DNA of 64,000 nt from positions 1 through 64,000 of the IMG/VR virus record IMGVR_UViG_3300049460_000157, one strand, 5' to 3'. The DNA comes from a virus. The number at the start of each line of letters is the position of its first letter. The stretch's first letter is position 1. Made by a program: the position numbers and the translations under genes. The notes under the pieces are model-generated. The model did not search any database. It was not told where the DNA came from and saw only the letters and a list, made by a program, of their open reading frames with translations. Below, one piece after another: positions 1 through 64,000 of this stretch.

Positions 1-865
1 GACTGATTGCCTTGGCCATCGGGCCGGTTGCCAGCAGCGAGCCGACAGCGTTCGCCGTGCCTTCACCGAACTGGGTCGGGTCACTCAGCGAGTTGCCGGC
101 CGAGTCGAGGAAGTTGTGGCCTTCACGACGCAGCACGGCAACAGCATCATGGCCGACCGGCTTGTAGCCGAATGCGGTATCCAGTGCGTTGAGCGCATCC
201 TCCGTCTTGCTCGGGCCTGCTGCCACATCCTTGACGAACTGGGCCTGATTGTCCCGCTGGTTCAGGGTGTCCAGTGCTGCGCCCATGTTGGCATGGTCCT
301 GTGCAGTCTGCGACTTGTAGCCCTGCTGGCTGGTCTGCCAGTCACCCAGACCCTTGGCGATGTTCGCACCGAGCTTCGGATCAATGGCGCCTGCGCCCCA
401 CGCACCGAGTGTGCCGAGCGTCGAGGCGAGACCGGTTCCTACCGAGTTGGCCGAGTCACCTAGGATCTGGCCCAGATCACGCGAGTGGGCGTTCTGGTTG
501 CCGACATCACGTTGCGCCGATGTGTAGCGGTCGAGGATCTTCTGGCCTTCGTCGCCGTACTTCAGCACGAAGGCAGCCGGATTCATCGTGCGCAGATCGC
601 GTTCGACCGGCGAAGCCGATGCCATCCCCGCATCACTGCCCTTGTCCGCAGCAACGGCGAGCGGATAGTAGGACTGGGGCAGCAGACCGGAGACTTTCTC
701 CACGACCGACGCCTGCTTGTCCGGAGCCAGGAAGGAGAGTTGTTGCTGGATCCGGGCCGAAGTCGCATCGAGCGTCGGGGGAGCGTTGACAGGTGCCGGG
801 TTTGCGGCAGCTGGAGCAGACACAGCATTTGCAGCTGCGGCCAACAGATCATTCAGGTCTGCCAT
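1..865 (-). CDS. Virion RNA polymerase (N4 gp50-like), N-terminal part, cut by window edge
   Basis: The frame opens at an ATG at 865 behind an AAAGAG ribosome site and runs off the left edge without a stop (288 codons visible). In N4 this ~3500-residue protein is packaged in the virion, injected with DNA, and transcribes early genes from hairpin promoters. The visible part is the N-terminal injection region, not the polymerase core. It shares with N4 vRNAP a KYGxExGxxxxxxxxxxxxDVGNQ-like stretch, a GLASTLGTLGAWGAGAID glycine-rich segment and an EGTANAVGSLLATGP segment. Its place as last gene of the leftward late block is the N4 order. Confidence 0.92.
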   Translation of the reverse strand, partial: MADLNDLLAAAANAVSAPAAANPAPVNAPPTLDATSARIQQQLSFLAPDKQASVVEKVSGLLPQSYYPLAVAADKGSDAGMASASPVERDLRTMNPAAFVLKYGDEGQKILDRYTSAQRDVGNQNAHSRDLGQILGDSANSVGTGLASTLGTLGAWGAGAIDPKLGANIAKGLGDWQTSQQGYKSQTAQDHANMGAALDTLNQRDNQAQFVKDVAAGPSKTEDALNALDTAFGYKPVGHDAVAVLRREGHNFLDSAGNSLSDPTQFGEGTANAVGSLLATGPMAKAIS

Positions 866-913
866 TGGCGATCTCTTTAAGAAATAAGTTTGAAGTCGGA
901 AGTTTACGGCAGA

Positions 914-948
914 TAAAGAAAAAGCCCCACCAAAATCTGGCAGGGCTT
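914..948 (-). terminator. Rho-independent terminator after the 686-residue virion gene
   Basis: Read leftward, arms 948-938 and 932-922 pair over 11 positions (two G-T wobbles) around a 5-nt loop, followed by a T-rich run. It separates the vRNAP gene from the upstream virion-protein operon, so vRNAP may have its own promoter or rely on read-through. Confidence 0.85.
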
Positions 949-972
949 GTTCAGTAGAGCCAGGGGGTTACA

Positions 973-3033
973 TCAACCACCTGGTGCTTCGAATCCCACC
1001 GGGAAGTTTACAGAAGCATTGTTCGCCGCGGTAGCCTGAAGCAGTCGGGCCTGGCCCACGGCCGCATCATAGGCATCCTGATACCGTTGCAGACCCGTAA
1101 AGCTGGGGTCGGCTTTCTGACGCTGACGGGCACGGTATAGATCCCCGGCCGCACTGGTCACCATCTGCTGGGCCGCTGCAAGCTGCTGTTGCTGCTGGAC
1201 AATGTGCTGGGTCTGGTTGTACTTCAGAATGCCCTTACCACCCGATGCAGCCTTGGTGAGTGCAGCCACCGCATTGTCATCCACTGAGGCGCCACTCGGC
1301 AGGGTGTCACCCAGCCACGTACGATCCGAGTCGAGGCCAAAGTTGTGCAGCCCATTGGCGATAGCCGAGTAGACCTTCCCGTGCTTGTTCTGGACATTGC
1401 TGGCAATCAGCGTGGCCGCAGCCTTCGGGTTGATGCCAGCCTCCTGGGATACCTGGTTGATCTTGGCGATCGTCTGCCCGAGATCGGCACCCTTGAACGC
1501 TGCGCTGCTGGCGATCAGGCTGGCTGCCTCATCAGCCGCCGAGGTGTTCGAACCCGCACCGGCCGCAATAGCCTTCTCGACACCGGATGTCTTGTTGAAG
1601 TCAATCCGGCCTTGCAGCAGGTTCGTCGTGTCACCGATCTGGGACATCAACTGGGTCACGTTGTTCTTCAGATCCTGACCGTTCGATGCCTGAGCCGTAC
1701 CTTCCTGGCGCTGGATCAGCTGCTTCATCTGGTCCCACGAAACATTCGCAAAGGCGCCCGGCTTGTCAGCACCCGGAATCGACTTCAGCGAATCCCAGCG
1801 ATTGACCAGGTTGCCGCCCTTGTTGTCGTCGAAGATCCGCTTGGCAATCTGATCCTGCACATCGGGCGTGAAGGTGGTGTTCTGCCAGTTGGCTCCAAGG
1901 GTTTTTGCTGCGTATTCCTTCAGCGTGGCCTGGTTGATCTGGTACGCACCCACTGGCGAGTTCTTCAGCTGCGGATTGTTGAGCAGCTGATCCTGAAGAC
2001 CGCCCTTCTTCGTGATGTCATCCAGCGACATCGTGGTGATCGGAGCATCAGTCTTCGTGTTGCCGTAGGTGACGTTGTAGACACCACCATTCCGGGTTCC
2101 CGGCGTGCCGAGATCCAGAGGAGCACCACCCAGACCAGCAACGCTGCCCGGCGTACCACCGATCGCGCTGGTCAGCGCAGCATTGACCGCAGCACCCGGA
2201 CCAGCAGGAGTGCCAGGTACGCCAGCGGCAGCAGCACCGCCCGCCGTACCAAACAGCGGACCATACTTCTGTTCCAGACTGGCACGGGTCAGCGCGGCCG
2301 CACCCGGCGAGAGGTTCGGAGCGAACTCGGTGTTGTATCGCGTGAAGGCTTCAGCACCATCACCCGAATGCAGCAGCGACGACAGCGCAGCCAGTGCAGT
2401 CTGGTTGTCCTTGTCATTGCGTTGACCGGTAGCCAGGTTGAACCGGGACTGGTCATTGCCGATGTTCGTGCTGGCAAGCGAGGCATTACCCTGCTCCAGC
2501 CCCTGACCCTTGGTGTAGGCAGCCAGAATCTGGTCCGGCGTCAGGTGAGCGATAGTCGGATCCTGCGCAGCCTTGACGAACCCGGCATGGTCCTGGTTAT
2601 TGGCAGCCGCGGCCATCGCTGCAATAGCCGGAGCGGCCGCATCCAGGTTGGAATTCTGGGTCTGCGTCCGGGCATTGTCATACGCCGTTTTGTCGAAGGT
2701 CTGCTGGGTCGCCGCATTGGTCAGAAGCGTACCCACCTGCTTCTGGATATCCCCGACTGTCGCTGCACTCACCTTCGTCGGGTCCACACCGTTCAGGGAG
2801 CCAAGCAGGGAACCATTCGCTAGTGCGGCCTTCAGTGCATTGGGATCCTGATACTGGGACGCCGCCTGTACTGCAGCATTGTCAGCCAGTACCGTCTGGG
2901 CCTTGCCAAAGTTGCCCAGTGAGTCGGACAGGCCGGACGTGGCATTACCGAAAAGGCGGGCTGCCACATCGGTACCCAGTACACCACTATTCAGATTGGG
3001 CGTATCTACATTACGCCAGGTCAAAACAGCCAT
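973..3033 (-). CDS. Internal virion protein with lysozyme-like segment (N4 gp51/gp52 position)
   Basis: 686 residues, start at 3033 behind AGGGGA. The N-terminal third is Ala/Asn/Gln-rich and low complexity. Around residues 315-405 is a muramidase-like stretch with a SPVGAYQINQATLKEY motif and a DVQDQIAKRIF helix, the pattern of phage lysozyme-superfamily domains (COG4678-like). I do not see an unambiguous catalytic glutamate. The C-terminus is Gln-rich helical. By position between vRNAP and the 906-residue protein it corresponds to N4 ejected proteins, and a wall-opening role during DNA entry is inferred. Confidence 0.7.
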   Translation of the reverse strand: MAVLTWRNVDTPNLNSGVLGTDVAARLFGNATSGLSDSLGNFGKAQTVLADNAAVQAASQYQDPNALKAALANGSLLGSLNGVDPTKVSAATVGDIQKQVGTLLTNAATQQTFDKTAYDNARTQTQNSNLDAAAPAIAAMAAAANNQDHAGFVKAAQDPTIAHLTPDQILAAYTKGQGLEQGNASLASTNIGNDQSRFNLATGQRNDKDNQTALAALSSLLHSGDGAEAFTRYNTEFAPNLSPGAAALTRASLEQKYGPLFGTAGGAAAAGVPGTPAGPGAAVNAALTSAIGGTPGSVAGLGGAPLDLGTPGTRNGGVYNVTYGNTKTDAPITTMSLDDITKKGGLQDQLLNNPQLKNSPVGAYQINQATLKEYAAKTLGANWQNTTFTPDVQDQIAKRIFDDNKGGNLVNRWDSLKSIPGADKPGAFANVSWDQMKQLIQRQEGTAQASNGQDLKNNVTQLMSQIGDTTNLLQGRIDFNKTSGVEKAIAAGAGSNTSAADEAASLIASSAAFKGADLGQTIAKINQVSQEAGINPKAAATLIASNVQNKHGKVYSAIANGLHNFGLDSDRTWLGDTLPSGASVDDNAVAALTKAASGGKGILKYNQTQHIVQQQQQLAAAQQMVTSAAGDLYRARQRQKADPSFTGLQRYQDAYDAAVGQARLLQATAANNASVNFPVGFEAPGG

Positions 3034-3045
3034 ATCAGTTCCCCT

Positions 3046-3555
3046 TTAGCCGGCGAGCTTGTTCTTGTTGATGTAGTCCTGAACCTGCGCATCACTCTGC
3101 CCTTCCGTGACACCTCGAGCGGTTGCCCGGTCGGTCAGCGCCGTGTTGTAGGAAGTCGTCGAGTTCGTCAGGTTCTTCTGCGCCATGTTCTTCTGGAAGT
3201 CCAGCGCATCCTTGGCCAGCGACTGGGCATTGAATGCGCCCCACAGGTTGCCGAGTGTGCCAATCGCACCCAGGCCCAGCTGGAAGGTTGGCAGGTTCGC
3301 ACCCAAGCCGGTGTTACCAAAGATTCCCGGAGTAGCCGCATTTGCGCCAGTAGAGGAAGCAAATCCGCCATATCCACCTGTGGCAGAGGGCGTACCCAGC
3401 GCCGTATCTGGCATACCCCAGCCAGATGGCGAGTTATAGCTAGTGGATGGATCACCACCAAAGTTGAACGAACTGCTGTTCAGGGTATTACCAACACCCC
3501 ATTGGGCAGCCGGAACCTGGGAACTGCCACCACCATAGAAATTGTATCCAGCCAT
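3046..3555 (-). CDS. Small virion protein (N4 gp52/gp51 position)
   Basis: 169 residues, GGAGAAA ribosome site. The N-terminal half is rich in Gly, Ser, Asn and Tyr with no fold I recognise. The C-terminal half is helical (LAKDALDFQKNMAQKNL, then an RATARG motif) like short podophage ejection proteins. It lies 12 bp from the next late gene, inside the vRNAP-side virion operon. Assignment is mainly by synteny with N4-like phages. Confidence 0.6.
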   Translation of the reverse strand: MAGYNFYGGGSSQVPAAQWGVGNTLNSSSFNFGGDPSTSYNSPSGWGMPDTALGTPSATGGYGGFASSTGANAATPGIFGNTGLGANLPTFQLGLGAIGTLGNLWGAFNAQSLAKDALDFQKNMAQKNLTNSTTSYNTALTDRATARGVTEGQSDAQVQDYINKNKLAG

Positions 3556-3570
3556 TGCGTTTCTCCAGCA

Positions 3571-6291
3571 TCAGGACGAGGACATATCCGCATTCAACGT
3601 AATGTCCGTGAAGTTATAGACCAGAGCGTGAGACAGCTCCACTACGTCAGAGCCGCACATCAGGGTGCGGCCAAGGAAACTGTCACGAGACTCCGGGATA
3701 AAGTTGGTCGTCGTGCTGGTGCTTCCTGCATCGGTAAACAGCGAGAAGGCATCGAGTTGACCCAGATCGGTACCAAACATTTTGGCCCACTGATCACTGA
3801 TACCCTGCGCCTGCGTATTGTAATCGGCAAGTGTCTGCTGGGTGTCAGCAACGATATCCTGTGTCTCTTTATTCATGTACCCCACGTAGCCATTACCGAC
3901 TGCGCTGGTGAGCTGCAGGATATTCGCCGCTGATCCCATGTCAGCCAGCGAGAACTGGGCGCCGTTGGACATGGCGGTACCGTACGCAATGGCGATCACC
4001 GAGGCAATCGCACCCACGATGGCACCGACCTTCTCGCCAAAGATCAGGTTCGAGGCCACACCGATCAGTTTCATCAGCACCATCGCTGCAAGGGCATTGG
4101 CAATGGCGCCCACCACGATCGCCATGGTGCCTGTGAAGCCGAGTGCTGCACCCACGGCCGCATTGGTACCCAACAGACCGGCCGAGGCTGGTCCTGTGCC
4201 ACTACCCCACGTGAACCACGTGATGATAATGATGATAATGATGATGATCACGGTGAACAGCCCCGTCTGGTACCACTTCTTCTTCACCACCTTGTAGCAG
4301 TTGAACACCAGGTAGCAGCAGGCCGTCGCCATCTGCGTGGCATCGACCAGCGACGTGCTGCGGTAGATGTCCTCGTGCAGCGGGATGATGAAACCCGACT
4401 CCTCCGTGTCGTTCAGCGCATCCACCGCCGAGGTGAAGACCGAGTTGCCCCCGTAGATCATGTTCCGGTGCACCAGACCGTGCAGGGTAATGGCGGTCCA
4501 GTTGTTCGCACTCACCTGCGAGTACAGGGTCACCGACTCGACATTGATCACATCGTCGTAGGTGATGATGTCAGAGTCGCCCACGTATGCCGTTGTCTGG
4601 TGGAACGACTCGGTGGCGTTGATCTCCCACCACATGTCACCCACCTTATGGTCCGGTGAGCGCATGCCGGCGCCGGTTGTCTCGTTCACACCCGCCCAGG
4701 ACAACTGGATGAAATAGTTCATCGGGGAGTTGTTCGGCACGAACACATGCACGCTCTGCTGCGACAGGTCCGGATACGGCAGGATCTCCGGCATCGTGGC
4801 AATGTTGTCGGTCCCTGTTCCCCAGTTGGCTCGAAGCCACGCTTCATACGCCGTCCAGGAATCCTTGGCAGCCTGCCACTCGAGCTTCCATGCGTCGTAC
4901 GCATGGGTGTCGAACGAGGCCGACTCCATGATGGTCTTGAAGAACGTGTAGATGTACTTCTTGCACTTCACCTCAGCCACGTTCAGGGAGACACCGAACA
5001 CCGCATAGGCGTAGTCAATGTCCCCAATGGAGGCGTTGTCTGCGATCTGGGCAATGGTGTCATCCAGTTGACCACCCACTGACTTCTTGTAGGCCTTCTT
5101 CGCAATCGCGTAGACATCCGGCAGATAGCTGTCCGAGACGAACTGGTTGTTCAGCCGGATCGGGATATAGGGATAGAACGAGCCCATGCTGCTGGGCACA
5201 TTGAACATGCCATCCAGCACCGGGTTACCGGTGGCGTACTGGTAGATGAACACCTTCACCGCGGAGAACGTGTTGTTCGTCACGTCCTGGGTGTCCGTCC
5301 GGTACGAGCGACTTAGCACGATCGTATCGACCGTGGTCGTCACCGTCTTCGTGCGGGTGACGCCACCCGTGATCGTGTCATGCGTCACGGTAACCGTGGG
5401 CGTGCCGGCCACCACCGCCCCGGTCTGATCCTGGTGCTGGATCGAGCGGATCGAGTAGGTCCGTGTCTTGTTGGCCGGGTCGATGCCCTTGAACTGGCTC
5501 TTCTCGTACACCCGGTGGACCTCGGTGTAGGCATCAGCGGCCGGCGTGGTCGTTGTAGCGGTCTCGTCCGGGCGGCCATCCGAGTAGCTGGTCACCGTTT
5601 TCACGACCGTGTTCAGCGTGACGGGCATCGGCGTCGACACATCCGAGTCTGCGGTCCAGCCGGTGAGGTCTGGAAACGGATCCAGGGAGCCAAGAAGAGC
5701 AGGAGTGCCCGGCACGACCGGTCCACCCGCCTGACCGGTCGTCAGGATGTAGGCCGCGTAGATGTAGTTCGCACGCGAGTCGAGTCCCACCGGATTGAAC
5801 GTCTCGGTGCTGTGGTCCGCAAACGTGATCGTGATCGTGTTGCTCGGCACATCGTAGTCGGAGTGCCAGTCGGTCGTCAGCAGCGCCGGATGATTCTGGG
5901 CGATGTACTGGTCAGCCCACCACGAGCTGTCGGCCGGACCCAGGCTCGTCTGCTGCAGTGCCACGGTATAGCCGGCGTCGTGCGGGATCTGGGCAGCCAG
6001 CTGCTCGGTGTTCAGGGAATTGCCGGTGGTGATAACCCCCGAGGCGTTACCGATCACATCGTTGTAATCGGCACTGCCATCGGCCCACCGGGCAAACGAG
6101 CGCAGCTTCATGCCCGGACCATGCAGGTACGCGTTGCTGATGGTCTCCCCCATGGTCATGGTGGAGTCTCCAACGACGTTGCTGATCACCGTGGTCTTCA
6201 GGTAATTGGCCCGCTTGTTCACATCCCCAGCGAGGTTGTAAACAGTCGAGGAGACAATAGTCATCGGCCCGCTGCTGAAGATGCTCCCCAT
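3571..6291 (-). CDS. Large virion protein with hydrophobic C-terminal domain (N4 gp53-like)
   Basis: 906 residues. The first ~500 residues are soluble beta-rich sequence with TITITF and VTVTHDTITGGVTRTKTVTTTV strands. From about residue 680 follow several hydrophobic segments, including an uninterrupted run of nine isoleucines coded by an ATC/ATT repeat at about 4230-4257, and Gly/Ala-rich membrane-like helices ending in an AIVGAIASVIAIAYG stretch. Size and position before the gp54-like gene match N4 gp53. The hydrophobic end would suit insertion into the host envelope at injection; that is inference. Confidence 0.68.
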   Translation of the reverse strand: MGSIFSSGPMTIVSSTVYNLAGDVNKRANYLKTTVISNVVGDSTMTMGETISNAYLHGPGMKLRSFARWADGSADYNDVIGNASGVITTGNSLNTEQLAAQIPHDAGYTVALQQTSLGPADSSWWADQYIAQNHPALLTTDWHSDYDVPSNTITITFADHSTETFNPVGLDSRANYIYAAYILTTGQAGGPVVPGTPALLGSLDPFPDLTGWTADSDVSTPMPVTLNTVVKTVTSYSDGRPDETATTTTPAADAYTEVHRVYEKSQFKGIDPANKTRTYSIRSIQHQDQTGAVVAGTPTVTVTHDTITGGVTRTKTVTTTVDTIVLSRSYRTDTQDVTNNTFSAVKVFIYQYATGNPVLDGMFNVPSSMGSFYPYIPIRLNNQFVSDSYLPDVYAIAKKAYKKSVGGQLDDTIAQIADNASIGDIDYAYAVFGVSLNVAEVKCKKYIYTFFKTIMESASFDTHAYDAWKLEWQAAKDSWTAYEAWLRANWGTGTDNIATMPEILPYPDLSQQSVHVFVPNNSPMNYFIQLSWAGVNETTGAGMRSPDHKVGDMWWEINATESFHQTTAYVGDSDIITYDDVINVESVTLYSQVSANNWTAITLHGLVHRNMIYGGNSVFTSAVDALNDTEESGFIIPLHEDIYRSTSLVDATQMATACCYLVFNCYKVVKKKWYQTGLFTVIIIIIIIIITWFTWGSGTGPASAGLLGTNAAVGAALGFTGTMAIVVGAIANALAAMVLMKLIGVASNLIFGEKVGAIVGAIASVIAIAYGTAMSNGAQFSLADMGSAANILQLTSAVGNGYVGYMNKETQDIVADTQQTLADYNTQAQGISDQWAKMFGTDLGQLDAFSLFTDAGSTSTTTNFIPESRDSFLGRTLMCGSDVVELSHALVYNFTDITLNADMSSS

Positions 6292-6293
6292 GA

Positions 6294-7172
6294 TCAGTTC
6301 AGCCCATTGTTGGTCTTGATGGCCGACAGCACCGTATCGAGCGATGCGTTGGTGAACCCGCTCGGCGCAGTCAGCCCTTCATCGATCGTCTTCTGCGTGA
6401 TCCATGCATCGGAGAAGATCTTGGCCGCCTTCACTTCCGCGTCCCGCTGGTACGAAACGACCTGCTGCGCGTAGAGCCCCTTCTGCTTGCCCAGCACACC
6501 GGTCACCACCGAACCATCAGTACGGTTATCGAGCGTCTGTGCACGCTGCGCTTCGGTCTGCTCCGTCACCAGGGCAATCTGCTTGGCCGTGACCTGGGTC
6601 TGTGTCGTCACCTGGCTCAGCTGGGCCGGCAGCAGGTTGTCCACCTGGTACTTGAGCTGGCCGAACTGCACGTCTTCCGTGCCGAGCTTGGCCTTGGTCA
6701 GTGCCAGTGTCGCCTTGGAAGTCTGGGCCTCGAGCAGCACCACGGCAGCCTGCAGCTTGGCCTGCTCGAGCTGCACACGGGCCGTCACTGCCTGGGCCTG
6801 TGCCGTGACAGACTGCCAGTACGCCTGATCGCGGCCGAGCAGGTACTGCACGGCGAACTGCATCGTGCTCTGGGTGAGCGCCACGTAGGCCTTCGTGTAC
6901 TCGGCGCTGGAGATGCGCCCTTTCTCGAATTCACGCAGCAGCTGCGACTTCATGCCCTGCATGAGCACGTCGAATGTGCCTGCACCATCCACATTGCCCG
7001 TGGTCAGGTCGGCATTGGTCAGCTTGGCGATCGCCTTGTACGCATCCGAATCGGTGTCGCCAGGAATCTCGAACTTGGGGTCGGTCAGGTCCAGGACAGG
7101 AATCGTGACATCCAGCCCCGCGGTCAGCGACGTGTACAGGGCATTTGCATCGGTATCAACACCGTAGCTCAT
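6294..7172 (-). CDS. Head-neck virion protein (N4 gp54-like)
   Basis: 292 residues, start behind AAGGAAAAA. The central 150 residues are a long Ala/Gln/Thr-rich helix, probably coiled coil (VTAQAQAVTARVQLEQAKLQ region), followed by GLYAQQVVSYQRDAEVKAAK and a short C-terminal domain. In N4 the gp54 protein sits at the head-to-tail junction. Gene order, size and strong helical content support the match, but no catalytic motif is expected or seen. It is 2 bp upstream of the 906-residue protein gene. Confidence 0.72.
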   Translation of the reverse strand: MSYGVDTDANALYTSLTAGLDVTIPVLDLTDPKFEIPGDTDSDAYKAIAKLTNADLTTGNVDGAGTFDVLMQGMKSQLLREFEKGRISSAEYTKAYVALTQSTMQFAVQYLLGRDQAYWQSVTAQAQAVTARVQLEQAKLQAAVVLLEAQTSKATLALTKAKLGTEDVQFGQLKYQVDNLLPAQLSQVTTQTQVTAKQIALVTEQTEAQRAQTLDNRTDGSVVTGVLGKQKGLYAQQVVSYQRDAEVKAAKIFSDAWITQKTIDEGLTAPSGFTNASLDTVLSAIKTNNGLN

Positions 7173-7193
7173 TGTGTTTTTCCTTGGATCTCA

Positions 7194-7228
7194 AAACAAA
7201 AGGCCCGCCCATTTCGGTGAGCGGGCCT
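7194..7228 (-). terminator. Terminator after capsid operon
   Basis: Leftward reading gives AGGCCCGC ... GCGGGCCT with a 12-nt loop, followed by TTTTG. It lies between the gp55-like gene and the gp54-like gene and would end transcripts carrying the capsid gene. Confidence 0.85.
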
Positions 7229-7251
7229 CCTTCGGAAAGACTGCAGACGAA

Positions 7252-7878
7252 TCAGGCCGGAGCCATCTCGACGCCGCCAGCGGCAGCCTGCGCAATCGCC
7301 AGACGCTTCAGCTCGTCGGTCGTGAGCGGCGGCAGGACTTCGAGCGAGAATTCCTTGGCCCAGTTCGACTCGACACGGGGCACACCATTCTTGCCCTTGA
7401 TCGTGCGAATGTTCTGGAACCGGCGTGCCTCGAGCTGCTTGAAGATGATGTGCGGGATGTGGTAGCCGTCTTCCGTCACTTCGCCGTAGGGGATGTACTT
7501 GCGCACAGTGCCCAGATGTTCATTGGCCACCGTGAAGATCTCGCCCGGCAGATCCTTCTTCTTCGGATCCATGTTGGTGATGCGCACACGCACCATCTTC
7601 ATCTGCTCATCGTGCAGATGCTGGCGCAGCGTCTTCTTCTTGACCGGCTCGTTCTGGCCAGCCAGCGGATTCGGTGCAAAGACCTGCTCCAGGCTGTCCG
7701 CAGCCACCTGCGGTTCAGGCTCGTCGGCCTTGCCTTCCATCTTGTCTGCGATCTTCTTGCGCAGCGTTTCGACGGAGATGTTGTTGCTGAAGGTGATACC
7801 CATCATGCGGGCACGGTCCTTCAGGAGGTCGAGTTCGTTCGGTTGCGGCAGTTCTACCGGATCAATGAGGGTGCCCAT
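7252..7878 (-). CDS. Virion-associated protein (N4 gp55 position)
   Basis: 208 residues. It begins with a predicted helix (PVELPQPNELDLLKDRARMMG) that looks like a SAP/HeH-type small domain around residues 10-50 with the SVETLRKKIADKM helix. The rest (MVRVRITNMDPKKKDLPGEI onward) is compact alpha/beta and mentions a basic turn before a VPRVESNWAKEF segment. It follows the capsid gene by 83 bp and precedes a terminator. Function unknown; capsid or DNA association is suggested by the putative HeH-like start. Confidence 0.6.
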   Translation of the reverse strand: MGTLIDPVELPQPNELDLLKDRARMMGITFSNNISVETLRKKIADKMEGKADEPEPQVAADSLEQVFAPNPLAGQNEPVKKKTLRQHLHDEQMKMVRVRITNMDPKKKDLPGEIFTVANEHLGTVRKYIPYGEVTEDGYHIPHIIFKQLEARRFQNIRTIKGKNGVPRVESNWAKEFSLEVLPPLTTDELKRLAIAQAAAGGVEMAPA

Positions 7879-7902
7879 GGCTTGTCCTGTTCAGAATCTT
7901 TG

Positions 7903-7949
7903 GAGCCAGGGAGAAGAGGAACTGCGTGAATTCCTCTTCTGCCTGGTTC
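7903..7949. other. Long stem-loop downstream of the capsid gene
   Basis: AGAAGAGGAA at 7912-7921 and its exact complement at 7931-7940 flank a 9-nt loop. Outside a single G-G mismatch, GAGCCAGG (7903) pairs with CCTGGTTC (7942), giving 18 pairs in total. There is no T-run on either side, so this looks like an mRNA-processing or stability hairpin rather than a standard terminator. The outer arms are copies of the dispersed GRRCCARGG motif. Confidence 0.75.
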
Positions 7950-7961
7950 AGCGGGTGGTGG

Positions 7962-9191
7962 TTAGACCGGTGCGACGGTCTTGATCAGACCGATGCGTTC
8001 CGGGCGCTTGATCAGAATGCCGTAGTACCACTTGATCGAGCTGAAGCCCGTTTCACCGTACGGGTCGAAGCGGTCGGCCGTTTCCTGGCCCGGCATCTTC
8101 GTGAGCACCGAGAACTTCACCGACTTGCCGTCCGTCTGGAAGCCGATCGTGGTGAACGAGTCGTCACCGATACAGATCATCGGGAACACGTCGTAGTGGT
8201 CAGCGCCACCCTTCGTCGAGCTGCGATAGCCCGGATTCGTACCGACCACTTCACCGGCGCCAGCCCAGTGCAGCATTTCCGGCACCTGGATGACGCGGAA
8301 CTTGTCGATCGAGCCGATCTCGCCATTCAGCACCGTGCCTGCATCGGCGTAGTGCTGGATCTCGATGAAGGCCTTGTGGCCGAACAGATCCTGCATGCCC
8401 TTGAGCATCGGGACCAGTTCCGAGCCGACATACAGCACGCGGGTTGCGCCGATCGTCTTCGTGTCCTGCAGGCGCGAGCCCGTGATGATGGTCGTCGAGG
8501 TCGGCGTGCGGTTGTCCGTCAGGATCTGGTCGAGGCGCATCAGGTTGCGGTACGACACGATCGACGCCGGAATCTCCGGTACAGCGCCGGCAGCCGGCGT
8601 CACTTCGCCCGTGACTTCAGCGTCAGCGGTCGCAGCACCTGCGAACAGAATGACACCGGCCGACGCCAGCAGATCCTTCTGGAGCACGGCTTCGGTCAGC
8701 TGCACCGCGCCGTTCATCAGTTCGGTCGACAGGTGATCCATCAACTCAGTGTCCGAGTCGAAGTCGAGCGCTTCCTGCGTGAACTCGGTGAAGAAGCCGA
8801 ACTTGTGGATCGAGCCTTCACGTTGCAGACGGGTGAAGCCCACCCGGTTCACACGGCCACCGTTTTCGGTGAGCGTCGGCAGCTTCGACGTGATCGTGCC
8901 GATGTCCTTCGACGAACCGTACAGGTTGCCGTTGGCGATCGTGGCGCCCGAAGCGTCGAGACCTTGCGAGTTCACGTTGCGGTCGTCGAGCAGCGGCACA
9001 TATTCGTACACCTTGATCGACTTGCCGTAGTTCTTCGGCATGTTCGTCACGTTCGCCAGCGGCGTGAAGAACTGTTCCTTGCGGGCCGTGATGATGGCCT
9101 TCTTCAGGTAGAAGAAGGTCAGCATCTGATCCGAACCGGCACCGTCGATGCTCGACTTGGTACCGTCTGCGGGTGCGTTGTAGTTCAACAT
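7962..9191 (-). CDS. Major capsid protein, N4-gp56 family
   Basis: 409 residues, close to N4 gp56 (401). Diagnostic family features are visible: the N-terminal [20 protein letters not shown], then [20 protein letters not shown], a loop with [14 protein letters not shown], and the strongly conserved helix [14 protein letters not shown]. The ribosome site is AAAGGAAA. It follows a scaffold-like gene and portal, the usual head assembly order. Forms the icosahedral shell. Confidence 0.95.
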
Positions 9192-9216
9192 GGGTCAGTT
9201 TCCTTTGCGCCTGATA

Positions 9217-10512
9217 TCAGACGCGATCAGCCATTTGTTTCAGGAAGTCGTCATCGCTCATGGCGAGCGGGTTAACAACCTTCCCGGTCTTTACGGGAGT
9301 GCTCCGCGTAGCCGCAGCGGCACTTGCCTGATCCCCATTCGTCACAGCCGGCTTCGGTGCGGCAACCCGTGTGGCCACCGGATCCGTGGCAGCGGCAGGA
9401 GTACCTGCAGCTGCGCGGGAACCAGAGGGAGCAACGATGTCGTTGAACTTCCCTGCGGCCTGCATCGCGTCACCGACGACCTTGTACGCCTGGATAAACG
9501 GGGCATCAGCTGGAACTTGCCCAAGCGTCCGCAGACGATTCACCTCAGTCGAGATCCGGTCGTAGATACCGTTCTCGCGCTGCTGGTGGATCAACGGCAG
9601 AATGCCCGGCTCCTTCCACAGCACTTCCTTACTGGCCTGATCCCACGTCGAGTTGACTGTCTGAAGCGTCGCCTTCCCGTCCGGATTGGAACCAAGTTCG
9701 TCCAGGACGTTACGGAAGTTAGCTTCTTCGTCACTGACCTTGTGATTGCCCCCAAGGTAAGTCGAATCTTCGCTGGTATCGATGGACATGGGATCCACTC
9801 CCTTGTCCTTCAGCAACTTCTTGATGGCTTCCGGGTTCCCCTTCTCGATGTCGATCAGGAAAGAGAGCTTGTCCGAATCCAGCAGTCCGTTGTTTTCCAG
9901 CATCAGCAGCGTCTTTCGATGCGGCTGAATGTCCTGCATCTTGCGGGTGTAGTTGGCTCCCATCTGCATGAGAGAGACTGCTTCCTCCGGTGTACGGAGT
10001 TCGATCATCTTCCCGTTCGCCTTGAACGGAGCCATCACCTGCTTGTAAAACTCTTCGTAGTTAACAGCGGTGCCCTGACTACCGGCAGCGTTGGACTTTG
10101 CGTCGGTCGTAGCCGACTCATCGTCCTTCTTCTGGGTACCGTCCTGGGTTGCTACCGTCGCAGCAGCCGGATCAGTGCTTGCAGATGCCGTGTCTTTCTT
10201 GCCGTCCTGCTTGACTACCTCTGTGGCCTGAACGTTAACATTGTTCGAACCATTTTTGGAGTCCTTTGTTGCAGGATCAACAACTGTTGAGGACTGCTTC
10301 GCTGCTTCTTCAGCACGCTTGGCTTCCTCTTCAGCAGCAACACGGCTGGCTTCTGCTGTTGCTGCGGCCGCTGCCTCGGCGTCGAGTTCTTCCTGAGTCT
10401 TCTGGACCGGAACCGGTACAGACTCAGAGCCGGGAACCGGCTGATTCAGGAAGTCTTCGTCGCTCAGGGACAGCGGATTCTTTTCCACCGTTTCCGTCGC
10501 CTGGGTCGTCAT
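9217..10512 (-). CDS. Probable scaffolding protein (N4 gp57 position)
   Basis: 431 residues. Residues 30-140 are acidic/Ala/Gln/Lys low-complexity sequence; 140-350 is helical; the last 80 residues are Ala/Thr/Pro-rich. A short motif is repeated at both ends: NPLSLSDEDFLNQ near residue 12 and NPLAMSDDDFLKQM at the very C-terminus. Charged, helical, low-complexity proteins between portal and capsid genes are typically scaffolds, and C-terminal basic/acidic hooks usually bind capsid. No protease motif is evident. Confidence 0.65.
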   Translation of the reverse strand: MTTQATETVEKNPLSLSDEDFLNQPVPGSESVPVPVQKTQEELDAEAAAAATAEASRVAAEEEAKRAEEAAKQSSTVVDPATKDSKNGSNNVNVQATEVVKQDGKKDTASASTDPAAATVATQDGTQKKDDESATTDAKSNAAGSQGTAVNYEEFYKQVMAPFKANGKMIELRTPEEAVSLMQMGANYTRKMQDIQPHRKTLLMLENNGLLDSDKLSFLIDIEKGNPEAIKKLLKDKGVDPMSIDTSEDSTYLGGNHKVSDEEANFRNVLDELGSNPDGKATLQTVNSTWDQASKEVLWKEPGILPLIHQQRENGIYDRISTEVNRLRTLGQVPADAPFIQAYKVVGDAMQAAGKFNDIVAPSGSRAAAGTPAAATDPVATRVAAPKPAVTNGDQASAAAATRSTPVKTGKVVNPLAMSDDDFLKQMADRV

Positions 10513-10515
10513 GGC

Positions 10516-10848
10516 TTACTCATCCTTCTGTGCACGGGCTTCTTCGAGCGCCGACTCGATCTCGGCAATGTCACGTTCCGCGACATTGCCCATCTGCACC
10601 TTCACCGACAGCCACTTGCGCAGGTGGCCCGCAGCCTGGGCCATGGCCAGTGCATTCGCACGGTCATCGGCCGACAGGGCTGCATCAGCCGATGCCTGGG
10701 CGTAGCGGGCGCATTCCTGCACGCAGAACTCGTCGAGGATGAGCTTCCTGAACTCACGGTTCTCCGCGAGCTTCAGTGCCATCGCCTTCTCTGCGACGAG
10801 CTTTTTGGAATCGGTCAGTTGCTGTTCAAGCTGGAGGACTTCCGACAT
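10516..10848 (-). CDS. Small helical head protein (N4 gp58 position)
   Basis: 110 residues, AAAGGA ribosome site. All-alpha, with coiled-coil-like first 30 residues (VLQLEQQLTDSKKLVAEKAMALKL) and a middle helix rich in alanine (ARYAQASADAALSADDRANALAMAQ). It sits between portal and scaffold genes. No domain recognised with certainty; a role in head assembly is inferred from location only. Confidence 0.6.
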   Translation of the reverse strand: MSEVLQLEQQLTDSKKLVAEKAMALKLAENREFRKLILDEFCVQECARYAQASADAALSADDRANALAMAQAAGHLRKWLSVKVQMGNVAERDIAEIESALEEARAQKDE

Positions 10849-10893
10849 GAAGATTGGTCCTTTAAAGGTTCAAGTTAGGTTGAGGGTAAAAAG

Positions 10894-13164
10894 TTAAGCA
10901 GGTTGAAACTGCGGTGCTACAGGATTAGCTGCAGGGTTTTGCCCTGCAAAGTTATCTTGCGGAATGTTACCAGGCGAACCGACGCCCGTCATATTTTTTG
11001 AGAGCTGGTTGTACCCCACCGCAGCGGGGATGTCCGGCCTCGACTCGGCACCGTTGGCCAGCTTGCGCTTGGCGAGCAGCGCCTTGGTGACCTCGAGATC
11101 CTGGTTACCCTGTGCCTGGGCTTCCTGCTTCTGCATGTCGCGGGCGTGCTTGGTACCCGTTTCCTGTTCCACGTAGTCGAGGTTGGTCTTGTCGGCCACG
11201 GCGCCGGCAGCTTTCGCCTGAGCTTCGTAGAGGTCGGCCTGAGCCTTGTTCTTGTCGATCTCGGACTGCTTGGCGGCGAGCTCGAGCTGCTGCATCTGCT
11301 GCTGGAACGGGTCCGGCTTCGGCTGGAAGTTCTTGATCGCATGGGCCAGTTCGGGCATGCGTTTGAGGCGGGCGATCTCGGAGAGGATAAGCATCACCAT
11401 GCCCTGGTCACCCTTCGGTCCAAGCGTCTGCAGCATGAACGCCAGATCCTTGGACTTGGCGTCATCGACTTCAGCCGTCGAGATGTCCACTTCCAGATCG
11501 AAGTCGCCCATGAGTTCATCCCGGCGCACCGGCACGAACTGCTCGTTGGTCACCCGGACGACTTCCGTATCCGAGAGGAAGGCGCCATTCATCGAGATGA
11601 TCTTGACGCCGATATCGGTCATGCCCTTGGCGAGGCGCCGAAGGATGGCCATTTCCCGCTTCGAGGCCGCATCGAGGGCGCCCCGGATTCCAGCAGCGAC
11701 ATCACCGTAAGACTCGCCCGAAATGCCTCCGCCAAAGCTCTTCACTCCAGTGAGCGCTTCCGCTTCCTGGTTCTGGAGGTTCAGCATCAAAAGCGCTGAC
11801 TGTGGCAGTTCCGGATACTTGTGCTCGATGAGTCCCTGCTGGATCGGGACGTTGGGGTTGAACTCGTAGTCCTGGCCGTTCTCGTAGCGCCGGCGATTGA
11901 GCGGGTCGAGCATGCCCTTGGCAAAGCCCTGCTGGCCATTGGCGGAGCGGCCCAGCAGATCGATCATGCCGCGGGTAATGGCACCGAGAATCTTCTGGTT
12001 GTCCTCCAGCATCTCGGCATCCGGCTCGCCGTACAGCTCACGCTTGACCGGCAGATACGGCACCACGATGAACGGCAGCTTCTGGTCCGGGAACGGGTTC
12101 TTCTCCATCCGGATCAGCACATCCCCGATCCAGGTGGCGACGATGGGTACCAGCTCCCCATCGTTGTTGATGTCGTATTGCCCCCAGTATTCATAGGCCA
12201 CGACCTTCTTGCGCATCGCATCCCGGAAGGCAAACGATTCGGGCGTCGTAGTCACATGGTCCGGCTGGGAAAGGGGCGCATTGCCTTCCCAGTTCACCCG
12301 GTCCAGGTTCTTGTAGCGCTTGGGATCCTTCTTCAGCTCGGCCTGGTTGGTCTCGAACGAGACGATGCAGAACAGTGCCTTGGAGAAGTCACCGTTGCAG
12401 GACGGGTCCGCAAAGAAGTTGCGCGGATCGAGGATCTCGGCAGTCGGCCGGTTCTCAATCAGCTTCTCGACTTCCACCGTCTGCTTGCCCGTCTGCACAG
12501 CAACCGTGGGCTGCTGGGACTCGTTGTAGTAGTCGACCGCGGCCTGCATTTCAGGCGGCATAGTCGTCTGGTACGTGTTTGGGTCGGTCTGCGAAAGTTC
12601 AAGCGCCTGCTGCAGCGCGGTCAGCTGGTCCTGGCTCTGGATCGGGTAGTGCGACCAGATGGGCACCTGCTGCTTGATCTTCGTGCTCACCCGGCACCAG
12701 CCGAGGCGCACCACACAGGTACCTTCATCGACCGTCGAGCGCACGTAGTCGTCGATGAACTTGATGCGGTTCATCTTCGTGCGGAACTGCCAGTTCAGCA
12801 CCAGCTCGTTCTGCTCGGCCGCCTTGGTGTCTTCCCAGGTCGTGGGCGACACCTTGAACAACTTCGACGTGGAGCCAAGGAAAGGCTCAGTGAGCGCAGA
12901 GTAGCGCCATTCCGCCTGGCGACGGATGAGCTTGGGCTGCACCGAGGAGCGGCCCTTCACTTTCGGAGGCGCGGCCTTGCCCTTGACCTGGGACAGATCA
13001 TTCCAGTGCTGGATCTTCGCAATCTGGGTCTGCTGTGACGGCCGGGCCGCTTCCAGGTCACCCTTCAGTGTCTGGACGGATGGTTCGTTCTCCCAGGTAG
13101 TGAGCTTCTGGGAAAGGTCGGCGCTGCTGGGCAGCACCTGGTCAGACGAGGTGAACTTGGTCAT
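10894..13164 (-). CDS. Portal protein (N4 gp59-like)
   Basis: 756 residues, near N4 portal (763). Portal-type features are the [15 protein letters not shown] helix, [35 protein letters not shown] crown-approaching helix, and the conserved [20 protein letters not shown] region before a long C-terminal helical domain (residues 620-700). Forms the dodecameric DNA-entry ring. Starts overlap the spanin stop by 4 nt, implying translational coupling with the lysis genes upstream, as in N4 (gp59 next to gp61-63). Confidence 0.93.
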
Positions 13165-13682
13165 TGGGCCGGATCAGTGAGAAGTTGGCGATCTGCGAGT
13201 AGCTGGTTGCCTACCTGCATGAGCTGGTTGTCACGCAACTCAAGAGCACTTCTGAGTTCGCGTACCAGAGATCGGCCCTCTTCAAGAGATCGGTCGAGTT
13301 CGGCCGTATGGCCTGCGAGACGGCTGCACTCAACGGCACCACCTGCGGCCTGACGTTGATAAATTGCGGCGCGGTCGGCACTGAGCTGCAGGCTACGAGC
13401 GTAGTCACTGCGCAAAGCAGCAAGCTCAATCGCATGAGCGTCGCTGGCCGACTGAAGTGCGTCAGCGGCTTTCTGAGAATCCTGGGCATGCTCGTTTTCC
13501 TTTTGACGGTAATCGGCCCGGAGCTTGTCCATGGCCTGATTACGCGCTTCTTTGTCTGCATCCCATTTGGATTGGATCTCGGCCTTGCCATGATCCAGTC
13601 CAGATGAGTAGCACTTCCAGCCTGCTCCACTTAGTACTGCCAGGGGCAATACGCCATACAGCAGGATTTTAGGTAGCAGCAT
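13161..13682 (-). CDS. Rz: Inner-membrane spanin (Rz-like)
   Basis: 173 residues from the ATG at 13682, chosen for its GGGGAGA ribosome site; an in-frame ATG at 13700 is an alternative. Residues 1-22 form a transmembrane anchor ([20 protein letters not shown]), followed by a long periplasmic coiled coil rich in Lys, Gln, Ala and Asp. This is the classic i-spanin plan. It works with the outer-membrane lipoprotein embedded in its own gene to fuse the membranes at lysis. Overlaps endolysin upstream and portal downstream. Confidence 0.85.
13211..13435 (-). CDS. Rz1: Outer-membrane spanin lipoprotein (Rz1-like), embedded in Rz
   Basis: 74 residues in a different frame, wholly inside the Rz gene. 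It has a lipoprotein signal: a basic-hydrophobic start [16 protein letters not shown] with lipobox LVAC, then a Ser/Pro-containing mature part. Embedded o-spanins of this kind are common in phages. The start at 13435 is the Met directly preceding the signal; its ribosome site is weak, consistent with coupled translation. Confidence 0.8.
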   Translation of the reverse strand: MRLSLLLCAVTTLVACSSVPTAPQFINVRPQVVPLSAAVSQAIRPNSTDLLKRADLWYANSEVLLSCVTTSSCR

Positions 13683-14286
13683 TCTGGCTCTCCCCGTCAT
13701 CCTTGCAGCGGCTCAGCGGTACGTTGCCGACCCGGTTGGTGACCCACCCGACCGTGTAGTCACTCAACTTATCTAGCGACATGTAGTACACGGCCTGTTG
13801 CGAATCGAGCAGCTTGATCACCAGCTCACAGGCTTGCACCTTGCCTCTGACACGTTGCAGAGCCTTGTAGGCAGTGATCGTTGCGGGGCCAACTTTACCA
13901 TCAACTAATGTTGAGGGGAAGTCTCTCCCACCTCGACTCAGGCTATTCAGCGCTTTCTGGAGCCAAAGGGAAGGACGAGCCGGGCCAGCGTTCACTGCAC
14001 TGTCCACCAGTTCCTGTGCAACAGCCGGTGAGAGAGCCAGGAACGGTTCATACCCCGGCTTCTGGATGTAGTCCTCGAAATAGATCGAAGTCGCCAGATC
14101 CTCACTCAGACTTTTCATGGGTCCGGTGTAGCCGTGGGACACTGCCACTGTCTTTGTGATGCCGTGGTTGGTCTCGCCGCCTGGGTCATGCGGATCATTG
14201 ACATAGCCACCCTCGACCGCTACCACAGCCGAGATGATCGCCGCCGCAATGCCGCCGATCCCAACGTGCTTTCTAGTGATCGCCAT
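13669..14286 (-). CDS. SAR endolysin, N-acetylmuramidase (GH108 type)
   Basis: 205 residues from ATG 14286, selected for the GGAGGAA ribosome site; longer in-frame starts lack one. Residues 7-22 form a weakly hydrophobic, Gly/Ala-rich segment (VGIGGIAAAIISAVVAVEGG), a signal-arrest-release anchor. It runs directly into the GH108 active-site motif EGGYVNDPHDPGGETNHGIT, whose first Glu is catalytic. The C-terminal half is the peptidoglycan-binding part with VDGKVGPATITA. N4 gp61 is also a SAR muramidase, so the class fits. Confidence 0.9.
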   Translation of the reverse strand: MAITRKHVGIGGIAAAIISAVVAVEGGYVNDPHDPGGETNHGITKTVAVSHGYTGPMKSLSEDLATSIYFEDYIQKPGYEPFLALSPAVAQELVDSAVNAGPARPSLWLQKALNSLSRGGRDFPSTLVDGKVGPATITAYKALQRVRGKVQACELVIKLLDSQQAVYYMSLDKLSDYTVGWVTNRVGNVPLSRCKDDGESQNAAT

Positions 14287-14530
14287 TGGATTCCTCCAGT
14301 TCGTCATGCGCCCAGATGAGGATCCGGCCGAGCATCGTCGCTCCGAAGAGGAACATGCCGACTGCGGCCGCATAGGGAACATGACCTTTTGCCTGGTGGC
14401 CGAGGCTTTCCCAGATCTCTGCTAGCAGATCCAGCAGAGATGTGACAAAACCCAGGGCACTCCACCACATTGACGCCCAGGTATGGGCACTTCGCCAGTT
14501 CGGGACCAGCGTTAACTTTTTGTCAGCCAC
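14273..14530 (-). CDS. Putative holin, two membrane segments
   Basis: 85 residues from GTG 14530, preferred because of GGAG eight bases upstream; the ATG at 14596 has no such site. There are two hydrophobic helices: about residues 20-38 (WWSALGFVTSLLDLLAEI) and 52-70 (YAAAVGMFLFGATMLGRIL), with a charged tail. The WRSAHTWASMW start resembles a common phage holin family with a Trp-rich N-terminus. It sits directly before the SAR endolysin, so it would depolarise the membrane and release the enzyme. Confidence 0.7.
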   Translation of the reverse strand: MADKKLTLVPNWRSAHTWASMWWSALGFVTSLLDLLAEIWESLGHQAKGHVPYAAAVGMFLFGATMLGRILIWAHDELEESNGDH

Positions 14531-14847
14531 CTGAAGATCTCCGTTCGCATTGAGCAGAACAGGCCCACCAGGGCGGCCAGAATGACCCAGGTCCAACGGC
14601 CAGCAATGCCTGCCCCAACGACCTTGTGCTTGATGGTGATGAACTCCTCGATCGTCGGCGCCTGCTGCCTGAGCGACTCCTCCACCGTTTTCATCCGGCC
14701 ATCCATCGAGGTGAGTAGCTGGGACTGCTCTTCTGCTTTTTCGTACTGCCCTTTACGCGCAACCTTGGCGTCCTCCAGTTCTTTCTGGATGAAACCAAAC
14801 TGCGTCACGAGGACGGCCAGTTGCACTTCAATCGAATCATTCGGCAT
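14512..14847 (-). CDS. Membrane-anchored coiled-coil lysis-cassette protein
   Basis: 111 residues. The first 75 form a charged coiled coil (FGFIQKELEDAKVARKGQYEKAEEQSQLL); one transmembrane helix follows at about 83-102 (WTWVILAALVGLFCSM) with a short basic tail. It heads the lysis cassette and overlaps the holin start by 19 bp. It could be an antiholin or second holin; sequence alone does not decide. Confidence 0.6.
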   Translation of the reverse strand: MPNDSIEVQLAVLVTQFGFIQKELEDAKVARKGQYEKAEEQSQLLTSMDGRMKTVEESLRQQAPTIEEFITIKHKVVGAGIAGRWTWVILAALVGLFCSMRTEIFRWLTKS

Positions 14848-14878
14848 GTGAGTCGGCCCTATTTGCTGGCTGTAAACG

Positions 14879-14920
14879 AAAAAGGGGCAACAGAAGACGG
14901 GTGTCTATCTGTTGCCCCTT
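14879..14920 (-). terminator. Strong terminator between tail-fibre and lysis genes
   Basis: Leftward reading: 13-bp perfect stem (AAGGGGCAACAGA and its complement) with a 13-nt loop and a TTTTT run. It ends the tail-fibre transcript, so the lysis-capsid operon needs its own promoter just to its left or read-through. Confidence 0.92.
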
Positions 14921-15018
14921 GGTGAGCCTCAAACAGGTCTCACTGGGTCACGGAAGTTACCAGGATGATACGTGAATGCAGGCTACTCCTCCAGATTTAG
15001 TCTGGGGAATTGTTGCTT

Positions 15019-16773
15019 CTATGTCCCTCCCAGTGCAGCGATCTGCACCTTCATCGCAGCAATGTCGGCCAGCGCTTCCTGGAGTGCTGCACCAAGCAGA
15101 GGAACCAGCTTGGAGTAGTCGACCGACTGTGGAGCAATGGCCTGATCTACCGACACGATATCGCCCGGCTGCACGTTCTCCGGGTCATACCCTTCCCGGT
15201 AGACCGGGTAGAAGTCGCCCATCGCATCCTTCTCGCCCGTCACTGCAAACGGCAGCACCGCCTGCAGCTCATGGGCGATCACGTAATGCTCACGGGTACC
15301 CGGCTGCGAGACGTACTCCCCATCGTAAAACGGGATGCTAGCGAGTGTCGTCCCTGCATTGGCGATCGGCACGTAGTTCTGCTTGAGCCGGTAGTCGGAG
15401 GTCGTGTTGTACGAAGTCGATGTCCCGTTGCTCGTGCTGATCGTCCCGATCGCACCGGTACCGAAGAAGAACGCAGCGAAGGGCGTGGCGGCCACATCGA
15501 CACGGGCAAGAAGGCATCCACCGCTTGCCTGGTACGCAGCGTAAGCGCTCAGCGCCCACGTATTGCCCACCACACTGGTACGGCCCGAGATCACACCCGA
15601 GGACCATGCCGCCGTCTCGTTAACGTGGAAACCGCCCGAGGTGTCGAACCGCCCACGCTCGGCGCCATTGGCCGAGAAGGTCAGCGCATTCGCCGCGGCG
15701 CTGAGTGCGAGCACACCGGTACCGGCCACCGCATTGGTCGTCACGCCACCCGTTGCCGTGACCGCTCCGGACGCCGTCAGTGCGGCACACCCGACTGCGC
15801 CGGCGAACGATGCACTGGGAGCACTGAACACACCGGCCGCCGAGATACTCGCCTGACCGGTCGTGCCGAAGGTGGAGACTCCCGTGAAGGCGTTGTTCCC
15901 TGCGATCGTCTTCCCACCTGTCAGCGGCAGGTACCCGGCCGGGTCGAAGTTGCCTGAGTCCCATGGCGTGTTGCCATTGAACGCCGGCCGCACCGTAAAG
16001 GTCTGCTGCAGTGCCCAGGTATTGGCCGCGTTCATCAGTGGAACAGCTGCACCACTGGTTCCCGTGTTCTGGGTCGCTGCGCTGCCCAGACCCAGGTTCG
16101 TGCGTGCCTGGGGTGCAGCTGTGGCGCCCGTCCCACCCTGGGCAATCCCGACCGGCAGGTTCAGCGATGCCACGTACTGCTGGGCGAGGATCGCGTAGTA
16201 GCGGGCCGAGTAGTTGGTGGCGTCCACCGGATTGACAAGCTGCGCCGCCCACTGGCTGGCGAGTACAGCCGAAGCCGCAGCATTGTCTGCCTGGGTACCG
16301 GCCTGTGCATTGGCCTGGTCAGCGCCCGACTTCGCCGTATCGGCGCCGGTCTTCGAGAGCGCCGCCGCAGCTGCACTATCCGCTGCTGCCTGCTGGGAAG
16401 TCGCCGCTGCCAGGGCCGACGCGTCTGCTGCACCCTCGGAACCGGAAGCCGAAGCGGCAGCGGCCTCTGCAAGATCATGGGCTGCATTGGCCGTCACGTT
16501 GGCCTGTGCCGCATAGGATTCAGCGCTGTCGGCCGTTTCCACGGCCTGGTTGATCTTGCCCAGTGCCTGGGTTGAAGTCGAGTTGGCGGCCGCCGCATTC
16601 GAGACGGCCGAGGCCAGCTGTGAGAGCTGGGTCGAGTTCAGGTAGCCGGTGTCTCCCTTGTCGCCCTTGTCACCTTTATCCCCTTTGTAGAAAGGCATAA
16701 AGGTGACATCGAGCGTCTGTCCGGTCACACCAACAAGCTGGATATTCAGTTCAATTGCCGGAGTCAGGCTCAT
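15019..16773 (-). CDS. Tail fibre with collagen-like repeat and S74 auto-chaperone domain
   Basis: 584 residues. Order of parts: short N-terminal attachment domain; collagen-like GDKGDKGDKGDTG near residue 35; long Ala/Ser-rich triple-helix/coiled-coil shaft to ~190; phage-fibre repeats with GGTGATAAPQARTNLGLGSAA; beta shaft; and a C-terminal intramolecular chaperone with TTSDYRLKQNY, where the Ser is the expected autocleavage nucleophile, and VDYSKLVPLLGAALQE. The chaperone trimerises the fibre then cuts itself off. Receptor binding would be just before it. Overlaps the preceding 103-residue gene by 4 nt. Confidence 0.88.
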   Translation of the reverse strand: MSLTPAIELNIQLVGVTGQTLDVTFMPFYKGDKGDKGDKGDTGYLNSTQLSQLASAVSNAAAANSTSTQALGKINQAVETADSAESYAAQANVTANAAHDLAEAAAASASGSEGAADASALAAATSQQAAADSAAAAALSKTGADTAKSGADQANAQAGTQADNAAASAVLASQWAAQLVNPVDATNYSARYYAILAQQYVASLNLPVGIAQGGTGATAAPQARTNLGLGSAATQNTGTSGAAVPLMNAANTWALQQTFTVRPAFNGNTPWDSGNFDPAGYLPLTGGKTIAGNNAFTGVSTFGTTGQASISAAGVFSAPSASFAGAVGCAALTASGAVTATGGVTTNAVAGTGVLALSAAANALTFSANGAERGRFDTSGGFHVNETAAWSSGVISGRTSVVGNTWALSAYAAYQASGGCLLARVDVAATPFAAFFFGTGAIGTISTSNGTSTSYNTTSDYRLKQNYVPIANAGTTLASIPFYDGEYVSQPGTREHYVIAHELQAVLPFAVTGEKDAMGDFYPVYREGYDPENVQPGDIVSVDQAIAPQSVDYSKLVPLLGAALQEALADIAAMKVQIAALGGT

Positions 16774-17081
16774 TGGGTCACCTGTGCAAGGACATTGATT
16801 TCCTCAGTGCGCGAGAGGATGACGTTGCCGGCCCCGTCGACCAGCCGCAGGTCGAGGATGTGCGGCATCAGTTTCCACCGGGCGGTCTGTTGCGCAGTGG
16901 CGGAGATCCGCACGACCGCGGTCGGAGCATCGACGATCTGGGTCGTCAAGGCCTGAACCAGGGAAAAACCAGTCCGGCTACGCAGATCGGCACGCAGGCT
17001 GTATCCGCCGAGCGGGTAAGGCACAGTCCCGTTCATCAGCTGGCCGCTGAAGTCAAAGGTCTGGCCGCGTTTGAAATCCAT
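16770..17081 (-). CDS. Small fibre-associated structural protein
   Basis: 103 residues, AGAGG ribosome site. All-beta small domain starting DFKRGQTFDFSGQL, with a KLMPHILDLRLVDGAGNV C-terminal hairpin. This recalls small beta-sandwich proteins encoded next to phage fibres. Its stop overlaps the S74 fibre start (ATGA), so the two are translationally coupled and likely assembled together. Confidence 0.65.
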   Translation of the reverse strand: MDFKRGQTFDFSGQLMNGTVPYPLGGYSLRADLRSRTGFSLVQALTTQIVDAPTAVVRISATAQQTARWKLMPHILDLRLVDGAGNVILSRTEEINVLAQVTQ

Positions 17082-17094
17082 ATTGGCCTCTTGG

Positions 17095-17118
17095 AAAAAA
17101 GCCCCCTGTCACGGGGGC
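17095..17118 (-). terminator. Terminator between small tail genes
   Basis: Leftward reading: GCCCCC / GGGGGC stem with a 6-nt loop and TTTTTT. It separates the tailspike unit from the S74 fibre unit, which allows different dosages of the two receptor-binding proteins. Confidence 0.88.
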
Positions 17119-17124
17119 CGATGA

Positions 17125-17280
17125 TTACGAAGGCGTACCGGCAGGTTCCTGTGCCACCGGGACTTCGGGATCCAGCACAGTGCGGCTGGAGTGGTTGTTC
17201 AGATGCGGATTGACTGCCTCGAACTCGACGAACGTGGATACCTTCCAGTCCGAGGTCACAACCGGTTTGATGTCTGCCAT
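17125..17280 (-). CDS. 51-residue hypothetical protein between spike and fibre
   Basis: ATG at 17280 with AGGAAA six bases upstream, stop TAA at 17125. Sequence begins MADIKPVVTSDWKVSTFVEF and ends in a Pro/Val-rich tail. It sits 55 bp below the tailspike stop and just before a terminator. No family recognised. The coupling to tail genes suggests a small virion or assembly protein. Confidence 0.6.
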   Translation of the reverse strand: MADIKPVVTSDWKVSTFVEFEAVNPHLNNHSSRTVLDPEVPVAQEPAGTPS

Positions 17281-17335
17281 ATGGGTTTCCTGGTTCAGAC
17301 CGGACCACCCGAAGGCGGCCCGGCTTGCTGTGTGG

Positions 17336-19165
17336 TTACGTCCCCCAGCCGTTGAATGGATGTCCCTGGTCAGTGAAGCCGATCAGTGACGGGTGGGTTG
17401 GAATCGCCTCGTTGTCGTACGTGCCGTACAACATGAAGGTGTTCTTGCGGATCTTGTCCGAGGCGGACTCATTCACGAACGTGCTCAGCACCGAGCACGC
17501 AGTGAACAGGATGCCGCTCGGAAAGCCGGGGTTGCCGACTGCGTTGAAGTACAGCGCAAAACAGCCCGGCTTGCCCACACCATTCACGTTGTCACCCACG
17601 AAGTGGCAGCGGTTGAAGTTGATGGAGTCCACAAACTTCAGCATGCCGGCGTACGCATTCGATGCACTGGACGTGTCGAAGCGGCAGTCATTGAACGAGG
17701 TGATCCACGTATCGTTCGACACTGCGTACACACCATCCATCAGCAGACCGATGTTGCCATCCACGTTGGACGTGAAGTTGCACTCATTGAACACGTTGTG
17801 CGTGTTGTAGTTGCCGGTCGGAGCCGCCCCACCCTGGATGTTCAGGCCGATGGTCTTGTAGAAGCTGGCCGTCACGTTCTTCACCGTGCAGAAGCCGAAC
17901 GAGTTCATCGAGAGCGCGGTGCTGGCGAGCGGACTATTCACACCGTGACAGTAGATCTGGAACCCTTCCAGACGTACGGAAGCAATCGGACCGAGTACAT
18001 TGACCATCGAGTTGATGTACGGCGCGCCCTGCCCACCATCGAGTGCCACCAGCATCGTGGGTACCGGTGCATAGAAGCTGCCCCCGCCACCCATGCCGAT
18101 CAGCTGGATGCCGTTCTTGGTGGACGGTGTGCCGGCGTTGTCCCCGTTGCCGATAACGACCCCGCTCGCACCACCGATGCCGTAGCGCTTGCCCATCATG
18201 CGAACCTTGCCACCACCAGCCGGCAGGGCAGCGATCGCCGCATTGATCGCCGGCAGGTCGTTGGTCACGCCATCGCCCTTGGCACCGAACTGTTCAACGA
18301 ACCAGTCCGGCCAGCCAACCAGCTCCCAGCAGCCGACGCCGCCCGCCGCGGTGACGATCGACCCGTTGTTCGCCAGACCCTGGGCGCGTGTCGCGTTGTA
18401 GTAGTAGTGGCCGCCACCGCCGTCGTTCACACCGTAGTAGCCCGTGACAAACACGTTCTGGAAGAACGTCGGGCTCAGTGTCTTGAGCGAGGCAATCGAG
18501 TTCACCACCCGGCTCAGACCGGTCTTGATGAGGGTACCGAGGTTGGTACCGTCAGCGAGACCGACCATGCCAGCACCGCCGACACCGGAGAAACTCGCCA
18601 CCAGTGCAGCATTCAGCGCCTCGGTAGCGGCCGCAATCGAGTCGTAGACGGACTCATTCAGGCCAGCCAGTGCCGCATTGACCCGGCTGTTCAGGTCACC
18701 GATCGCAGCGTTGGGCGCCGAGTTGACTGCTGCCAGGTCGATCCAGCCGGTATCCAGCTTGCCATCGACACCCGACTGCGGAACCTTGCTGGCAGTCGGT
18801 GTCTCGGTGATAAGCGTCAGGATATCGGGGATCGCCCAGAGCGTTGCCCAGTCAGTGTCACCGACATAGCGCCACTGCAGGTTGTTGTCGACCACCTGGA
18901 ACTCCGGCGTCTTGCCGTCGAGCACACTGATGGCGAACAGGTTCTTCCATTCAGCCTCGCCAACATAGCGCCACTGAACATAGCCGCCGGCTTCCTGGAG
19001 CTCGACATTGTTCGGCTGGAGACTGGCCAGGTTCTCCGCCAGATAAACGATCTGGTCAAGGTTCTGGGCGACGGCCGCCACATTCCGGTAGGCCGTACCC
19101 AGCATCTTGTCGACGATGGGGGCGCCACCCCCACCACACAAATCCAGCGCATTGCGCATGCTCAT
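17336..19165 (-). CDS. Tailspike with pectate-lyase-type beta-helix
   Basis: 609 residues from ATG 19165 (GGA six bases upstream); an ATG at 19180 would overlap the previous gene by 14 nt. Residues 1-110 hold two copies of a WRYVGExxWxxLxAI motif, an attachment module seen in phage fibres. From about 290 the FGAKGDGVTNDLPAINAAIA motif opens a right-handed beta-helix (pectate_lyase_3 type) that continues with Asn/Gly-rich rungs to the end. Such spikes bind and often degrade surface polysaccharide. Confidence 0.85.
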   Translation of the reverse strand: MSMRNALDLCGGGGAPIVDKMLGTAYRNVAAVAQNLDQIVYLAENLASLQPNNVELQEAGGYVQWRYVGEAEWKNLFAISVLDGKTPEFQVVDNNLQWRYVGDTDWATLWAIPDILTLITETPTASKVPQSGVDGKLDTGWIDLAAVNSAPNAAIGDLNSRVNAALAGLNESVYDSIAAATEALNAALVASFSGVGGAGMVGLADGTNLGTLIKTGLSRVVNSIASLKTLSPTFFQNVFVTGYYGVNDGGGGHYYYNATRAQGLANNGSIVTAAGGVGCWELVGWPDWFVEQFGAKGDGVTNDLPAINAAIAALPAGGGKVRMMGKRYGIGGASGVVIGNGDNAGTPSTKNGIQLIGMGGGGSFYAPVPTMLVALDGGQGAPYINSMVNVLGPIASVRLEGFQIYCHGVNSPLASTALSMNSFGFCTVKNVTASFYKTIGLNIQGGAAPTGNYNTHNVFNECNFTSNVDGNIGLLMDGVYAVSNDTWITSFNDCRFDTSSASNAYAGMLKFVDSINFNRCHFVGDNVNGVGKPGCFALYFNAVGNPGFPSGILFTACSVLSTFVNESASDKIRKNTFMLYGTYDNEAIPTHPSLIGFTDQGHPFNGWGT

Positions 19166-19166
19166 A

Positions 19167-19868
19167 TCAGATCCATCCATTTTTTTCGAAACGTTTGCCT
19201 GTGGTTGAGATACTGGTACTCACCAGATCCTGTTGAATAACTTCGGCACAGATGTTCTCGAAGGCAGTCTCGTGCGTACCTGCAATGCCCATTGACTCTT
19301 GCGTGTTCATCTGTCCAAAGGTTCTGGCTGCGATCCATGCCCGGAGGGCAGGAACGAGTACATCCGGCAGCTCGATCTCCTGGGTGAGGTCATCGAGGAT
19401 GAGCTGGGGATGCTTTGCCTGATACATGACGCTCAGGGCAACGCCCGTCTTCGGACGGGGCACCTGCAGCACATTGCCCTGCGTGAAAACGGAGTGCGGG
19501 TTGTCGTCGTCATTCAGCGGCAACAGCACGCCGTAGCTGTTGAAGACATTGAGGATGCGGATCGCGTCTTCCTCGAATGGCTCGAGCGGCAGATCCCGGA
19601 TGTAGAGGACCGTCTGCGTCGAGGTATCCGCCTGCGACTGGGCGAACTTCTTCAGCAGGTGGTAACTGGTGATCCAGTCCACCAGATCGATGAGGACATC
19701 GTTCTGCTTCAGGATGAAACGGGTGTAGAGCTTGAGCAGCCCGTCATTGGCAAAACGGATCACCCGCTCCTTGCCGGCGTCCGTAATGGTGCCGTCTCCG
19801 TCATTGGCGAGGGCGAGGCTCGACAACTCTCCGAAGGAGAGGTCAGTAAACAGCTGTTCGATATTCAT
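19167..19868 (-). CDS. Neck/tail-tube connector (N4 gp67-like)
   Basis: 233 residues. Helical N-terminus (FTDLSFGELSSLALAND), long central region with VIRFANDGLLKLYTRF, a beta part with YIRDLPLEPFEEDAIRILNV, and a C-terminal helix ELPDVLVPALRAWIAARTF. Both overall plan and position directly after large terminase match N4 gp67 and the adaptor-type proteins of other podophages. Expected to join portal and tail. Confidence 0.75.
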   Translation of the reverse strand: MNIEQLFTDLSFGELSSLALANDGDGTITDAGKERVIRFANDGLLKLYTRFILKQNDVLIDLVDWITSYHLLKKFAQSQADTSTQTVLYIRDLPLEPFEEDAIRILNVFNSYGVLLPLNDDDNPHSVFTQGNVLQVPRPKTGVALSVMYQAKHPQLILDDLTQEIELPDVLVPALRAWIAARTFGQMNTQESMGIAGTHETAFENICAEVIQQDLVSTSISTTGKRFEKNGWI

Positions 19869-19875
19869 CTCAACC

Positions 19876-21465
19876 TCACACGATGTAGGAAGACAGTCCG
19901 CTTGGGTCTGACTCCCGATGCTCTTCCTCGTAGATCTGAACTTCAGACGGCGTAGCAGGGGCGCTGTCGCTGGGGCGCCAGGGCTTGAGGAATCCGAGCA
20001 TCGAGATGGTGTCGATGAAGTCGTCCTTGCCTTTGATGCCCGACGATGTGACCAGCTTGATCTGGCCCATTGCGATGCCCATGATGACGCTGTGCTTCAT
20101 CTCATCCGGGAAGTAGAACTTACCGGCCTTGAACCAAGGAACTACAAGATTGAAGCGGGAGAGCTTGTCGGTGATTGGGCGTATACCAGGGGTTCCACTC
20201 TTCTCCGACGACGCGAAGTTGAACCAGACATTCCGGTTCATCATCTCGGTCTGGAGCCAGGAAATGAAGCCACCCTGCTGTCCCGTGATCTCGATGCCTA
20301 CCTGCTGGGGTTTATATAGTTGTACCAGGCGAAACAGGTCGTTGACTGTCTTGTCCATCTTCTGACGTTCACAGATACCGTCAACCCAGAACCAGTCGCC
20401 ATTGGAATTGTAAGCCCAAACACTGATGACAGAGTAGTCAGCTGTCTGTTTTTCGGACGTTGCGAAGTCTGTGGTGATATAGAAATTAAAACTGTTGCGG
20501 TTCTCCAAAAGATTGGTCCGCTTGTACCACCGGATCTCGTCGTCCTGGACCAGTCGTTCTTCCTCCGAACTGATACGCAGCATCAGTTCCTGCATGAATC
20601 CGGAGACTTTCCCGGTCAGCACCGCCATGTCGTACTGCTCTTTGACGTACTTGTAGCTGAAGCGATCCTCCCAGGCGCCGACGAAATCCGCCTCCTCGCA
20701 CGGGAAACGCTCGCAGACCGGCCACACGTTCACGTCCCAGGCGCCCGATTCGACTGCCTCGATCAGGATGTCTTCCTTGTTGAACGGCGTGCCGTTGAAG
20801 ACGACCTTGCGGCGTGTCGGATCCAGTGCGTGATTCACACCCTTGTAGACCGTGTCCTTGATGGCGACCATCGCCGCCTTGGACTTCGAGTCGTCATCAC
20901 TCACCAGGTCATCGAGCACCGCCACGACCGGCCGCTTGCCGAAGATCTTCGTCCCACGCAGGCCCGTCTTCGCACCGAACATCTTGATGCCGATGCGGTG
21001 CCCTTCCCGGTTCTGGAACTCTATGTAGTTGTCCGTGAAGGAGGCGTGCGGAATCCACTCCTGCAGGAACTCAGAGTTGTTGTACCGGAACTCAATGTTC
21101 TTTCGGGCAGACTTAACGCCGTTGTCCATTGAGTCAGATACATAGATCATCCCCTCAACCTTACCGAAGCCTGGGATGTATCCGAACATACCGAGGAACA
21201 GTGAAAAATACTCCATGAACAAAGTAGTTTTCGCTGCACCCCGGAAGCAGAGGTTCGCAATATAGTCAGACTTCGATTCAACCACCTTGTCGAGCATCTT
21301 CAGATGCACTGGTGGGGTCTTGTGGGATTCGCCCTGCTCTCCATTCGCCAACTTGATAAAGTTCATGAAGGTCAGGGCAAACACACTTGGCGTGTAACTC
21401 GGTGCATTCAGGTCTTTGTAACTGACCTGATCGAGCCACGCATCCAGCTCCTGTTTGATGAGCAT
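19876..21465 (-). CDS. terL: Terminase large subunit (N4 gp68-like)
   Basis: 529 residues. ATPase part: Walker-A-like CFRGAAKTTLFMEYF near residue 70, Walker B VVAVLDDLVSD near 195. Nuclease part: FYITTDFATSEK near 325 (first acidic residue), QQVGIEITGQQGG, and DDFIDTISMLGFL near 490 supplying later acidic residues. Packages DNA through the portal. Start overlaps the preceding gene's stop by one base. Confidence 0.94.
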   Translation of the reverse strand: MLIKQELDAWLDQVSYKDLNAPSYTPSVFALTFMNFIKLANGEQGESHKTPPVHLKMLDKVVESKSDYIANLCFRGAAKTTLFMEYFSLFLGMFGYIPGFGKVEGMIYVSDSMDNGVKSARKNIEFRYNNSEFLQEWIPHASFTDNYIEFQNREGHRIGIKMFGAKTGLRGTKIFGKRPVVAVLDDLVSDDDSKSKAAMVAIKDTVYKGVNHALDPTRRKVVFNGTPFNKEDILIEAVESGAWDVNVWPVCERFPCEEADFVGAWEDRFSYKYVKEQYDMAVLTGKVSGFMQELMLRISSEEERLVQDDEIRWYKRTNLLENRNSFNFYITTDFATSEKQTADYSVISVWAYNSNGDWFWVDGICERQKMDKTVNDLFRLVQLYKPQQVGIEITGQQGGFISWLQTEMMNRNVWFNFASSEKSGTPGIRPITDKLSRFNLVVPWFKAGKFYFPDEMKHSVIMGIAMGQIKLVTSSGIKGKDDFIDTISMLGFLKPWRPSDSAPATPSEVQIYEEEHRESDPSGLSSYIV

Positions 21466-22142
21466 CAGATTTCTTTGGCCTCCACATCAATGATCCGTTG
21501 ACCGGCGATCTCTTTCGCCGTCACACCGGAGAGAATCAGGTTGCGTTGCTGTTCGGCCAGTTTCCCGAGCATGTCCTTCATCTCGGTCATGCCACTGGAC
21601 TCCTTCATGTCGATGTTGATCAGCGGGCCGGCTTCCTTCGGCTTGGCCAGGTGCGTGAGGATCGAGTTGGCTGCGTCCGTGCGCACCTTCTCCGACACCG
21701 CCTCGACCATCAGCTTGGCCTGCACGTTCAGGGCTTTCTGGTACAGATCCTGGTTGAGCACCCAGCTCGGCACGAGCGACTGTTCCAGGATCAGGTTGAC
21801 GAGCTTGCCCTTGGCGTACGCGGACACGTACGCGGAGATGTCCTTCTCGCTGGTTCCCTTGGCCATCAGGTTGGCCATGCGGCTCGGGAACGTCTTGAAG
21901 TAGGCGTCCTTGTTCGAGTCGCCCATCAGCTTGTAGCTGACGAAGGCCACCGCGTGGACGTAGTCCTCGGTCTTGAACTTGCCGTCCTTCAGCACCGCGG
22001 TGTAGCTGATGAAGTTGTTGCGCACCTGCTCGGCAATCAGCGGATCGGCGGCGATGTTGTTCACCAGATCCACCAGCTGCGGCGTGATCGCACTCTTCAG
22101 GTTCGCGGGTACCGCCCGCTCGACGATTTCTTTGGTTAGCAC
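21465..22142 (-). CDS. Candidate terminase small subunit / N4 gp69-like
   Basis: 225 residues from GTG 22142 with GGAAGAA upstream. All-helical: VERAVPANLKSAITPQLVDLVNNI, a FISYTAVLKDGKFKTEDYVHAVAFVSYKLMGD segment typical of N4-like gp69 homologues, and a Lys/Gln-rich C-terminal coiled coil. Directly upstream of and overlapping terL, the usual place of a small terminase. DNA-binding was not demonstrated by an obvious HTH, so the name rests on context. Confidence 0.6.
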   Translation of the reverse strand: MLTKEIVERAVPANLKSAITPQLVDLVNNIAADPLIAEQVRNNFISYTAVLKDGKFKTEDYVHAVAFVSYKLMGDSNKDAYFKTFPSRMANLMAKGTSEKDISAYVSAYAKGKLVNLILEQSLVPSWVLNQDLYQKALNVQAKLMVEAVSEKVRTDAANSILTHLAKPKEAGPLINIDMKESSGMTEMKDMLGKLAEQQRNLILSGVTAKEIAGQRIIDVEAKEI

Positions 22143-22166
22143 TTCTTCTTCCCCGTTAACTGGCGA

Positions 22167-22184
22167 GGGGCACCGGAGTGCCCC
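22167..22184. other. Intergenic hairpin before gp69-like gene
   Basis: GGGGCAC / GTGCCCC perfect 7-bp stem with a 4-nt loop between two late genes; no T-run leftward. It may be a processing or pausing site on the late mRNA rather than a terminator. Confidence 0.5.
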
Positions 22185-22207
22185 ACGTTTTCAGCCTGTC
22201 GTTACTG

Positions 22208-23023
22208 TCAGGCGGCTGCCTTGAACTTCGCCGCTTCCTTCTCTTCCGCCCGCTTGAGCCGGCGCTGCAGGTACCAGAGGTAATCCTCCATGCCACCCGA
22301 CTGCTTGAGCAGCTCGCGCCGCTCGATGTCCGGCAGTGCCTCGTAGTCCGGCGTCAGCAGGAAGGTCTTCAGCTTGGTGAGGCGCTCGCCCAGTTCTTCG
22401 GCCTCGACCTTCATGCGCTCGATGAAAGTCGTCTTGCGGGGTTCGGCGCCGACCGTGTAGGCCTTCTCGAATACATCCCTGGGTGACCAGGAGATGTAGC
22501 CGGCAAAGCCTTCGACGTTCGGCTTGCCGCCGTCCGTGTACTCGACGAGGTAGCCCGGCGTTTCCGGATCCTCGTTCTCGGGGATCGTCCAGCCGCGCAC
22601 GGCGTTGTAGGTGCCCAGGTTCATCGGCACGCCGCGGACCACCTTGGTGCCGACATACGTCAGCGGACGGGAGCCAAGGAGGGAAACGATCGCTCCGGTT
22701 GCCGGCCCTGCCCGGTCGATCAGCTCCAGCTTGCGGGCCAGCTCGAAACCGAGCAGCGGCCAGATCTGACCGACCGCATCCTTCTTCGCCAGCTCGCGCC
22801 CGATGTCCGGGTTGAAGTTTTCCTTGCTCACGCAGCTCGACTTGCCGACCGAGCTGAAGCGGCCACCGGCCATCGACAGCTGGGCAATCGTGGTCGTGCC
22901 ATCCTGGAGCAGCGTGTAGCTCTCGTCCTGGATCGCGGCCATGACCTGTTCAAGGGTCACGCGGGGAGCAACGGCAGCGGCCGCCAGTTGTGCTTCGGTG
23001 ATAGGTGCATGCGGTGCATTCAT
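22208..23023 (-). CDS. Gp49/Sf6-gp66-family domain fused to other phage domains
   Basis: 271 residues, first gene of the leftward block, AAAGGGA ribosome site. Three parts are visible. Residues 22-100 match the N4 Gp49/Sf6 gene 66 family (LEQVMAAIQDESYTLL, then GKSSCVSKENFNPDIGRELAKKDA). Residues 115-195 form a beta domain with GYLVEYTDGGKPNVEGFAGYISWSP. Residues 205-260 carry the FLLTPDYEALPDIERRELLK helix pair found as a separate small phage protein. All are usually stand-alone, so this is a natural fusion. Function unknown. Confidence 0.75.
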   Translation of the reverse strand: MNAPHAPITEAQLAAAAVAPRVTLEQVMAAIQDESYTLLQDGTTTIAQLSMAGGRFSSVGKSSCVSKENFNPDIGRELAKKDAVGQIWPLLGFELARKLELIDRAGPATGAIVSLLGSRPLTYVGTKVVRGVPMNLGTYNAVRGWTIPENEDPETPGYLVEYTDGGKPNVEGFAGYISWSPRDVFEKAYTVGAEPRKTTFIERMKVEAEELGERLTKLKTFLLTPDYEALPDIERRELLKQSGGMEDYLWYLQRRLKRAEEKEAAKFKAAA

Positions 23024-23039
23024 CTTGCTGGTCCCTTTT

Positions 23040-23110
23040 CTGTTCGGTAGTCCACAAATAGACTGAATATAGTTTAGAGTCTATTTAGATAATAGTCTAT
23101 ACTTCCTCAA
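23040..23110 (-). promoter_or_regulatory. Candidate late promoter region for the leftward operon
   Basis: AT-rich in an otherwise GC-rich genome, 17-90 bp upstream of the first late gene. Contains repeated ATAGACT elements on the leftward strand (two direct, one inverted copy) and TATTAT/TATATT -10-like hexamers without a good -35. N4 late promoters use host sigma70 polymerase helped by phage SSB and have poor -35 boxes, so the look fits; the exact start cannot be fixed. Confidence 0.4.
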
Positions 23111-23416
23111 ACAAATCTCTATTCCATATGGGAATGGGAGGGCGTCAGCTATGGCTGCTTCGCAACAGGAAGGGGAAAAACAGAAAAACCGAGAAAAATC
23201 TTTCCACCAAGTTACCTTGGTGTTAACCTGGCTTTGCGTTTCCTTCCGAAAGCGGAAACGTGGTTGATGGGCTGGTGATGTGGCCTTCGTCTTGACCCCA
23301 GTGGAGAGTGGGGCTAATAACTTCCACAGTTGAGGCTGTCAGACTCCTTCACACCTTCGGGTGTGCGCTTCACGACAAGTGACTCAACCCGGTGTCTGTA
23401 TCGGTCAAGCAGAGGA

Positions 23417-23454
23417 AAGCCGAGAACACCCCCGCATGTGTTCTCGGCTTTTTT
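23417..23454 (+). terminator. 13-bp terminator, best read rightward
   Basis: AAGCCGAGAACAC (23417-23429) pairs perfectly with 23438-23450 around an 8-nt loop, followed by TTTTTT rightward and a weaker TTTCC leftward. No coding sequence precedes it rightward for 390 bp, which implies either a rightward noncoding transcript or use as a bidirectional insulator. Confidence 0.88.
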
Positions 23455-23464
23455 GTGTCTACGA

Positions 23465-23482
23465 CCTCTAAGTTATATCTAA
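23465..23482 (-). promoter_or_regulatory. TTAGATATAACTT-type promoter motif, leftward
   Basis: Leftward strand reads TTAGATATAACTTAGAGG, nearly identical to the rightward copies at 24535, 42258 and 57235. It lies just right of the 23417 terminator and would send transcription into the noncoding divide and on toward the late operon. Confidence 0.55.
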
Positions 23483-23569
23483 GCGGCCGCTCACCTTCCA
23501 CTGAAGACCTGTTCTGTCTGGCTCAGGACAGACAGTTAGTTGCATCACTGGAGCCAAGGGAAAGAAGGA

Positions 23570-23812
23570 TCAGCCGGCATCAGCATTAACCCGGCTCACC
23601 AGCACCTGGATCTGGGCTGCGTCTCCCTCAGTCTGATAGCCCATGGTCAGCATTTCCCAGTACATCTGCACGCCCAGGGCCATGCCCTTGAGCAACCGGA
23701 TCGTGTACTCGTCCGTCTCCTTATCCGCCTGGTCCGCATAGCGCCTGAGCTGCTTCTCAGTCGCCGCGGTGATCTCTTCGTAAGTCCACATCCTGACGCT
23801 CTGGATACTCAT
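23570..23812 (-). CDS. 80-residue hypothetical protein, isolated leftward gene
   Basis: ATG at 23812 with a perfect AGGAGG ribosome site seven bases upstream. Helical sequence: YEEITAATEKQLRRYADQAD, then RLLKGMALGVQMYWEML. Lies alone in the divide between late and early genes, with its own promoter-like motif overlapping the ribosome site (23817). No family recognised. Confidence 0.7.
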   Translation of the reverse strand: MSIQSVRMWTYEEITAATEKQLRRYADQADKETDEYTIRLLKGMALGVQMYWEMLTMGYQTEGDAAQIQVLVSRVNADAG

Positions 23813-23816
23813 ACGA

Positions 23817-23834
23817 CCTCCTAGTTATGTCGCG
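23817..23834 (-). promoter_or_regulatory. Promoter-like motif overlapping ribosome site of the 80-residue gene
   Basis: Leftward strand reads CGCGACATAACTAGGAGG, sharing 14 of 18 positions with the 42258 copy CTAGACATAACTTGTAGG. Its tail doubles as the AGGAGG Shine-Dalgarno. Confidence 0.4.
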
Positions 23835-24006
23835 TATAGGGTAAAATTTCGCCCAAATTTTTTGGGGAAAGGGTTCGGCAGAAAGTGATAGGTACGTCTC
23901 ACTGCAGGGTTGGGCCTCTGGCCCTACACCTTACACATACACTACCCCCCCGGTCATTCCGGGATGGTGGGATCTAGGTGCCACCCCTTGTTATCACGCA
24001 TACACG

Positions 24007-24025
24007 GGCGCTCCGCGCCTTGTGG
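24007..24025 (+). promoter_or_regulatory. Hairpin promoter of virion RNA polymerase (first early promoter)
   Basis: GGCGC-TCC-GCGCC (24007-24019), spacer TTGT, then GG at 24024-24025. N4 vRNAP promoters have a 5-7 bp stem, a 3-nt loop that reads GGA on the template strand, and start about 4 nt after the stem with GG. All of these are met here. It lies 40 bp upstream of the first rightward gene. Three other stems (23852, 23912, 23949) precede it in the 23835-24006 noncoding stretch. Confidence 0.85.
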
Positions 24026-24063
24026 ATATCCGTCCATAACCTGTACTTACTTGGAGTTTGACC

Positions 24064-24369
24064 ATGGCAAACCTTCGTCTCACGCTCGGCGCTGTATTCG
24101 GTGCAGTTACTGGTGCTGCTGATGCAGTCACCAACACCCTCAACGCTGCCAACACTGGTGTGGCAATGCTGAGTCGTTCTGTCTCTGATGCTAGTGAGCG
24201 TCAGGTTGTACGTGCTGGCTTCGACAGCAAGGTCTTCAAGGCTACTGTCAAGCAGGAAAAGGCTAAGGAACTGACTGTGTCTCGTCTGGAGATCAAGCAG
24301 TTCATTGCTCAGTCTGCTGATCATGCAACTTTGTACGAAGCTGCGTTCAACGAACTCGAAGCTGCCTAA
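24064..24369 (+). CDS. First early protein, 101 residues, function unknown
   Basis: ATG 24064, with GGAG seven bases upstream; leader of 40 nt from the hairpin promoter. Small, Ala/Val-rich helical protein (TLGAVFGAVTGAADAVTNTL), then basic VKQEKAKELTVSRLEIK. The weakly hydrophobic N-terminus is amphipathic rather than a clear membrane segment. First expressed genes of N4 take over host functions; that role is plausible but unproven. Codon choice is less GC-rich than in late genes. Confidence 0.8.
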   Translation: MANLRLTLGAVFGAVTGAADAVTNTLNAANTGVAMLSRSVSDASERQVVRAGFDSKVFKATVKQEKAKELTVSRLEIKQFIAQSADHATLYEAAFNELEAA

Positions 24370-24371
24370 AC

Positions 24372-24412
24372 GTAGGCTAAACGCTGGCCACCTCGGTGGT
24401 CAGCAAACCTAC
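24372..24412 (+). other. Stem-loop after the first early gene
   Basis: GCTGGCCAC / GTGGTCAGC with one G-T pair and a short CTCG loop, enclosed by GTAGG/CCTAC. Right after the stop codon; no T-run. Likely protects the 3' end or marks processing of the early mRNA. Confidence 0.6.
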
Positions 24413-24433
24413 TTCGTAGATAGCTATGCGCAC

Positions 24434-24466
24434 AGTTAACTGATAGTTGACTGTTAGTTAACTGCT
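24434..24466. repeat. Three tandem 11-bp repeats
   Basis: AGTTAACTGAT, AGTTGACTGTT and AGTTAACTGCT follow one another without a gap. The 11-bp period places copies on one helix face, as protein-binding arrays do. Located in the early leader between two early genes; binder unknown. Confidence 0.75.
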
Positions 24467-24480
24467 ACCCAAGGACTGAT

Positions 24481-24523
24481 AGCTCAGGTCACTCATCCAT
24501 GAGTTGAGCTTTCGGTCTTTTTT
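24481..24523 (+). terminator. Early-region terminator
   Basis: AGCTCA ... TGAGCT enclosing CTCAT/ATGAG, followed by TTTCGGTCTTTTTT. Ends the transcript of the first early gene; a promoter motif follows at 24535. Confidence 0.8.
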
Positions 24524-24534
24524 ATTCACCACTA

Positions 24535-24552
24535 TTAGATATAAGTTTGAGG
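24535..24552 (+). promoter_or_regulatory. TTAGATATAAGTTTG promoter motif
   Basis: TTAGATATAAGTTTGAGG, directly after a terminator and seven bases before an ATG. Part of a family of near-identical 18-mers; proposed middle promoter for the phage RNAP1/RNAP2 enzyme. Confidence 0.6.
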
Positions 24553-24558
24553 TACACC

Positions 24559-24762
24559 ATGAGCAACATCGTCAACGTGATCTGCATCCTGCTGTTCATC
24601 TTCATTGGTATCGGGTTCATCGGTTGGGGCTGTGCCCAGATGATGTACATCGTGCCCTACTTCAATCGCTGGAGCGACCTGTTCGGGTTGCTCTTTGGCA
24701 CAGCCTTCATTGGGCTGGCCTACCTGGCTTACCTGGATTCATCCCTTCAACGCCATTTCTAG
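24559..24762 (+). CDS. Small membrane protein, two transmembrane helices
   Basis: 67 residues from ATG 24559 with GAGG upstream. Hydrophobic segments about 4-24 (VNVICILLFIFIGIGFIGWG) and 40-58 (LFGLLFGTAFIGLAYLAYL) joined by a short loop with MYIVPYFNRW. Early expression and membrane location suggest a role in host envelope modification or superinfection exclusion; no family recognised. Confidence 0.75.
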   Translation: MSNIVNVICILLFIFIGIGFIGWGCAQMMYIVPYFNRWSDLFGLLFGTAFIGLAYLAYLDSSLQRHF

Positions 24763-24772
24763 GAGGCCATTC

Positions 24773-25105
24773 ATGGCTGCTACTGCTCAGGAAATATTCC
24801 AGTTCCCGACACCGCCAACACTCATTGGCCAGCTTCGGGTGGACTGTGAGAAGTTGCTCGAACGTACCCGTGAAGCCCTGCTGGAAGCACGGGATGAAAC
24901 GGATGTGCGCTGGATCCGTGATGCTGCGATCCGCTCGCTCAAGGACATCTTCAAGGATGTTCCGACATTCAATGATCCATATGTCCTGCTCAAGCTAGAC
25001 ACGCTCGAGCTCGTCGACAGCGAATGCGCCATAGGTCACTGCAATGCCCTGATCCGCACACGCAAGTGGCGCAAGGCATTGATTACACGCTACTTCGGAG
25101 TCTGA
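24773..25105 (+). CDS. 110-residue early protein, unknown
   Basis: ATG 24773 with AGGAGG six bases upstream, the best ribosome site in the early block. Mostly helical and charged: LIGQLRVDCEKLLERTREALLEARDE, RDAAIRSLKDIF, and a basic C-terminal LIRTRKWRKALITRYFGV. No recognised domain. Followed by another small gene within 3 bp. Confidence 0.75.
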   Translation: MAATAQEIFQFPTPPTLIGQLRVDCEKLLERTREALLEARDETDVRWIRDAAIRSLKDIFKDVPTFNDPYVLLKLDTLELVDSECAIGHCNALIRTRKWRKALITRYFGV

Positions 25106-25107
25106 GC

Positions 25108-25293
25108 ATGCAGGTCTACACCTCGGCATTCGTGCAAGGGATGCTCGACGCACGCACGGAGTTCGATCTGCGTGTGCGTGATCCGGAAAACAAAACAGTG
25201 GTCTGTCCGTTCGATCCGTCCACCGAGTCACAGCAATGGGACTACTGGTGGGAGGGCTACAACGCTCACCGTGATCCCAAGATCGTCACCTGA
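25108..25293 (+). CDS. 61-residue early protein
   Basis: ATG 25108 with GGAG; begins 3 bp after the previous stop. Sequence includes AFVQGMLDARTEFDL and ends with a Trp-rich QQWDYWWEGYNAHRD motif typical of small phage proteins of unknown function. Ends 17 bp before the second hairpin promoter. Confidence 0.7.
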   Translation: MQVYTSAFVQGMLDARTEFDLRVRDPENKTVVCPFDPSTESQQWDYWWEGYNAHRDPKIVT

Positions 25294-25310
25294 TTTCAAC
25301 ACGTAGTTGT

Positions 25311-25329
25311 GCCGCTCCGCGGCTTTTGG
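25311..25329 (+). promoter_or_regulatory. Second hairpin promoter of virion RNA polymerase
   Basis: GCCGC-TCC-GCGGC (25311-25323), spacer TTTT, then GG at 25328. Same loop and spacing as the 24007 promoter, and the TTTT-GG junction is identical to the N4 P2 layout as I recall it. Different stem sequence with kept loop argues for selection on structure. Confidence 0.87.
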
Positions 25330-25332
25330 TTG

Positions 25333-25351
25333 GGGTCTCAGATCGAGACCC
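25333..25351 (+). other. 5'-leader hairpin after the second early promoter
   Basis: GGGTCTC-AGATC-GAGACCC starts five bases after the predicted start site. A stem at the very 5' end often stabilises phage mRNAs; it has no T-run. Confidence 0.55.
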
Positions 25352-25374
25352 AATTTCTACTCTCTCTCAGTTAA

Positions 25375-25392
25375 CTAGACATATCTTTGGAG
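25375..25392 (+). promoter_or_regulatory. CTAGACATATCTTTG promoter motif
   Basis: CTAGACATATCTTTGGAG ten bases before the ATG at 25402; the GGAG end also serves as ribosome site. Member of the recurring 18-mer family, so this gene may have both an early (25311) and a middle promoter. Confidence 0.6.
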
Positions 25393-25401
25393 TAATACAT
25401 C

Positions 25402-25815
25402 ATGGGCGTCAATTTCGAAGCAAAAGATTTCGCAACCACGTTCGGCGCAAACAAGAACAAGTCGTCGGCCGCGGCCAATCAGGACCGTCCGAAGTCGGAG
25501 TTCTGGCTGAACATCGGCTACGTGGCCGAGGGTGCAGGCAAGGACGGTGACGACGCATTCGTGTCGCTGCCGGTCGGCATCCCGCTGGACACGCAGGAAA
25601 AGCTCAAGACCAACTCCAGCAATGCGGAGTTCGCCCAGCTTCAGGCTGCACGCAACGACCTGCTGGATCAGCTGCTGGAGTTCGCCAAGACGCTGAAGCC
25701 CGGCCAGGACGAGGTCTTCAACATCCAGGTGCAGATCCGTCGCATCAAGGAAGACACGCCGGTCAGCGTCGGTGAGGACAACAAGTTCGCACGCAAGCTG
25801 GCGTTTGCAGCGTAA
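25402..25815 (+). CDS. Early protein resembling small phage ssDNA-binding-like family
   Basis: 137 residues. Central SEFWLNIGYVAEGAG, FVSLPVGIPLDTQEKLKTN and a helix AEFAQLQAARNDLLDQLLEFAK followed by a strand EVFNIQVQIRRI. This pattern (LNIG ... FVSLPxGIPLDT ... helix ... LxVQxRR) is a widespread small phage family often listed next to single-strand DNA-binding functions. N4 gp2, an early ssDNA-binding protein that recruits RNAP II, would be of similar size; equivalence is an inference. Confidence 0.6.
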   Translation: MGVNFEAKDFATTFGANKNKSSAAANQDRPKSEFWLNIGYVAEGAGKDGDDAFVSLPVGIPLDTQEKLKTNSSNAEFAQLQAARNDLLDQLLEFAKTLKPGQDEVFNIQVQIRRIKEDTPVSVGEDNKFARKLAFAA

Positions 25816-25946
25816 ACACAACGTCAGGTCAGGAGGAGTGTGGCTATAATGCCACGCTCTTCCTATTTAACTCTAATTGGATAGTCAGCTATCTAAAACC
25901 TAAGTTGGATAGGCAGGAGCATTTCGACGAAGACAACCTAAAGGAT

Positions 25947-26276
25947 ATGACTGTGAAGAAGCTGCTGATTTCGATGCTCGTTTTGCTGCCCCTGACTGCT
26001 CACGCAGATCTGGTCGCTTACACCACCAATGAGAGCAACGGACGCATCGAACTGCTGGACTCCACAGTCCCGGCGAGTCTCTGGAACATCCCTGGATGCA
26101 TCAAGGCTCACGTCGCCCATGTCTGGGGCGATGGGATCGATGACATCTACGGATGCTGGATTGCTTCCAGTGACACGGTCACGGTCACCTATCCGGGCGT
26201 CGGTCAGCGTACCTACGCAAGGACCAGATTTACGTTCAAAACCCACCCTACCCCAACCAGCAAGGAAACGATGTGA
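25947..26276 (+). CDS. Secreted early protein with signal peptide
   Basis: 109 residues from ATG 25947 (AAAGGA just upstream; GTG 25953 is an alternative). Signal peptide KKLLISMLVLLPLTAHA with a cleavage site AHA-D around residue 21. Mature part is beta-rich with two cysteines (PGCIKAH and YGCWIAS) that could form a disulfide, ending near YARTRFTF. An exported early protein could alter receptors or exclude superinfecting phage. The preceding noncoding stretch (25816-25946) has a TATAAT-looped hairpin at about 25845-25865. Confidence 0.72.
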   Translation: MTVKKLLISMLVLLPLTAHADLVAYTTNESNGRIELLDSTVPASLWNIPGCIKAHVAHVWGDGIDDIYGCWIASSDTVTVTYPGVGQRTYARTRFTFKTHPTPTSKETM

Positions 26277-26812
26277 TTAACAAGAAGCTCAGCTACGCCG
26301 GCATTGGGCCGCGCAACACACCGCTCGAGGTGTGTGAGCAGATGGTGCATGTGGCGAAACAGATGGACGAGCAGGGCTGGATTGTCAGATCCGGCCACGC
26401 ACAGGGCGCCGACCAGGCATGGGCCTGTGGTCATGCGCCTGAGAACCGTGAGATCTATCTGCCGTGGCACAGCTTCAACATCGTGGGTGAGCTGCCAGCC
26501 GGATTCCAGGTGAGTCCGGTCACACCGCAGCTCGAGGCCGTGGCCCGAGTTGCCCATCGTGGCTGGGACAATCTCAGACAGGGTGGCCAGAAACTGATGA
26601 TGAGAAACGTCTCGATCATCCTCGGCCACAACCTGGACGATCCGGTCCAGTTCGTGGCGTACTGGTCACCGCAGCGCAAGGTTCAGGGCGGCACAGGTAA
26701 CGCTGTGCATCTCGCATCACTCTATGGCATCCCGAGTTTCAACATCGCGTTCGAAGAAGACCAGCAGGGCATGTCCTCATTCGTCGACTCGTTGCACGAA
26801 GGATGCACATGA
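26273..26812 (+). CDS. SLOG/DprA-like Rossmann protein
   Basis: 179 residues from GTG 26273 (AAGGAAA upstream, overlapping the previous stop). Motifs of the SLOG nucleotide-binding superfamily: SYAGIGPRNTP at the start, SGHAQGADQAWA near 42, and GGTGNAVHLASLYGIPSFN near 145. Close to the YspA/cpYpsA-like phage subset. These proteins bind nucleotide-derived ligands; enzymatic reaction unknown. First of several nucleotide-type genes in this early stretch. Confidence 0.82.
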   Translation: MINKKLSYAGIGPRNTPLEVCEQMVHVAKQMDEQGWIVRSGHAQGADQAWACGHAPENREIYLPWHSFNIVGELPAGFQVSPVTPQLEAVARVAHRGWDNLRQGGQKLMMRNVSIILGHNLDDPVQFVAYWSPQRKVQGGTGNAVHLASLYGIPSFNIAFEEDQQGMSSFVDSLHEGCT

Positions 26813-26843
26813 CGTAATCAATAAAAAAGCAGGAGAGCGGCCG

Positions 26844-27155
26844 ATGTCCAATCCGAGCCCCAAGGAAGTGCTGGAAGTATTGCGAATGTCCGAAGAACAG
26901 ATGATGAAGGTTGACATCATCACCCTGTACCAGGCGTTTTACGCGTTGCCTACCCACTATCCGCTGGCCATGTGCAATGCACAGACCGGTAAAGGGTTCG
27001 AGAAGCTGAACGAAGTTGAGCGCTCCATCGCAACACGTATCGTGAAAGCCGTGCAACACCGCTGTCCCATGCCGAAGGTTGAACGCTGGAAGAAGTTCGA
27101 AGCGCCTGCGGCGAATGACTCAGCACCGCCAAAGCTGCGCATCACGCATCACTAG
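26844..27155 (+). CDS. 103-residue hypothetical protein
   Basis: ATG 26844, AGGAGA ribosome site. Helical: PSPKEVLEVLRMSEEQMMKVD, LYQAFYALPTH, VERSIATRIVKAVQHRC; basic and Pro-rich tail. No domain recognised. Placed between the SLOG gene and a small basic protein. Confidence 0.65.
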   Translation: MSNPSPKEVLEVLRMSEEQMMKVDIITLYQAFYALPTHYPLAMCNAQTGKGFEKLNEVERSIATRIVKAVQHRCPMPKVERWKKFEAPAANDSAPPKLRITHH

Positions 27156-27204
27156 AACAATCAGATCTTGCCCTTAGTGTCACGTCATCAATAAGGACTA
27201 CTAC

Positions 27205-27396
27205 GTGAAGAACTACCAGCAGACACCGAAGCAACGCCGGATCCAGAAGAAGAAACTGGAGCTGAGCAAGCGTGCGGCCGCACATTGCAAGCCGCACTTC
27301 ACTCCGCGGGAAAGCTGGACTTCGCGCAAGAAGGTGGGCGGTGTGCCGATGGCCATCCTCGACCACAAACAGCACGTTTATCACGGCTGGTGGTGA
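27205..27396 (+). CDS. Small basic protein, 63 residues
   Basis: GTG 27205 with AAGGA. First 45 residues strongly basic (KQRRIQKKKLELSKRAAAHCK), possibly nucleic-acid binding, then DHKQHVYHGWW. No fold recognised. Intergenic 27156-27204 holds nothing notable. Confidence 0.65.
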   Translation: MKNYQQTPKQRRIQKKKLELSKRAAAHCKPHFTPRESWTSRKKVGGVPMAILDHKQHVYHGWW

Positions 27397-27399
27397 GCC

Positions 27400-27597
27400 A
27401 TGAGCCGATCACCATTCTGCGAATGCGATGGCTCGTTCGGTCACGAGTGTGGCGTCTGCATCACTGAGCGTCAGGACGCTGAAGCCGAGCGTCGATGGAA
27501 TTAGCACAATCCCATCCACTGCATCTGCCCGGAAAGCGCTGCCTATCACACCCATGCCTGTAACCAGCAGGACTGGTCAAAGAACCAGGGACATTAG
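27400..27597 (+). pseudogene. Cys-rich small ORF interrupted by an amber codon
   Basis: From ATG 27400 the frame codes 34 residues with FCECDGSFGHECGVC, then meets TAG at 27502-27504. The same frame continues for 30 codons with HCICPESAAYHTHAC and a TAG at 27595-27597. Paired cysteines on both sides make a zinc-ribbon-like protein of about 65 residues if the TAG were CAG (Gln). Either a recent nonsense mutation, amber read-through, or a truncated 34-residue product. Ribosome site is weak. Confidence 0.5.
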
Positions 27598-27599
27598 CC

Positions 27600-27886
27600 A
27601 TGGACAAGAAAGTCGCATTCGTCACCGATGTCCGCATCGTCGCATCCGATGACATCTGGCCCACAGAGTTCAGCCTGTGGGGCTTCTTCATGCTGCAAGG
27701 ACTCATCGTTGTGGACTGCCCACAGGCCGCGGCGATGGCAAGAAGTTCCTGCCTGGTGAAGAGGTGCGCAGCACCAAGCTGATTCGCATGGACCCGGACA
27801 AAAACGAGTTCGAGACCATGAACACCATCTACAAGGTCGTCCCCAATGCACATGTCGATGTGTACCGGATGACCGATCCAACCTGA
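27600..27886 (+). pseudogene. Small gene apparently split by a -1 frameshift
   Basis: ATG 27600 opens a frame (KKVAFVTDVRIVASDDIWPT) that ends at 27782 after losing sensible composition near 27710. In the -1 frame a natural-looking continuation (GDGKKFLPGEEVRSTKLIR, then EFETMNTIYKVVP) runs to 27886. No slippery heptamer is visible at the junction, so a disabling indel is more likely than programmed shifting. Unknown function. Confidence 0.5.
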
Positions 27887-27900
27887 ACCAGGGAGCAAAG

Positions 27901-28284
27901 ATGCAATCGACGCTGCTCAGCCGCAGGGAGATCAACGATCTCTACCTCGGCAAATGTGAAATACCGGCCCAGTCCGAACTGCTCACCCAGTTCTACCGTG
28001 TGTACGCCGGCTGGCTGGTTGCAGGCGCACCGGAAGGAGTCATCTTCACCCGCTCGTCGGGACTGTGCCAGAACCTGAAGATGTACCTGCTGCAGACCGG
28101 CAAGAGCGATCGCCAGACCGTCACTGAGCTGGGGATGGAGATGCGCAGGCAGTTCATCAACGCACGGCGCAACGATGCCTATCCGTTCGATGGCCACTCG
28201 GACAGCTACCAGCGTTCTGCTGGCGAGCGCAACTGCCACGCAAACGAAAACCGTATCAAGTGGGTGAATGAACATGCCGAATGA
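27901..28284 (+). CDS. 127-residue hypothetical protein
   Basis: ATG 27901 with AGGGAG. Helical region LLTQFYRVYAGWLVAGAPEGV, then SSGLCQNLKMYLLQTGKSDRQ, and a polar Asn/Arg/His tail. The ALxxQFYxxYxxWLxxGAP pattern is common among small phage proteins of unknown role. Overlaps the next gene by 17 nt. Confidence 0.7.
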   Translation: MQSTLLSRREINDLYLGKCEIPAQSELLTQFYRVYAGWLVAGAPEGVIFTRSSGLCQNLKMYLLQTGKSDRQTVTELGMEMRRQFINARRNDAYPFDGHSDSYQRSAGERNCHANENRIKWVNEHAE

Positions 28285-28606
28285 ACTGATGGTCGTCAAC
28301 AAACACCACGGACAGTGGCCGAATCGACGCTATGTCTACATCGGTCGACCGTCACCGTTAGGCAACCCACATGCAATGGGTGGTGAGAGAACACGGGAAG
28401 AGGTCATCTATCTCTTCAAGGAAGACCTGCAGAAGAAGCTCGAAGCAGGTGATGAGGCTGTCATCAATGAACTGGAGCGCATTGGAGCAATGGTCATGGA
28501 CAACTCAGGTGAGCCTGTGTGTCTGGTGTGCTTCTGTGCACCGAAAGCCTGTCACGGTGATGTGATCAAGAAGGTCATCGAAGAAGCCATCAAGGAGATC
28601 GCGTGA
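28268..28606 (+). CDS. DUF4326 family protein
   Basis: 112 residues from ATG 28268. Family signature: YVYIGRPSPLGNPHAM near the start and CFCAPKACHGDVIKKVI near the end. DUF4326 proteins are found in phages and bacteria near nucleotide-metabolism genes; the Cys/His set may bind metal or a nucleotide, reaction unknown. Overlaps both neighbours, so tightly co-expressed. Confidence 0.85.
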   Translation: MNMPNELMVVNKHHGQWPNRRYVYIGRPSPLGNPHAMGGERTREEVIYLFKEDLQKKLEAGDEAVINELERIGAMVMDNSGEPVCLVCFCAPKACHGDVIKKVIEEAIKEIA

Positions 28607-28992
28607 ACAACAAACCCATTTTCGTCTTCGGATCCAACGAGGCAGGCATCCACGGTGCCGGCGCAGCCAAGACCGCATACCAGAAACACGGTGCACGCTG
28701 GAACATGGGCTACGGCCACTATGGCGACTCGTTCGCCATTCCCACCAAGGACTGCCACATCAAGACGTTGCCGCTCGAGCGGGTGCGCGATTACGTGACA
28801 GGCTTCCTTGCCTATGCACGCGGCAACCTCGATCGCCAGTTCCAGGTAACACGAATCGGTTGTGGCCTGGCCGGCTACCACGATGTCGACATTGCCCAGC
28901 TCTTCAAGCATGCACCGGAGAACTGCCACTTCGACGATCTCTGGAAGCCGTACCTACCGGATCAGATGAACTTCTGGGGAACATTCGCATGA
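28603..28992 (+). CDS. A1S_2505-family / macro-domain-like phage protein
   Basis: 129 residues from GTG 28603. Begins FVFGSNEAGIHGAGAAKTA, with a GYGHYGDSFAIPTKD segment and GCGLAGYHDVDI. These match the A1S_2505 phage non-structural family, a macro-like fold; macro domains bind ADP-ribose. Forms a unit with the DUF4326 gene (4-nt overlap). Could act on ADP-ribose-type metabolites or signals; no activity is shown by sequence alone. Confidence 0.8.
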   Translation: MNNKPIFVFGSNEAGIHGAGAAKTAYQKHGARWNMGYGHYGDSFAIPTKDCHIKTLPLERVRDYVTGFLAYARGNLDRQFQVTRIGCGLAGYHDVDIAQLFKHAPENCHFDDLWKPYLPDQMNFWGTFA

Positions 28993-29177
28993 GCAACGCA
29001 GCCATCAAAGAGGACTTCATCCTCGAATCGGCCTATGGCCACAAGATCATGAGCTTCCCGACTGCGGAGAAAGCTCGTGAGTGGGCCGAACAGCGCCGTG
29101 AGACAGCCAAGGGTGTCATCCCGGCTGTGCGTCTGGTCAAGAAAACCGTCATCGAAGAGGAAATGGGCCATGTCTGA
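28989..29177 (+). CDS. 62-residue hypothetical protein before RNAP1
   Basis: ATG 28989, overlapping the previous gene by 4 nt and RNAP1 by 8 nt. Sequence: SAYGHKIMSFPTAEKAREWAEQRRE, then basic VRLVKKTVIEE. Small alpha/beta protein with no recognised family. Confidence 0.65.
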   Translation: MSNAAIKEDFILESAYGHKIMSFPTAEKAREWAEQRRETAKGVIPAVRLVKKTVIEEEMGHV

Positions 29178-30000
29178 TTCCGGCATTCAAGCAAAGCGTG
29201 CTGCACACCAGATCGAACTCGAGCGGCTCTTCAGCAAGAACCAGCTCATGCAGCGGATCCGGGCCGAATTCAGCGAGTGTGCTGCGTTCGACTTCAAGGT
29301 TTATCTGAAGGAGCAGGACATCCCCGAAGACTTCGGCATCGAGCTGCTCGCCCAGATGGCGCTGCACAAGCGTGCTGACCTGCCGACCATGGTTGGCTGT
29401 CTGCGCCACCTGTGCGCCACCTCACAGGAATGTGCTGACCTGCTGCTCAAGTGTGCGATGGCGGATCTGATGGACTGGTCCCCTACCCTGCGCATCTTCG
29501 TGGTCAAATTCACGATCAGTGCTGATGTGCAGACTGACATCGACCGGTTCCAGTATCCGCTGCCGATGGTCGTCGAGCCCAAGGAAGTGAAGTCCAACAA
29601 GCAGTCAGGCTACTTCCTGAACAACAACAGCATCATCCTGAAGAACAACCACCATGACGATGATGTGTGTCTCGACCACATCAACCGCATGAACCGTGTG
29701 AAGTTCAAAGTCAACTTCGACACGGCCAGCATGATCAAGAACCAGTGGAGGAACCTTGACAAGCCCAAGGATGGAGAAACAACAGCGGACTTCGAACGGC
29801 GAGTACGCGCTTTCAACAAATACGACAAGACTGCTCATGATGTCATCGGCGTACTTATTCAGCACGGAAACGAGTTCCACAGTACCCACAGGTACTGCAA
29901 ACGTGGCCGGACCTATTGCCAGGGATATCACGTCAACTACCAGGGAACAGCCTGGAACAAAGCCGTGATCGAGTTCGCGGCCGGCGAGGTGACGAGGTGA
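29170..30000 (+). CDS. RNA polymerase II small subunit RNAP1 (N4 gp15-like)
   Basis: 276 residues (N4 gp15: 269). It is the N-terminal half of a T7-type single-subunit polymerase: YPLPMVVEPKEVKSN near 140 corresponds to the PPxPW region of T7 RNAP, and CKRGRTYCQGYHVNYQGT near 250 carries the conserved xxGR motif that contacts the template and nucleotide. The fingers/palm half is encoded separately at 33263. In N4 the two genes are adjacent; here they lie 3.3 kb apart. Confidence 0.88.
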   Translation: MSDSGIQAKRAAHQIELERLFSKNQLMQRIRAEFSECAAFDFKVYLKEQDIPEDFGIELLAQMALHKRADLPTMVGCLRHLCATSQECADLLLKCAMADLMDWSPTLRIFVVKFTISADVQTDIDRFQYPLPMVVEPKEVKSNKQSGYFLNNNSIILKNNHHDDDVCLDHINRMNRVKFKVNFDTASMIKNQWRNLDKPKDGETTADFERRVRAFNKYDKTAHDVIGVLIQHGNEFHSTHRYCKRGRTYCQGYHVNYQGTAWNKAVIEFAAGEVTR

Positions 30001-30161
30001 ACGAGCCCAAACAACATACCTGGGTGCAGGGCAAGGATCTCGGTTTCAAGGAAACAAGTCATTTGCACAATGCGCTAGTCTGCAAAGAATGTGGCGTGCT
30101 ACGCCGTCCTGATGGTGGCAACGGCCAGTGTCGTGGCCCCATCAAGGTAGGCCTGCGATGA
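29997..30161 (+). CDS. 54-residue zinc-finger-like protein
   Basis: GTG 29997, overlapping the RNAP1 stop. Contains VCKECGVLRR and a later GQCRG, with two upstream His (SHLHNA), a possible CHC zinc site. No known family; the coupling to RNAP1 suggests co-translation. Confidence 0.6.
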   Translation: MNEPKQHTWVQGKDLGFKETSHLHNALVCKECGVLRRPDGGNGQCRGPIKVGLR

Positions 30162-30334
30162 CTGTCGACCAGGTAACCAGGAAACTGAAGGAGATCAGCC
30201 TTCGGGGCCACGGCCGCAAGCAGCTGATCCTCACCGACTGGAACTCGACCAGTGAGATCACCAGCATCCAGATGATTCAGGATGGCAAGTTGAGGGTCAT
30301 CGTCGAGTTTGAATATGGAGATCTCAATGAATGA
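30158..30334 (+). CDS. 58-residue hypothetical protein
   Basis: ATG 30158 (AAGGTAGG upstream), 4-nt overlap with the previous stop. Alpha/beta: DQVTRKLKEISLRGHGRKQL, then DGKLRVIVEFEYG. Function unknown. Confidence 0.65.
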   Translation: MTVDQVTRKLKEISLRGHGRKQLILTDWNSTSEITSIQMIQDGKLRVIVEFEYGDLNE

Positions 30335-30524
30335 ACGAGCAAAGCGTCTAGGTGAAGCCATCCGGCGATTCGAGCAGGCTGTGCGTGCCGACGAGATGCG
30401 AGGTGCGCAACGTCCGGAGGACCAGGAAGATATCAAGCGTGAGTACCGGGAAGCACTAAGCCATCTGGCGAATGTGATTACCGAGCCAACTTACCAAGGA
30501 ACCAAGGAAGGAAGTAACCAATGA
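30327..30524 (+). CDS. 65-residue helical protein
   Basis: ATG 30327 with GGAG; overlaps both neighbours. Charged helices (RAKRLGEAIRRFEQAVRAD, DQEDIKREYREALSHLANV). Its 3' end contains two CCAAGG copies (30494, 30502) of the dispersed motif. Function unknown. Confidence 0.65.
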   Translation: MNERAKRLGEAIRRFEQAVRADEMRGAQRPEDQEDIKREYREALSHLANVITEPTYQGTKEGSNQ

Positions 30525-30709
30525 GCGAAGCCCGTGAAGTCGCCGTGACCCTGCTACCCTGGTACAGAGCAATCCTCGGCTCAACGAAGTCGGCCAGCAC
30601 AGTAAGCAAGGCCATGCGATACATCCGTGAGCGCATGCGCAATGAGACCGAGACGGTCATGGATAACGTTGCGTGGGAACTCCATCAACTCGCAAAAGGT
30701 GACGCATGA
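30521..30709 (+). CDS. 62-residue hypothetical protein
   Basis: ATG 30521 behind AAGGAAGGAAG. Helical with VTLLPWYRAILGSTKSASTVSK and RERMRNETETVMDNVAWEL. Ends 4 nt into the next small gene. Unknown function. Confidence 0.65.
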   Translation: MSEAREVAVTLLPWYRAILGSTKSASTVSKAMRYIRERMRNETETVMDNVAWELHQLAKGDA

Positions 30710-30864
30710 GCGGCCCGACACAGCCCTGCCCTATCCTCTGCACCTGCCGGCCCACCCGTGGTCTGGCCTGCCACATTCATTGGGGCACTCGCCCCTATGA
30801 TCCGCTGAACGAAACGGCAAGGAAGACTCCTTCCAATCAACCAAGCAGTCCACCTTCCAAGTAA
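30706..30864 (+). CDS. 52-residue Cys-rich protein
   Basis: ATG 30706, TAA at 30862-30864. Carries CPILCTC and GLACHIHWG, a possible Cys4/His metal site, then a disordered Ser/Pro tail. Last gene before the partition module and directly followed by a hairpin. Small size leaves some doubt. Confidence 0.55.
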   Translation: MSGPTQPCPILCTCRPTRGLACHIHWGTRPYDPLNETARKTPSNQPSSPPSK

Positions 30865-30904
30865 CCAAGAAACGAGGGAGCCATCCCTCCTTCTATCCTT
30901 GGTT
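30863..30904. other. Nested hairpin bounding the partition module on its left
   Basis: GAGGGA-GCCA-TCCCTC (30874-30889) enclosed by AACCAAG (30863) and CTTGGTT (30898). The outer arms are an inverted pair of the dispersed motif. No T-run; may act as a weak terminator or protein site. Confidence 0.55.
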
Positions 30905-30950
30905 CCCTCCTTCACTCGCTCCTCTCTTTGAGACTTGCATCCCTCCGGGA

Positions 30951-30977
30951 TTGGTTTACCGTATACGGTTGAACCAA
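30951..30977. promoter_or_regulatory. Palindromic operator upstream of parA
   Basis: A perfect 12-bp palindrome ACCGTATACGGT (30958-30969) is flanked by TTGGTT (30951) and AACCAA (30972). It lies 17 bp before the parA start and includes a TATACG -10-like sequence, so a repressor bound here would block the promoter. ParG-type proteins autorepress their operons through such sites. Confidence 0.75.
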
Positions 30978-30993
30978 CCACTCCGGAGTTCAC

Positions 30994-31638
30994 ATGAAAA
31001 CAATCGTCTTCTCCTGCCTGAAGGGCGGGAGTGGCAAGACCACGCATTCCGCACATCTGGCCGTCGCTCTTGAGGCGATGGGCAAGGGTCCGGTCGTCAC
31101 CATGGACCTGGATCCGCAAGGCTCCTTCAGTGACTGGTGGAACGATCGCAAAGCCGACACACCGGTCTTCGCCATGGTCGAGGACATCAAGGCATTCCCG
31201 AAGAAACATGCAGCGCTGGTCGAGGCGGGGTTCGAGTATTGCGTGGTCGACACGCCGCCGCAGAATGCGGCCATCAACGAGGCTGCTGTCGAGGCCGCCG
31301 ACCTGGTGATCATCCCGGTCAAGCACTCCCCTCACGACATCCGGGCAGCGGTTACCACGGTTCAGCTCTGTGAGCGACTGAAGAAGAAGTTCTTCTTTCT
31401 GCTCAATGAGACCAACGGCAAGGGTGTGACGCTGGACGCCACACGTAACCTCGCCGCCATGGGACCGGTGATCCCGCATGCGGTGCCCAAGCTCAATGGC
31501 TACTGGCAGTCGATGATCGACGGCCGCACGTTCAGGGAGATGAACAAGGGCACCGGCGCCATCGTCGTGGAGCAGGTCGCCCAGTTTATCGTGGGCCAGT
31601 TCGAGAAGCCCGTAAAGAAGGAGAAAGCCTATGTCTAG
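30994..31638 (+). CDS. parA: ParA/ParF-type partition ATPase
   Basis: 214 residues, the size of small type Ib ParA proteins (ParF about 206). Deviant Walker A KGGSGKTT at residues 10-17, Walker A' MDLDPQGSFSDW near 38, Walker B YCVVDTPPQ near 80, and PVKHSPHDIRAA. GGAG lies six bases before the ATG. These ATPases form gradients on the nucleoid and position plasmid or phage-plasmid copies. Overlaps the next gene by 8 nt. No N-terminal HTH, as expected of type Ib. Confidence 0.9.
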   Translation: MKTIVFSCLKGGSGKTTHSAHLAVALEAMGKGPVVTMDLDPQGSFSDWWNDRKADTPVFAMVEDIKAFPKKHAALVEAGFEYCVVDTPPQNAAINEAAVEAADLVIIPVKHSPHDIRAAVTTVQLCERLKKKFFFLLNETNGKGVTLDATRNLAAMGPVIPHAVPKLNGYWQSMIDGRTFREMNKGTGAIVVEQVAQFIVGQFEKPVKKEKAYV

Positions 31639-31807
31639 GACGCAAAGCGCAGAAATGGCACTCAATCCACAGCGCTGGACATCTGCCAGCACTAGCCCGG
31701 CAGAAAATGGCGGCTTTGTTGCCTACGGTGACTACCTCACCCTGCGTCGCATGTACGAGGATGTGAAGGCTGAGCTCGATGTCTTGAAGGAGAAGGACCA
31801 TGTCTAG
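31631..31807 (+). CDS. 58-residue protein inside the partition operon
   Basis: ATG 31631 in the sequence ATGTCTAG, overlapping parA. Sequence NPQRWTSASTSPAENGGFVAY, then LRRMYEDVKAELDVLKEKD, a short C-terminal coiled coil. Its own end repeats the ATGTCTAG overlap with the next gene, so the three are translationally chained. Function unknown; a partition accessory is possible. Confidence 0.6.
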   Translation: MSRTQSAEMALNPQRWTSASTSPAENGGFVAYGDYLTLRRMYEDVKAELDVLKEKDHV

Positions 31808-32132
31808 GCCATCACTGGATGCGGTCATCACACGCAAGGGAGCAGCAGCGCCAGCCAGCCTTGAGGCCAAGGAACCAAGTAAGGAAGCAACCGGGGAGGT
31901 ATCCAAGGAGACTTCTAACCAAGGAGCCAAGGAAGAAAGGAAGCGTGCCTGGCATCAGCCGGGGCAGGAAGAGTGGAAGAAGACCAACTACGAGATGCCG
32001 TTGCGGGTGCAGACCAAGCTCAAGGAAATGAAGAACTGGGGATACATCCCGAATGTGTACAAGTTCGTGGCCGAAGCCGTCGAGAAGGAGATCGACAAGG
32101 TCATCGCCAAGGCCGAGAAGGAGGGCTTCTGA
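31800..32132 (+). CDS. ParG-like centromere-binding protein (candidate)
   Basis: 110 residues. Residues 1-60 are disordered, rich in Lys/Glu/Ala/Ser. Residues 62-105 (KKTNYEMPLRVQTKLKEM, then PNVYKFVAEAVEKEIDK) fit a ribbon-helix-helix unit: a short strand and two helices. ParG partners of ParF have exactly this plan of flexible tail plus RHH. The DNA coding the tail holds five CCAAG copies of the dispersed motif (31863-31935). Assigned by structure pattern and synteny, not by a strong motif. Confidence 0.65.
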   Translation: MSRPSLDAVITRKGAAAPASLEAKEPSKEATGEVSKETSNQGAKEERKRAWHQPGQEEWKKTNYEMPLRVQTKLKEMKNWGYIPNVYKFVAEAVEKEIDKVIAKAEKEGF

Positions 32133-32722
32133 TGACTGCCGTGAGTGAGGAAGAGGAACAGCAGTTTGAGCTGTTTCAGGCCGAGACGACCTGGTTCCAT
32201 ATCTTCAGATCCATGATGGACAGTGGCGACGCAGCCAGGATGGGCGGCAACGCCTTCATGATCTACTGCATCATCAAGGGCCACACGAACTTCAGGACGG
32301 GCAGGGCATTCCCCTCGATCGATACCATCATCGAGAAGTCCGGCCTGTCCAAGTCTCAGGTGCTGCGCGAGCTGTCCACCCTGGAGGACATGGGCTACAT
32401 CACCCGAGCCAGGGAAGGGCGCAAGAACGTCTACACGCTCAGGGAGAAGATCGGCATCAGCGATGACAAGGGCCGGCCCATAGCGGACGCTACGTGGGAT
32501 TACGTGCCCGATGGCGTGAGGACCGCGGTAGCGGAGCTCAAGCACGTCATGATGACCGGCGACTTCAAAGGCGCCAAGATCATCAACATCGAGAACATGA
32601 CGGTGCACTTCAACCAGGCCAACGACAGCTCGGTGCAGATCAACATCCAGCACCTGGTCGACAATATGGATAAGCTCACACCGGAGTTGAAGGAGATTCT
32701 TCTGAGGAATCTCACGAAATAG
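32132..32722 (+). CDS. Winged-helix Rep-like protein
   Basis: 196 residues from ATG 32132 (TGATG overlap). Residues 30-90 form a HTH_36-type winged helix: NAFMIYCIIKGHTNF, FPSIDTIIEKSGLSKSQVLR, ELSTLEDMGYITR. HTH_36 domains occur in plasmid and phage replication initiators. The C-terminal half (KGAKIINIENMTVHFNQAN) is unfamiliar. Its stop overlaps the first of four palindromic repeats, the arrangement of a Rep gene next to its iterons. Alternatively a transcription regulator. Confidence 0.65.
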   Translation: MTAVSEEEEQQFELFQAETTWFHIFRSMMDSGDAARMGGNAFMIYCIIKGHTNFRTGRAFPSIDTIIEKSGLSKSQVLRELSTLEDMGYITRAREGRKNVYTLREKIGISDDKGRPIADATWDYVPDGVRTAVAELKHVMMTGDFKGAKIINIENMTVHFNQANDSSVQINIQHLVDNMDKLTPELKEILLRNLTK

Positions 32723-32848
32723 GTGTCATCCATGGCACCAATTCAATAGGTGTCACCGGTGACACGTATCAACCGTGCGTTGTGTCCCCCATTTATAGGT
32801 GTCATCCGTGACACCCTTTACCGGGGAATAGGTGCCACCCATGACACC
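32718..32848. repeat. Four palindromic iteron-like repeats
   Basis: Consensus AATAGGTGTCAYCSRTGACACC at 32718-32739, 32745-32765, 32794-32815 and 32827-32848. Each is an imperfect palindrome (GGTGTCA / TGACACC). Start spacing is 27, 49 and 33 bp, and a degenerate half site lies at about 32780. Placement right after the Rep-like gene suggests its binding sites. Confidence 0.85.
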
Positions 32849-32858
32849 CTAACGAGAA

Positions 32859-32920
32859 GAGATTTTAAGTTAACAATACATAAAGTTATCCACAGATTAA
32901 GTGGACTACCATGTGGATAA
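32859..32920. other. Putative plasmid-type origin core: AT-rich stretch with two DnaA boxes
   Basis: TTATCCACA at 32886-32894 and its reverse complement TGTGGATAA at 32912-32920, both identical to the DnaA R1 box, 26 bp apart in inverted orientation. Just left is AT-rich DNA (32862-32885). Repeats, AT-rich unwinding element and DnaA boxes in this order make a typical iteron origin. N4-type replication does not need DnaA, so the boxes are out of place otherwise. Confidence 0.7.
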
Positions 32921-32932
32921 CCAGGAGCGATC

Positions 32933-33181
32933 ATGAGCGATCCGCAGGAACCGAAGAACCTTGTGCTTGAGCGACTCAACCAGGTCATGGCTGAAGTCCA
33001 GGCCATGCGTGCCGAGAACAAACAGATGCATGAGAACCTGCACGACGACATGCGGCAGATCAAGGCCCGCATGACCGCGCTCGAAAAACAGATGGCGATC
33101 ACCAATGAATCGGTGGTGGCCCAGTGGGACACGTTCGACAAGCACGAGAATCGACTACGCAGTCTCGAGACACAAAGCTGA
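32933..33181 (+). CDS. 82-residue coiled-coil protein
   Basis: ATG 32933 with AGGAG, 12 bp after the second DnaA box. Almost entirely coiled coil: VLERLNQVMAEVQAMRAENK, MRQIKARMTALEKQM, ending HENRLRSLETQS. No family recognised. Last gene of the plasmid-like block, followed by a terminator. Confidence 0.7.
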   Translation: MSDPQEPKNLVLERLNQVMAEVQAMRAENKQMHENLHDDMRQIKARMTALEKQMAITNESVVAQWDTFDKHENRLRSLETQS

Positions 33182-33205
33182 TCCGTCAGCCACCGCAGTA
33201 CACCG

Positions 33206-33231
33206 AAAGCCGCCTTCCAGGTGGCTTTTTT
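33206..33231 (+). terminator. Terminator closing the plasmid-like block
   Basis: AAAGCCGCC / GGTGGCTTT with a 5-nt loop and TTTTTT. Separates the module from RNAP2. Confidence 0.88.
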
Positions 33232-33262
33232 CATTTCAGAACTGAATTTCAAGGAGCCCATC

Positions 33263-34456
33263 ATGCAGAAATTCACCGGTATGCAGTACCTCCAGATCGA
33301 CATCGCTTCCAACTACGGGCTGGACAAGAAGACCTGGGACGAGCGTCTTGCCTGGTTCAAGGCCCATGAGGACTGCCTCATGGAGATGCTGGCGACCGCC
33401 GAGACGCCGGCGCTGTACTACGCAGGTGTCAAGGCCTACGAGGCAGCACTGGCAGGGCAGGCGAGTGGCTATCCGGTCTCGCTCGATGCCACGGCATCTG
33501 GCCTGCAGATCCTCGCAGCACTCACCGGCGACCGGTCGGCCGCGGAGCTGTGCAACGTGGTCAGCACCGGCTACCGTGCAGACGCCTACACCGGCGTCTA
33601 CGACCGGATGCTGGTCAAGATCGGGGAGGAGGGCAAGATCAAGCGTACGGACGTGAAGCAGGCCGTGATGACGGCGCTGTACGGCTCCAAGGCTGTGCCG
33701 AAGGAGGTATTCGGTGAAGGCGTCCTTCTGGCTATGTTTTACGACACCATGCAGGAGGTCGCACCGGCCGCCTGGGAGCTCAACGAGGCGTTCCTCGACA
33801 TGTGGAACCCGGAGGCGCTCTGCAACAGCTGGGTGCTGCCGGATAACTTCCACGTCCACGTCAAGGTCATGAGCCAGGTGAAAGAGACAGTGCACTTCCT
33901 GAACGAGCCGTTCGACACGTTCCGCACGGTCAACGCACCGGTCGATGAAGGCCGGTCACTGGGTGCCAACACCATCCACTCACTGGACGGCATGATCGTG
34001 CGCGAGATGAACCGCCGCTGCAACTACGACCGCAACGTGGTCGACCGCGTCTACGCAGCGCTCGACGGCGAGGGCAACGCTGGCCTGGACGAAGACGATG
34101 CCATGGTGATGACGCTGTGGGCGCACTACAAGGAGTCGGGCTACCTGTCAGCCCGCATCCTCGATCACCTGTTTCACGACAACATCGATTTGGTTGACAT
34201 CGCAACGATCCGTGAACTGCTGAATAGTCTCCCGCAGACACCTTTCCAGATCATGACCATCCATGACTGTTTCCGCTGTCTGCCGAACTATGGCAATGAT
34301 CTGCGTGAACAGTACAACCTTCAGTTGCAACTCATTGCGAAGTCTGACCTGCTTCAGTTCCTGATCCGTCAGCTGCTGCAGCGTCAGGTCAACATCAGCA
34401 AGCTCGATCCCGACCTGTGGAAGGACATTGATCAGGCCGAGTACGCACTTAGTTAA
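33263..34456 (+). CDS. RNA polymerase II large subunit RNAP2 (N4 gp16-like)
   Basis: 397 residues (N4 gp16: 404), ATG 33263 with AAGGAG. Carries the catalytic motifs of T7-type polymerases: motif A SLDATASGLQILAALTGD (catalytic Asp) near 75, motif B RTDVKQAVMTALYGSK near 130 (O-helix Lys and Tyr), and motif C MTIHDCFRCLP near 330 (second catalytic Asp). Acts with RNAP1 (29170) to transcribe middle genes; in N4 it needs phage ssDNA-binding proteins for promoter access. Confidence 0.92.
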   Translation: MQKFTGMQYLQIDIASNYGLDKKTWDERLAWFKAHEDCLMEMLATAETPALYYAGVKAYEAALAGQASGYPVSLDATASGLQILAALTGDRSAAELCNVVSTGYRADAYTGVYDRMLVKIGEEGKIKRTDVKQAVMTALYGSKAVPKEVFGEGVLLAMFYDTMQEVAPAAWELNEAFLDMWNPEALCNSWVLPDNFHVHVKVMSQVKETVHFLNEPFDTFRTVNAPVDEGRSLGANTIHSLDGMIVREMNRRCNYDRNVVDRVYAALDGEGNAGLDEDDAMVMTLWAHYKESGYLSARILDHLFHDNIDLVDIATIRELLNSLPQTPFQIMTIHDCFRCLPNYGNDLREQYNLQLQLIAKSDLLQFLIRQLLQRQVNISKLDPDLWKDIDQAEYALS

Positions 34457-34473
34457 ATATTGAGCGTAAACTT

Positions 34474-34508
34474 TTGGCTGCTCCCAGGTGGGAGTGGCCA
34501 ATTGTTTT
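34474..34508 (+). terminator. Terminator after RNAP2
   Basis: TTGGC / GCCAA and CTCCC / GGGAG stems separated by symmetrical TG internal loops, loop AGGT, followed by TTGTTTTC. Confidence 0.75.
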
Positions 34509-34528
34509 CATTCAAGAGGGATAGATAG

Positions 34529-34972
34529 ATGGCACTGTTCAACATTTTCTGGCACCACGGCACCGACAAGGTAATCGTCCAACCAGCCGAAGCCGCGCCC
34601 CCGGCTGATTCGGACCATATCGGGGAGTACCAGCACCCGGATGGAAAAGATGTACGTGAGGCGCATCTTGGCCGGACACTCTTTCACATCGTCTGTGATC
34701 TGCTGAACAGACGTGGCCCTGTGAATATGCAGAGTGTGAAACTGACAGTTAACGACGAAATCGTTGACGAATCATCTACAGCCGCAACAGTAAACACAGC
34801 CGAACTGAAAGACTCAGTGAAAGCTGAAAGTGCTGTTACGGGTGTTGAGCATGCTCAGAGTTCCACTCAAGTTATGTCGAATATTGACGGCGCGGAGACT
34901 GCCGAAATTACCGATACGGCTGCTGTAACCAGTGTTACGTCTGAAGAAACGGGGGTAGCAGTGTCCACCTAA
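34529..34972 (+). CDS. 147-residue protein with disordered Thr/Ser/Val tail
   Basis: ATG 34529 with AAGAGGGA. Residues 1-75 are ordered (LFNIFWHHGTDKVIVQ, GRTLFHIVCDLLNRRG, MQSVKLTVNDEI); the rest is low-complexity Thr/Ser/Ala/Glu. Lower GC than its neighbours, which may indicate later acquisition. Function unknown. Confidence 0.65.
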   Translation: MALFNIFWHHGTDKVIVQPAEAAPPADSDHIGEYQHPDGKDVREAHLGRTLFHIVCDLLNRRGPVNMQSVKLTVNDEIVDESSTAATVNTAELKDSVKAESAVTGVEHAQSSTQVMSNIDGAETAEITDTAAVTSVTSEETGVAVST

Positions 34973-34983
34973 GTTACATCTAA
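34966..34983 (-). promoter_or_regulatory. Promoter-like motif, leftward, over the stop of the 147-residue gene
   Basis: Leftward strand reads TTAGATGTAACTTAGGTG, close to the 23465 copy. If active it would give an antisense RNA to the 147-residue gene. Orientation opposite to all local genes lowers confidence. Confidence 0.3.
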
Positions 34984-35062
34984 AAATACTTGAAACAAAT
35001 ACTTACCATTTAGTCAGGATTTCGCTAGAATTTCCGAACTGTGTGACGAATGTGTAAGAAAT

Positions 35063-35144
35063 ACCGATTGTCAATCGGTGTTTTGCTTGGTTCTGGGCTA
35101 CCCGCCCAGCCAATGCTTCCGGCCCACCAAGCAGTGGGCCTTTT
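35063..35144 (+). terminator. Two tandem terminators
   Basis: First: ACCGATT-GTC-AATCGGT then GTTTT (35063-35084). Second: GGCCCAC / GTGGGCC with a 6-nt loop then TTTT (35121-35144). A small TGGGC/GCCCA stem lies between. They isolate the long operon that starts at 35182. Confidence 0.8.
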
Positions 35145-35153
35145 CTATTTTGG

Positions 35154-35172
35154 GACCGAGACGGTCTCAAGG
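35154..35172 (+). promoter_or_regulatory. Hairpin with vRNAP-promoter geometry but different loop
   Basis: GACCG-AGA-CGGTC, spacer TCAA, then GG. Stem, loop length, spacer and start match the two early promoters, but the loop is AGA instead of TCC, so the template loop lacks the central purine. A promoter is needed here because two terminators precede and a 7-kb operon follows. Confidence 0.4.
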
Positions 35173-35181
35173 AGCCAACGA

Positions 35182-35503
35182 AGTGCGCGTCAATCCTTTC
35201 ACCGAAGCCCGTCCCTACCTCTGGAACGGAGAACAAATCGGTGGGTTGAAGGTAAAGGAGCGGTACCTGTGTCACGCACTCATGCGGGCACACGAAGAAG
35301 GCCACATCGACGAGCAGACCTATGGCGAGGCCAAGGTCATGATCTACACCCGGCTGGGCGATGACTACCCCTCGGTTGAATCCTTCCTGTCCTGTTCGGC
35401 ACACCTGCCGTTAGCACTCCTGACACATGAGAATGTCCAGGCGTATCGTTTTCTTTGGCTCGTGGAGCTTGAAAACAACTGGAACCAAGGACAGAGAACA
35501 TGA
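35182..35503 (+). CDS. 106-residue hypothetical protein, first of long operon
   Basis: GTG 35182 with AAGGAG eight bases upstream; an earlier in-frame ATG lies inside the terminators and is rejected. Includes NGEQIGGLKVKERYLCHALMR, DEQTYGEAKVMIYTRLGDDY and a C-terminal AYRFLWLVELENN helix. No family recognised. Confidence 0.65.
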
Positions 35504-35880
35504 AGGCATTCCTGATCGACCCGGTGGCCAAGACCATCACGGAAGTGGAACACAAGACAGATGGCAAGGACGGCGGCCTGCGTGACATCTATACGCTACT
35601 CGGCTGCGACCTGATCGACATCGTCCGTATGCGCGATGGTGACGGCGCCTACGTCGATGACGAAGGCCTGCTCAAGAGCCCGAGCCCGGATAGCTTCTGG
35701 GCCATGCCTGAGCTCTATGGCGAAGTCGCTGCCTGGACAGGTAAAGGTCTGGTCCTTGGCTCCGATGCCAAGGGCGTCTCCACCGAACCGAAGATCACGC
35801 TCGACGAGCTGAAGCGCATCGTCGTCTTCCTGTCACCGGATCAACTGCTGACCTACATCAGCGCAGGAGAAGATGAATGA
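35500..35880 (+). CDS. 126-residue protein, DUF3846-like
   Basis: ATG 35500. MKAFLIDPVAKTITEVEH, IYTLLGCDLIDIVRMRDGDG and YVDDEGLLKSP recall DUF3846, a small alpha/beta domain of phage and mobile-element proteins with no known activity. Overlaps both neighbours by 4 nt. Confidence 0.6.
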   Translation: MKAFLIDPVAKTITEVEHKTDGKDGGLRDIYTLLGCDLIDIVRMRDGDGAYVDDEGLLKSPSPDSFWAMPELYGEVAAWTGKGLVLGSDAKGVSTEPKITLDELKRIVVFLSPDQLLTYISAGEDE

Positions 35881-36626
35881 TTTTCCCGCAACAGGAACGC
35901 ATCGTCCGGCAGCTCACGCACGTCATGCGCACGTTCGTCGAAAGCGAAGCTGCCATCCGGCCGCACTTTCATCTGACCGGGCCGAGCGGCTCGGGTAAGA
36001 CCTTCCTGGTCAACGAAGCGGCCAGGGAGTTCAAGATTCCCTTCATGGAGGTCAACGCCGCAGGCCTGACCGCTGAAGGACTCTCCGGCAACTCGCTGTC
36101 CAAGGCATTGCGTAAGCTGCGCGAGCACTGGAACGAGCCGAACATCATCTTCGTCGACGAGTTCGATAAGTTGTTCCAGCGCAACGGTGAGACCACCGAA
36201 GGCTTCCGCTCGATGGTGCAGGACGAGTTCCTGACCGCGCTGGAATCGAAGTACATGTCGATCTTCACGGACTACGGCAAGTACGAGCCGATCCGTATCG
36301 ACAACTCGCTGTTCATCTTCGCCGGCGCCTACAGCAACCAGAAGATCGACACGCCTCAGGCACTGAAGGACACGGGCATGCGCACCGAGTTCATCGGCCG
36401 GGTACCGCTCGTGTTCAGCACCGAGGCTGTGCCGCTCGATGAGCTGAGCAAGTACATCACCAAGGTGAGCCTCTTCCAGGAATACAAGAAGCTCTACCCG
36501 AACACCCAGGAGAAGGTCGCAGCGAAGAACATCGTGGCCATGCTCGAAGCCCAGCAGAAGGAAACGCCGATCGGCATCCGGTTGCTGAACAGCACCATTC
36601 ACCAGTATTTCATGCGGGATATCTGA
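35877..36626 (+). CDS. AAA+ ATPase, ClpX/HslU-like core
   Basis: 249 residues. Walker A LTGPSGSGKTFL at about 29-40, substrate-loop-like MEVNAAGLTAEGLSG, Walker B NIIFVDEFDKL near 95, sensor-like FIFAGAYSN near 145 and an arginine-finger candidate RTEFIGRVP. Resembles the ClpX/HslU ATPase core without a peptidase-binding or zinc domain, so probably an unfoldase or remodelling factor. Confidence 0.85.
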   Translation: MIFPQQERIVRQLTHVMRTFVESEAAIRPHFHLTGPSGSGKTFLVNEAAREFKIPFMEVNAAGLTAEGLSGNSLSKALRKLREHWNEPNIIFVDEFDKLFQRNGETTEGFRSMVQDEFLTALESKYMSIFTDYGKYEPIRIDNSLFIFAGAYSNQKIDTPQALKDTGMRTEFIGRVPLVFSTEAVPLDELSKYITKVSLFQEYKKLYPNTQEKVAAKNIVAMLEAQQKETPIGIRLLNSTIHQYFMRDI

Positions 36627-36880
36627 TGAAAGGGCCACAAAACCTGCTCGAGATCGAGATGCTGATCCGGTCGGTCTACCTGGCTGATGGCGCCAAGGTC
36701 GGCGCATCGACTGAACATCTCGCGGCGGCAGATCGTCTGGTAACGGCCGGCTGCGCTCGCTGGGCAATGACCGGACATATCGCAGCCACTGAAGCTGGCC
36801 GGTTCTATGTAGCCCATCTGCTGACTGTCCCGTATCCGGTGACGAAGCAGGTTTACACCATTCCAGAGGTGCAGTCATGA
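36626..36880 (+). CDS. 84-residue hypothetical protein
   Basis: ATG 36626 overlapping the AAA+ stop by one base. Winged-helix-like composition: LEIEMLIRSVYLADGAKVGAS, LAAADRLVTAGCARWAM, TEAGRFYVAHLL. Could be a small DNA-binding or adaptor protein; unproven. Confidence 0.6.
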   Translation: MKGPQNLLEIEMLIRSVYLADGAKVGASTEHLAAADRLVTAGCARWAMTGHIAATEAGRFYVAHLLTVPYPVTKQVYTIPEVQS

Positions 36881-37260
36881 GCAGCACAGTGCGCCAGTAC
36901 GGCTTCGTCGCCGTGCTCAAGAACGCCATCAACGAGGACGAACGTGAAGCCGGCAACGAGAACCAGTGGGAGAACAAGACTGGTATCCGTGTCAGCTACT
37001 CCGGTGAGCTGGTGTACGTCGACTTCAACTACGAACGGAGCCTCCGGGAGCGAGAGAACTTCTATGGTCTTTTCATTGGCTCGGCCAAGCCACTGCCGGG
37101 CGAGAGCATGGAAGACTTCAAGGCGCTGATGCACCGATGGATGTACGACATCGAGGTCGACACGATCCGGCCGTACAGCTGCATCTATTACAACGGTGGT
37201 GACAGTCCGCTGGACATGCTCACCAAGGAAGAATTTCTGAGCCAGGAGAAAGAGACCTGA
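36877..37260 (+). CDS. 127-residue hypothetical protein
   Basis: ATG 36877, 4-nt overlap. Alpha/beta with TVRQYGFVAVLKNAINEDE, VYVDFNYERSLRERENFYG and DTIRPYSCIYYNGGDSPLD. No family recognised. Directly followed by an HNH gene. Confidence 0.65.
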   Translation: MSSTVRQYGFVAVLKNAINEDEREAGNENQWENKTGIRVSYSGELVYVDFNYERSLRERENFYGLFIGSAKPLPGESMEDFKALMHRWMYDIEVDTIRPYSCIYYNGGDSPLDMLTKEEFLSQEKET

Positions 37261-37261
37261 C

Positions 37262-37660
37262 ATGGACACGTCCAGAAGGCTTTCCATTCTGGACAGGGTG
37301 ATGGAGCGGGTCTTCTTCGAGGACCGCGGCTTCATGATCGATGGCAAACCATCACCCTGTCACATCTGGCAGGGACCAACGAGCGGCGACGGCAAAGGAG
37401 GCGGTTACGGCAGGATGAGTCTGAACGGGCAGACGGTGGCGGTCCATCTGGTGGTCTACACCCACCACTTCGGCTACATCCCCAGCACGAAACAGATCGA
37501 TCACCTGTGCAACGTCAGGCTGTGCTGCAACTTTGCTCACCTCGATCTCGTGAGTCACCTGAAGAACCAGAAAAGAAGGGCAGAGCGGCAGCGCATCGCC
37601 GTTAGTAGTACGAAAGGCAATGTGGGCTATCCCACAGAGAGGTATGCGCTGGCTGCGTAA
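37262..37660 (+). CDS. HNH endonuclease
   Basis: 132 residues. PCHIWQGPTSGDGKGGGYGR, then the HNH core AVHLVVYTHHFGYIPSTKQ-IDHLCNVRLCCNFAHL with His-His, the central N and zinc cysteines, and a basic C-terminus (KNQKRRAERQR) for DNA contact. Free-standing HNH genes in phages are usually homing endonucleases; a nicking role in packaging or host DNA breakdown is less likely here. Confidence 0.88.
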   Translation: MDTSRRLSILDRVMERVFFEDRGFMIDGKPSPCHIWQGPTSGDGKGGGYGRMSLNGQTVAVHLVVYTHHFGYIPSTKQIDHLCNVRLCCNFAHLDLVSHLKNQKRRAERQRIAVSSTKGNVGYPTERYALAA

Positions 37661-37693
37661 ACTCTCCCTCAAGATGAATTTGAGGAAGAGACC

Positions 37694-38353
37694 ATGAACC
37701 CGCACCACTACGACATCGCTTACGAAAAGCTGGTTGATTACCTGATGCACTTCTGTGTGTCACGCATCTACGGCGACGACAACGCAGCCCAGGAGCAGCC
37801 GCGCACCTTTGGCGGCCACGCCGGATTCGTTTCACTGGAACTCAGTGGCGAGCCGGCGCTGCATGAGGGTGATCTCGTGCTGCTGTCGGGTCACCGGCAG
37901 CCGAAGTGGCGCATGGGATGGCTGAAGGCCGTGCGCAACCTGCCGATGGGCTGTGAGTACATGGTGCAGAGCGTGACGGACGATGCCGAAGTGGCGAGCT
38001 TCACGAACGTGAGCGTCTCGTACTTCCACCGGCCGACACTGAAGCTGCACCCGGAGTGGCGCTGGACCAATGAACAGCACGAGTTTGCTGAGCACTGGAC
38101 CCAGCTCATCATGGCCGAACGCCAGACGCAACTCGTTGTGCCCATGCAGCCTGTTTTTCTCGGGGATTCAGCTGACTCAGTGACGCTGAAAGCCCGTGCG
38201 CGGTTTGGTCTCGATGACTACAAACCCTCCATAACACTTGCGGACTTCCGCTCCCTGGGCAGCCATGAGCTGCTCGGCGCTTACGACCAGCTGTGCCAGA
38301 TGTTCGATACACGTCAGGCACTGCGCGGAGCGACGGAGGTCCAGAACGAATGA
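37694..38353 (+). CDS. 219-residue hypothetical protein
   Basis: ATG 37694 after GAGGAAGAG. N-terminus NPHHYDIAYEKLVDYLMHFC, a beta middle (GDLVLLSGHRQPKWRMGWLK) and C-terminal helices. Lies upstream of the MoxR-type ATPase, as unnamed genes do in N4 before gp24. Unknown function. Confidence 0.65.
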   Translation: MNPHHYDIAYEKLVDYLMHFCVSRIYGDDNAAQEQPRTFGGHAGFVSLELSGEPALHEGDLVLLSGHRQPKWRMGWLKAVRNLPMGCEYMVQSVTDDAEVASFTNVSVSYFHRPTLKLHPEWRWTNEQHEFAEHWTQLIMAERQTQLVVPMQPVFLGDSADSVTLKARARFGLDDYKPSITLADFRSLGSHELLGAYDQLCQMFDTRQALRGATEVQNE

Positions 38354-38360
38354 AACCATA

Positions 38361-39404
38361 ATGTCCGACGCCAATAACCTGTACCGTTGCACACCCCGTC
38401 AACTCCGCGGTCACATCTCCGACTGCCTCTACGCTGGTCTTGTCCCGTTCGTGCAATCCTCGCCGGGCGTGGGCAAGTCCAGCATCATGAAGCTGGTAGC
38501 GAAAGACCTGAACCTCTCGGTCATCGATCACCGGCTCTCGACCTCTTCTCCTGTGGATCTGTCGGGCCTGCCCCGCTTCGAAGAAGATGGGCTTGCCCGC
38601 TTTTCCCCGTTCGCTGACCTGTTCCCACTGCAGCAGACCCCGGTGCCGGAAGGCAAAGAGGGCTGGATGCTGTTTCTCGACGAGTTCAACTCGTCCTCCA
38701 AGAGCGTGCAGGCCGCGGCCTACAAGCTGGTCCTGGACCGCATGGTGGGACAGCACGAGCTGCACCCGAACTGTGTCGTCTCGGCGGCCGGCAACCTGGC
38801 CACCGACCGGGCGATCGTCAACAACCTGTCGACGGCCATGCAGTCCCGCGTGGTGCACCTCGAGCTCGAGGTGAACTTCGAGGAGTGGCTGTATGACGTG
38901 GCGCTCAAGGAGAGCTACGACAGCCGCATCATTGCGTACCTGTCGCAGTATCCGAGCAAGCTGATGGACTTCCGCCCGGACCACAACGAGAAGACGTTCT
39001 GCTGCCCGCGTACGTGGGAGTTCATGAACCGTCTGATCAAGGGCAACGAGGTCACCGAGGCGAAGGCTTCACTCTACGCCGGCACGCTCACCTCGGGCGT
39101 GGCGGTGGACTTCATCACGTTCACCAAGGTCTTCCACAACATGGTGAAGATCGATCAGGTGATCCGTGATCCGCACGGCATGCCGGTACCGAACGACAAC
39201 AACGCGAAGTGGGCGACGATCTCACACCTGATGGAAGGGGTGAACGATCTGAACTTCGATCCGCTGTGCACCTACGCCAGCCGCTTCGACCTGTCGTTCA
39301 AGATCCTGTTCTTCCGCTCAGTGATGGTCCGTCAGCCGACGCTGCGCCAGCACCCGGCATTCGCACAGGCCATGTCGCAACTGAGTCGCTATCTGAACGG
39401 ATAA
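38361..39404 (+). CDS. MoxR-type AAA+ ATPase (N4 gp24-like)
   Basis: 347 residues from ATG 38361; no strong ribosome site, so translation may be coupled to the gene before. Walker A SSPGVGKSSIMKLV near 35, conserved RLSTSSPVDLSGLPRF, Walker B GWMLFLDEFNSSS near 100, sensor VVSAAGNLATDR near 140. MoxR ATPases work with VWA-metallopeptidase-type partners; one is encoded at 40310, the N4 gp24-gp25 pairing. Confidence 0.9.
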   Translation: MSDANNLYRCTPRQLRGHISDCLYAGLVPFVQSSPGVGKSSIMKLVAKDLNLSVIDHRLSTSSPVDLSGLPRFEEDGLARFSPFADLFPLQQTPVPEGKEGWMLFLDEFNSSSKSVQAAAYKLVLDRMVGQHELHPNCVVSAAGNLATDRAIVNNLSTAMQSRVVHLELEVNFEEWLYDVALKESYDSRIIAYLSQYPSKLMDFRPDHNEKTFCCPRTWEFMNRLIKGNEVTEAKASLYAGTLTSGVAVDFITFTKVFHNMVKIDQVIRDPHGMPVPNDNNAKWATISHLMEGVNDLNFDPLCTYASRFDLSFKILFFRSVMVRQPTLRQHPAFAQAMSQLSRYLNG

Positions 39405-39407
39405 GCC

Positions 39408-39503
39408 ATGCACGCAATCACTTACTGCACCATGTTCTGGAGCCTCTGGTTCCGGGCATGGGGCATCCAGATTCCCAAGTCTTCGAGCCAGGAAGAGAAA
39501 TGA
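39408..39503 (+). CDS. 31-residue peptide
   Basis: ATG 39408 to TGA 39503, overlapping the next start. Trp-rich hydrophobic core YCTMFWSLWFRAWGIQI with a polar tail. Similar 30-residue Trp-rich peptides occur in many phages. Weak ribosome site; real expression uncertain. Confidence 0.4.
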   Translation: MHAITYCTMFWSLWFRAWGIQIPKSSSQEEK

Positions 39504-39724
39504 CCACCGTTTTCATCAACACCAAGGGTCCGATCGACCACACGTACATCAGCCACTTCAAGGGGCAGGGTGCTGTGGTCTACGCCCGTTCGCTGTACGA
39601 AGCCAAGCAGCGTGCCGTCGAGTATTTCAAGCCCAAGAAGAAGGACATGGGCGTGCTGGCTGTCAACCTGCACGAGCTGGGCGAGGGCCGCACGGTCGTC
39701 TACGAAGAAGCCGAGGCGGCGTAA
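39500..39724 (+). CDS. 74-residue hypothetical protein
   Basis: ATG 39500 behind GGAAGAG. TVFINTKGPIDHTYISHF, GAVVYARSLYEAKQRAVEYF and LAVNLHELGEGRTVVYEE: small alpha/beta protein with no known function, adjacent to the MoxR gene. Confidence 0.7.
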   Translation: MTTVFINTKGPIDHTYISHFKGQGAVVYARSLYEAKQRAVEYFKPKKKDMGVLAVNLHELGEGRTVVYEEAEAA

Positions 39725-39939
39725 TGCTGACCAGCATCCAGCAGATGAAGTGCGGCGGGTGCGGTGGGGAGCTGTTCAAGATCTACACCAGCGACAAGGA
39801 AGCAAACATCGGGGTCGAATGCCAGACTCCGAGCTGCCGCAGTATCTCGTGGATCTATCCCCGCCCGGCAAAGCTGGACATTGAGTGGGGCAACCGTCTC
39901 GACGGGGAAGAAAGCGATGGTCGTCTGACCGTCATGTAG
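39724..39939 (+). CDS. 71-residue zinc-ribbon protein
   Basis: ATG 39724. MKCGGCGGELFKIYTSD and VECQTPSCRSI provide four cysteines in two CxxC-type knuckles, a zinc ribbon. Overlaps the previous stop by one base. May bind nucleic acid or protein. Confidence 0.75.
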   Translation: MLTSIQQMKCGGCGGELFKIYTSDKEANIGVECQTPSCRSISWIYPRPAKLDIEWGNRLDGEESDGRLTVM

Positions 39940-39960
39940 GTAAAGCAGCAAGCTGTGCCA

Positions 39961-40070
39961 TGCCCGAATCCCTGGAAGGTCAAGACATGGTGCAGGTCGT
40001 CCGGTGGTGTCTGGTGGCCCGTAAGGGTAGCGGCCCGTTAGGCTCTTTCGGTGATCCCGAAAACCTGTAG
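39961..40070 (+). CDS. Possible 36-residue ORF in a 224-bp gap
   Basis: ATG 39961 to TAG 40070. MPESLEGQDMVQVVRWCLVA then Gly-rich. No good ribosome site. The gap 39940-40163 also contains a direct repeat GGCCCGTAAGG / GGCCCGTTAGG (near 40017 and 40031) and GGGG/CCCC stem near 40120, so it could instead be a leader or small RNA. Confidence 0.3.
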
Positions 40071-40163
40071 GTGATCCGTGCACGAGTGAACTCTTACTCA
40101 GTGAGCGATAACCCGGCAATGGGGTGGAAAGCCCCTCCCAACAATTCTGATCCAAGGAAAGAA

Positions 40164-40310
40164 ATGAATGCCGGCGAGACCATCAAGTATCTCGAGACAT
40201 TGGGCCTGTCAGCTGCACTCTGGTGGTTCATCGAAAACATGGACGATGCAGGACCAGACCGCACTCAGGTATTTTTCTATCTACGTGAACGTGTCCGAAG
40301 GAGTAGGTAA
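40164..40310 (+). CDS. 48-residue hypothetical protein before VWA gene
   Basis: ATG 40164 with AAGGAAAG. NAGETIKYLETLGLSAALWW, then FFYLRERVRRSR. Stop overlaps the VWA gene start by one base. Unknown function. Confidence 0.6.
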   Translation: MNAGETIKYLETLGLSAALWWFIENMDDAGPDRTQVFFYLRERVRRSR

Positions 40311-41452
40311 TGTTCGAACCCGCTGATGAGAGCACGCTCGACATCGCCCATCTGAACCGGGAACTGGACCGCTGCAAGTCGGCGGTGTTCCTGGGCAAGA
40401 CAGCTGCCTTCCTTGGCTCTGTCATGTGCAGTCTGAACTTCACCTGGACCAACAGCATCCCGACCGCGGCGACCAACGGCGTCGTCTTCTGGTGGAATCC
40501 GCAGTGGTTCCTCTCCCTGGTTCCCGAAGCTCGCAAGATGGTCGTGATGCACGAGCTCTGGCATGTGGCACGCCTGCACATGCTGCGGCTGGGCGATCGC
40601 TGTCCGGACGTGTGGAACAAGGCCTGCGACTACGTGATCAACGGTGAGCTCCAACGGGAGGGCTACTCCTTCGAGGGCACCCACGGGCTGCTCGATCCCC
40701 AGTATGACGGCATGGCCGAGGAGGACGTGTACGACGCCCTGAATACGAATGGCGGTGGTGGCTTCACCGGCGCCTTCGGTCCCGGTACCGGGCAGGACAT
40801 CATCCCGATGACGGCCGAAGAGAAGCACACGGTCATCAACACGGTGGTCACCGCCGTGCACCAGGCGAAGATGGCCGGCGCCGGCAACCTGCCGGGCGGT
40901 ATCGAGGACATCATCGACCAGTTCCTGGCACCAGTGATCCCGTGGCAGACGGTGCTGCACCGCTTCTTCACGCAGCTCACGGAAGAGGACTATACGTGGC
41001 AGCGGCCCGACCGCCGCTTCGCGGACATGTACCTGCCGAGCGAGACCGTGGACGAGGGCGGTCTGGAGAACCTGCGCTACTACCTGGACGTGTCCGGCTC
41101 GATCTCGAAAGCGGACATGGTGCGTTTCAACTCCGAACTCAAGTTTGTGAAAGAAACGTTCAACCCGGAAAAACTGGCCATGATCCAGTTCGACACCCGG
41201 ATTCAGCGAATCGACGTGTGGGAAGCGGAAGATCCGTTCGACAAGATCGAGATCAAGGGCAGGGGAGGCACCAGTCTCGAGTGTGTACGTAGAGATATCT
41301 TGGAAGAGAAGCCAACCGCTGCTATCATCTTTTCCGACCTGCTCTGCAGACCCATGGAACCGCTGGACTTTCCTGTCCCGATCGTCTGGGTCGTGGTCAA
41401 CAACGGCAAGGCCACTGTGCCTTTTGGCGAGAAAGTTCACATAACGGGGTAG
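40310..41452 (+). CDS. VWA-like metallopeptidase-type protein (N4 gp25-like)
   Basis: 380 residues. Zinc-peptidase-like MVVMHELWHVARLHML near 75 (HExxH), and a C-terminal VWA-like part with LRYYLDVSGSISKADM near 245 (MIDAS DxSxS) and IQFDTRIQRIDVWE. This is the DUF2201 plan partnered with MoxR ATPases; in N4 the matching pair is gp24-gp25. Function unknown; metal-dependent maturation of a host complex is the usual suggestion for MoxR-VWA pairs. Confidence 0.9.
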   Translation: MFEPADESTLDIAHLNRELDRCKSAVFLGKTAAFLGSVMCSLNFTWTNSIPTAATNGVVFWWNPQWFLSLVPEARKMVVMHELWHVARLHMLRLGDRCPDVWNKACDYVINGELQREGYSFEGTHGLLDPQYDGMAEEDVYDALNTNGGGGFTGAFGPGTGQDIIPMTAEEKHTVINTVVTAVHQAKMAGAGNLPGGIEDIIDQFLAPVIPWQTVLHRFFTQLTEEDYTWQRPDRRFADMYLPSETVDEGGLENLRYYLDVSGSISKADMVRFNSELKFVKETFNPEKLAMIQFDTRIQRIDVWEAEDPFDKIEIKGRGGTSLECVRRDILEEKPTAAIIFSDLLCRPMEPLDFPVPIVWVVVNNGKATVPFGEKVHITG

Positions 41453-41457
41453 CACTG

Positions 41458-41982
41458 ATGGTGATCAATGGCAACGGGCTGCTCGCAGCAGCTCCGATTG
41501 TTGGCATGTTCCCTGGCAAGTTCAAGGCGCACGGCGTGAGCCACGGCCTGAGCGAAGCCGGGTATGACATCCGTATCAAGCAGGAGATCCAGTTCTGTTC
41601 ACTGGATCATGTCCGTCACCATGTCATCTCGGTCGAACGCAACGAGATTGGTCAGGTACAGCGCTACCACAAGAAGCCGGGACGCTTCATCCTGGCCAGT
41701 GCTCTGGAAGAGTTCGACGTGCCGTCCGACATGATCGGGATCGTGCACGACAAGTCGACCTGGGCACGGCAAGGCCTGTCGGTATTCAACACCGTCATCG
41801 AGAGCGGGTGGAAGGGTTACCTGACACTCGAGCTCGTCTACCACGGCAACGACAACCTGGTCATTCCGGCCGGCGCCGGCATTGCGCAGGTGATCTTTCA
41901 CAGGATCAGCGAGCATGCCACCTATGTCGGCAAGTACCAGGACCAGGCCAATGAGCCAGTCGCCGCAATCGCATCTGTGTGA
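41458..41982 (+). CDS. dcd: dCTP deaminase (N4 gp27-like)
   Basis: 174 residues. Family motifs: GLSEAGYDIRIKQEI near 30, VHDKSTWARQGLSVFNTVIESGWKG near 95-120 (catalytic Glu and substrate Arg), and IPAGAGIAQVIFHR near 140. Converts dCTP to dUTP, feeding thymidylate supply during phage replication. N4 also encodes one in this stretch. Overlaps the next Cys-rich gene by 32 nt. Confidence 0.92.
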   Translation: MVINGNGLLAAAPIVGMFPGKFKAHGVSHGLSEAGYDIRIKQEIQFCSLDHVRHHVISVERNEIGQVQRYHKKPGRFILASALEEFDVPSDMIGIVHDKSTWARQGLSVFNTVIESGWKGYLTLELVYHGNDNLVIPAGAGIAQVIFHRISEHATYVGKYQDQANEPVAAIASV

Positions 41983-42190
41983 GTGCTGCGCCAAGCCCAA
42001 TGGCTGGATGTTCATGGAAAGTCGATACGCACACGCCTGTGGTGAGTGCGTAGACGACGGTCTGGCCGAAGAGTGCGAGTTCACGGGCGAGTACCGCCGC
42101 GTCGAGCGTTGCGTGGGATGTACGAAGCACGGCCCGGTCAATCACACGGGCGGCTATTACTGCGGCGGCGGTCCTCGCTGCTGCCCTTAA
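41951..42190 (+). CDS. 79-residue Cys-rich zinc protein
   Basis: ATG 41951 inside the end of dcd. Eleven cysteines: CECCAKPNG, HACGECVDD, RCVGCTKHG, YYCGGGPRCC, enough for two or three zinc sites. Small treble-clef or ribbon-like protein; function unknown. Last gene before the noncoding RNA locus. Confidence 0.7.
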   Translation: MSQSPQSHLCECCAKPNGWMFMESRYAHACGECVDDGLAEECEFTGEYRRVERCVGCTKHGPVNHTGGYYCGGGPRCCP

Positions 42191-42228
42191 TTCGTGGTTT
42201 GTTTGGTTCCGCACATACAGTAAAACTG

Positions 42229-42257
42229 TTGACAGGTAAGGGATGTGCGGTAATAAT
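42229..42257 (+). promoter_or_regulatory. sigma70-type promoter for the noncoding RNA
   Basis: TTGACA (42229-42234), 17-bp spacer, AATAAT (42252-42257). Start expected near 42264. The -35 is perfect and the -10 matches 5 of 6, the best host-type promoter noticed in the window. Confidence 0.8.
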
Positions 42258-42275
42258 CTAGACATAACTTGTAGG
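42258..42275 (+). promoter_or_regulatory. CTAGACATAACTTGTAGG promoter motif
   Basis: Member of the recurring 18-mer family, immediately downstream of the sigma70 -10 box. The RNA locus may thus be served by both host and phage polymerase. Confidence 0.55.
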
Positions 42276-42484
42276 TCAAAAGTTGATGGATAGCTGGCAG
42301 CGCTTTAGCTGACGCCGCTGGAGACAAGGCTGGGCCTCAACGCCGAAGGCAGAGGTGAATGCGCTGCGGCGCACATCAGTCCACTGTTAACGCGGAACAA
42401 ATCGGATTCGACCGAGTTGTTAGAGCGCTGCCAGATATCCATATCCCCTGAAGGGCGAAGATCGAAAGGTCTTCGCCCTTTTCC
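42264..42484 (+). ncRNA. Structured noncoding RNA with 19-position closing helix
   Basis: 42286-42304 pairs with 42424-42442 over 19 positions with one mismatch (ATGGATA and CTGGCAGCGCT arms). Inside: a 10-bp helix with a 4-nt bulge (CTGACGCCGC at 42309-42318 with 42366-42379) capped by CCTC...GAGG and GCC-GAA-GGC, and a second stem AACAA-A-TCGG-ATTCGA-CCGA-G-TTGTT at about 42397-42420. This is a three-way junction. Promoter before, terminator after, no convincing ORF within. Not recognised as tRNA, RNase P or tmRNA; a 6S-like role cannot be excluded. Confidence 0.8.
42451..42484 (+). terminator. Terminator of the noncoding RNA
   Basis: 13-pair stem 42451-42463 with 42468-42480 (one G-T pair), GAAA tetraloop, then TTTTCC. 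Confidence 0.92.
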
Positions 42485-42511
42485 ATTAGTAAACGGAGAG
42501 AGATTTAAGAC

Positions 42512-43183
42512 ATGGCACCAACAATGAGTAGTGCTGAGCGCGATGTGCTTAATGAGCGTCGGCGGCAGATCAAAGAAGAAGGCTTCACCCATCGTGGTGA
42601 TGACCAGTACGACCCCGGCACGCTGGCGTCAGCTGCCACCTGCTATGGCATGTATGCCGCCGATATGCTGCACCCCCTGAGCCAGGGGGATGGATATGCA
42701 GCACTCGAAGGTGCGCCTCCGCTGAACTGGCCATGGCGTGCTGAGTGGTGGAAGCCGAAGACTTCACGCGATGCGATGGTCAAGGCCGCTGCCCTGCTGA
42801 TAGCTGAGATCGAGAAGTTCGACCGCAGCAACCCCGGCACCGCCAGGAACGACGACGGTGTAGCAACCTACGTTGAAGTGTCCAAGTCGACGAACGGAAA
42901 GGACGTGATCCCGGAGATGACCGATCCGCTCGGTGCGTACTGGGAGCAACCCGACCGTCAGATGATCTTCATCCGTGACGGCAAGGCGCTGCTCGATCCG
43001 CAGGACTTCAAGAAGCTGTCGAGCTACGACACATCGCTTCCGTCCGGTGTGTACCCCGGAAAGATGTGGAAGCGCACGAACGCCGGCGTCTCGTACCTCT
43101 GCTGGTTCGGTGAGGACAAGGGCGGCCACTGCTCGATCAACCACCTGCCGATCGAAGTTGCACAGCAATCAATGGCAGCCTGA
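42512..43183 (+). CDS. Two-domain accessory phage protein
   Basis: 223 residues, ATG 42512. Residues 1-105: ERDVLNERRRQIKEEGFTHR, DDQYDPGTLASAATCY, WWKPKTSRDAMVKAAALLIAEI, a common stand-alone phage domain. Residues 120-223: a domain ending PGKMWKRTNAGVSYLCWFGE, also found singly elsewhere. Fusion of two small accessory families; function of neither is known. First gene after the RNA terminator. Confidence 0.7.
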   Translation: MAPTMSSAERDVLNERRRQIKEEGFTHRGDDQYDPGTLASAATCYGMYAADMLHPLSQGDGYAALEGAPPLNWPWRAEWWKPKTSRDAMVKAAALLIAEIEKFDRSNPGTARNDDGVATYVEVSKSTNGKDVIPEMTDPLGAYWEQPDRQMIFIRDGKALLDPQDFKKLSSYDTSLPSGVYPGKMWKRTNAGVSYLCWFGEDKGGHCSINHLPIEVAQQSMAA

Positions 43184-43198
43184 ACCAAGGAGAACACG

Positions 43199-43447
43199 AT
43201 GCGCAAGGTCAGTCTTCATCTGGAAAAGGAGTTCGTCGAAAAGCTGCAGCACGAGCTGGGCCGGGAGTTCCTGAACGCCATCGCCTACCTGTCGCTGTGG
43301 TCCATGACCTACGACGATGTGGAGATCTACCGCGACGGCAAGGGCAACGACCTGATCGCCTACTACCGTCGCACGGAAGGCGGAGCCCAGTACACCATCG
43401 GCGCCATCTGGCGCGAGGGTGAGGGCAAGTACAGCTTCCACTCATAG
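43199..43447 (+). CDS. 82-residue hypothetical protein
   Basis: ATG 43199 with AAGGAG. Alpha then beta: LEKEFVEKLQHELGREFLN, VEIYRDGKGNDLIAYYR, IGAIWREGEGKYSF. No recognised family. Confidence 0.7.
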   Translation: MRKVSLHLEKEFVEKLQHELGREFLNAIAYLSLWSMTYDDVEIYRDGKGNDLIAYYRRTEGGAQYTIGAIWREGEGKYSFHS

Positions 43448-43472
43448 GAGCCAGGCATGAAAGGACCGTGCG

Positions 43473-43805
43473 ATGTGTGATGAGTCGAAGCGGGGTAGTG
43501 GTCGCACTCACCGGATGCTGCTAGATGCCATCGCAGTGAAGTTGCATAGCCCGCACCAGGAGGTCTGGATCGTGGGCGAAAGCCAGAATCACTGCCGTGA
43601 AATGCACATGCACCTGGCACTGATGACACAAATGCATGAGCGGGAACACATTACGTTTACTACGCTGGATTCCCATTTGATGCGTGACTTCGACCTGAAG
43701 ACCATGCAGCCCCGGCTTGGCAACATTCGGGTGCTTTTCGACCATTACACCATCAGGCGGCATTTAAATGTGCTGCTGACCGAGCTAACGAGATACGACC
43801 CATGA
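43473..43805 (+). CDS. 110-residue protein with GRTxRML motif
   Basis: ATG 43473. Begins with GSGRTHRMLLDAIAVKL, followed by EVWIVGESQNHCREM and C-terminal RVLFDHYTIRRHL. The GR(T/S)xRML ... DHYxI pattern marks a family of small phage proteins reminiscent of a degenerate P-loop; no canonical Walker lysine. Function unknown. Confidence 0.65.
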   Translation: MCDESKRGSGRTHRMLLDAIAVKLHSPHQEVWIVGESQNHCREMHMHLALMTQMHEREHITFTTLDSHLMRDFDLKTMQPRLGNIRVLFDHYTIRRHLNVLLTELTRYDP

Positions 43806-44047
43806 AACAGATGATTGCGCCCAACGGCCGGTACATCGTCGGCACCAAGGAACTGGTACCTGCCTGTGCCAACACCAACGGCTTCAGCGATCTGGGTGAT
43901 CCCATCTACGCCGGTGGCAGCGAAATGTACTGGGACGATTCGAAGACCCAGTATCACGAAGGCCGTGATGGCAACGGCAACATGATCGTCATCGACGAGT
44001 GCGGAGATGAGCACGTTGCCTCTGACTGCAAGCTGGTGGACGAATGA
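43802..44047 (+). CDS. 81-residue hypothetical protein
   Basis: ATG 43802, 4-nt overlap. Beta-rich: NGRYIVGTKELVPACANTNG, GGSEMYWDDSKTQYHEGRDG, MIVIDECGDEHVASDC. Unknown function. Confidence 0.65.
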   Translation: MKQMIAPNGRYIVGTKELVPACANTNGFSDLGDPIYAGGSEMYWDDSKTQYHEGRDGNGNMIVIDECGDEHVASDCKLVDE

Positions 44048-44520
44048 AGCTCAGCGAATTCGTCTCCATCTACAAGCCCGAGATCATGCTGGAGAACTAC
44101 CAGCGCAGGACACTCGAAATGCTCGACCAGCTCGACTTTGCGGAAATCGAGAAACGCATGCTCGCTTCGCAGATCCGCGAACCTGGCAAGTCCTTTCTCG
44201 AACAGCTTGTGTTGGGCGTGGACTTCGCCACGCCTGGCTACGGTGACCTAACCTCGGTGTGCATCGGCCGCAAGATCTGGATGGAAAAAGGTGAGGTCCA
44301 GATGATGATCATCGACGACATCTACACCGAGCCGGCCGCGTTGCAGACACCGTTCCGTAATCCCGGTCTGATCGACGAGCTGCTAGCCATGGAAGCTCGT
44401 CTTCCTCCTCTGGCTCAGGATGAACCGGAGCCAAGGGCAAAGAACGGCGCCCTGGCCAGCAAGAAAACCGAGCAGGCGAAAGCCAAGCTCGCCTTCTACC
44501 AGGGAAAACGGAGATTCTGA
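44044..44520 (+). CDS. 158-residue hypothetical protein
   Basis: ATG 44044, 4-nt overlap. Helical N-terminus (IYKPEIMLENYQRRTLEML), strand GDLTSVCIGRKIWMEKGEV, then a Lys/Ala-rich tail TEQAKAKLAFYQGKRRF. Unknown; possibly nucleic-acid associated because of the basic end. Confidence 0.65.
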   Translation: MKLSEFVSIYKPEIMLENYQRRTLEMLDQLDFAEIEKRMLASQIREPGKSFLEQLVLGVDFATPGYGDLTSVCIGRKIWMEKGEVQMMIIDDIYTEPAALQTPFRNPGLIDELLAMEARLPPLAQDEPEPRAKNGALASKKTEQAKAKLAFYQGKRRF

Positions 44521-44777
44521 TGGACATACGTGAATTCATGGAGTGGTTCGAGCAGAACTACCCCAAAGAGACTGTGATCATGGATCCGGTCTGGCATGGC
44601 CTGAAGATCTGGAAAGCCGCGCAACCTGCCCAGGCCATCGTCGTCGGCTGGGCCAACCGTCATGATCTGGCCGATGTGATCTCGGACAAGCAGAAGCAAC
44701 TGATGATCACTGTGTCCGGCCTGGAAAACCGACTCCTCGCGGAGAAATATTCGATCCCATTGATCCAGAGAAACTGA
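44520..44777 (+). CDS. 85-residue hypothetical protein
   Basis: ATG 44520, one-base overlap. DIREFMEWFEQNYPKETVIMD, WHGLKIWKAAQPAQAIVVGW, SDKQKQLMITVSGLENRLL. Unknown function. Confidence 0.65.
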   Translation: MDIREFMEWFEQNYPKETVIMDPVWHGLKIWKAAQPAQAIVVGWANRHDLADVISDKQKQLMITVSGLENRLLAEKYSIPLIQRN

Positions 44778-44986
44778 TGAACAGCAAATCGATCAAGTAC
44801 CGGGACACGACAGCGGCCCCGGGTTCGCAGCTCTACCAGGCGCTCGAAGACGGCGATCAGGCCAAGGCCAAGGCTATCTACGAGCAGTGTGAGCAGGATC
44901 TGGCCAGGCTCGAAGGCCGCTGCGAGACCTGCAACAAACCCTGGGAGCAACACGACTTCGGCGTGCCTGCCCCGACCTGCCCGTAG
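44777..44986 (+). CDS. 69-residue protein with CxxC tail
   Basis: ATG 44777. Helical (GSQLYQALEDGDQAKAKAIYEQ), then CETCNKPWEQHDFGVPAPTC, three cysteines plus His, a likely small zinc site common in phage proteins. Confidence 0.65.
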   Translation: MNSKSIKYRDTTAAPGSQLYQALEDGDQAKAKAIYEQCEQDLARLEGRCETCNKPWEQHDFGVPAPTCP

Positions 44987-44995
44987 GAGATTCTG

Positions 44996-45535
44996 ATGAC
45001 CGCACAAATAACTGAAGAAGAAGTGATCCAGACCTGCGAGGTTCACGGGTTTCCTTTGGACCCCGACCAATTGGAAGTCGTCACTGCCGTGGTCAATCAG
45101 ATCCTGCTCTCTGCAAGCAAGCCTGCCGCGAAAAGTTGCCAGACGGGATGGGACGACATTTGCCACATGGCGAAGCATGACGGCGTGGTTTGCCCTGACG
45201 AATCCTGTGACATCGACGATGGTATCCGTGCCGCGCCATCACCTGCGCAGGGCGACGATTGGATAGTCAACTCATTCCACGGCTATTTGCAATATCGGGA
45301 AGGCATCAAGCCGCTGCCTGACGGCGTCAAGCTCTACGCACGCGCCGCACTGCAAGCCGCCCCAGCGGTAGATGCGCCGGCGCTGACAGAACTGAAAAAC
45401 ATTGCCGAGGCGAAACGATTCAACCGGGATCACTTCGATGATGACACTGCGTTCGCAGACTGGGTGCAAAGCCGTGCACGGCACATCCTCGCCGCACAGC
45501 CAGCAAATGGAGACTCTGATGGACGACAAACTTGA
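44996..45535 (+). CDS. 179-residue accessory protein
   Basis: ATG 44996. Residues 1-40 helix-rich (EEEVIQTCEVHGFPLDPDQL), middle with VKLYARAALQAAPAVDAP, C-terminal AEAKRFNRDHFDDDTAFADWVQSRARH, a segment recurring in Burkholderiales phages and prophages. Modular assembly of small phage domains; function unknown. Confidence 0.65.
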   Translation: MTAQITEEEVIQTCEVHGFPLDPDQLEVVTAVVNQILLSASKPAAKSCQTGWDDICHMAKHDGVVCPDESCDIDDGIRAAPSPAQGDDWIVNSFHGYLQYREGIKPLPDGVKLYARAALQAAPAVDAPALTELKNIAEAKRFNRDHFDDDTAFADWVQSRARHILAAQPANGDSDGRQT

Positions 45536-45743
45536 ACTGCTGCGAGCCGCTGTTGCGGCTCGTATTGCCTACTGGGATGCGCTCGGCGCACTCGAAAAGG
45601 AACTGTGCCCGGAAGGGGACATCAGCGATCGGGCCAGCGACAAGCTGCACGACTTCATCTCGGATCTGGCTGCTGGGGGTGTGCCCGACCAGCTGGACCA
45701 GGAGCACCTGGATCGTGTCATCGAAATAGCCGGTTGGGAGTAA
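45519..45743 (+). CDS. 74-residue hypothetical protein
   Basis: ATG 45519 overlapping the previous gene. Helical: LELLRAAVAARIAYWDALGA, DRASDKLHDFISDLA, EHLDRVIEIAGWE. Unknown function. Confidence 0.6.
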   Translation: MDDKLELLRAAVAARIAYWDALGALEKELCPEGDISDRASDKLHDFISDLAAGGVPDQLDQEHLDRVIEIAGWE

Positions 45744-45746
45744 GCA

Positions 45747-46220
45747 GTGCGTACGCAATTTCATCGATCGGTCAAACGGCCGGTCAAGCTGCCGGCGATC
45801 TTCCGGCACACACCAGACCAGGAACTGAGTCTCAAACTTATCCCGCACGGCCATCTTCAGGCCGTAGTGGACGGCCGCGGTACCGAAGAAGAGTTCCTGA
45901 CTGTCACCTTCCGGGTGATGGTCGGTGGCTCACTCACAGCATTCGCTGACGAAGCAGGCGAGAAAGCACTCGAAGGCGTCTATGTCGATGCACTCAAGGC
46001 ACTCGTTTCTGTGGGTGAACGCTACGAAAGACTCGGCAAGTTCGGCTGTAACGGCGATGAACTGAAGAGTCTGAAGGACGCAATCAACCTGACCGACGAT
46101 CTGCAGGAAGTCACCACCCGCCGACAGCAGGCGGAGATGTACAAACAGGTGATGGGCTTTGTCGGAGGCTTTGCTTTCACGATGAAGAACCTTCGCACAC
46201 TCGTGGGGAAGATGCAGTGA
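45747..46220 (+). CDS. 157-residue hypothetical protein, Burkholderiales-prophage type
   Basis: GTG 45747. TPDQELSLKLIPHGHLQAVV, EEFLTVTFRVMVGGSLTAFA, then helices LKDAINLTDDLQEVTTRRQQ. Sequence type common in Burkholderiales prophages and without known activity. Ends with a 4-nt overlap into a winged-helix gene. Confidence 0.65.
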   Translation: MRTQFHRSVKRPVKLPAIFRHTPDQELSLKLIPHGHLQAVVDGRGTEEEFLTVTFRVMVGGSLTAFADEAGEKALEGVYVDALKALVSVGERYERLGKFGCNGDELKSLKDAINLTDDLQEVTTRRQQAEMYKQVMGFVGGFAFTMKNLRTLVGKMQ

Positions 46221-46570
46221 CTACCTGTGAGCTGGTGCTGGAGCTTCTCGAGTTCGGGGAGATGACCGTGACCGAGTTGTTTGAGTCCCTTGGCTCCTTT
46301 CCCCGGTCGACCATCGGCAGTGCCGTGGAGAGACTGCATGAGCGCAACCTCATCCACGTCCACTGCTATGAGCGCACCCGTGTCGAGCCGGCACCCGTTT
46401 ACGCACTGGGCGCCGGCAGTGATGCCAGGAAGCCTCCGGCACGGACATCGACGCAGCGTTCCCGCAAGTACCGGGAGAAACACACCGCAGTGGTGCGGGC
46501 AAGACGGGCTGCACGGGATGACAGCAAGTTCCGCCATGTCATCCAGCTGTTGGCACACGTCACCGGTTAA
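46217..46570 (+). CDS. Winged-helix DNA-binding protein
   Basis: 117 residues. Residues 5-55 form an HTH: LVLELLEFGEMTVTELFESL, FPRSTIGSAVERLHERNLIH, then wing ERTRVEPAPVYALG. Residues 70-105 are strongly basic (QRSRKYREKHTAVVRARRAAR). Probably a transcription or replication modulator; related proteins are found in Burkholderia phages. Its stop is 2 bp before a promoter motif. Confidence 0.7.
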   Translation: MTTCELVLELLEFGEMTVTELFESLGSFPRSTIGSAVERLHERNLIHVHCYERTRVEPAPVYALGAGSDARKPPARTSTQRSRKYREKHTAVVRARRAARDDSKFRHVIQLLAHVTG

Positions 46571-46572
46571 CG

Positions 46573-46590
46573 TTAGAATCAAGTTTGTGG
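46573..46590 (+). promoter_or_regulatory. TTAGAATCAAGTTTGTGG promoter motif
   Basis: 14 of 18 positions match the 24535 copy. Directly precedes a 70-nt noncoding unit ending in a terminator. Confidence 0.5.
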
Positions 46591-46661
46591 GACGCTTCTG
46601 TAGATGCTGTCAACAGGAGCGGCGTGTTTAGGGGGGGTATGAAAATGCCTCCCCTCTTTTT
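46591..46661 (+). ncRNA. Small RNA 1 of a tandem pair, with terminator
   Basis: About 70 nt. Stem GCTTCTGT / ACAGGAGC (46594-46620, one G-T) then a terminator: AGGGGGGGTAT-GAAA-ATGCCTCCCCT (46630-46655) and CTTTTT. No ORF of note. It also ends the 42.5-46.57 kb operon. Confidence 0.65.
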
Positions 46662-46670
46662 CCCGGCTTG

Positions 46671-46688
46671 ATAGAGATATCTTTGTAG
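46671..46688 (+). promoter_or_regulatory. ATAGAGATATCTTTGTAG promoter motif
   Basis: Same 18-mer family; ten bases after the previous terminator's T-run and before a second noncoding unit. Confidence 0.6.
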
Positions 46689-46768
46689 TCTCTCAGCAGC
46701 TGGTCGGTTATCCCCCTCGGATGGCCAGCTGTTTCGGGGCAGGCACGGCAATGCCTGCCCCATTTTTT
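46689..46768 (+). ncRNA. Small RNA 2 of the tandem pair, with terminator
   Basis: About 80 nt. Stem CAGCTGG / CCAGCTG (46697-46731) with a 21-nt loop, then terminator GGGGCAGGCA / TGCCTGCCCC (46736-46761, 6-nt loop) and a T6 run. No ORF. The remaining 46769-46878 holds only the leader of the next gene (AGGAGG site at 46871). Confidence 0.7.
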
Positions 46769-46878
46769 CCAGTCTGTTTATCCAGGGGATCTGGGCGGCA
46801 AACCCGATCCGAAATTAGGATGCCGCCTGAAATTGGAAAGGGGTCCAGATCTCCGCGATAAGCTGATTAGGAGGACTA

Positions 46879-47181
46879 ATGCTGTCCGAGAAGAAATACC
46901 GCGAGGTCGTCGGTGAAATATGCCGAAACCATTTGCGGGACAACAACGACTTCATCCTCTCGCTGGCCATGAACGGTCTGGTGTTGCTGCCTGTGGAGAG
47001 CAATCCGACCACACCGTTCATGCACTACTGGCTAACACCCGATCCGATCTACGAGATTGGAACCAACGGGGAAGTGATCACACCCTGGGTGCAGAGCTGG
47101 ATCGCTGACTTTGACTGGCAAGAAAACAAACGGCCTGAAGCCGTATTCACGTTCACCCCACTGAACCCATTAGAGAGATAG
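46879..47181 (+). CDS. 100-residue protein upstream of rIIA
   Basis: ATG 46879 with AGGAGG. EKKYREVVGEICRNHLRDNN, PFMHYWLTPDPIYEIGTNGE, WIADFDWQENKRPEAVFTF. Unknown. Two base pairs before the rIIA-like start, so co-expressed with rIIAB. Confidence 0.65.
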   Translation: MLSEKKYREVVGEICRNHLRDNNDFILSLAMNGLVLLPVESNPTTPFMHYWLTPDPIYEIGTNGEVITPWVQSWIADFDWQENKRPEAVFTFTPLNPLER

Positions 47182-47183
47182 AC

Positions 47184-49661
47184 ATGCAAGTCGCAGACAT
47201 TCAAGGCGATGCCACCGCAGCCACGCTCGGTGCGCAGAAGACCACCGCAGTCGGTATGGTTGAAGATGCCGCATTCCTGATGATGCTGGCCACCAACCTG
47301 TACTCGAACCAGAAGCTGGCGTGCATCCGTGAAACGCTGTGCAACGCCTGGGATGCACACATCGAGGCGGGGCGCACCGATGTGCCGGTCAAGGTCACCA
47401 TTACCGACGAGTATGAGCTCGTCATCGAGGACAGCGGCAACGGTATTCCGGCCGAGGACTTCCCGATGGTCTACGGCACGATGGGCGGCTCGACCAAGAG
47501 CAAGAACGTGAAGGTGACCGGTGGCTTCGGCCTCGGTGCCAAGTCACCCTGGTCCTATGCGGATTCGTTCCGTGTGATCAATGAGAACCAGGGAACGAAG
47601 ACTATCTACAACCTGGTGCGCGCCAGCGTGGAAGCGGAGGGCAAGCCCGCCATCCAGCAGGTCATGCAGGTGCCGACTGAGCGCAGCGGACTCACCGTGC
47701 GCATCCAGCTGCAGCAGAAGGATGTCGAGCAGATGGCCGAATACATCCGGGCGGTCGTCATGCACGGCGACATGAACGTGCTGTTCAGTCGTCCAGGCGT
47801 CACGGAAACGCAGCTCGCCACGATGAACCTGTCGACCGAAGTCGGCAGCTACAGTGTGGCCGACAACTGGTACTTCCAGTACATGGGCAACCATTCGCTG
47901 TTCGTGCGCTACGGCGCCGTCATCTATCCGATGCTACAGACGCCGGGTACGCAGAAGGCGGTGGACCTGCTCAAGCAGTTCATGGAGCTCGTCGGCTTTC
48001 GCAAGATGGTCGTGCAGGCGGCACCGGGCACACTGGCACTGACACCGAACCGTGAAGCACTCTCGTCGAGCAAGATGACGGAGGACGGCATCACGGATCT
48101 GTGCGTGGCACTCGTGGCCCGCATCGAGGACGACCTGATCAAACAGATCCCTGGTTCGATAATGACCGCGGTGGCCAAACTGTCATCAGGCGAATCGTTC
48201 TATACCGGCCTGGACCAGTATGTCAACAGCACGGAGGCTATTGATCCATTACCGGTGCGACGGTATCTGGGTTCGCATCTCGGTGCAGCCACGCGTGCGA
48301 AGTATGAAAACCTGCTGGCAGCTGCTGAGCATCGGGGCTTCAAGACCAAGCACACCTTCACCAACAAGGCGGCGACCCGTGAGTATCACCGTCTGCGCCG
48401 GCGCCTCGTCGACAAACACTGGACGGCAAAGGAAGACCTGAAACACGCCTTCCTGAAGCACTACATCCTGCGGCCGCTTTCGCGTGTGTTCCAGAAACAC
48501 CCGGATCTGCTGAAGGTCAGCGAGTTCTTCCATGCCAAGCGTTTCTACTTTGACCGGCGCGAGAAGCATGAGCATTTGCTGAGCCGGGTCAGTGCAGACG
48601 AGTTCGGCAACCTGAAGCAGCTGGTAGACAACCCGACCGTGTTTGTCACTTCGCGCCTGAAGAATCTCGACGATAGCATCCAGTGCTGCCCGAGTGTCGT
48701 CCATGGTCAGGCTTCCTGGGTCTACCGGATCGCGCCGAAGGATGTGAACAAGGACGCCATCATCAAGGCATTCGAGGACGCTGGCTTTCAGGTCGTCGAT
48801 CTCACGCTCAACCATTCATGGGATAGCGTGGCCACCGAGCTGGAAATTGCCAAGCTGAACCGTGCAGCCAGTCGCCGGGCGCAGGCCGGGCAGCTCGATC
48901 TGGCGGTGGGCTCGAAGAAGAAAGCCAACCTGCTGATGTCGCTCACCAACGTCTATCACGACGACACAGGTGAGCGAAAGATGCACCAGAATCAGATCAA
49001 GCTAATGAAGTCAGTCACCGATACGACCGACACGCCGCGTTTCTACGTGACGGTGGAGGAGGTGACGAAGAACGGCAAGCTCGGCATGTTCGGCACCTAC
49101 CTGGATCTCACCGATGAGGAGCGCAAGCTCGGCGTCGTTGTGCGTACGGGTGTGGAAAAGAACATGGCACTGAAGCGCGGGGCTGTGCACGTCGACAGCT
49201 ATCTGGCGAAACGTCTGTGGGATCTCGTGCACACGAAGCAATACGCGGACTACTGCACGAAGCAGCGCAAGGCGGGACTATTCGACCACCACCACGTTCA
49301 GGAGACGCAATTAGAGCTGCTCGAGTACCTGGACATCAAGCTCCCCGGCTTCGACAAGCTCACGGAAAACGCAGCGTTCGACCGTGCTGCATCCCTCGTC
49401 GAAGGCATCAGCGCCACCTACTTTTCCTCTCTGGTTCCTGACCTGACGATGGAGCAGTTGCGGCATTACGCCGATGTGGTGCGTCGATACAAGCTCGACG
49501 AACTGCCGTGTGTGGTGAAGCTGAAGGCACTGAAGCAGGACCGGATTGCACAGGGACTGATCCAGAGCTGCAGCAACTTCACGGAGCTGGCCAAACAACA
49601 CCCGGAGCGTAAAGCCGCTCTCAAATCGCTCGTCATGGGCGCATTCAAAAACGGAAACTGA
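47184..49661 (+). CDS. rIIA: rIIA-like GHKL ATPase (N4 gp33-like)
   Basis: 825 residues. GHKL ATP-binding boxes: ETLCNAWDAHIEAG near 50 (N box), VIEDSGNGIPAEDF near 75 (G1), VTGGFGLGAKSPWSY near 105 (G2). The rest is long and helical as in rIIA proteins. T4 rIIA/rIIB protect against the RexAB exclusion system and sit at the membrane; N4-like phages carry the same pair. Confidence 0.9.
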   Translation: MQVADIQGDATAATLGAQKTTAVGMVEDAAFLMMLATNLYSNQKLACIRETLCNAWDAHIEAGRTDVPVKVTITDEYELVIEDSGNGIPAEDFPMVYGTMGGSTKSKNVKVTGGFGLGAKSPWSYADSFRVINENQGTKTIYNLVRASVEAEGKPAIQQVMQVPTERSGLTVRIQLQQKDVEQMAEYIRAVVMHGDMNVLFSRPGVTETQLATMNLSTEVGSYSVADNWYFQYMGNHSLFVRYGAVIYPMLQTPGTQKAVDLLKQFMELVGFRKMVVQAAPGTLALTPNREALSSSKMTEDGITDLCVALVARIEDDLIKQIPGSIMTAVAKLSSGESFYTGLDQYVNSTEAIDPLPVRRYLGSHLGAATRAKYENLLAAAEHRGFKTKHTFTNKAATREYHRLRRRLVDKHWTAKEDLKHAFLKHYILRPLSRVFQKHPDLLKVSEFFHAKRFYFDRREKHEHLLSRVSADEFGNLKQLVDNPTVFVTSRLKNLDDSIQCCPSVVHGQASWVYRIAPKDVNKDAIIKAFEDAGFQVVDLTLNHSWDSVATELEIAKLNRAASRRAQAGQLDLAVGSKKKANLLMSLTNVYHDDTGERKMHQNQIKLMKSVTDTTDTPRFYVTVEEVTKNGKLGMFGTYLDLTDEERKLGVVVRTGVEKNMALKRGAVHVDSYLAKRLWDLVHTKQYADYCTKQRKAGLFDHHHVQETQLELLEYLDIKLPGFDKLTENAAFDRAASLVEGISATYFSSLVPDLTMEQLRHYADVVRRYKLDELPCVVKLKALKQDRIAQGLIQSCSNFTELAKQHPERKAALKSLVMGAFKNGN

Positions 49662-49662
49662 A

Positions 49663-51666
49663 ATGAAAAACCTCGTGACTATCGTGGCACTGTCGGTTGA
49701 TACCCGCTATGCCACGCTGTACCTGCAGGATGGCTCGACGCTGAACATCGAGCAGGGAGACGCACGTCTCCCGCGGATTGTGGAGCAATCGAAGAAGGAA
49801 CTCGAGGCCGGACTGGCAGTGACAGTCGACGTGACGCCGATCTTCGTGCAGCGCACGGAGTTCGGTGACGCGGAGAAGGGTACCAAGGGCGTGGTGAAGT
49901 TCTTCCGCGTGGCGAAGTCCTTCCTGAAGGGACTGGTCAATACCGAGTCGCCGGAGAAGGTGGACGAGGCAGTTGCCCACATCTCGCCGCTGCAGATCGG
50001 TGTCTTTCCGGGCCAGCCGGAATCGAAGTTCGAAGTGGTGGACTCGGGCATGGGTATTCACCATGTGCCCAAGGAAGCAACGAACCAGGGAACCAAGGAA
50101 GAAGATGGACCTGCAGATCCGACGCCGGCTGTGGCTGATCTCTCTCAGGCTGAAGCTGATGCGGCTGTCAAGGCACGTCTCGACGAAGCCGCAGAAGAAA
50201 ACGCAACTACCGGTCAGGCCGCCCGGCCGCTAACCAATGACCAGAAGCTGGACGCAGCGCGAGCTCGCATGCAGCAGCTGGTCGGCAACAGCGTGGGCAC
50301 CGACCGTGCGGAGTTCCATACGCCGCTGAATGAGGAGACGGAAACGATCGTGGCCGTGCATGAAAAGTCGGGAGCAATCATTCCCGACGCACACAAGCTG
50401 GCCCGTCAGTTGCGCTCTGCACAGAAGCTCCAGGATTACGCCGGCTTCGAGAAGTTCATCGAGCGTCTGGCCGGCATCATCGACCAGCGCGGCCACTCGG
50501 TCGAAGACCTGATGAAGTTCATCGAGAAGGGCGATCTGCCGATTGCCGATGATGGTTCCATCGTCATCTACAAGCGGCTGAGCAACCAGGGCGATCACTT
50601 CGTGGACGTGCACTCACGCAACATCAAGCAGAAGGTCGGCTCGTACGTGTTCATGAAGCCAGGTCTGGTAGACCCCAACCGTCGCCAGGACTGTTCGAAC
50701 GGCCTGCATGTGGCCTCGCTCAGCTACCTCAATGGCTTCAGCGGCGAGATCACGGTGATCGCCAAGGTCCGTCCGGAAGACGTGTTCGCGGTGCCTGAGT
50801 ACAGCCACAACAAGATGCGGGTCTGCGGCTACCACATCCTGGCGAACCTTCCGGACAAACTGCGTCACCTGGTCAACGGTGGTGGCTCAATCAGCAGTGA
50901 TCCGGACGGCGCCGTGCTGCTCAACAACGTGCTGCGAGGCAACCACATCGGCGTCACCCAGCTCGTTGAGGTCGGCGGCCACAGAGGCAGCAACGTGACC
51001 TACATGGACGCCGGCCCGAATGCACGCAGTGCAGCACCGGCGCCGATCAGCGGTGCCGCCGCGGCACTAGCGATGGCACGCGGCACAGCCGAGACGCTCG
51101 ACATGCAGGAACCACTCGAACCGAAGGCTCCGGAGGCGCCTGACGTGAAGGCAGCGGACCTGGTTGCCAAGCCTGACAAAGAGCTTTCAGCGCCGGTGAT
51201 AAATAACCTTATGTCAAATTCGACGGAGAAGAAGGCAGATAGCGCCCAATCGACGACGAAGCCGACACTTGCGCAGCAGGCTGCCGATCTGTACGCCAGC
51301 ATGCTCGATGCACAGACCTTCCCGGCAGAAAGAAAGGCTGCTAAGGCACTGCGCGATCTCAAGCAGAAAGCCCGCAAAGGCTGGACGGCACTGGGACTGC
51401 CGGCCGATACCGGCGACGAGATTGCCAAGTTCCTGGGCGAAGCAGCCCAGCCGGTGCCGGCCAGGGTCGATCGCAAGAAAGCGCCGAATAAGGTGTCCTG
51501 GCCCAAGGTTGAAAAATCAGCCGCGGTCAAAGATACCCTGGGGGATAGGCAGAAAACGGCCATCGATCTTCTGAAGGTTGGAGGCGTCTCAAATATTGAG
51601 ATTGCCCGTAAAACGGGGCTCTCCAAGGACCAGATCTTCCGTCTGAAGAAGAAGCACTGTGCGTAA
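49663..51666 (+). CDS. rIIB: rIIB-like protein (N4 gp34-like)
   Basis: 667 residues, starting 1 bp after rIIA. Central rIIB core: KLQDYAGFEKFIERLAGIID, DLMKFIEKGDLPIADDGSIV, IYKRLSNQGDHFVDVH, NGLHVASLSYLNGFSGEI. C-terminal helix-turn-helix LLKVGGVSNIEIARKTGLSK. Works with rIIA. The linkers (residues 125-165, 470-540) are disordered, and the DNA at 50074-50100 has three dispersed-motif copies. Confidence 0.88.
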   Translation: MKNLVTIVALSVDTRYATLYLQDGSTLNIEQGDARLPRIVEQSKKELEAGLAVTVDVTPIFVQRTEFGDAEKGTKGVVKFFRVAKSFLKGLVNTESPEKVDEAVAHISPLQIGVFPGQPESKFEVVDSGMGIHHVPKEATNQGTKEEDGPADPTPAVADLSQAEADAAVKARLDEAAEENATTGQAARPLTNDQKLDAARARMQQLVGNSVGTDRAEFHTPLNEETETIVAVHEKSGAIIPDAHKLARQLRSAQKLQDYAGFEKFIERLAGIIDQRGHSVEDLMKFIEKGDLPIADDGSIVIYKRLSNQGDHFVDVHSRNIKQKVGSYVFMKPGLVDPNRRQDCSNGLHVASLSYLNGFSGEITVIAKVRPEDVFAVPEYSHNKMRVCGYHILANLPDKLRHLVNGGGSISSDPDGAVLLNNVLRGNHIGVTQLVEVGGHRGSNVTYMDAGPNARSAAPAPISGAAAALAMARGTAETLDMQEPLEPKAPEAPDVKAADLVAKPDKELSAPVINNLMSNSTEKKADSAQSTTKPTLAQQAADLYASMLDAQTFPAERKAAKALRDLKQKARKGWTALGLPADTGDEIAKFLGEAAQPVPARVDRKKAPNKVSWPKVEKSAAVKDTLGDRQKTAIDLLKVGGVSNIEIARKTGLSKDQIFRLKKKHCA

Positions 51667-51702
51667 AGCAACATAGCGGCGGGGCTTACAACTTCCTATA
51701 TA

Positions 51703-51735
51703 CCTCTAGTCAAGCTAGACTAGAGGTTATTTTTA
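51703..51735 (+). terminator. Terminator after rIIB
   Basis: CCTCTAGTC / GACTAGAGG with a 6-nt loop, then TTATTTTTA. The right arm and T-run also read CTAGAGGTTATTTTT, similar to the promoter 18-mer, so promoter and terminator may overlap as at 57235. Confidence 0.8.
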
Positions 51736-51749
51736 AGGGAGTTGTAACC

Positions 51750-52103
51750 ATGTCTAACGTCTACCGGGCAAACCGGAAGGCTACTGACGGCGACATTATT
51801 CGTCTGAACAGTGTCGGCCTGTCGTTGTCCACCATCGCGAAGCTGCTGGACTGCCATCCAACCACCATCACCCTTCGTCTGAAGGCATTGAACATTGCAC
51901 CGGCCGACACTCGCCGTACCTTCATGGAAGATGTCTTCATGTCCATGTCGCGTCAGCAGCAGGATTGGCTGGCAAAACAGCTGGGGCCGCACATTTCCAT
52001 CAAGGATTACGTGCGCAACCTGCTGGTGAAAGAATTTCTGTCGCAGGACAGACCACCTACCGGGGATACTCATGAGCACCAAAAAGCAGTCGAAGCCAGT
52101 TAA
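51750..52103 (+). CDS. Helix-turn-helix DNA-binding protein
   Basis: 117 residues, GGGAG ribosome site. HTH near residues 14-45: DGDIIRLNSVGLSLSTIAKL, then DCHPTTITLRLKALNI, a resolvase/transposase-type trihelical HTH. C-terminal helix QQDWLAKQLGPHISIKDYVR with RHH-like look. Likely a regulator at the start of the replication operon. Overlaps the next gene by 32 nt. Confidence 0.75.
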   Translation: MSNVYRANRKATDGDIIRLNSVGLSLSTIAKLLDCHPTTITLRLKALNIAPADTRRTFMEDVFMSMSRQQQDWLAKQLGPHISIKDYVRNLLVKEFLSQDRPPTGDTHEHQKAVEAS

Positions 52104-52578
52104 AGCCAGTACCTTGAGCGCTACTTTTGACTGGATCAAGACGGCACGTCCTAATCCGGACAGCAAGCAGTTCCATACGCAGACGGGAGTCCACTTCGAG
52201 GAAGTGGCGGAGATGATCGACGAGATCACGCCGACTTCTCCCAAAGCGACGGTGCTGCTTCACGAGGCGAAGGTAGCCCTCAAGGCATTGGCGACTTACC
52301 TGAAAGAGTCCGATGAAGTGATCACGGTCGAGCCGCATGCCCGCACCGACTTCCTCGATGCACTCTGCGACCAGATCGTGACGGCAACGGGTGTTGGCTA
52401 CCTGTGCGGTTTCCCGATTGTGGATGCCCTCGACGAGGTCAACGCATCGCTCTATTCGAAGTTCGTCGATGGCAAACCCATCTACGACGCGAACATGAAA
52501 ATCGCCAAGGGACCGGACTTCTTCAAGCCGGATCTCTCCGCATTCGTGCCGGCCCGCATCCCCGTCCTGCTCGACTGA
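52072..52578 (+). CDS. MazG/PRA-PH-like nucleotide pyrophosphohydrolase
   Basis: 168 residues. Helical FEEVAEMIDEI near 42 supplies ExxE-type metal ligands; RTDFLDALCDQIVTATGVGY near 92 gives the DxxxD part; DEVNASLYSKFVDGKPIYD and KIAKGPDFFKPDLSAFV form the family's C-terminal signature. Would hydrolyse (d)NTPs or alarmone-type nucleotides, changing nucleotide pools during replication. Confidence 0.82.
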   Translation: MSTKKQSKPVKASTLSATFDWIKTARPNPDSKQFHTQTGVHFEEVAEMIDEITPTSPKATVLLHEAKVALKALATYLKESDEVITVEPHARTDFLDALCDQIVTATGVGYLCGFPIVDALDEVNASLYSKFVDGKPIYDANMKIAKGPDFFKPDLSAFVPARIPVLLD

Positions 52579-52597
52579 CCCCCCTCTCCAAGATAAC

Positions 52598-52626
52598 AGG
52601 CGCCCTCCTTCCACAGGACGGCGCCT
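52598..52626 (+). other. Hairpin upstream of helicase
   Basis: AGGCGCC / GGCGCCT with a 15-nt loop, 24 bp before the helicase GTG. No T-run; could modulate helicase translation. Confidence 0.45.
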
Positions 52627-52649
52627 GGCTCAACACGCCCGGAGGCAAT

Positions 52650-53951
52650 GTGGAGCAACTCAAGTCCTTACCCCTGAACCAGGGACAACAGGCAGCCGCT
52701 GATGGCTTTTTCGAATTCCTCTTCAGCAAGGACAAGGAACTGATCCTGTCCGGCCCAGGTGGCGTAGGCAAGACCTACCTGATGGGCTACCTGATCGACC
52801 AGGTGATGTCGCAGTACCTGTCCACCTGCAAGATGATGGCGCTCACGCCCGAGTACACCGAAGTCCAAATGACGGCGACCACCAACAAGGCGGCCGAAGT
52901 CCTGTCCGCAGCAACCGGCCGGCCCGCTGAGACGATCCACTCGTTCCTGAATCTGACGATGAAGGAAAACCACCTGAGCGGCCGTGTTCACCTGACCAAG
53001 AGCAAGCAGTGGAAGGTCCACGAGAAGATGATCATCTTCATCGACGAGTGTTCGATGATCGATAGCGACCTGCGCGGCTACATTCTGGAAGGCACGGCCA
53101 AGTGCAAGATCATCTACGTGGGCGACCACTGCCAGCTGGCACCGGTGACGGAAACGCTCTCCCCGATCTATCGGGATGGGCTGCCCTTCTTCGAGCTCAC
53201 CGAGCCGATGCGCACGAAGACCCCCGAGCTGCAGGCGGTGAATTTCCAGTTGCGCCAGACCGTCGAGACGGGTGAATTCCACCCGATCCGGATCGTGCCG
53301 GGCATCATCGATCACCTCTCCGATGAGGAGATGGAGTATGAGATCGGCCTGCAGTTTGCGCAGCAGACGCACGACAAGCGCATTCTCTCCTACAAGAATG
53401 ATCGGGTGATTCAGTACAACGAACACATCCGATCGGTGCGTCAGCTTCCGGAGAACTTTGTTCAGGGCGAGTTCCTGGTCAACAACAATGCGATCCGTCA
53501 GGCCAGCCAGATGATGCGGGTCGAGGAAGAAGTCGAGATCGAGAGCCAGTCATCTGAAACCGAGATGGCCGATATCGACGACGATGTCCAGCTCGAGTTC
53601 CGCCGCACCACACTGAAGAGCCGCTCTGGCAGCTACTACAGCAACGTGATGGTACCGGTCGACCGGGATCATTTCCTGAAGCTGATCAAGTTCTACCAGA
53701 AGAGCAAGAACTGGAACCGTTACTTCTTCCTGAAGAACAACTTCCCGGACCTGCGTCAGCGGGACGCGGCCACCGTGCACAAGGCACAGGGCTCGACCTA
53801 CGACACGGTGTTCATCGACCTGGGTGACCTGTCCACCTGTCACAACCCGAACGTGGTGGCCCGTCTGCTGTACGTGGCATTCACACGTGCGCGCCAGCGG
53901 GTCGTGCTTTACGGTACCCTGGCAGACAAATATGGAGGCCTGATCCAGTAA
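52650..53951 (+). CDS. SF1 DNA helicase, Dda/RecD-like (N4 gp37-like)
   Basis: 433 residues from GTG 52650, with GGAGG five bases upstream; no ATG in frame gives a sensible start. Motif I SGPGGVGKTYLMG near 30, motif Ia TATTNKAAEVL, motif II IIFIDECSMIDS near 130, motif III YVGDHCQLAPV near 150, motif V/VI ATVHKAQGSTYDTVF and LYVAFTRARQRVVLYG at the end. Unwinds DNA at the phage fork. Confidence 0.92.
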   Translation: MEQLKSLPLNQGQQAAADGFFEFLFSKDKELILSGPGGVGKTYLMGYLIDQVMSQYLSTCKMMALTPEYTEVQMTATTNKAAEVLSAATGRPAETIHSFLNLTMKENHLSGRVHLTKSKQWKVHEKMIIFIDECSMIDSDLRGYILEGTAKCKIIYVGDHCQLAPVTETLSPIYRDGLPFFELTEPMRTKTPELQAVNFQLRQTVETGEFHPIRIVPGIIDHLSDEEMEYEIGLQFAQQTHDKRILSYKNDRVIQYNEHIRSVRQLPENFVQGEFLVNNNAIRQASQMMRVEEEVEIESQSSETEMADIDDDVQLEFRRTTLKSRSGSYYSNVMVPVDRDHFLKLIKFYQKSKNWNRYFFLKNNFPDLRQRDAATVHKAQGSTYDTVFIDLGDLSTCHNPNVVARLLYVAFTRARQRVVLYGTLADKYGGLIQ

Positions 53952-53961
53952 GGAGAAAGCT

Positions 53962-54462
53962 ATGGCCCTGACATGTATCAATCCGTTGATCGACGAGATC
54001 AAGTCCACGCTCTTCGCACCGGAAAACCGGCGACTCGCCACAGCCATTGACCGGCTGGTTGTCCAGAACGACGAAGAGTGTGAGCACCCATACAAGGGCT
54101 TCCTGTTCGCTGGCGAGGTCTACCGGCACAGCCTCGGCAACACGATTTACAAGTCGTGGCCGGTGCTCGCCTATGCACTGAACGGGGACATGGAGCGATG
54201 GCTAAAAGACAAAAAGCAGGTGCAGCTCGACGAGGCGCAGATCGGCCAGATGCTGTTCAAGCTGCTCTACCAGGCGAACGACCTGCAGGAGATCCGCGAC
54301 ACCCTGCCGGAGTGTCTGGTTTCCCTGGTTCCGCAGCTGCGTGCGATGCCACGCAAGTTCAATCAGGAGTTCCTGATCCGGCACAACGAGCGGGATCTGA
54401 AGCAGTTTCGCAAGATCCTGCCGAAGATCGAGATGTACGCGATGGCAAGCCTGATTTACTGA
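53962..54462 (+). CDS. 166-residue protein between helicase and polymerase (N4 gp38 position)
   Basis: ATG 53962 with AAGGAG. All-helical: CINPLIDEIKSTLFAPENRR, YKGFLFAGEVYRHSLGNTIY, LIRHNERDLKQFRKILPKIE. Conserved in place in N4-like phages but no known function; replication accessory by context. Confidence 0.65.
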   Translation: MALTCINPLIDEIKSTLFAPENRRLATAIDRLVVQNDEECEHPYKGFLFAGEVYRHSLGNTIYKSWPVLAYALNGDMERWLKDKKQVQLDEAQIGQMLFKLLYQANDLQEIRDTLPECLVSLVPQLRAMPRKFNQEFLIRHNERDLKQFRKILPKIEMYAMASLIY

Positions 54463-54470
54463 GGAAGGAA

Positions 54471-57140
54471 ATGCGTTACCACTTTTACGCCCAGCAGCCC
54501 GAGTATCCGGTGTGCCTGCTCGTGGGCCAGATCCGCAAGGACGAGATCCGCAAGGCGTATTTCACCGAGTCCGGTGTCGATGCCGAGGACGTGCTGGTGC
54601 TCGACCTGCACTACGCCGAGGGCAAGAAGAAGACGCCGGCCGCGGAGATGAAGGCCTATATCACCGAGCAGCTGCAGGAAGTGCTCGATGACCACAAGGT
54701 GCAGTACATCATGTGCACCGACAGCGGCTACTTCAAGACGCTCACCGGCGCCACGAACGTGGATGCCAGCCTCGGCTACGTGCTCGACTCGAAGTTCGGT
54801 TCGCAGAAGGTGGTCTATGCGCCCTCCTACCGGATGATCTTTCATGATCCGGCCGGTGTGAAGACGAAGATCACCCGTGCGATCGAGGCGGTCATTGCAC
54901 ACGCCACCCAGCAGTACCGGGATCCCGGCCACGGCATCATCCGGTTTGCAGAGTATCCGCAGACCGATGACGAGATCGAGGCCTGGCTCGAGAAGCTGCT
55001 TGAGATGGATGTGCCGCTCACCAGCGACATCGAGGCGTTCAGCCTGAAGCACTACGACGCCGGCATCGGCACCATCTCGTTTGCCTGGAACCAGCACGAA
55101 GGGATTGCCTTCCCGGTCGACTACGTGCCGATCGAAGGCGCCACCGAGGCACCTTTCGGGATCCAGGTAAGGAATGAGCGTCGCCGGGAACTGCTGCGCT
55201 CGTTCTTCACCCGGCTCACGCAGAAGGCGATCTATCACAACATCGCCTTCGACGTGTATGTGCTGATCTATCAGCTGTTCATGGAGCACATCTGCGACAC
55301 CGAAGGGCTGCTGCACGGCCTGGAAGTGATGCTGCCCAAGGGGAACTGGGACTGCACGAAACTGATCACCTACCTGGCGACCAACTCGTGCGCCGGCAAT
55401 GAGCTGGGCCTGAAGGCACAGGCTCAGGAATTCGCCGGCAACTACGCGCAGACGGAGATCAACGACATCACCAAGATCCCGCTGCCGGTACTGCTCGAAT
55501 ACAACCTGATCGACTCCCTGTCGACCTGGCATGTACACACCAAGCACTATTCCACGATGGTGGCCGACCACCAGTTAGGTGTCTACCAGACACTTTTCCA
55601 GCCGGCCACCGTGGACATTGTGCAGATGCAGCTCACCGGCATGCCGGTGAACATGCGTCGGGTGCTGGAAGTCGAGAAGATCCTGCAGGCCGCGTTCGAC
55701 AAGGCCGAGGCCGACATCATGGCGTCGGCCGCGGTGCAGCGCTACAGCTACCGGCTGGCCGAGAAGTACGCGGCCAAGATGAACAGCAAGTGGAAGGTGA
55801 AACGGATCACCGTGGCCGAGGTGGAGGACGAGGACCGGACATTCAATCCCCGATCGGCTCCGCAGCTCCAGGATCTGCTCTTTACGTTCCTGGGTCTGCC
55901 GGTGCTGTCTCTCACCGACTCCAAGCTGCCGTCCACCGATGGGGACACCATCGAGGCGCTGATCAATCACACGGGCGACGCCTATGTGAAGGAGTTCCTG
56001 TCGGCGCTGCTCGAATACAAGGCAGTCGAGAAGATCCTCGGCACCTTCATCAAGGCGCTGAAAAACGCCCAGATGGGTCCGGATGGCTGGTACTACCTGT
56101 TCGGCAACTTCAATCTGGGCGGCACGCTGTCCGGCCGGCTCAGTTCGAACGACCCGAATCTGCAGAACCTGCCGGCCAATGCGTCGATGGCGGTGAGCGC
56201 TGCGCTGCTGGCACTCTTTGGCGACGCCATCCTGCCGTATATCGTCAAGGGCAAGCTGATGCTGGGCAAGCTCGTGAAGAGCTGCTTCGAGGCGCCACCG
56301 GGCTGGTTGTTCTGTGGTCTGGACTTCGCATCACTGGAAGACCGGATCTCGGCGCTGACCACGAAGGATCCAAACAAGCTGAAGGTCTACACCGATGGCT
56401 ATGACGGCCACTGCCTGCGCTCGTTCAGCTATTTCGGTGAGGATATGCCGGACATCGTGGATACGGTGCCCAGCATCAACTCCATCGAGACGAAGTACAA
56501 AACGTTCCGGCAGGACTCCAAGGCGCCGACCTTCGCCCTGACCTATCAGGGCACCTGGAAGACGCTGATGACGAACTGTGGTTTCTCGGAGGAGAAAGCC
56601 AAAAAGATCGAAGCCCGCTATCACGAACTCTACAAGGTGAGTGATGACTGGGTGGCAGCCAAGCTCGATCAGGCCAGCAAGGATGGCTACGTCACCGTGG
56701 CATTCGGCCTGAGAGTCCGGACACCGCTCCTTCATCAGGTGATCCGGGGTAACTCCCGCACACCTCACCAGGCTGAAGCTGAAGGTCGATCGGCTGGCAA
56801 TGCATTGGGCCAGAGTTACTGTCTGCTGAACTCCCGTGCAAGCGTGGAATTCATGGGCAAAGTCCGCAAGAGTGAGTACTCAACCGCCATTCGACCGTGC
56901 GCGCATATCCATGACGCCCAGTATTACCTCGTCAGGGAAGACCCAAAGCCTGTTCTGTACACCAATGAACACCTGGTGAAGGCGGTTCAATGGCAGGACG
57001 ACCCAGCCATCGCGCACCCTGACGTGAAGCTCGGCGGCGAACTGTCGATCTTCTTCCCGTCCTGGGAAAACGAAATCGGCATCCCCAACGGTGCCACCGA
57101 GGCGGAGCTGTTCGACCTCGTCGAAGCCGCCATGGCCTAG
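54471..57140 (+). CDS. DNA polymerase, A family (N4 gp39-like)
   Basis: 889 residues (N4: 872), ATG 54471 behind GAGGAAGG. Exonuclease: SDIEAFSLKHYD near 185, KAIYHNIAFDVYVL near 258, LLEYNLIDSLSTWHVH near 345. Polymerase: GGTLSGRLSSNDPNLQNLPA near 545, motif A FCGLDFASLEDRIS near 615, motif B DSKAPTFALTYQG near 685 (Lys and Tyr), motif C AHIHDAQYYLV near 805. A ~180-residue N-terminal extension precedes the exonuclease. Replicates the genome. Confidence 0.95.
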   Translation: MRYHFYAQQPEYPVCLLVGQIRKDEIRKAYFTESGVDAEDVLVLDLHYAEGKKKTPAAEMKAYITEQLQEVLDDHKVQYIMCTDSGYFKTLTGATNVDASLGYVLDSKFGSQKVVYAPSYRMIFHDPAGVKTKITRAIEAVIAHATQQYRDPGHGIIRFAEYPQTDDEIEAWLEKLLEMDVPLTSDIEAFSLKHYDAGIGTISFAWNQHEGIAFPVDYVPIEGATEAPFGIQVRNERRRELLRSFFTRLTQKAIYHNIAFDVYVLIYQLFMEHICDTEGLLHGLEVMLPKGNWDCTKLITYLATNSCAGNELGLKAQAQEFAGNYAQTEINDITKIPLPVLLEYNLIDSLSTWHVHTKHYSTMVADHQLGVYQTLFQPATVDIVQMQLTGMPVNMRRVLEVEKILQAAFDKAEADIMASAAVQRYSYRLAEKYAAKMNSKWKVKRITVAEVEDEDRTFNPRSAPQLQDLLFTFLGLPVLSLTDSKLPSTDGDTIEALINHTGDAYVKEFLSALLEYKAVEKILGTFIKALKNAQMGPDGWYYLFGNFNLGGTLSGRLSSNDPNLQNLPANASMAVSAALLALFGDAILPYIVKGKLMLGKLVKSCFEAPPGWLFCGLDFASLEDRISALTTKDPNKLKVYTDGYDGHCLRSFSYFGEDMPDIVDTVPSINSIETKYKTFRQDSKAPTFALTYQGTWKTLMTNCGFSEEKAKKIEARYHELYKVSDDWVAAKLDQASKDGYVTVAFGLRVRTPLLHQVIRGNSRTPHQAEAEGRSAGNALGQSYCLLNSRASVEFMGKVRKSEYSTAIRPCAHIHDAQYYLVREDPKPVLYTNEHLVKAVQWQDDPAIAHPDVKLGGELSIFFPSWENEIGIPNGATEAELFDLVEAAMA

Positions 57141-57154
57141 AGTTATCTTTGGTT
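57137..57154 (+). promoter_or_regulatory. CTAGAGTTATCTTTGGTT promoter motif
   Basis: Overlaps the polymerase stop codon. Same 18-mer family; precedes an 80-nt noncoding stretch. Confidence 0.5.
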
Positions 57155-57236
57155 TTGGTGGTTTGGTGGTACCCACTTTAAATCCTGCTTGAGAAGGCCT
57201 AGACACACCGGGCTTTCACAAGTACCATCCGTTTTT
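57155..57236 (+). ncRNA. Candidate small RNA between polymerase and gp40-like gene
   Basis: GGTGGTAC (57164-57171) pairs with GTACCATC (57222-57229, one G-T), followed by CGTTTTT. The interior has CTT-GAG-AAG. No ORF. Weaker than the 46.6-kb pair because the stem is 8 bp with a large loop. Confidence 0.45.
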
Positions 57237-57252
57237 AGATATAACTTTGTGG
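57235..57252 (+). promoter_or_regulatory. TTAGATATAACTTTGTGG promoter motif
   Basis: Closest to the family consensus; it begins in the T-run of the preceding unit and ends where a leader hairpin begins. Confidence 0.65.
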
Positions 57253-57275
57253 GGAAACAGACATTCTGTTTCCCC
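57251..57275 (+). other. Leader hairpin of the replication operon
   Basis: GGGGAAACAGA-CAT-TCTGTTTCCCC: 11 perfect pairs, 3-nt loop, directly after the promoter motif. Likely the 5' end of the mRNA; resembles the leader hairpin at 25333. Confidence 0.7.
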
Positions 57276-57301
57276 ATTCTTCCCTCTGCGGAGACAAGGC
57301 A

Positions 57302-57721
57302 ATGAAACAGACCCCCAATGCGGCAGGCCGCAAATTCCATTTCATGGTGGCTGCCCAGATCGTGTTCTCGATGCCGGCTGATGACGGCGGACTCGCCATC
57401 AACACCGCGAACATCAACGGCGTCGTGACCCACGACAAGGACACGATCCCGACCCATCTGCTCGGTCAGGCCCAGAAAGTTGCACAGATGCAGCTCTTCA
57501 AGCGCCTGGGTGACGAAGCGACGAAGGTCAACGTCATCGACGTGGTGATCACGAACCTGATGAACCTGGGCTACATGACGGAAGCCGAGTTCAACGCGGC
57601 ACCGGACGGCCAGAAGCAGCAGGAGATCCCGAAGGCGGCCGCCGCTCACCTGCGTGTTGTCGGTGGTGGTGAAGAGGTGGTCGACCCCTTCGCCGTGGTC
57701 GGCAAGGCGACGGTGCAGTAA
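57302..57721 (+). CDS. 139-residue protein (N4 gp40 position)
   Basis: ATG 57302. FHFMVAAQIVFSMPADDGGL, NINGVVTHDKDTIPTHLLGQ, AQKVAQMQLFKRLGDEATKV: conserved in N4-like phages next to the polymerase; function unknown. Ala/Val-rich C-terminus. One-base overlap with the next gene. Confidence 0.7.
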   Translation: MKQTPNAAGRKFHFMVAAQIVFSMPADDGGLAINTANINGVVTHDKDTIPTHLLGQAQKVAQMQLFKRLGDEATKVNVIDVVITNLMNLGYMTEAEFNAAPDGQKQQEIPKAAAAHLRVVGGGEEVVDPFAVVGKATVQ

Positions 57722-58302
57722 TGGGGACGCTCGGCCTCAATGAGCAGATCGCCGCTGAATCTGCCAGCAAACTCACTGGCGGCCGGGTGAACTACTACCT
57801 GGCCCAGGTCGACCATCCCCAGCGTGAAGAGCAGCCGGCCTACCAGGCGGAGTGCGAGGACATCATCTCCACACTCGGCATGACCTTCGACGAAGCCTGT
57901 GAATTCAAGGCGATCTGGCGCACTGCTGCTGCCCGTCTGGGCAATGGCAAGCCGGGCCGCAGCCAGCTCGATCAGGCGATCTACGACGCGGAGAAGCGTG
58001 TTCACTACGCAACTCGCAGCCTGAAAGCCCTGCAGCATGCGCGGGATGACGCCGCAGTGGTTGATGCCGCGCAGGACATGCTGGGACAGAAACCCGAGAA
58101 GAATCTGGAAGTGAAAACGTGGTGGGACTGGCCCGGCAGTCAATCCGGCGGCGGCCCGGCACCTTCGGATCTTTACGTCGAGATCAAACGGCGTGATGGC
58201 AACACAGCCATAGGCCGGGTACGCAGTTTCAACTGGTCTCACCTCGGTACTGTCGTTGCAGCTGCCTCCGACATCGTTGGCTGGCGACACGCTGACCAGT
58301 AA
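57721..58302 (+). CDS. 193-residue replication-block protein
   Basis: ATG 57721. RVNYYLAQVDHPQREEQPAY, CEDIISTLGMTFDEACEFKA, IWRTAAARLGNGKPG, YDAEKRVHYATRSLKAL: the KAIWRxAAARxGxxKPG ... YDAEKxxH pattern is a common phage domain of unknown activity. C-terminal beta part IKRRDGNTAIGRVRSF. Confidence 0.7.
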   Translation: MGTLGLNEQIAAESASKLTGGRVNYYLAQVDHPQREEQPAYQAECEDIISTLGMTFDEACEFKAIWRTAAARLGNGKPGRSQLDQAIYDAEKRVHYATRSLKALQHARDDAAVVDAAQDMLGQKPEKNLEVKTWWDWPGSQSGGGPAPSDLYVEIKRRDGNTAIGRVRSFNWSHLGTVVAAASDIVGWRHADQ

Positions 58303-58367
58303 CTGAGCGGGTTACTGATCCTTTCCCTGGTTCCAGCAACCCCCATTCACTCCTGGCACTCCTCATC

Positions 58368-59345
58368 ATGAAAGTCACGAACAACAGCGATATCTCGCTC
58401 GCACTGGCCGTGTGGATCCTCCACGACGAGTACGACTACGTCAACGACGCAAATTACATCAGCGCAACGAAGCTGATGCGGCCGATCCGCCACCTCGTTC
58501 TGCCCGACCGGATTCCGGCTGCCCAGCGTCAGGCACCGGACGTGGACGAGTTTATCGCCTCGGCGCTGGGCAAGTCCCTGCACGACTCGATCGAAAAGGC
58601 CTGGACGCATGGGTATGCCCGTGCGCTCAAGCTGATGGGCTATCCGGACGATGTCATTGCACACGTCCGCATCAACCCGGAGAAGCCGGAGCCAGGGACG
58701 ATACCGATCTACCTCGAGCAGCGTGCGAAGCGCGAAGTCGTGGTCAATGGTGTCACGTACATCGTCGGCGGCAAGTACGACATGGTGATGGAAGGCATCG
58801 TGATGGACAACAAGTCCACCACGTCCTACACCTGGCTGTACGGCGGCAAGGACGGTGATTACCGTCTGCAGGGTTCGATCTACAAGTGGCTGAACCCGGA
58901 CAAGATCACCGAGGACTTCATCCGGATCAACTTCATCTTCACCGACTGGTCGGCAATGGCTGCCCGGCAGAACCCGGCCTATCCGCAGAAGCGCGTCCAG
59001 CACAAGGACATCCCGCTGCTGTCGGTCGAGGAAACGGAGCAGTGGATCAAGTGGAAGCTGACCCAGGTGCAGAAGTATTCGAACGCGCCTGAGAACCAGA
59101 TCCCGGAATGTACGGATGAAGAGCTCTGGCGCTCGGACCCGAAGTTCAAGTATTACGCCGACCCTACCAAGACGGCTGGCAAGTCCACCAAGAACTTTGA
59201 CACGCTCGTTGAAGCGAATCAGTTCTGGCGTGTCGACAAGGCCGGCAAGGGCATCGTCATCACCGTGCCGGGCGAAGTGAAGCGTTGCGGTTACTGCGAC
59301 GCTTACGACGCCTGCACCCAGAAGAACAGGTATCTCACACCATGA
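58368..59345 (+). CDS. PD-(D/E)XK nuclease, Cas4/RecB-like (N4 gp42-like)
   Basis: 325 residues. VGGKYDMVMEGIVMDNKSTT near 130-150 holds the D ... DxK nuclease core, followed by YRLQGSIYKWL (motif QxxxY-like). C-terminal RCGYCDAYDACTQKNRY gives three cysteines typical of an iron-sulfur or zinc cap of Cas4-type nucleases. Probably processes DNA ends in replication/recombination. Overlaps the next gene by 4 nt. Confidence 0.85.
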   Translation: MKVTNNSDISLALAVWILHDEYDYVNDANYISATKLMRPIRHLVLPDRIPAAQRQAPDVDEFIASALGKSLHDSIEKAWTHGYARALKLMGYPDDVIAHVRINPEKPEPGTIPIYLEQRAKREVVVNGVTYIVGGKYDMVMEGIVMDNKSTTSYTWLYGGKDGDYRLQGSIYKWLNPDKITEDFIRINFIFTDWSAMAARQNPAYPQKRVQHKDIPLLSVEETEQWIKWKLTQVQKYSNAPENQIPECTDEELWRSDPKFKYYADPTKTAGKSTKNFDTLVEANQFWRVDKAGKGIVITVPGEVKRCGYCDAYDACTQKNRYLTP

Positions 59346-61507
59346 TTGATCTCACCGGGGTAACCCACCATCCGGCAGTCGAAGAGATTGTCGATGTGCT
59401 CTGCAATAAAACGCAGAACACCGATCGCGGATTCTTCCGCGTCGAAGCCGCCTATTTCCTCGGAAAAATGGCGAGCAACATGCGTGCCCTCGTCGTCACG
59501 CAGGACCGCGGCGAAATCCCGGTGAACATCTACGCACTGGCACTGGCCTCTTCCGGCTACGGCAAGGGCCACTCGGTCCATGTGTTCGAACAGGAATTCA
59601 TGAAGGGCTTTCGCAAGCGCTTCATGGAAGACACGTTGCCAGTGGTGGCCGAGAAGCACCTGAACGAGATGGCCAACCATCGCGCCGGCAAGAACGGCAC
59701 GGATCCAGCGGAGGAATTCGAAGCTCTGCAGGGCGAGTTCAAGCGGGCCGGCGCCTTCCCGTTCACGTTCGACAGTGGCACGCCTCCGGCTGTGAAGCAG
59801 CTACGCCAGAAGCTGCTGCTGGCGAACTGTGGCTCGATCAACCTGCAGATCGATGAGATCGGCTCGAACCTGATCAGCAACATCGACGTGCTGAACCTGT
59901 TCCTGGAGCTGTACGACCAGGGCATCGTCAAGCAGAAGCTCACGAAGAACACGGTCGAGAACACCCGTGGCGAGGAAGTGGACGGCAAGACGCCCACCAA
60001 CATGCTGCTGTTCGGCACGCCTTCGAAGCTGCTCGACGGCGGCCAGACCGAGAACGAGTTCTACTCGTTCCTGGAAACGGGTTACGCACGGCGCTGCCTG
60101 TTCGGCTGGGGCCAGCAGGACCGCAGGGCTTCGCACACCATGTCGGCCGAGGAGATCTACAAGCGCCTCACGCAGCCGACGAACAATGTCGTGGTGCAGC
60201 GCTGGGCGGCGCACTTCCACAAGCTGGCCGACCCGGCCATGTTCGGCTGGAAGATGACCGTCGAAGAGCCGGTGGCGATCGCCCTGCTGCAGTACAAGAT
60301 CCACTGCGAGCAGCTGGCCGAGGCCATGGCCGAGCACGAGGAGATCAAGAAGGCCGAGCTCGGTCACCGCTACTTCAAGGCGCTCAAGCTCGCCGGTGCG
60401 TTTGCATTCACCGACGAGAGCAACGAAGTCGAGATGGAGCATCTGAAGCAGGCCATCCTGCTGGTCGAGGAAAGCGGCACGGCATTCCAGGCGATTCTCA
60501 ACCGGGAAAAGGCCTACGTGAAGCTGGCGAAGTACATCGCCACCTGTGGCCAGGACGTGACCCATGCGGACCTGATGGAGGCGCTGCCGTTCTACAAGTC
60601 CGGCAACGCCGCACGCAACGAGATGATGACGCTGGCCACCGCCTGGGGCTACAAGAAGCACATCGTGGTCAAGAAGTTCTACGTCGACAACATCGAGTTC
60701 TTCAAAGGTGAGACTTTGCAGGAGACGAATCTCGACGAGATCACGGTCTCGTACGGCGAGCACTGGGCCTACAACTACGTGAGTGAGAAGGTGCCGTTCA
60801 GCCAGCTCCACCAGCTCACGCAGGCGGCGCAGGACGATGGCCAGCCCATGCACTGGGTCAACCACAACCTGAAGAACGGCCACCGTGCCGAGGAGAACGT
60901 GTTCCCCGGCTTCAACCTCGTCGCCATCGACGTGGATGGAGGCGTGTCGCTCGCCACCGTGCACGAGCTGCTAAAGGAATACAAGTTCCTGACGTACACG
61001 ACCAAGCGCCACACCGATGAGGAAAACCGCTTCCGGCTGCTGCTGCCGATCAACTACGTCCTGGAACTGGATTCCGATGAGTACAAGGAATTCATGAACA
61101 ACATCATGGAGTGGCTGCCGTTCAAGACGGATGAGTCGGCTAACCAGCGCTCCAAGAAGTGGGAGACCTTTGCTGGCGGCAAGTTCCACTACAGCACCGA
61201 GGGCGAGATCCTCGATGCGCTGCGGTTCATCCCGAAGACATCGAAGAACGAGCAGTACCGCACCGAGATGAAGAAGGTGGAGTCGCTCGACAACCTGGAA
61301 CGCTGGTTCGTGCAGCGCATGGTCACAGGTAGCCGCAACAACCAGATGATCAAGTATGCGCTCGCTCTGGTCGACTCGGGCATGGACCTGATGTCGGTCA
61401 GCAAGCAGGTGCATGCGTTCAACGGCAAGCTGAACAATCCCCTCTCCGAGGAGGAGATCAACAGCACGATCATGACCACGGTGGCCAAGCGCTTCCAGAA
61501 ACAGTAA
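59342..61507 (+). CDS. Primase/helicase-like protein (N4 gp43-like)
   Basis: 721 residues. N-terminal ATPase-like region: YALALASSGYGKGHSVHVFE near 65 (Walker-A-like, GYGKGHS), SINLQIDEIGSNLIS near 180 (Walker B). C-terminal archaeo-eukaryotic-primase-like part: FNLVAIDVDGGVSLATVHEL near 520, TYTTKRHTDEENRFRLLLP near 555, with acidic DxD and His residues in place. Expected to prime or load at the fork. Size matches N4 gp43. Confidence 0.82.
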   Translation: MIDLTGVTHHPAVEEIVDVLCNKTQNTDRGFFRVEAAYFLGKMASNMRALVVTQDRGEIPVNIYALALASSGYGKGHSVHVFEQEFMKGFRKRFMEDTLPVVAEKHLNEMANHRAGKNGTDPAEEFEALQGEFKRAGAFPFTFDSGTPPAVKQLRQKLLLANCGSINLQIDEIGSNLISNIDVLNLFLELYDQGIVKQKLTKNTVENTRGEEVDGKTPTNMLLFGTPSKLLDGGQTENEFYSFLETGYARRCLFGWGQQDRRASHTMSAEEIYKRLTQPTNNVVVQRWAAHFHKLADPAMFGWKMTVEEPVAIALLQYKIHCEQLAEAMAEHEEIKKAELGHRYFKALKLAGAFAFTDESNEVEMEHLKQAILLVEESGTAFQAILNREKAYVKLAKYIATCGQDVTHADLMEALPFYKSGNAARNEMMTLATAWGYKKHIVVKKFYVDNIEFFKGETLQETNLDEITVSYGEHWAYNYVSEKVPFSQLHQLTQAAQDDGQPMHWVNHNLKNGHRAEENVFPGFNLVAIDVDGGVSLATVHELLKEYKFLTYTTKRHTDEENRFRLLLPINYVLELDSDEYKEFMNNIMEWLPFKTDESANQRSKKWETFAGGKFHYSTEGEILDALRFIPKTSKNEQYRTEMKKVESLDNLERWFVQRMVTGSRNNQMIKYALALVDSGMDLMSVSKQVHAFNGKLNNPLSEEEINSTIMTTVAKRFQKQ

Positions 61508-61513
61508 GCCTTT

Positions 61514-61540
61514 CCTTGGCTCAGTCACATCGAGCCAGGG
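61514..61540. other. Intergenic inverted pair of the dispersed motif
   Basis: CCTTGGCTC and GAGCCAGGG face each other across 9 nt (one G-T pair), in the 54-bp gap after the primase-like gene. No T-run. Confidence 0.55.
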
Positions 61541-61561
61541 GGAGAGATAAGGAGAACTCAC

Positions 61562-62332
61562 ATGAGTGAAGTATTGGAAGTCCAGGGAACCGACGTGAGT
61601 GCGGCCAATGATCAGCTGATCATGATCTGCGGTTTCTCTGGCGAGGGAAAGAGCGCAAGCCTGCGCCATATCCGCAACCAGCAGAACTGGATGTACCTGA
61701 ACTGCGAAGCCGGCAAGCGCCTGCCGTTTGCCAACAAGTTCGACCGCTACACCATCACCGATCCGTACCAGGTGCATGAAGCGTTCGATGCAGCCACACA
61801 GGGCCAGCTCGACTACGTATGCGAAGGGATCGTCATCGACTCGGGCACGTTCCTGATGGAGATGTTCGAGACCATGTACGTGCTCGGTTCAGCCGACACC
61901 ATGAAAGGCTGGAGCCAGTACCAGCAGTTCTGGAAGACGCTGATGCAGCAGAAGGTAGCGGCATTTGGCAAACCGGTGCTGATCACCGCTCACCTGCTCG
62001 ACGTGCTCGATGAAAAGAGCATGTCCATGAAAACCAGTGTCCCTGTGAAAGGTGCACTGAAGAACAACGGTCTGGAAGCCTACTTCTCGACAGTTGTCAG
62101 TGCCACGAAGGTTCCTCTCAAGGAGCTGGAGAAGTTCGGCAACAAGATGCTGGATATCACGGAAGACGAGAAGGAGCTTGGCTTCAAACACGTCTTCCAG
62201 ACCCGCATCACGAAGCAGACCACCGGCATGCGCCTGCGCAGTCCGATGGGCATGTTCAAGCGCGAAGAGACCTACATCGACAACGATGCCCAGAAGCTGC
62301 TTGATCACCTGAACGAGTTCTACGACATCTGA
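61562..62332 (+). CDS. RecA-like ATPase (N4 gp44-like)
   Basis: 256 residues. Walker A ICGFSGEGKSASLRHI near 22, Walker B EGIVIDSGTFLME near 90, motif III-like VLITAHLLDVLDE near 140, and YFSTVVSATKVPLKELE. Resembles Sak4-type/RecA-fold single-strand annealing ATPases and sits next to SSB, where phage recombinases do. Ribosome site AAGGAG. Confidence 0.85.
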   Translation: MSEVLEVQGTDVSAANDQLIMICGFSGEGKSASLRHIRNQQNWMYLNCEAGKRLPFANKFDRYTITDPYQVHEAFDAATQGQLDYVCEGIVIDSGTFLMEMFETMYVLGSADTMKGWSQYQQFWKTLMQQKVAAFGKPVLITAHLLDVLDEKSMSMKTSVPVKGALKNNGLEAYFSTVVSATKVPLKELEKFGNKMLDITEDEKELGFKHVFQTRITKQTTGMRLRSPMGMFKREETYIDNDAQKLLDHLNEFYDI

Positions 62333-62396
62333 TCGGTCAACCCCCGTCAAGAAAACATAGACCTCACGTCAACACATCACTGAAAGAGAAAACATC

Positions 62397-63161
62397 ATGA
62401 GCTTGTTTGGAAACCTGAAAAGCGAAGGCCTGGAACAATCCGAAGACCGCCTGGGTGGCAACTTCGGCCCGGTCGAATCGGACATCTACAAGGCGGTGAT
62501 CAAGGCGGCCTACGCCGGCCAGGCAGCGAGCGGTGCACGCTCGGTGTCATTCATCTTCGATCTCGGCGGCCGCGAGTTCCGCCCGACGATCTACATCACC
62601 AACAAGAAGGGCGAAAACTACTTCATCAACAAGGACGACAAGACGAAGAAGGTACCGCTGCCGGGCTTCACGACCGTCGACGATATCTGCCTGGTCGCCA
62701 CCGGCAAGCCGCTCGCTGAGCAGGACGCCGAGGACAAGGTCATCAAGCTGTACGACCCGGAGCTGAAGAAGGAAGCGCCGAAGTCGGTGCCGATGCTCAT
62801 CGAGCTGGTCGGCAAGGAAGTGTCGCTCGCCGTGCTGAAGCTGCTGGTGAACAAGAACGTGAAGAACGACGCCACCGGCGAGTACGAGCCGACTTCGGAA
62901 ACGCGTGAAGAAAACAACATCGAGAAGGTGTTCGACACCGACTCGAAGATGACCGTCAACGAAGCCCGCCAGGGTGCCGAGACGGCTGCCTTCTGGGACG
63001 GCTGGCTCGAGCGCAACAAGGGCAAGACGCGTGACAAGCGCACGCTGAAGGACGGCGAAACGGGCAACGTTGGCGCACCGAAGGCTGCGCGTCCGGCTGG
63101 TGCTGCCCCGCAGGCGGCCAACACCGAACGCAAGTCGCTGTTCGGCAAGAAGGCCGCGTAA
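62397..63161 (+). CDS. Single-stranded DNA-binding protein (N4 gp45-like)
   Basis: 254 residues (N4 gp45: 265). Conserved SLFGNLKSEGLEQSEDRLGG start, OB-like core with SVSFIFDLGGREFRPTIYIT and MLIELVGKEVSLAVLKLLVN, C-terminal KSLFGKKAA. In N4 this SSB coats replicating DNA and also activates late promoters by contacting host RNA polymerase, so the leftward late genes may depend on it. Confidence 0.92.
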   Translation: MSLFGNLKSEGLEQSEDRLGGNFGPVESDIYKAVIKAAYAGQAASGARSVSFIFDLGGREFRPTIYITNKKGENYFINKDDKTKKVPLPGFTTVDDICLVATGKPLAEQDAEDKVIKLYDPELKKEAPKSVPMLIELVGKEVSLAVLKLLVNKNVKNDATGEYEPTSETREENNIEKVFDTDSKMTVNEARQGAETAAFWDGWLERNKGKTRDKRTLKDGETGNVGAPKAARPAGAAPQAANTERKSLFGKKAA

Positions 63162-63174
63162 GGCGAGGCCGATC

Positions 63175-63753
63175 TTGCGAATCCAAGTCGCAGGCATGGA
63201 CCCCAGTATGCGTAACTGGGGCTGTGCCGAAGCCTCTCTCGATCTGGACTCTGGCGTGCTGTCGGTCCCTGTTCTGTCCCTGGCTCAGCCGGAGGACATC
63301 AAGACCAAGCAGACTCGCCAGAACTCCAACGACATGTACCTCGCCAAGGTGCTCTATGAGCACGCCCTCACCGTCGCTCGACGGAGCAAGGTCATCTTTG
63401 TGGAGGTGCCAGTGGGTTCCCAGTCTGCGTCCGGTATGAAAGCGTACGGAATGTGCGTCGGTATACTGGGTGCACTACGGGCAGAAGGGCACGAGATCAT
63501 CGAGGTCACCGCGACTGAAGTGAAGAAGTTTTTCACTGGAGACCCCAACGCTTCCAAAAAGCAGATGATTGCCCAGGGAGTGCAGGACTATCCCACGGCG
63601 AACTGGCCTCGATACGAAAAGAACGGCGCGACCTTCAGGAAGGGTGACATCTCCAACGATGCCGAGCACGTTGCCGATGCCATCGCCGCAATACACGCCG
63701 GAGTTAACACTCCGATGTTCCAGAATCTAATGCGACTCTTCGCAAACCTTTAG
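63175..63753 (+). CDS. RuvC-like Holliday-junction resolvase
   Basis: 192 residues from TTG 63175; the first strand RIQVAGMDPSMRNWGCA would be cut by the next ATG, and AAGGCGAGG precedes the TTG. RNase H-fold acidic residues: Asp in GMDPS, Glu in VIFVEVPVGS near 80, Glu near IIEVTATEVKKF at 120, and D in NDAEHVADAIAAIHAG near 165. Cuts branched DNA before packaging. Confidence 0.85.
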   Translation: MRIQVAGMDPSMRNWGCAEASLDLDSGVLSVPVLSLAQPEDIKTKQTRQNSNDMYLAKVLYEHALTVARRSKVIFVEVPVGSQSASGMKAYGMCVGILGALRAEGHEIIEVTATEVKKFFTGDPNASKKQMIAQGVQDYPTANWPRYEKNGATFRKGDISNDAEHVADAIAAIHAGVNTPMFQNLMRLFANL

Positions 63754-63762
63754 GAAAAGAGC

Positions 63763-64000
63763 ATGCAAATCATTATCGTTCAGGCTGAGATCGAAGCTGC
63801 GATCCGCAACTACATCAACAATCAGCTCCAGGTAAAGGACGGTCACCGTATCGACATCGAGCTGTCGGCCACCCGTGGCGCCGATGGTTTCAAGGCGACC
63901 ATCGACATCGTGGCAGCGAACGCCCCGAGCCTGCCGAAGGGTTCACCGGAAGTCGATGCTGCACCGGCCCCGGCTCCTGCACCGACGCCCTCGCCGGCGA
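63763..64000 (+). CDS. Hypothetical protein, cut by right window edge
   Basis: ATG 63763 with GGAAAAGAG; 79 codons visible, no stop. IIIVQAEIEAAIRNYINNQ, IDIELSATRGADGFKATIDI, then an Ala/Pro-rich linker. The helix-strand-strand start followed by a disordered tail is found in other beta-proteobacterial phages; function unknown. Confidence 0.75.
   Translation, partial: MQIIIVQAEIEAAIRNYINNQLQVKDGHRIDIELSATRGADGFKATIDIVAANAPSLPKGSPEVDAAPAPAPAPTPSPA

Follow-up and report, generated by a model that had tools for sequence, protein, structure and literature searches.

P1, N15, VP882 and the cluster A mycobacteriophages are phage-plasmids, and all of them are temperate siphoviruses or myoviruses. 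Iteron- and DnaA-dependent theta plasmid replicons consist of a Rep gene, iterons, an AT-rich region and DnaA boxes; in RepA_N replicons, the iterons lie inside the initiator gene. For partition, the point of reference is the ParF/ParG family (type Ib) of plasmid TP228. The presence of ParA/ParB genes has been used as a marker of extrachromosomal prophages (eLife 2015, PMC4533152). The N4-like phages are described as being considered strictly lytic, and a non-lytic life of N4-like “lysogenic” viruses was argued from integrase and DGR genes and integrated proviruses in a paper whose main text does not contain the word plasmid (mSystems 2023, PMC10654107).

The window, that is, the whole 64,000-nt stretch of DNA analyzed here, belongs to a viral record of 74,740 bp (74.7 kb; IMGVR_UViG_3300049460_000157). 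The original prediction of an N4-like phage was borne out by profile matches to the Schitoviridae hallmarks: the split N4-type RNAP1/RNAP2, N4-type major capsid protein, portal, TerL, and primase. A 3,366-aa ORF in the remainder of the record (L042, 4532-14632, minus strand) is comparable in size to the giant virion RNA polymerase (~3,400 aa). Between RNAP1 and RNAP2 lies a block that we read, with a probability of about 75%, as a replicon of the plasmid type that includes a partition system and through which the N4-like virus persists as a low-copy, DnaA-assisted circle. The best reading of the data as a whole is that a mobile replicon-plus-partition cassette makes some N4-like phages phage-plasmids.

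Table 1. Features of the block and its flanks (window coordinates).
Feature	Position	Strand	Basis
Flank, N4 RNAP1 (gp15-like)	29077..30000	+	phrog_2166, 3.5e-105
Candidate centromere before parA, with repeats of the AACCAAG / CCAAG type	30839..30904		Motif counts, inference
Operator palindrome TTTACCGTATACGGTTGAACC	30955..30975		Perfect 12-bp core ACCGTATACGGT at 30958-30969
parA, short plasmid-type (type Ib, ParF) ATPase with a deviant Walker A motif	30994..31638	+	Profile matches, motifs
58-aa ORF between parA and the RHH gene	31631..31807	+	Seen in the window only
ParG-like centromere-binding/autorepressor candidate (disordered tail, RHH-like C-terminus)	31800..32132	+	Fold prediction
rep, winged-helix replication-initiator candidate	32132..32722	+	Profile and fold matches
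Four palindromic iterons, 23 nt	32719-32741, 32746-32768, 32795-32817, 32828-32850		Repeat search
AT-rich stretch, candidate DNA-unwinding element	32851..32885		Read by eye; separates the iterons from the DnaA boxes
Two convergent perfect DnaA boxes, TTATCCACA and TGTGGATAA	32886-32894, 32912-32920		Box scan
82-aa coiled-coil-like protein	32933..33181	+	After rep in two near N4-like relatives
Intrinsic-terminator-like hairpin before RNAP2	33205..33229	+	Pattern match, near chance expectation
Flank, N4 RNAP2 (gp16-like)	33263..34456	+	phrog_2051, 4e-165

Putative partition genes and replication origin of the block

A ParF-size ParA with the motif KGGSGKTT had been predicted, and the profile check placed the protein nearest to the plasmid ParF-type partition ATPases. 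It matched the PHROG family “ParA-like partition protein” (E 8.6e-34), Pfam AAA_31 (2.5e-16), and NCBIfam ParA_partition (9.2e-36, yet under the cut-off of that model); both the Walker A' motif and VVDTPP were read in the sequence. The closest solved chains in a PDB sequence search were ParA (9.6e-24) and ParF (4.7e-23), both presumably from plasmid TP228. The expected operator was found as a perfect 12-bp palindrome, the core of which ends 24 bp upstream of parA. The 21-mer around it is present in a single copy in the window and has an exact match upstream of parA in two relatives with the unit in the same slot (G003 and G054), but not in a third (G028). No sigma70-type promoter was found in positions 30400-33400.

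Besides the candidate centromere upstream of parA, CCAAG-type repeats occur at 30494-30509 and inside the RHH gene at 31867-31934. In the nine loci with a ParA/RHH pair of the window type, CCAAG[GA]A was counted 29 times within the RHH gene (2,949 b in total), 25 times in the sequence preceding parA (4,811 b), and 97 times in 164,761 b elsewhere, an enrichment that may in part be due to coding bias. The count upstream of parA was zero in L004 and one in L031.

The protein encoded downstream of parA had been described as ParG-like, with a tail and an RHH domain. The AlphaFold model is compatible with this architecture, as helices 68-80 and 86-107 follow a low-confidence tail (mean pLDDT 62.6); sequence homology to ParG was not detected. 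The protein had no family match in PHROG, Pfam, or NCBIfam and no PDB sequence match better than 0.35, and the RHH (ParD) fold matches in Foldseek and VIA-align, the latter covering three chains, were non-significant; a named RHH family was therefore dropped. RHH-family matches were found in the small proteins of some sister cassettes. On the fold prediction and these cassettes, we regard the protein as a candidate RHH-like one. The small coiled-coil gene that had been assigned to the unit did not hold as a member: the 58-aa ORF, on either side of which lies a copy of an imperfect direct repeat of 31 nt (D2), had no relative in the carrier loci compared and was missing from the relatives read out, and it was therefore not counted in the module.

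The predicted winged-helix Rep-like protein matched HTH_36 (Pfam, 1.6e-12) and a PHROG replication initiation protein family (5.6e-13); the mean pLDDT of its model was 70.1. The repeats and DnaA boxes of the original prediction were both located just behind rep, and the first iteron overlaps the rep stop codon. The repeat counter gave five copies in the window, compared with at most three in 60 shuffles, and the 74,740-bp genome contains no perfect DnaA boxes other than the two listed. The arrangement was counted in a set of 26 loci: iteron counts were above those of all 60 shuffles in 20, and a perfect DnaA box lay between 40 bp before and 380 bp after the rep stop codon, likewise in 20. In total, 24 of the 29 boxes in the 401,674 bases scanned fell within these 10,920 bases. 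The iteron sequence varies from locus to locus, and many relatives have a similar AT-rich stretch, as judged by eye.

Behind the origin, the 82-aa protein shows 38% and 67% identity to its counterparts in two near N4-like relatives. A hairpin is indeed present at the site of the proposed terminator, and a similar one was read in L006; as a terminator it is weak on its own, since the scan gave four such sites compared with 2.7 in shuffles.

Distribution of the cassette in N4-like genomes and other viral contigs

Rep was found in 7 of the 130 records with an N4-type RNAP2 (one match was weak, and some of the remaining 123 records are fragments). Thus, judged by sequence, the block is accessory in N4-like phages, as the original prediction had it in placing the block outside the N4 core. 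In four N4-like genomes (the window, G003, G054, and G028), the unit occupies the same slot between RNAP1 and RNAP2. Carriers were found at four places on the RNAP2 tree. A clade of Acinetobacter-type carriers in which all members had the unit proved to be a sampling effect: after 48 relatives were added, most neighbors were without it, and G022 and G123 stood apart. The ParA of G022, at first considered missing, is present far from rep; in G123, the HTH match is weak (5.8e-7) and lies on the strand opposite to ParA.

Other viral contigs also contain similar units of ParA, a small gene, and Rep, usually accompanied by iterons and a DnaA box. An assignment of the non-N4 carriers to T7-like phages (Autographiviridae) was dropped. 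G008 encodes a fused RNAP of 833 aa, a Pol I-type DNA polymerase, RNR, and ThyX in addition to an N4-type portal. None of 29 records matched the T7 connector family PF12236, a search that is uninformative alone because the controls gave no match either. On the Rep tree, 17 of the 24 inner forks are open and L055, L013, L003, L040, and others form long branches; therefore, only the starred group holding the window was used. Taken together, the trees indicate an exchange of the cassette with other viruses. We lean toward the view that lytic podophage lineages became phage-plasmids several times through this mobile cassette, at least three and perhaps four times among N4-like phages and also in other lineages (e.g., G008), with the Rep/iteron and ParA/RHH halves swapped independently and the slot kept in the group of the window.

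Two deposited N4-like genomes, Acinetobacter phage vB_IME_Ab2712 (OK149216) and pRBH2-3 (NZ_CP110465), have the order ParA, small gene, HTH gene. Ab2712, deposited as a phage from hospital sewage, was the sole schitovirus identifiable among the phage records in the matches listed for ParA and Rep (for ParA, the best 40 of 130). Its ParA and Rep are 33 and 40% identical to those of the window. In Ab2712 and pRBH2-3, the unit is not located near RNAP2, as it is in the window, and is encoded on the opposite strand; in addition, both carry a resolvase, which was not found in the genome of the window. The resolvase was rejected as a member of the unit, being present in only 3 of 20 (Ab2712, G024, and pRBH2-3). 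The middle protein of Ab2712 has a weak match to the unrelated family YjbR (0.0016), and its origin is weak, with three repeats, a number equaled by 11 of 60 shuffles, and no DnaA-like box.

pRBH2-3 was deposited as a circular plasmid of the clinical isolate A. baumannii RBH2 but comprises an entire N4-like genome, the unit included. For a 25-kb query, its identity to Ab2712 was 99.6%, with 80% of the query covered. The two thus form the best case for carriage, which the weak origin of Ab2712 counts against. The circularity of pRBH2-3 may stem from terminally redundant phage DNA assembling as a circle, the isolate may have been carrying a lytic infection, and the origin of pRBH2-3 convinces the least. 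The 104-kb Polaromonas plasmid pA29BJ2 has a single listed replication/partition unit, which shows the same gene order but another type of ParA; for this plasmid, neither phage genes nor another initiator are listed (the gene table is incomplete). In one open-access literature collection, none of the papers listed matched by the names pRBH2-3 or Ab2712, no paper matched for pA29BJ2, and no N4-like phage-plasmid was found in print.

Proposed carrier state and alternative explanations

Overall, the original prediction is supported, and none of the results it had named as refuting turned up. We infer a carrier state for the phage of the window itself. In this state, Rep would bind the four iterons behind its gene and, together with host DnaA on the two boxes, would open the AT-rich stretch, and host enzymes would replicate the circle. 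The RHH protein would autorepress the operon together with the palindrome and would also bind a centromere, which may be the cluster of CCAAGGAA-type repeats near parA. The circles bound in this way would be moved across the nucleoid by ParA, in the manner of ParF/ParG systems. Upon entry into the lytic programme, the virus's own N4-type RNA polymerases and replication proteins would be used. No tyrosine integrase was found in the genome of the window or in the records of eight further N4-like carriers that were searched, which fits extrachromosomal maintenance; among all 12 records searched, G008 alone had an integrase. The window's own ends have exactly 127 bp in common, a length that fits an assembler word and is no proof of a circle.

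An unlikely alternative is that the unit works in the lytic cycle only. It would then provide an additional origin to which host DnaA is recruited early in infection, ParA would spread or position the phage genomes in the cell, and there would be no stable carrier state. The deposition of Ab2712 as a phage from sewage makes the unit compatible with virion production, and HTH_3, the sole lytic repressor family tested, was above the cut-off in none of the N4-like carriers. However, Rep was not found in 123 of the 130 RNAP2 records, some of them fragments, which argues that it is not needed for lytic growth. The deposition of a whole carrier genome as the clinical-isolate plasmid pRBH2-3 and the unit of pA29BJ2, the only replicon listed for a plasmid without listed phage genes, also speak against this explanation.

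We consider it quite improbable that the winged-helix protein is a second centromere-binding or regulatory protein, such as TubR or AspA, with the iterons as its centromere and partition as the only function. The protein has a weak sequence match to TubR (4e-4), Foldseek rows include the AspA centromere-binding protein, and its gene directly adjoins the iterons. Against this, perfect DnaA boxes cluster directly downstream of the gene, and in L017 and L036 no adjacent ParA frame was seen although rep is followed by significant iterons. L014 and L039 likewise show no adjacent ParA frame, and their repeats are weaker; in L019, the repeats do not exceed chance. ParA types also differ next to related Reps, and among nine other proteins of pA29BJ2 that were scanned, none belongs to a known initiator family. 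A decayed or passenger cassette, acquired from a plasmid and functionless now, would suit an accessory and exchanged element but is hardly credible, as none of the three frames is broken in the window, G003, G054, G028, Ab2712, or G023, the slot is kept in four genomes, the RNAP2s of the three relatives differing by 24–36% from that of the window, and three of these four genomes share one and the same operator 21-mer.

If a mobile cassette has indeed turned such lineages into phage-plasmids, “lytic” N4-like phages would have a hidden inheritable intracellular phase without integration. The prediction of their lifestyle would change: a missing integrase would be no proof of a lytic life, which bears on the choice of phages for therapy, and a “plasmid” that is an N4-like genome would be explained. 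Such cassettes would also allow a direct test of how phage-plasmids arise from lytic phages.

Comparison with known systems

The partition half of the block resembles ParF/ParG in its short ParA, the small gene for a predicted tail and a putative RHH-like domain directly downstream, and the palindrome upstream. It differs in that homology to ParG escapes detection by sequence, the repeats and operator are different, and the unit is coupled to rep and located in a phage.

The replication half shares the architecture of iteron/DnaA theta replicons, namely an initiator-like gene, iterons, an AT-rich region, and DnaA boxes; however, its Rep is an HTH_36 winged-helix protein, for which the Pfam and NCBIfam scans gave no named family of plasmid Reps. 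The N-terminal winged helices of 4pql, 4pt7, and 5kbj, which we take to be RepA_N initiators of staphylococcal plasmids, have a fold like that of Rep (Z 9.4, 9.3, and 8.6). The first two (“structure of initiator”) were the top fold matches, tied with other winged helices, many of which score within 1; that unrelated winged helices reach such fold scores counts against the replicon reading. An additional difference is that Rep did not match the RepA_N sequence profile in the Pfam and NCBIfam scans, and its iterons lie behind the gene, unlike in RepA_N replicons.

As in the phage-plasmids P1, N15, VP882, and the cluster A mycobacteriophages, virion genes and plasmid replication and partition genes are present on one molecule in the genome of the window, and relatives of its ParA were found in Vibrio phages VP882/VHML and in mycobacteriophages. 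Unlike those temperate phage-plasmids, the carrier described here is an N4-like podovirus.

Genes between the two RNA polymerase genes

The virus record comprises 74,740 bases, of which the window covers 64,000, and profile matches to RNAP1 and RNAP2 give it an N4-like character. TerL, portal, major head protein, exonuclease, and primase were also matched by profile, and the remainder of the record beyond the window holds a frame of 3,366 aa that, by size alone, corresponds to a vRNAP. The first 127 bases of the record exactly repeat the last 127; this looks like an assembler word length and is no proof of a circle. The record probably represents a complete genome. In the RNAP1–RNAP2 interval, on the same strand, small ORFs and an operator palindrome precede parA, which is followed by an ORF of 58 aa and by genes of 110 aa and 196 aa, the latter of winged-helix type (rep). 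Repeats and DnaA boxes come next, and then an 82-aa gene and a hairpin resembling a terminator. The original prediction of a partition and replication module in an N4-like phage was confirmed, and its coordinates were borne out.

Coordinates of the module, its flanking genes, and associated repeats in the window
Feature	Position	Remark
Terminal repeat	1-127	identical to the end of the record
RNAP1	29077-30000	profile match 3.5e-105
Partition and replication module	30951-33231
Middle gene (110 aa)	31800-32132
CCAAGGA-type repeats	31867-31934	within the middle gene
rep	32132-32722
Coiled-coil-like gene (82 aa)	32933-33181	behind the origin; relatives in viral records G054 (67%) and G003 (38%)
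RNAP2	33263-34456	profile match 4e-165

The ParA of the window (214 aa) matched ParA-like partition proteins (8.6e-34), AAA_31 in the family scan, and ParA_partition (9.2e-36, residues 4-189, under the curated cut-off of that model). A five-row ParA profile searched against PDB retrieved 5u1g (chain named ParA, 9.6e-24) and 4dzz (ParF, 4.7e-23), with the third-ranked entry far behind at 6e-16. Both proteins belong to plasmid TP228.

The 110-aa protein had no family match in the three profile-family scans, including NCBIfam. Its predicted model combines a tail of low confidence with two confidently modelled helices (68-80 and 86-107); two of its three fold matches were RHH antitoxins, and none of the three was significant. 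The gene is ParG-like by predicted architecture only. Among 10 middle genes scanned from sister cassettes or ParA neighbours, matches above the cut-off were obtained for HicB (locus L027) and TacA1 (L030), and sub-threshold RHH-family matches for L015 (RHH_10, 0.0028), L037, and L148; the other five, including those of Acinetobacter phage Ab2712 and the Polaromonas plasmid, yielded no RHH family. The low-complexity tail of the window's gene is encoded by CCAAGGA-type repeats resembling those upstream of parA, and the coding sequence may therefore double as part of a putative centromere.

Rep (196 aa) matched HTH_36 (1.6e-12), replication-initiation families (5.6e-13 and weaker), and an uncharacterised phage family (2.7e-31); the NCBIfam scan gave weak generic HTH matches only. 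By sequence, its best PDB match was TubR (4e-4), a winged-helix partition protein. The fold search was headed by 4pql (Z 9.4) and 4pt7 (Z 9.3; titled "Structure of initiator") over 94 residues, with the Rep-DNA complex 5kbj in row seven (8.6). Since unrelated winged helices score within 1 of the top values, the fold alone does not decide the function. It is the DNA behind the gene, with its iterons and DnaA boxes, that speaks for Rep as a candidate initiator.

Iterons and DnaA boxes behind rep

The origin survey covered 26 loci including the window; in each, the most numerous set of similar 16-mers in a 340-bp stretch at the rep stop was compared with 60 shuffles. Duplicates or near-copies (L016, L018, L025, L028, L029, L032, L033, and L041) were omitted, and close pairs (L021/L024 and L022/L023, among others) were retained. 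The repeat count exceeded all shuffles in 20 of the 26 loci, and the window had five copies versus at most three in the shuffles. In the remaining loci, the observed count was reached by 11/60 shuffles (L003, Ab2712), 47/60 (L019), 3/60 (L014), and 4/60 each (L031, L035, and L039). The iteron sequence varies between loci; in L013 the counter chose a DnaA-box-like repeat, and the CCCTTA...TAAGGG palindromes of this locus were read by eye. Perfect DnaA boxes occurred near the rep stop in 20/26 loci, and 24 of the 29 perfect boxes in 401,674 bases fell within the 10,920 bases near rep stops. The window's genome has no perfect box other than the two behind rep. The putative origin of Ab2712, which is near-identical to plasmid pRBH2-3, is unconvincing.

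Distribution and history of the unit

In the phage collection, RNAP2 matched 620 records (449 across at least 80% of its length), ParA 130 (103 of them mycobacteriophages), and Rep five; Ab2712 was the only schitovirus identifiable among the ParA- and Rep-matched records, as judged from the best 40 of the 130 ParA matches and the organism tally. Two IMG/VR samples were searched, one of 80 out of 110 RNAP2 relatives and one of 50 out of 64. The Rep profile matched 3/50 and 0/30 records in the first (the latter batch had no positive control) and 4/50 in the second (G123 weakly), that is, 7/130 records with RNAP2; the ParA family was found in 5/50 and 4/50, respectively. These counts are lower bounds, because records may be fragments.

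Three IMG/VR contigs yielded ParA relatives with 67-77% identity, and the Rep alignment search yielded 22 viral loci and six bacterial contigs. Of 26 records searched, six had full-length RNAP2 (G003, G022, G023, G024, Ab2712, and pRBH2-3), six a partial match only (G005, G007, G008, G009, G011, and G013), and 14 none; the N4-type capsid family was present in eight, including G014 and G017, both without RNAP2. In G054 and G028, the unit has the slot and order common to the window and G003, with a very divergent Rep (2.6e-18) and a different operator in G028. Viral contigs of 27-47 kb (G008, with loci L043-L045, and L021, L023, L025, L027, and L029) carry the Rep unit and show a partial N4 RNAP2-family match inside a long polymerase frame. 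In G008, the only annotated one, this match lies within an 833-aa fused RNA polymerase, accompanied by an N4-type portal, RNR, ThyX, and a tyrosine recombinase (27610-28059). Four cultured schitoviruses (Arace01, Gutmeister, Piffle, and RHEph16) have only hypothetical annotated genes between RNAP1 and RNAP2. In another N4-like lineage (G075, L148; G071, L149), a different ParA adjoins a small gene with a weak RHH match at best where scanned (L148), and this Rep is absent. In L014 (114-kb Burkholderiales MAG contig), L019 (287-kb Pandoraea contig), and L036 (11-kb viral contig), a small gene that looks helix-turn-helix-like by eye precedes Rep in place of ParA; Rep may therefore also serve integrative elements.

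The Rep carriers, placed on a quickly built RNAP2 tree (132 rows), required at least four state changes and fell into the window's group (4/4 carriers, support 99), the Ab2712 type with G023 (92), G022, and G123. On the Rep tree, the window's Rep stood apart from those of its N4-like kin and clustered with L021, L024, and L027, all three with a fused-type polymerase match, and with the unassigned contig L026 (97/99). A single clade was rejected for the N4-like Reps (p 7e-9; long branches are involved) and likewise for the four ParAs in the window's N4-like group (p 0.0006). Together, the trees argue that within this group the slot is inherited and its content swapped with other viruses.

Plasmid relatives and the proposed lifestyle

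An N4-like phage genome is stored in the plasmid database as pRBH2-3 of A. baumannii RBH2 (NZ_CP110465.1; 75,126 bp, circular, "non-mobilizable"), with an N4-gp56 capsid, a 10.9-kb ORF, DNA polymerase, RNAP, and the three-gene unit. It was the only plasmid record covering RNAP2, and likewise the only one matching its own 25 kb. Its identity with Ab2712, listed as Schitoviridae from hospital sewage in an UNVERIFIED record without annotation, was 99.6% across 80% of the 25-kb query. The accessions of many of its proteins are near-consecutive (between WP_004716431 and WP_004716607). Given how RefSeq numbers proteins, this suggests that much of the pRBH2-3 genome was already present in an older bacterial assembly. 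The 104-kb Polaromonas plasmid pA29BJ2 combines a different type of ParA (23% to the window's) with a small gene (124 aa as read, shorter as annotated), an HTH gene (34%), iteron-like palindromes, and three DnaA-like boxes; no other initiator is listed in its incomplete gene table, and nine further proteins that were scanned matched no known initiator family.

Judged from sequence, the best reading, with a probability of roughly three in four, is that an N4-like phage carries a plasmid-type replicon together with a type Ib-like partition system and would be a variant of phage-plasmid. Loci with clear iterons but no nearby ParA are few (L017 and L036), which slightly lowers the confidence in this reading. 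No lytic repressor was found via HTH_3, the sole family searched, and no tyrosine integrase in any of the nine N4-like records out of 12 searched. No N4-like phage-plasmid was found in titles and abstract openings of the open literature, a scope outside which most subscription papers and preprints lie, or in passages of PMC10654107, PMC8776877, PMC13299392, PMC4533152, and PMC5512222. LUZ7, listed as Schitoviridae, is reported to be carried in P. aeruginosa AA43 clones (PMC8776877), and N4-like lysogeny has been argued on the basis of integrases (PMC10654107).

Follow-up and report, generated by a model that had tools for sequence, protein, structure and literature searches.

What lies in the 321-nt gap that separates the end of a Zn-ribbon-like ORF (42190) from the next ORF (42512) in this phage genome, and what might it do? 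The window, that is the whole 64,000-nt stretch analysed here, belongs to a 74,740-base virus record. Judging from its gene content the phage is N4-like (Schitoviridae), since it has an RNAPII subunit, a gp24/gp25/dcd cluster and, situated beyond the window, a 3366-aa ORF of the size of a virion RNA polymerase. The + strand of this genome carries rIIA/rIIB, a helicase and the DNA polymerase, and the - strand the virion proteins and the terminase. The relevant genes are:

33221-34456, RNAPII subunit
38.3-42.0 kb, cluster of gp24-like ATPase, gp25-like metallopeptidase and dCTP deaminase
41458..41982, + strand, dCTP deaminase (dcd), the upstream gene (phrog_1663, E 2e-53)
41915..42190, + strand, upstream Zn-ribbon-like ORF with CxxC pairs, overlapping the end of dcd (phrog_19749)
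42512..43183, + strand, downstream ORF, function unassigned, its C-terminal domain following the RNA in four of four genomes

Pfam gave no match for the downstream ORF. Inside the gap no ORF is common to the homologues in position or frame, in agreement with the preliminary description of this DNA, which held that no protein is coded there. The phrog_19749 ORF also occurs, without annotation, in the gap that follows dcd in a number of named phages (e.g. Axy24, Axy10, Arace01 and Ebordelon). In phage Zuri (MK863032.2, 20104-21680) the gene names are apparently displaced by one position, metallopeptidase standing on the ORF that matches dCTP deaminase, and dCTP deaminase on the ORF after it.

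The gap holds the features listed below, for which three homologous loci are cited: L002 (IMGVR 3300046457_000143), L119 (IMGVR 3300046642_000296) and L003 (IMGVR 3300044518_000003).

42229..42257, + strand, sigma70-type promoter TTGACA-17-AATAAT, with a putative start site at ~42264
42265..42285, + strand, 5' leader with conserved TAACTT..AGG and a small hairpin, P0, predicted in the window and L002
42286..42313, + strand, P1 5' strand, from the fold and double-sided changes (C-G/U-A, G-C/A-U and others)
42314..42333, + strand, P2 and P3 5' strands with conserved CGCCGCUGGAG (identity over 42299-42330: 88% to L002, 81% to L119)
42334..42375, + strand, apical module of two hairpins, from the fold (identity over 42331-42378: 98% to L119, 31% to L002)
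42376..42401, + strand, P3 and P2 3' strands with invariant CAC, AA and AACAA, from sequence conservation in three genomes
42402..42415, + strand, P4 hairpin with hexaloop AUUCGN (C-G/G-C stem exchange, loop AUUCG invariant in four genomes)
42416..42442, + strand, P1 3' strand, from the fold and covariation
42450..42486, + strand, intrinsic terminator with GAAA loop and U tract, from the fold (hairpin retained with altered stem in L119, L002 and L003)

The element proper spans 157 nt (42286-42442). In its predicted layout P1, a P2-P3 arm and the hairpin P4 meet in a three-way junction, and the apical end of P3 bears two additional hairpins. The two ends (42286-42304 against 42424-42442) form 18 pairs plus one G/A mismatch, which reproduces exactly the 19-position pairing and the junction first described, and P1 extends inward as far as 42313/42416. 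Measured against dinucleotide shuffles, the fold is far more stable than chance would provide: the minimum free energy is -76.6 kcal/mol without the terminator (z -5.82, none of 200 shuffles being equally stable) and -100.7 with it (z -7.29). The L119 counterpart, folded with its terminator, gives z -4.6.

A long double-stranded P1 and a comparable length bring to mind 6S RNA (RF00013), which is of the same size range and likewise has a long helical stem; a polymerase-binding decoy of this kind was indeed one of the roles suggested at the outset. However, no 6S match was obtained up to E 10, and a three-way junction with short internal loops departs from the 6S plan of a rod opened by one large bubble at its centre, so that this role is unsupported and, in our estimation, very improbable. 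More generally, searches of the window and two homologues against Rfam, at the gathering threshold and at E up to 10, returned just terminator-like or incoherent chance matches, and the first impression that the fold belongs to no known RNA class has held. The element contains a short stretch, GCCGCUGG..CAAG, which we take to resemble the Twister-sister ribozyme; that ribozyme is absent from the Rfam matches up to E 10. Two other suggested roles also found no support. No packaging RNA match was obtained, and such RNAs belong to phi29-like phages and are not known from N4-like ones; as for an anti-defence RNA, nothing in the analysis points to defence.

The homologues were reached by two routes. 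L002 was found via its gp25-like protein, and has both the same gene order and the same RNA fold. A two-sequence covariance model, R1, built from the window and L002 cores, independently matched L119 with 115.7 bits (E 4e-27). The L003 contig begins within the element and likely has its 3' half, in the same place and with the same gene after it; CAC, CAA, the AUUCG hairpin with an altered stem and the terminator are all retained, the model score alone being non-significant (11.6 bits, E 1.6). The family is known from four uncultured phages, three with the full element (including the window) and one partial, all at the same locus, and a three-sequence model detected no additional members among 62 loci.

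Covariation among these relatives, proposed earlier as a check on the fold, is present. Between the window and L002 alone, nine pairs have changed on both sides. Over a 31-pair core in the three full sequences, 97.8% of the cells pair, compared with 30-42% when the alignment is slid, and there are 6 double-sided pairs versus 2.8 in shuffles, a control that is weak with three rows. P1, P3 and P4 are supported by double-sided compensatory changes in these alignments, the counts being small and drawn from three full sequences and one partial. The nearly invariant P2 pairs change on one side at most in the three sequences, and L119 pairs imperfectly at the inner end of P1. Core identity is 86-88% to L002 and 81-82% to L119, while the corresponding figures for the Zn-ribbon ORF are 31% and 46%; the terminator stands at 71-76%, and the outer part of P1 at 41-50%, its sequence shifting with the pairing kept. 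The unpaired junction residues are nearly invariant, and the stretch GUCCACUGUYAACGCGGAACAA is the same in three genomes save for its one Y. The core is conserved in both L002 and L119. The apical part shows 98% identity with that of L119 and only 31% with L002, where a shorter structure takes its place, so that we read the core as a scaffold and the apical part as a module open to exchange.

The promoter (TTGACA at 42229, AATAAT at 42257, spacer 17) scores 11/12 and is the single best sigma70-like site in the window; no other site in the 64 kb, whichever strand is read, reaches at least 11/12, a level for which Markov-shuffled sequence gives an expectation of 0.1. Its -35 TTGACA is retained within diverged DNA in both L002 and L119, the former also keeping the leader motif (70% identity over 42265..42285) and the latter reading TTGACA-17-CAGAAT. 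The leader region of L119, between promoter and RNA, is occupied by an inserted ORF of 43 codons that has a Shine-Dalgarno site (L119:1329-1459; MYSIWKIILTVALITEHWSRAV...) and no match in Pfam. One might suppose from this ORF, and from the strong terminators that follow dcd in other N4-like phages, that promoter and terminator just mark off transcription units or serve to express a very small peptide, with no function for the body of the RNA. Such a reading is hardly credible, however, given a core that covaries and is far more conserved than the flanking DNA; moreover, a conserved leader peptide was considered and dropped, the homologues having no peptide frame in common.

In N4 itself, the sigma70 polymerase transcribes late genes and requires N4SSB, the phage polymerases serving the early and middle genes (PMC4496689). 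The timing of expression of our RNA is uncertain, because sigma70 transcription in N4 is late and N4SSB-dependent. The element's promoter may nevertheless work without a phage activator, because it is near consensus and lies on the + strand amid middle-type genes, in opposite orientation to the late genes.

The terminator hairpin (42450-42481) has the GAAA loop first reported; counting a G-U pair brings its stem to 14 pairs instead of 13. In a cis-acting alternative the RNA would be the leader of the 42512 gene, acting as an aptamer or binding a protein, and polymerase would pass its terminator in certain circumstances. The order promoter, conserved structured core, terminator and gene would suit this, as it is also that of riboswitch and attenuator leaders, where a conserved core and an intrinsic terminator precede a gene; relatives of the downstream gene follow in four of four genomes, a constancy that counts to this extent against a stand-alone RNA. 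In attenuating riboswitches, though, terminator and antiterminator are mutually exclusive. When the terminator hairpin was forbidden, the core fold was unaltered in three of three homologues, at the cost of the hairpin energy alone (the energies being additive), and no competing antiterminator appeared in any of the three. Because core and terminator fold independently, with no antiterminator alternative, a riboswitch or attenuator is argued against. The high stability of P1 is not that of a switching P1; 3' of the terminator a separate ribosome-binding site serves the downstream gene; and in L002 and L119 that gene is without its N-terminal domain, yet the RNA is retained. We consider a cis-acting leader unlikely.

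The position of the element has a parallel elsewhere in the group, the slot after dcd being a favoured site for RNA genes in N4-like phages. Alcaligenes phage vB_Af_QDWS595 has six tRNAs there with a tmRNA farther downstream, and another locus (L039) has five tRNAs. ARAGORN identifies tmRNA genes at L034:6319-6745 (QDWS595) and L062:1486-1859; the former, which follows the six-tRNA cluster, also matches the betaproteobacterial and permuted tmRNA models of Rfam. Could the element then be a derived tRNA or tmRNA gene, its leader and trailer grown into the long stem and P4 the relic of a T arm? Like these clusters, it is a small structured RNA downstream of dcd, P4 adjoins the P1 3' strand as a T arm adjoins the acceptor, and the P4 loop includes UUCG. 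Unlike them, it has its own sigma70 promoter and a different fold, and neither ARAGORN nor the Rfam tRNA and tmRNA models gave a match at any reported threshold. A T loop would read UUCRA with A58, whereas the residue after AUUCG is A, A, G and C in the four genomes (G in L002, C in L003), and the element is without CCA and without an anticodon arm. Such a descent strikes us as quite improbable.

The same slot in Pseudomonas phages CRC2, Ebordelon, Meara and Arace01 holds unclassified RNAs with closing helices of 17-27 bp:

L025:5830-5943 and 5957-6080, long-stem RNAs of CRC2
L031:4829-4950, long-stem RNA of Ebordelon
L030:4866-5037, long-stem RNA of Meara
L033:5025-5205 and 5312-5405, long-stem RNAs of Arace01

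Four of these have folding z-scores of -4.4 to -8.2; nine double-sided compensatory pairs are seen between those of Meara and Arace01. The CRC2 RNAs are set apart by short inverted repeats. All resemble the window element in having a long closing helix around a branched core and in being Rfam-negative, but they have no significant sequence-structure similarity to it even with speed filters off, and direct homology was therefore dropped.

Other searches were similarly negative. BLASTN against named phages, plasmids and E. coli gave no match, nor did a model search, with stricter filters, of 120 Pseudomonas-family genomes. R1 was also run on another 26 records, complete or partial, of which 13 belong to named phages; its one match, of 18.6 bits, was dismissed because it has many broken pairs and a different place in the genome. 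Scans for core-motif patterns brought up 18 + 8 viral contig stretches, coding or chance apart from the true homologues, and four bacterial contigs, all chance. In L120, L122, L124, L125 and L126 a conserved AACGCGGAACAAGGCGGGATTCGGCCCCCGCC looks similar to the 3' core, a likeness that probably arose by chance from the search pattern. Antisense targets within the phage's own genome do not rise above chance. A CsrA/RsmA sponge was rejected, GGA being not in excess (4 versus 3.0 in shuffles). In a limited search of the open-access literature, we found no earlier report for N4-like phages of a stand-alone structured RNA beyond tRNA and tmRNA.

On the strength of these sequence comparisons, the element is a real, new and clade-restricted structured RNA. 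The initial proposal, a noncoding structured RNA equipped with a sigma70 promoter and a terminator of its own, has gained homologues at the same locus, covariation, and conservation of both the -35 box and the terminator hairpin. Of the outcomes named beforehand as counting against it, a lack of covariation and an Rfam match did not occur. We infer that it is transcribed because its promoter and terminator sites are of consensus type, and think it probable that this is a stand-alone, clade-specific phage RNA, made by the host polymerase and acting in trans. Host sigma70 RNA polymerase would start at the 42229-42257 promoter and the intrinsic terminator (42450-42486) would end a transcript of ~215 nt. 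The long P1 stem would close the three-way junction, with the near-invariant unpaired GA/AA loop, CAC, AACAA and the AUUCG loop as the predicted binding surface, and the swappable pair of apical hairpins may determine specificity. Most likely the RNA would bind a host or phage protein during infection, an RNA target being less likely.

A more speculative extension, which we regard as doubtful, is that of a modular RNA whose junction forms an invariant scaffold and whose apical recognition domain can be exchanged. Made by the host polymerase in a phage family equipped with an early polymerase of its own, it would neutralise or redirect some factor of the host, and would represent one case of a Schitoviridae-wide post-dcd slot with several unrelated types of long-stem RNA. 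The conserved core can serve as a probe, be it as a model, a pull-down bait or a deletion target. The N4-like phages are the classic example of a phage that brings its own polymerase, and a near-consensus host promoter amid their middle-type genes suggests a task performed by, or upon, the host machinery.

Follow-up and report, generated by a model that had tools for sequence, protein, structure and literature searches.

Two candidate small-RNA genes before rIIA in an N4-like phage, one of them resembling the Burkholderiaceae sRNA ncS54

Does the short interval in front of the rIIA operon of this N4-like phage hold small-RNA genes, or is it spacer? An earlier note on this DNA had preferred a small-RNA locus, and we found that preference supported by the conservation of its first unit and by the ncS54 architecture, with both signature motifs, of its second. 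We read 46574-46768 as two independent small-RNA genes, with unit 2 an ncS54-type RNA that would act on host mRNAs, and give this reading a probability of about two in three. Coordinates are those of the window, the whole 64-kb stretch analysed, which is part of a 74,740-bp virus record. The features of the locus are as follows.

46217-46570: upstream ORF, whose stop codon is the 5' border of the interval
46574..46591, + strand: promoter 1, TAGAATCAAGTTTGTGGG, near-invariant in five phages
46588..46661, + strand: sRNA 1 (cassette 1), its exact 5' end predicted
46593-46621, + strand: 5' hairpin of sRNA 1, 9 bp
46630-46655, + strand: terminator of sRNA 1, 11 bp with a GAAA loop, followed by a T tract
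46672..46689, + strand: promoter 2, TAGAGATATCTTTGTAGT, orthologous in four relatives
46686..46768, + strand: sRNA 2 (cassette 2), ncS54-like by the Rfam ncS54 model, a host-only model and motifs
46687-46696, + strand: 5' motif of sRNA 2, AGTCTCTCAG
46695-46733, + strand: hairpin of sRNA 2, with CCCTCGGA at 46714-46721
46736-46768, + strand: terminator of sRNA 2, a 10-bp stem (46736-46761) and then ATTTTTT
46770..46868, + strand: pseudoknotted structured leader of the ORF-rIIA operon, by covariation and model matches
46879..47181, + strand: 100-aa ORF, the next gene 3' of the units
47184..49661, + strand: rIIA, with full-length tblastn matches to Schitoviridae rIIA

The interval contains two promoter-hairpin-terminator units, at 46574-46661 and 46672-46768, and its anatomy bears out the two cassettes that the earlier note had described. 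The 196-nt stretch folds at -93.6 kcal/mol compared with -64.5 for shuffled sequences (z -6.72; none of 200 shuffles did as well), and the single units have z values of -4.8 (unit 1) and -5.7 (unit 2). A terminator scan found two strong terminators in the interval (11 found in the surrounding region, 6.2 expected), and both the GAAA-loop terminator and the 10-bp terminator stem that had been noticed were located. Three other points of that note need amending: the cassettes do follow one another but are two different RNAs rather than copies; rIIA does lie behind them, but only after the 100-aa ORF; and the locus does not end at 46768, since conserved structure runs on to 46868. Each unit has what is expected of an intrinsically terminated sRNA gene, namely its own promoter and terminator, no ORF and a conserved structure. 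At the gathering threshold, Rfam gave no family across the whole window, and ARAGORN found no tRNAs.

Over the full length of rIIA, identity between the window and the Schitoviridae of Erwinia, Enterobacter and Klebsiella reaches 46%; for DNA polymerase, the figure against Erwinia N4-like phages is about 62%. Three close relatives (L010, L012 and L013) have, by eye, a counterpart of the 100-aa ORF between promoter 2 and rIIA, and L001 has none; as sole query, this ORF found no relatives in IMG/VR.

Both units begin with a repeated motif. Allowing up to two mismatches, TAGANATAASTTTGNGG is found 41 times across five related phages (9 in the window's own record; 2, 9, 9 and 12 in four related records), the reversed pattern has none in any of the five, and many sites directly precede genes. 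The 18-mer that had been assigned to each unit is thus real, but promoter 1 departs from it at inner positions, with TAGAAT where the motif has TAGATA, and this deviation is the same in all five phages. TAGAAT is also a sigma-70 -10 box, and a hexamer starting TTG or TTC lies 18 bp upstream of it in four of the five. Hence, the host polymerase may also read promoter 1. The 17-nt core of promoter 1 is nearly identical among the five phages (one position is C or T), and the last base differs in one of them. Its exact pattern occurs in nine IMG/VR stretches, four of them beside rIIA; the five elsewhere were taken as chance, as was L006.

We infer that the phage's T7-like RNAPII uses the motif as its promoter. 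The likeness to the N4 RNAPII middle promoters is that phage promoters recur upstream of middle genes; the N4 promoter is described in the cited passages only as AT-rich and minimal, from -7 to +2 (PMC4496689), whereas the window's motif is longer and defined, and its assignment to RNAPII is putative.

Several other elements of the window and its relatives G001-G004 carry this motif. At 42259-42485 (+), it overlaps a consensus sigma-70 promoter (TTGACA, 17 bp, AATAAT) and precedes an RNA of about 200 nt with a long 5'-3' closing stem and a terminator (z -7.05). Blocks of this RNA such as GCTGACGCCGCTGGAG and AACGCGGAACAAAT recur in G003, with partial likeness in G004, and no Rfam family matches it; it appears to be a large phage ncRNA that is conserved. 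At 57236-57277 and its equivalents in G001-G004, a promoter is followed immediately by a GGGGA...CCCC hairpin, a 5' mRNA leader hairpin whose sequence differs among the five phages and which pairs, by eye, in most. After rIIB, a palindrome at 51702-51738 consists of two facing promoter motifs (ACCTCTAGT...ACTAGAGGT), the same as in G001 (7903-7949), and paired facing sites occur in G002 (66495/66508), G003 (49006/49019) and G004 (10953/10966). On the minus strand at 23481-23420, an inverted repeat with a T run starts 16 nt downstream of the motif, and an equivalent-looking site in G004 (60439, minus strand) keeps a similar repeat.

Searching IMG/VR with an alignment of rIIA returned 40 loci. 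In four of them, L010, L012, L013 and L017, unit 1 immediately precedes the start of the ORF or rIIA; L017 and L001 are one contig (positions of unit 1: 3477 in L001, 2030 in L010, 2009 in L012 and 2054 in L013). A fifth close relative, L011, ends inside rIIA and is outside this count. Hence, unit 1 is at the same place in all five phages, that is, in the window and its four closest relatives whose upstream region is intact. The layout of sRNA 1 is a 5' hairpin, a U-containing linker, a GAAA-loop terminator and a U tract. The five phages have hairpins and terminators of unrelated sequence, and the pairing is kept in all (z -4.8, -4.9, -4.8, -2.5 and -4.5). The earlier note had proposed comparative folding, and had held that unrelated sequence in homologous phages would speak against a small-RNA locus; unit 1 is present in the four close relatives with its pairing kept, and all five copies form the 5' hairpin, linker and terminator. 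No conserved unpaired run in unit 1 is long enough to suggest an obvious seed, and unit 1 was not seen at those more distant rIIA loci whose upstream sequence was read. In phiAxp-3 and two IMG/VR phages (L044 and L045), a plain terminator stands at its place before rIIA. It is likely that an old terminator stood here first and that the promoter and 5' hairpin were added ahead of it.

These plain terminators also fit another account, in which the two terminators only insulate or attenuate, halting transcripts that come from upstream and tuning read-through into the ORF-rIIA operon, and the short RNAs are by-products. Promoter 2 points the same way: it is present in all five phages and in the other four leads directly to ORF/rIIA, so that in the window a terminator now separates it from the operon it drives in its relatives. 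Insulation leaves unexplained, however, why five phages have a dedicated promoter and a covarying 5' hairpin before the terminator, and why unit 2 carries two ncS54 signature motifs and the Erwinia phages an RprA seed. It would also have to account for the spacing, which other motif sites lack: scanning the five phages with a weight matrix gave 72 motif sites, 10 with a terminator within 230 nt, and only six of the 72 have one at +39 to +50, namely the five unit 1 copies and unit 2. We consider insulation alone unlikely.

The hairpin and terminator of unit 2 are found only in the window and are missing from the four close relatives. Its closest likeness is to ncS54, Burkholderia sRNA 54, a 128-nt transcript induced 3.1-fold in biofilm; the passages of that source at hand mention neither a phage copy nor a target of ncS54 (PMC5688073). 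The Rfam ncS54 model (RF02871) matches 46686-46768 over its full length with 29.5 bits; the gathering score is 43, and by this cut-off unit 2 is not a formal member of the family. Some genomic ncS54 matches in Burkholderiaceae are also below 43 bits (for example 39.4, 38.4 and 31.9). Since the same model gives 23.4 bits to the copy of unit 1 in G003, which lacks the motifs, and matches 7 of 14 control genomes weakly (E<=1), its score reflects in part a generic two-hairpin shape. Therefore, the family members were inspected and a host-only model (R2) was built from 14 Burkholderiaceae host sequences, with the window excluded.

With R2, unit 2 matches positions 1-76 of 76 at 37.7 bits (E 2.1e-6 over 644 kb). 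Elsewhere in the N4-like phages the highest score is 12.5 bits, for the motif-less unit 1 of G003, leaving aside L199 and L204, which were themselves fetched by motif. Unit 2 has the 5' GUCUCUCAG and the apical-loop CCCUCGGA exactly and in order (46688-46721), a pair that occurs once in the window and in none of 100 shuffles. Its stem, CAGCTGG/CCAGCTG, differs from the ncS54 stems of hosts, and only paired positions differ; in the window's lowest-energy fold, the CCCTCGGA loop is partly paired.

The same pattern of constancy and change is seen in the host family. A covariance-model search of 60 genomes from the family of G007, a genome behind a Burkholderia cenocepacia locus, found ncS54 in 17 (E<=1e-6). 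The 5' GTCTCTCAG and the apical-loop CCCTCGGA are kept while the stems vary; of the 25 aligned host rows, 22 have CCTCGGA and 20 have CTCTCAG, some of these rows coming from genomes first found by a pattern that contains CAGTCTCTC and does not contain the loop motif. The loop motif is CCCTCGGA in 38 of the 40 matches of that pattern. Stem pairs of the ncS54 type covary, with two-sided change in 69 cells of a 28-row alignment compared with 18.6 in shuffles, a figure that leans towards the model because the alignment was fitted to it.

Might the likeness be convergent, a two-hairpin shape with chance motifs, so that neither unit has a counterpart in the host and both are phage-specific sRNAs? 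Unit 2 is sub-threshold in Rfam and known from one phage only, and the Rfam model's scores for a motif-less cassette and for control genomes suit this idea. The host-only model, however, lowers the motif-less cassette far more than unit 2, and both motifs stand in order and register with differences confined to paired positions. We regard convergence as quite improbable. Very probably, unit 2 is derived from ncS54 or imitates it, in a remodelled form. What it shares with ncS54 is the 5' motif, a first hairpin with the apical-loop motif, a short U-containing linker and a GC terminator with a U tract; it differs in being phage-borne, with a phage promoter, a replaced stem and terminator sequence and a longer loop.

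Other candidates were less telling. Sub-threshold Rfam matches to BjrC80, BjrC68, NrsZ, DicF and CRISPR-DR52 were taken as shape matches. With blastn (E<=0.01) against 274 genomes of G007's class, unit 1 matched two genomes and unit 2 six, and the RprA positive control gave only one weak match; those of the matches L162-L168 that were read lack sRNA architecture and resemble chance. In a duplex test for targets in the phage itself, the phage's own start regions were not enriched over those of foreign phage, and complements of the two unit 2 motifs (7-9 nt) in its own start regions gave nothing convincing.

A pattern for the motif pair retrieved six stretches from IMG/VR, of which L204 has the stem and terminator, L199 the stem only, and the remaining four are unlike the ncS54 family. 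An R2 search scored the ncS54-type sequences of L204 (1226-1303) and L199 (1204-1277) at 47.9 and 41.6 bits, respectively. The phage of L204 has a RecT-like gene, and its ncS54-type sequence comes just behind a stop codon.

A host-sRNA seed is also found at this locus in Erwinia phages. Of the eight Erwinia N4-like phages inspected, six (Ea9-2, Tellus, Rexella, Frozen, phiEaP8 and Fifi051) have TTGCTGTGTGTAGT here with a terminator behind it, and two (Fifi067 and Kuerle) do not show this arrangement. A 46-nt piece is 87-89% identical to annotated E. coli rprA among the rows listed, with matches in 5374 of 5426 genomes, and the Tellus piece scores 47.3 bits with Rfam RprA (RF00034, gathering score 70). 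phiEaP8 and Fifi051 retain the seed and have another terminator. Like the window's units, these RprA-type RNAs stand before rIIA and the pseudoknotted leader and follow the same principle of a host-sRNA seed and then a terminator; the window's sRNA family is different, and the RprA seed GCUGUGUGUAGUC is absent from 46574-46768.

Upstream of the RprA seed, L097 (1274-1330) and L095 (1262-1325) have a variable hairpin domain that shares CCTCGCAG and closes with GGGGG/CACCCC, and that is missing from Ea9-2 and Tellus. Of 35 records with a match, six from other phage groups were read, and all six have the RprA seed followed by a hairpin and a T tract (L155, L156, L157, L158, L159 and L161; the phages are Escherichia LLS, Eeyore and 606R2, Erwinia jumbo SNUABM_1, Stenotrophomonas BUCT708 and Serratia OS31). 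RprA-type RNAs may be widespread in phages.

The leader behind the units, composed of P0, P1, P2 and a CCC/GGG pseudoknot, is common to the window and the Erwinia N4-like phages. In an alignment of four lineages (A4: the window, Johnsonvirus, Yonginvirus and phiEaP8/Fifi051), 94.4% of cells are paired, 20 cells have two-sided change and 10 pairs are two-sided; 0 of 500 shuffles had as high a covariation score, and the pseudoknot is backed by one-sided changes only. With model R1, the sense-strand leader was found only before rIIA in the A4 phages (46770-46868 in the window, 5879-5973 in L004, 914-1011 in L091 and 1378-1472 in L095), and nowhere in G001-G004. Rfam gave no match to the leader, which is possibly a riboswitch-like or mRNA-protecting element.

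A role at the DNA level was also weighed. In T7, tandem promoters serve as a replication origin or source of primer RNA, and here too tandem phage-polymerase promoters stand with strong inverted repeats. There is, however, no skew switch, and cumulative GC skew has neither its maximum nor its minimum here; the hairpin sequences vary with pairing kept, as expected of RNA, and an origin would leave the RprA and ncS54 signatures unexplained. We judge an origin or primer source very improbable.

Returning to two small-RNA genes, the mechanism we propose builds on what was computed: the anatomy of the locus, a unit 1 that is conserved and covaries, a unit 2 that matches the ncS54 family, and the RprA seeds at this locus in Erwinia N4-like phages. 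Each sRNA would be read from a TAGATATAAsTTTGaGG-type phage promoter, both probably by phage RNAPII, and its intrinsic terminator would end the transcript after about 75-80 nt. As the clade's own RNA, sRNA 1 would be compact and stable through its 5' hairpin near the transcript start and its terminator. In sRNA 2, the 5'-terminal GUCUCUCAG and the apical-loop CCCUCGGA appear to have been kept and the stem and terminator rebuilt with other sequence. During infection of what is presumably a Burkholderiaceae host, sRNA 2 may pair through both motifs with host mRNAs normally under ncS54, and as an extra dose of host ncS54 or a competitor to it would shift host post-transcriptional control, putatively to the benefit of the phage.

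Phage-encoded sRNAs are known mostly from prophages. AgvB, a prophage RNA, mimics mRNA targets and thereby titrates GcvB (PMC12197685); it and the window's units are alike as phage-encoded small RNAs acting in trans (proposed for the window), whereas the RNA of this N4-like phage would mimic the host sRNA itself. The passages of this 2025 review of phage sRNAs at hand include no host-sRNA mimic (PMC12197685), and a literature search, which covered neither subscription papers nor preprints, found no case of a phage-encoded RprA or host-sRNA mimic.

The best reading of the locus is an sRNA site that accepts host-type sRNAs. More tentatively, and with slightly less than even confidence, we suggest that the pre-rIIA interval in this N4-like branch is a small-RNA docking site, where phages have installed seeds of host-lineage sRNAs before an old terminator (RprA in Erwinia phages, ncS54 in this predicted Burkholderiaceae phage) and so take over a host sRNA regulon in lytic infection. 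If so, lytic-type phages would carry remodelled host sRNAs at a fixed address and achieve post-transcriptional takeover by sRNA mimicry, their hosts would be predictable from sRNA signatures, and the phage RNA would offer a handle on the targets of ncS54.
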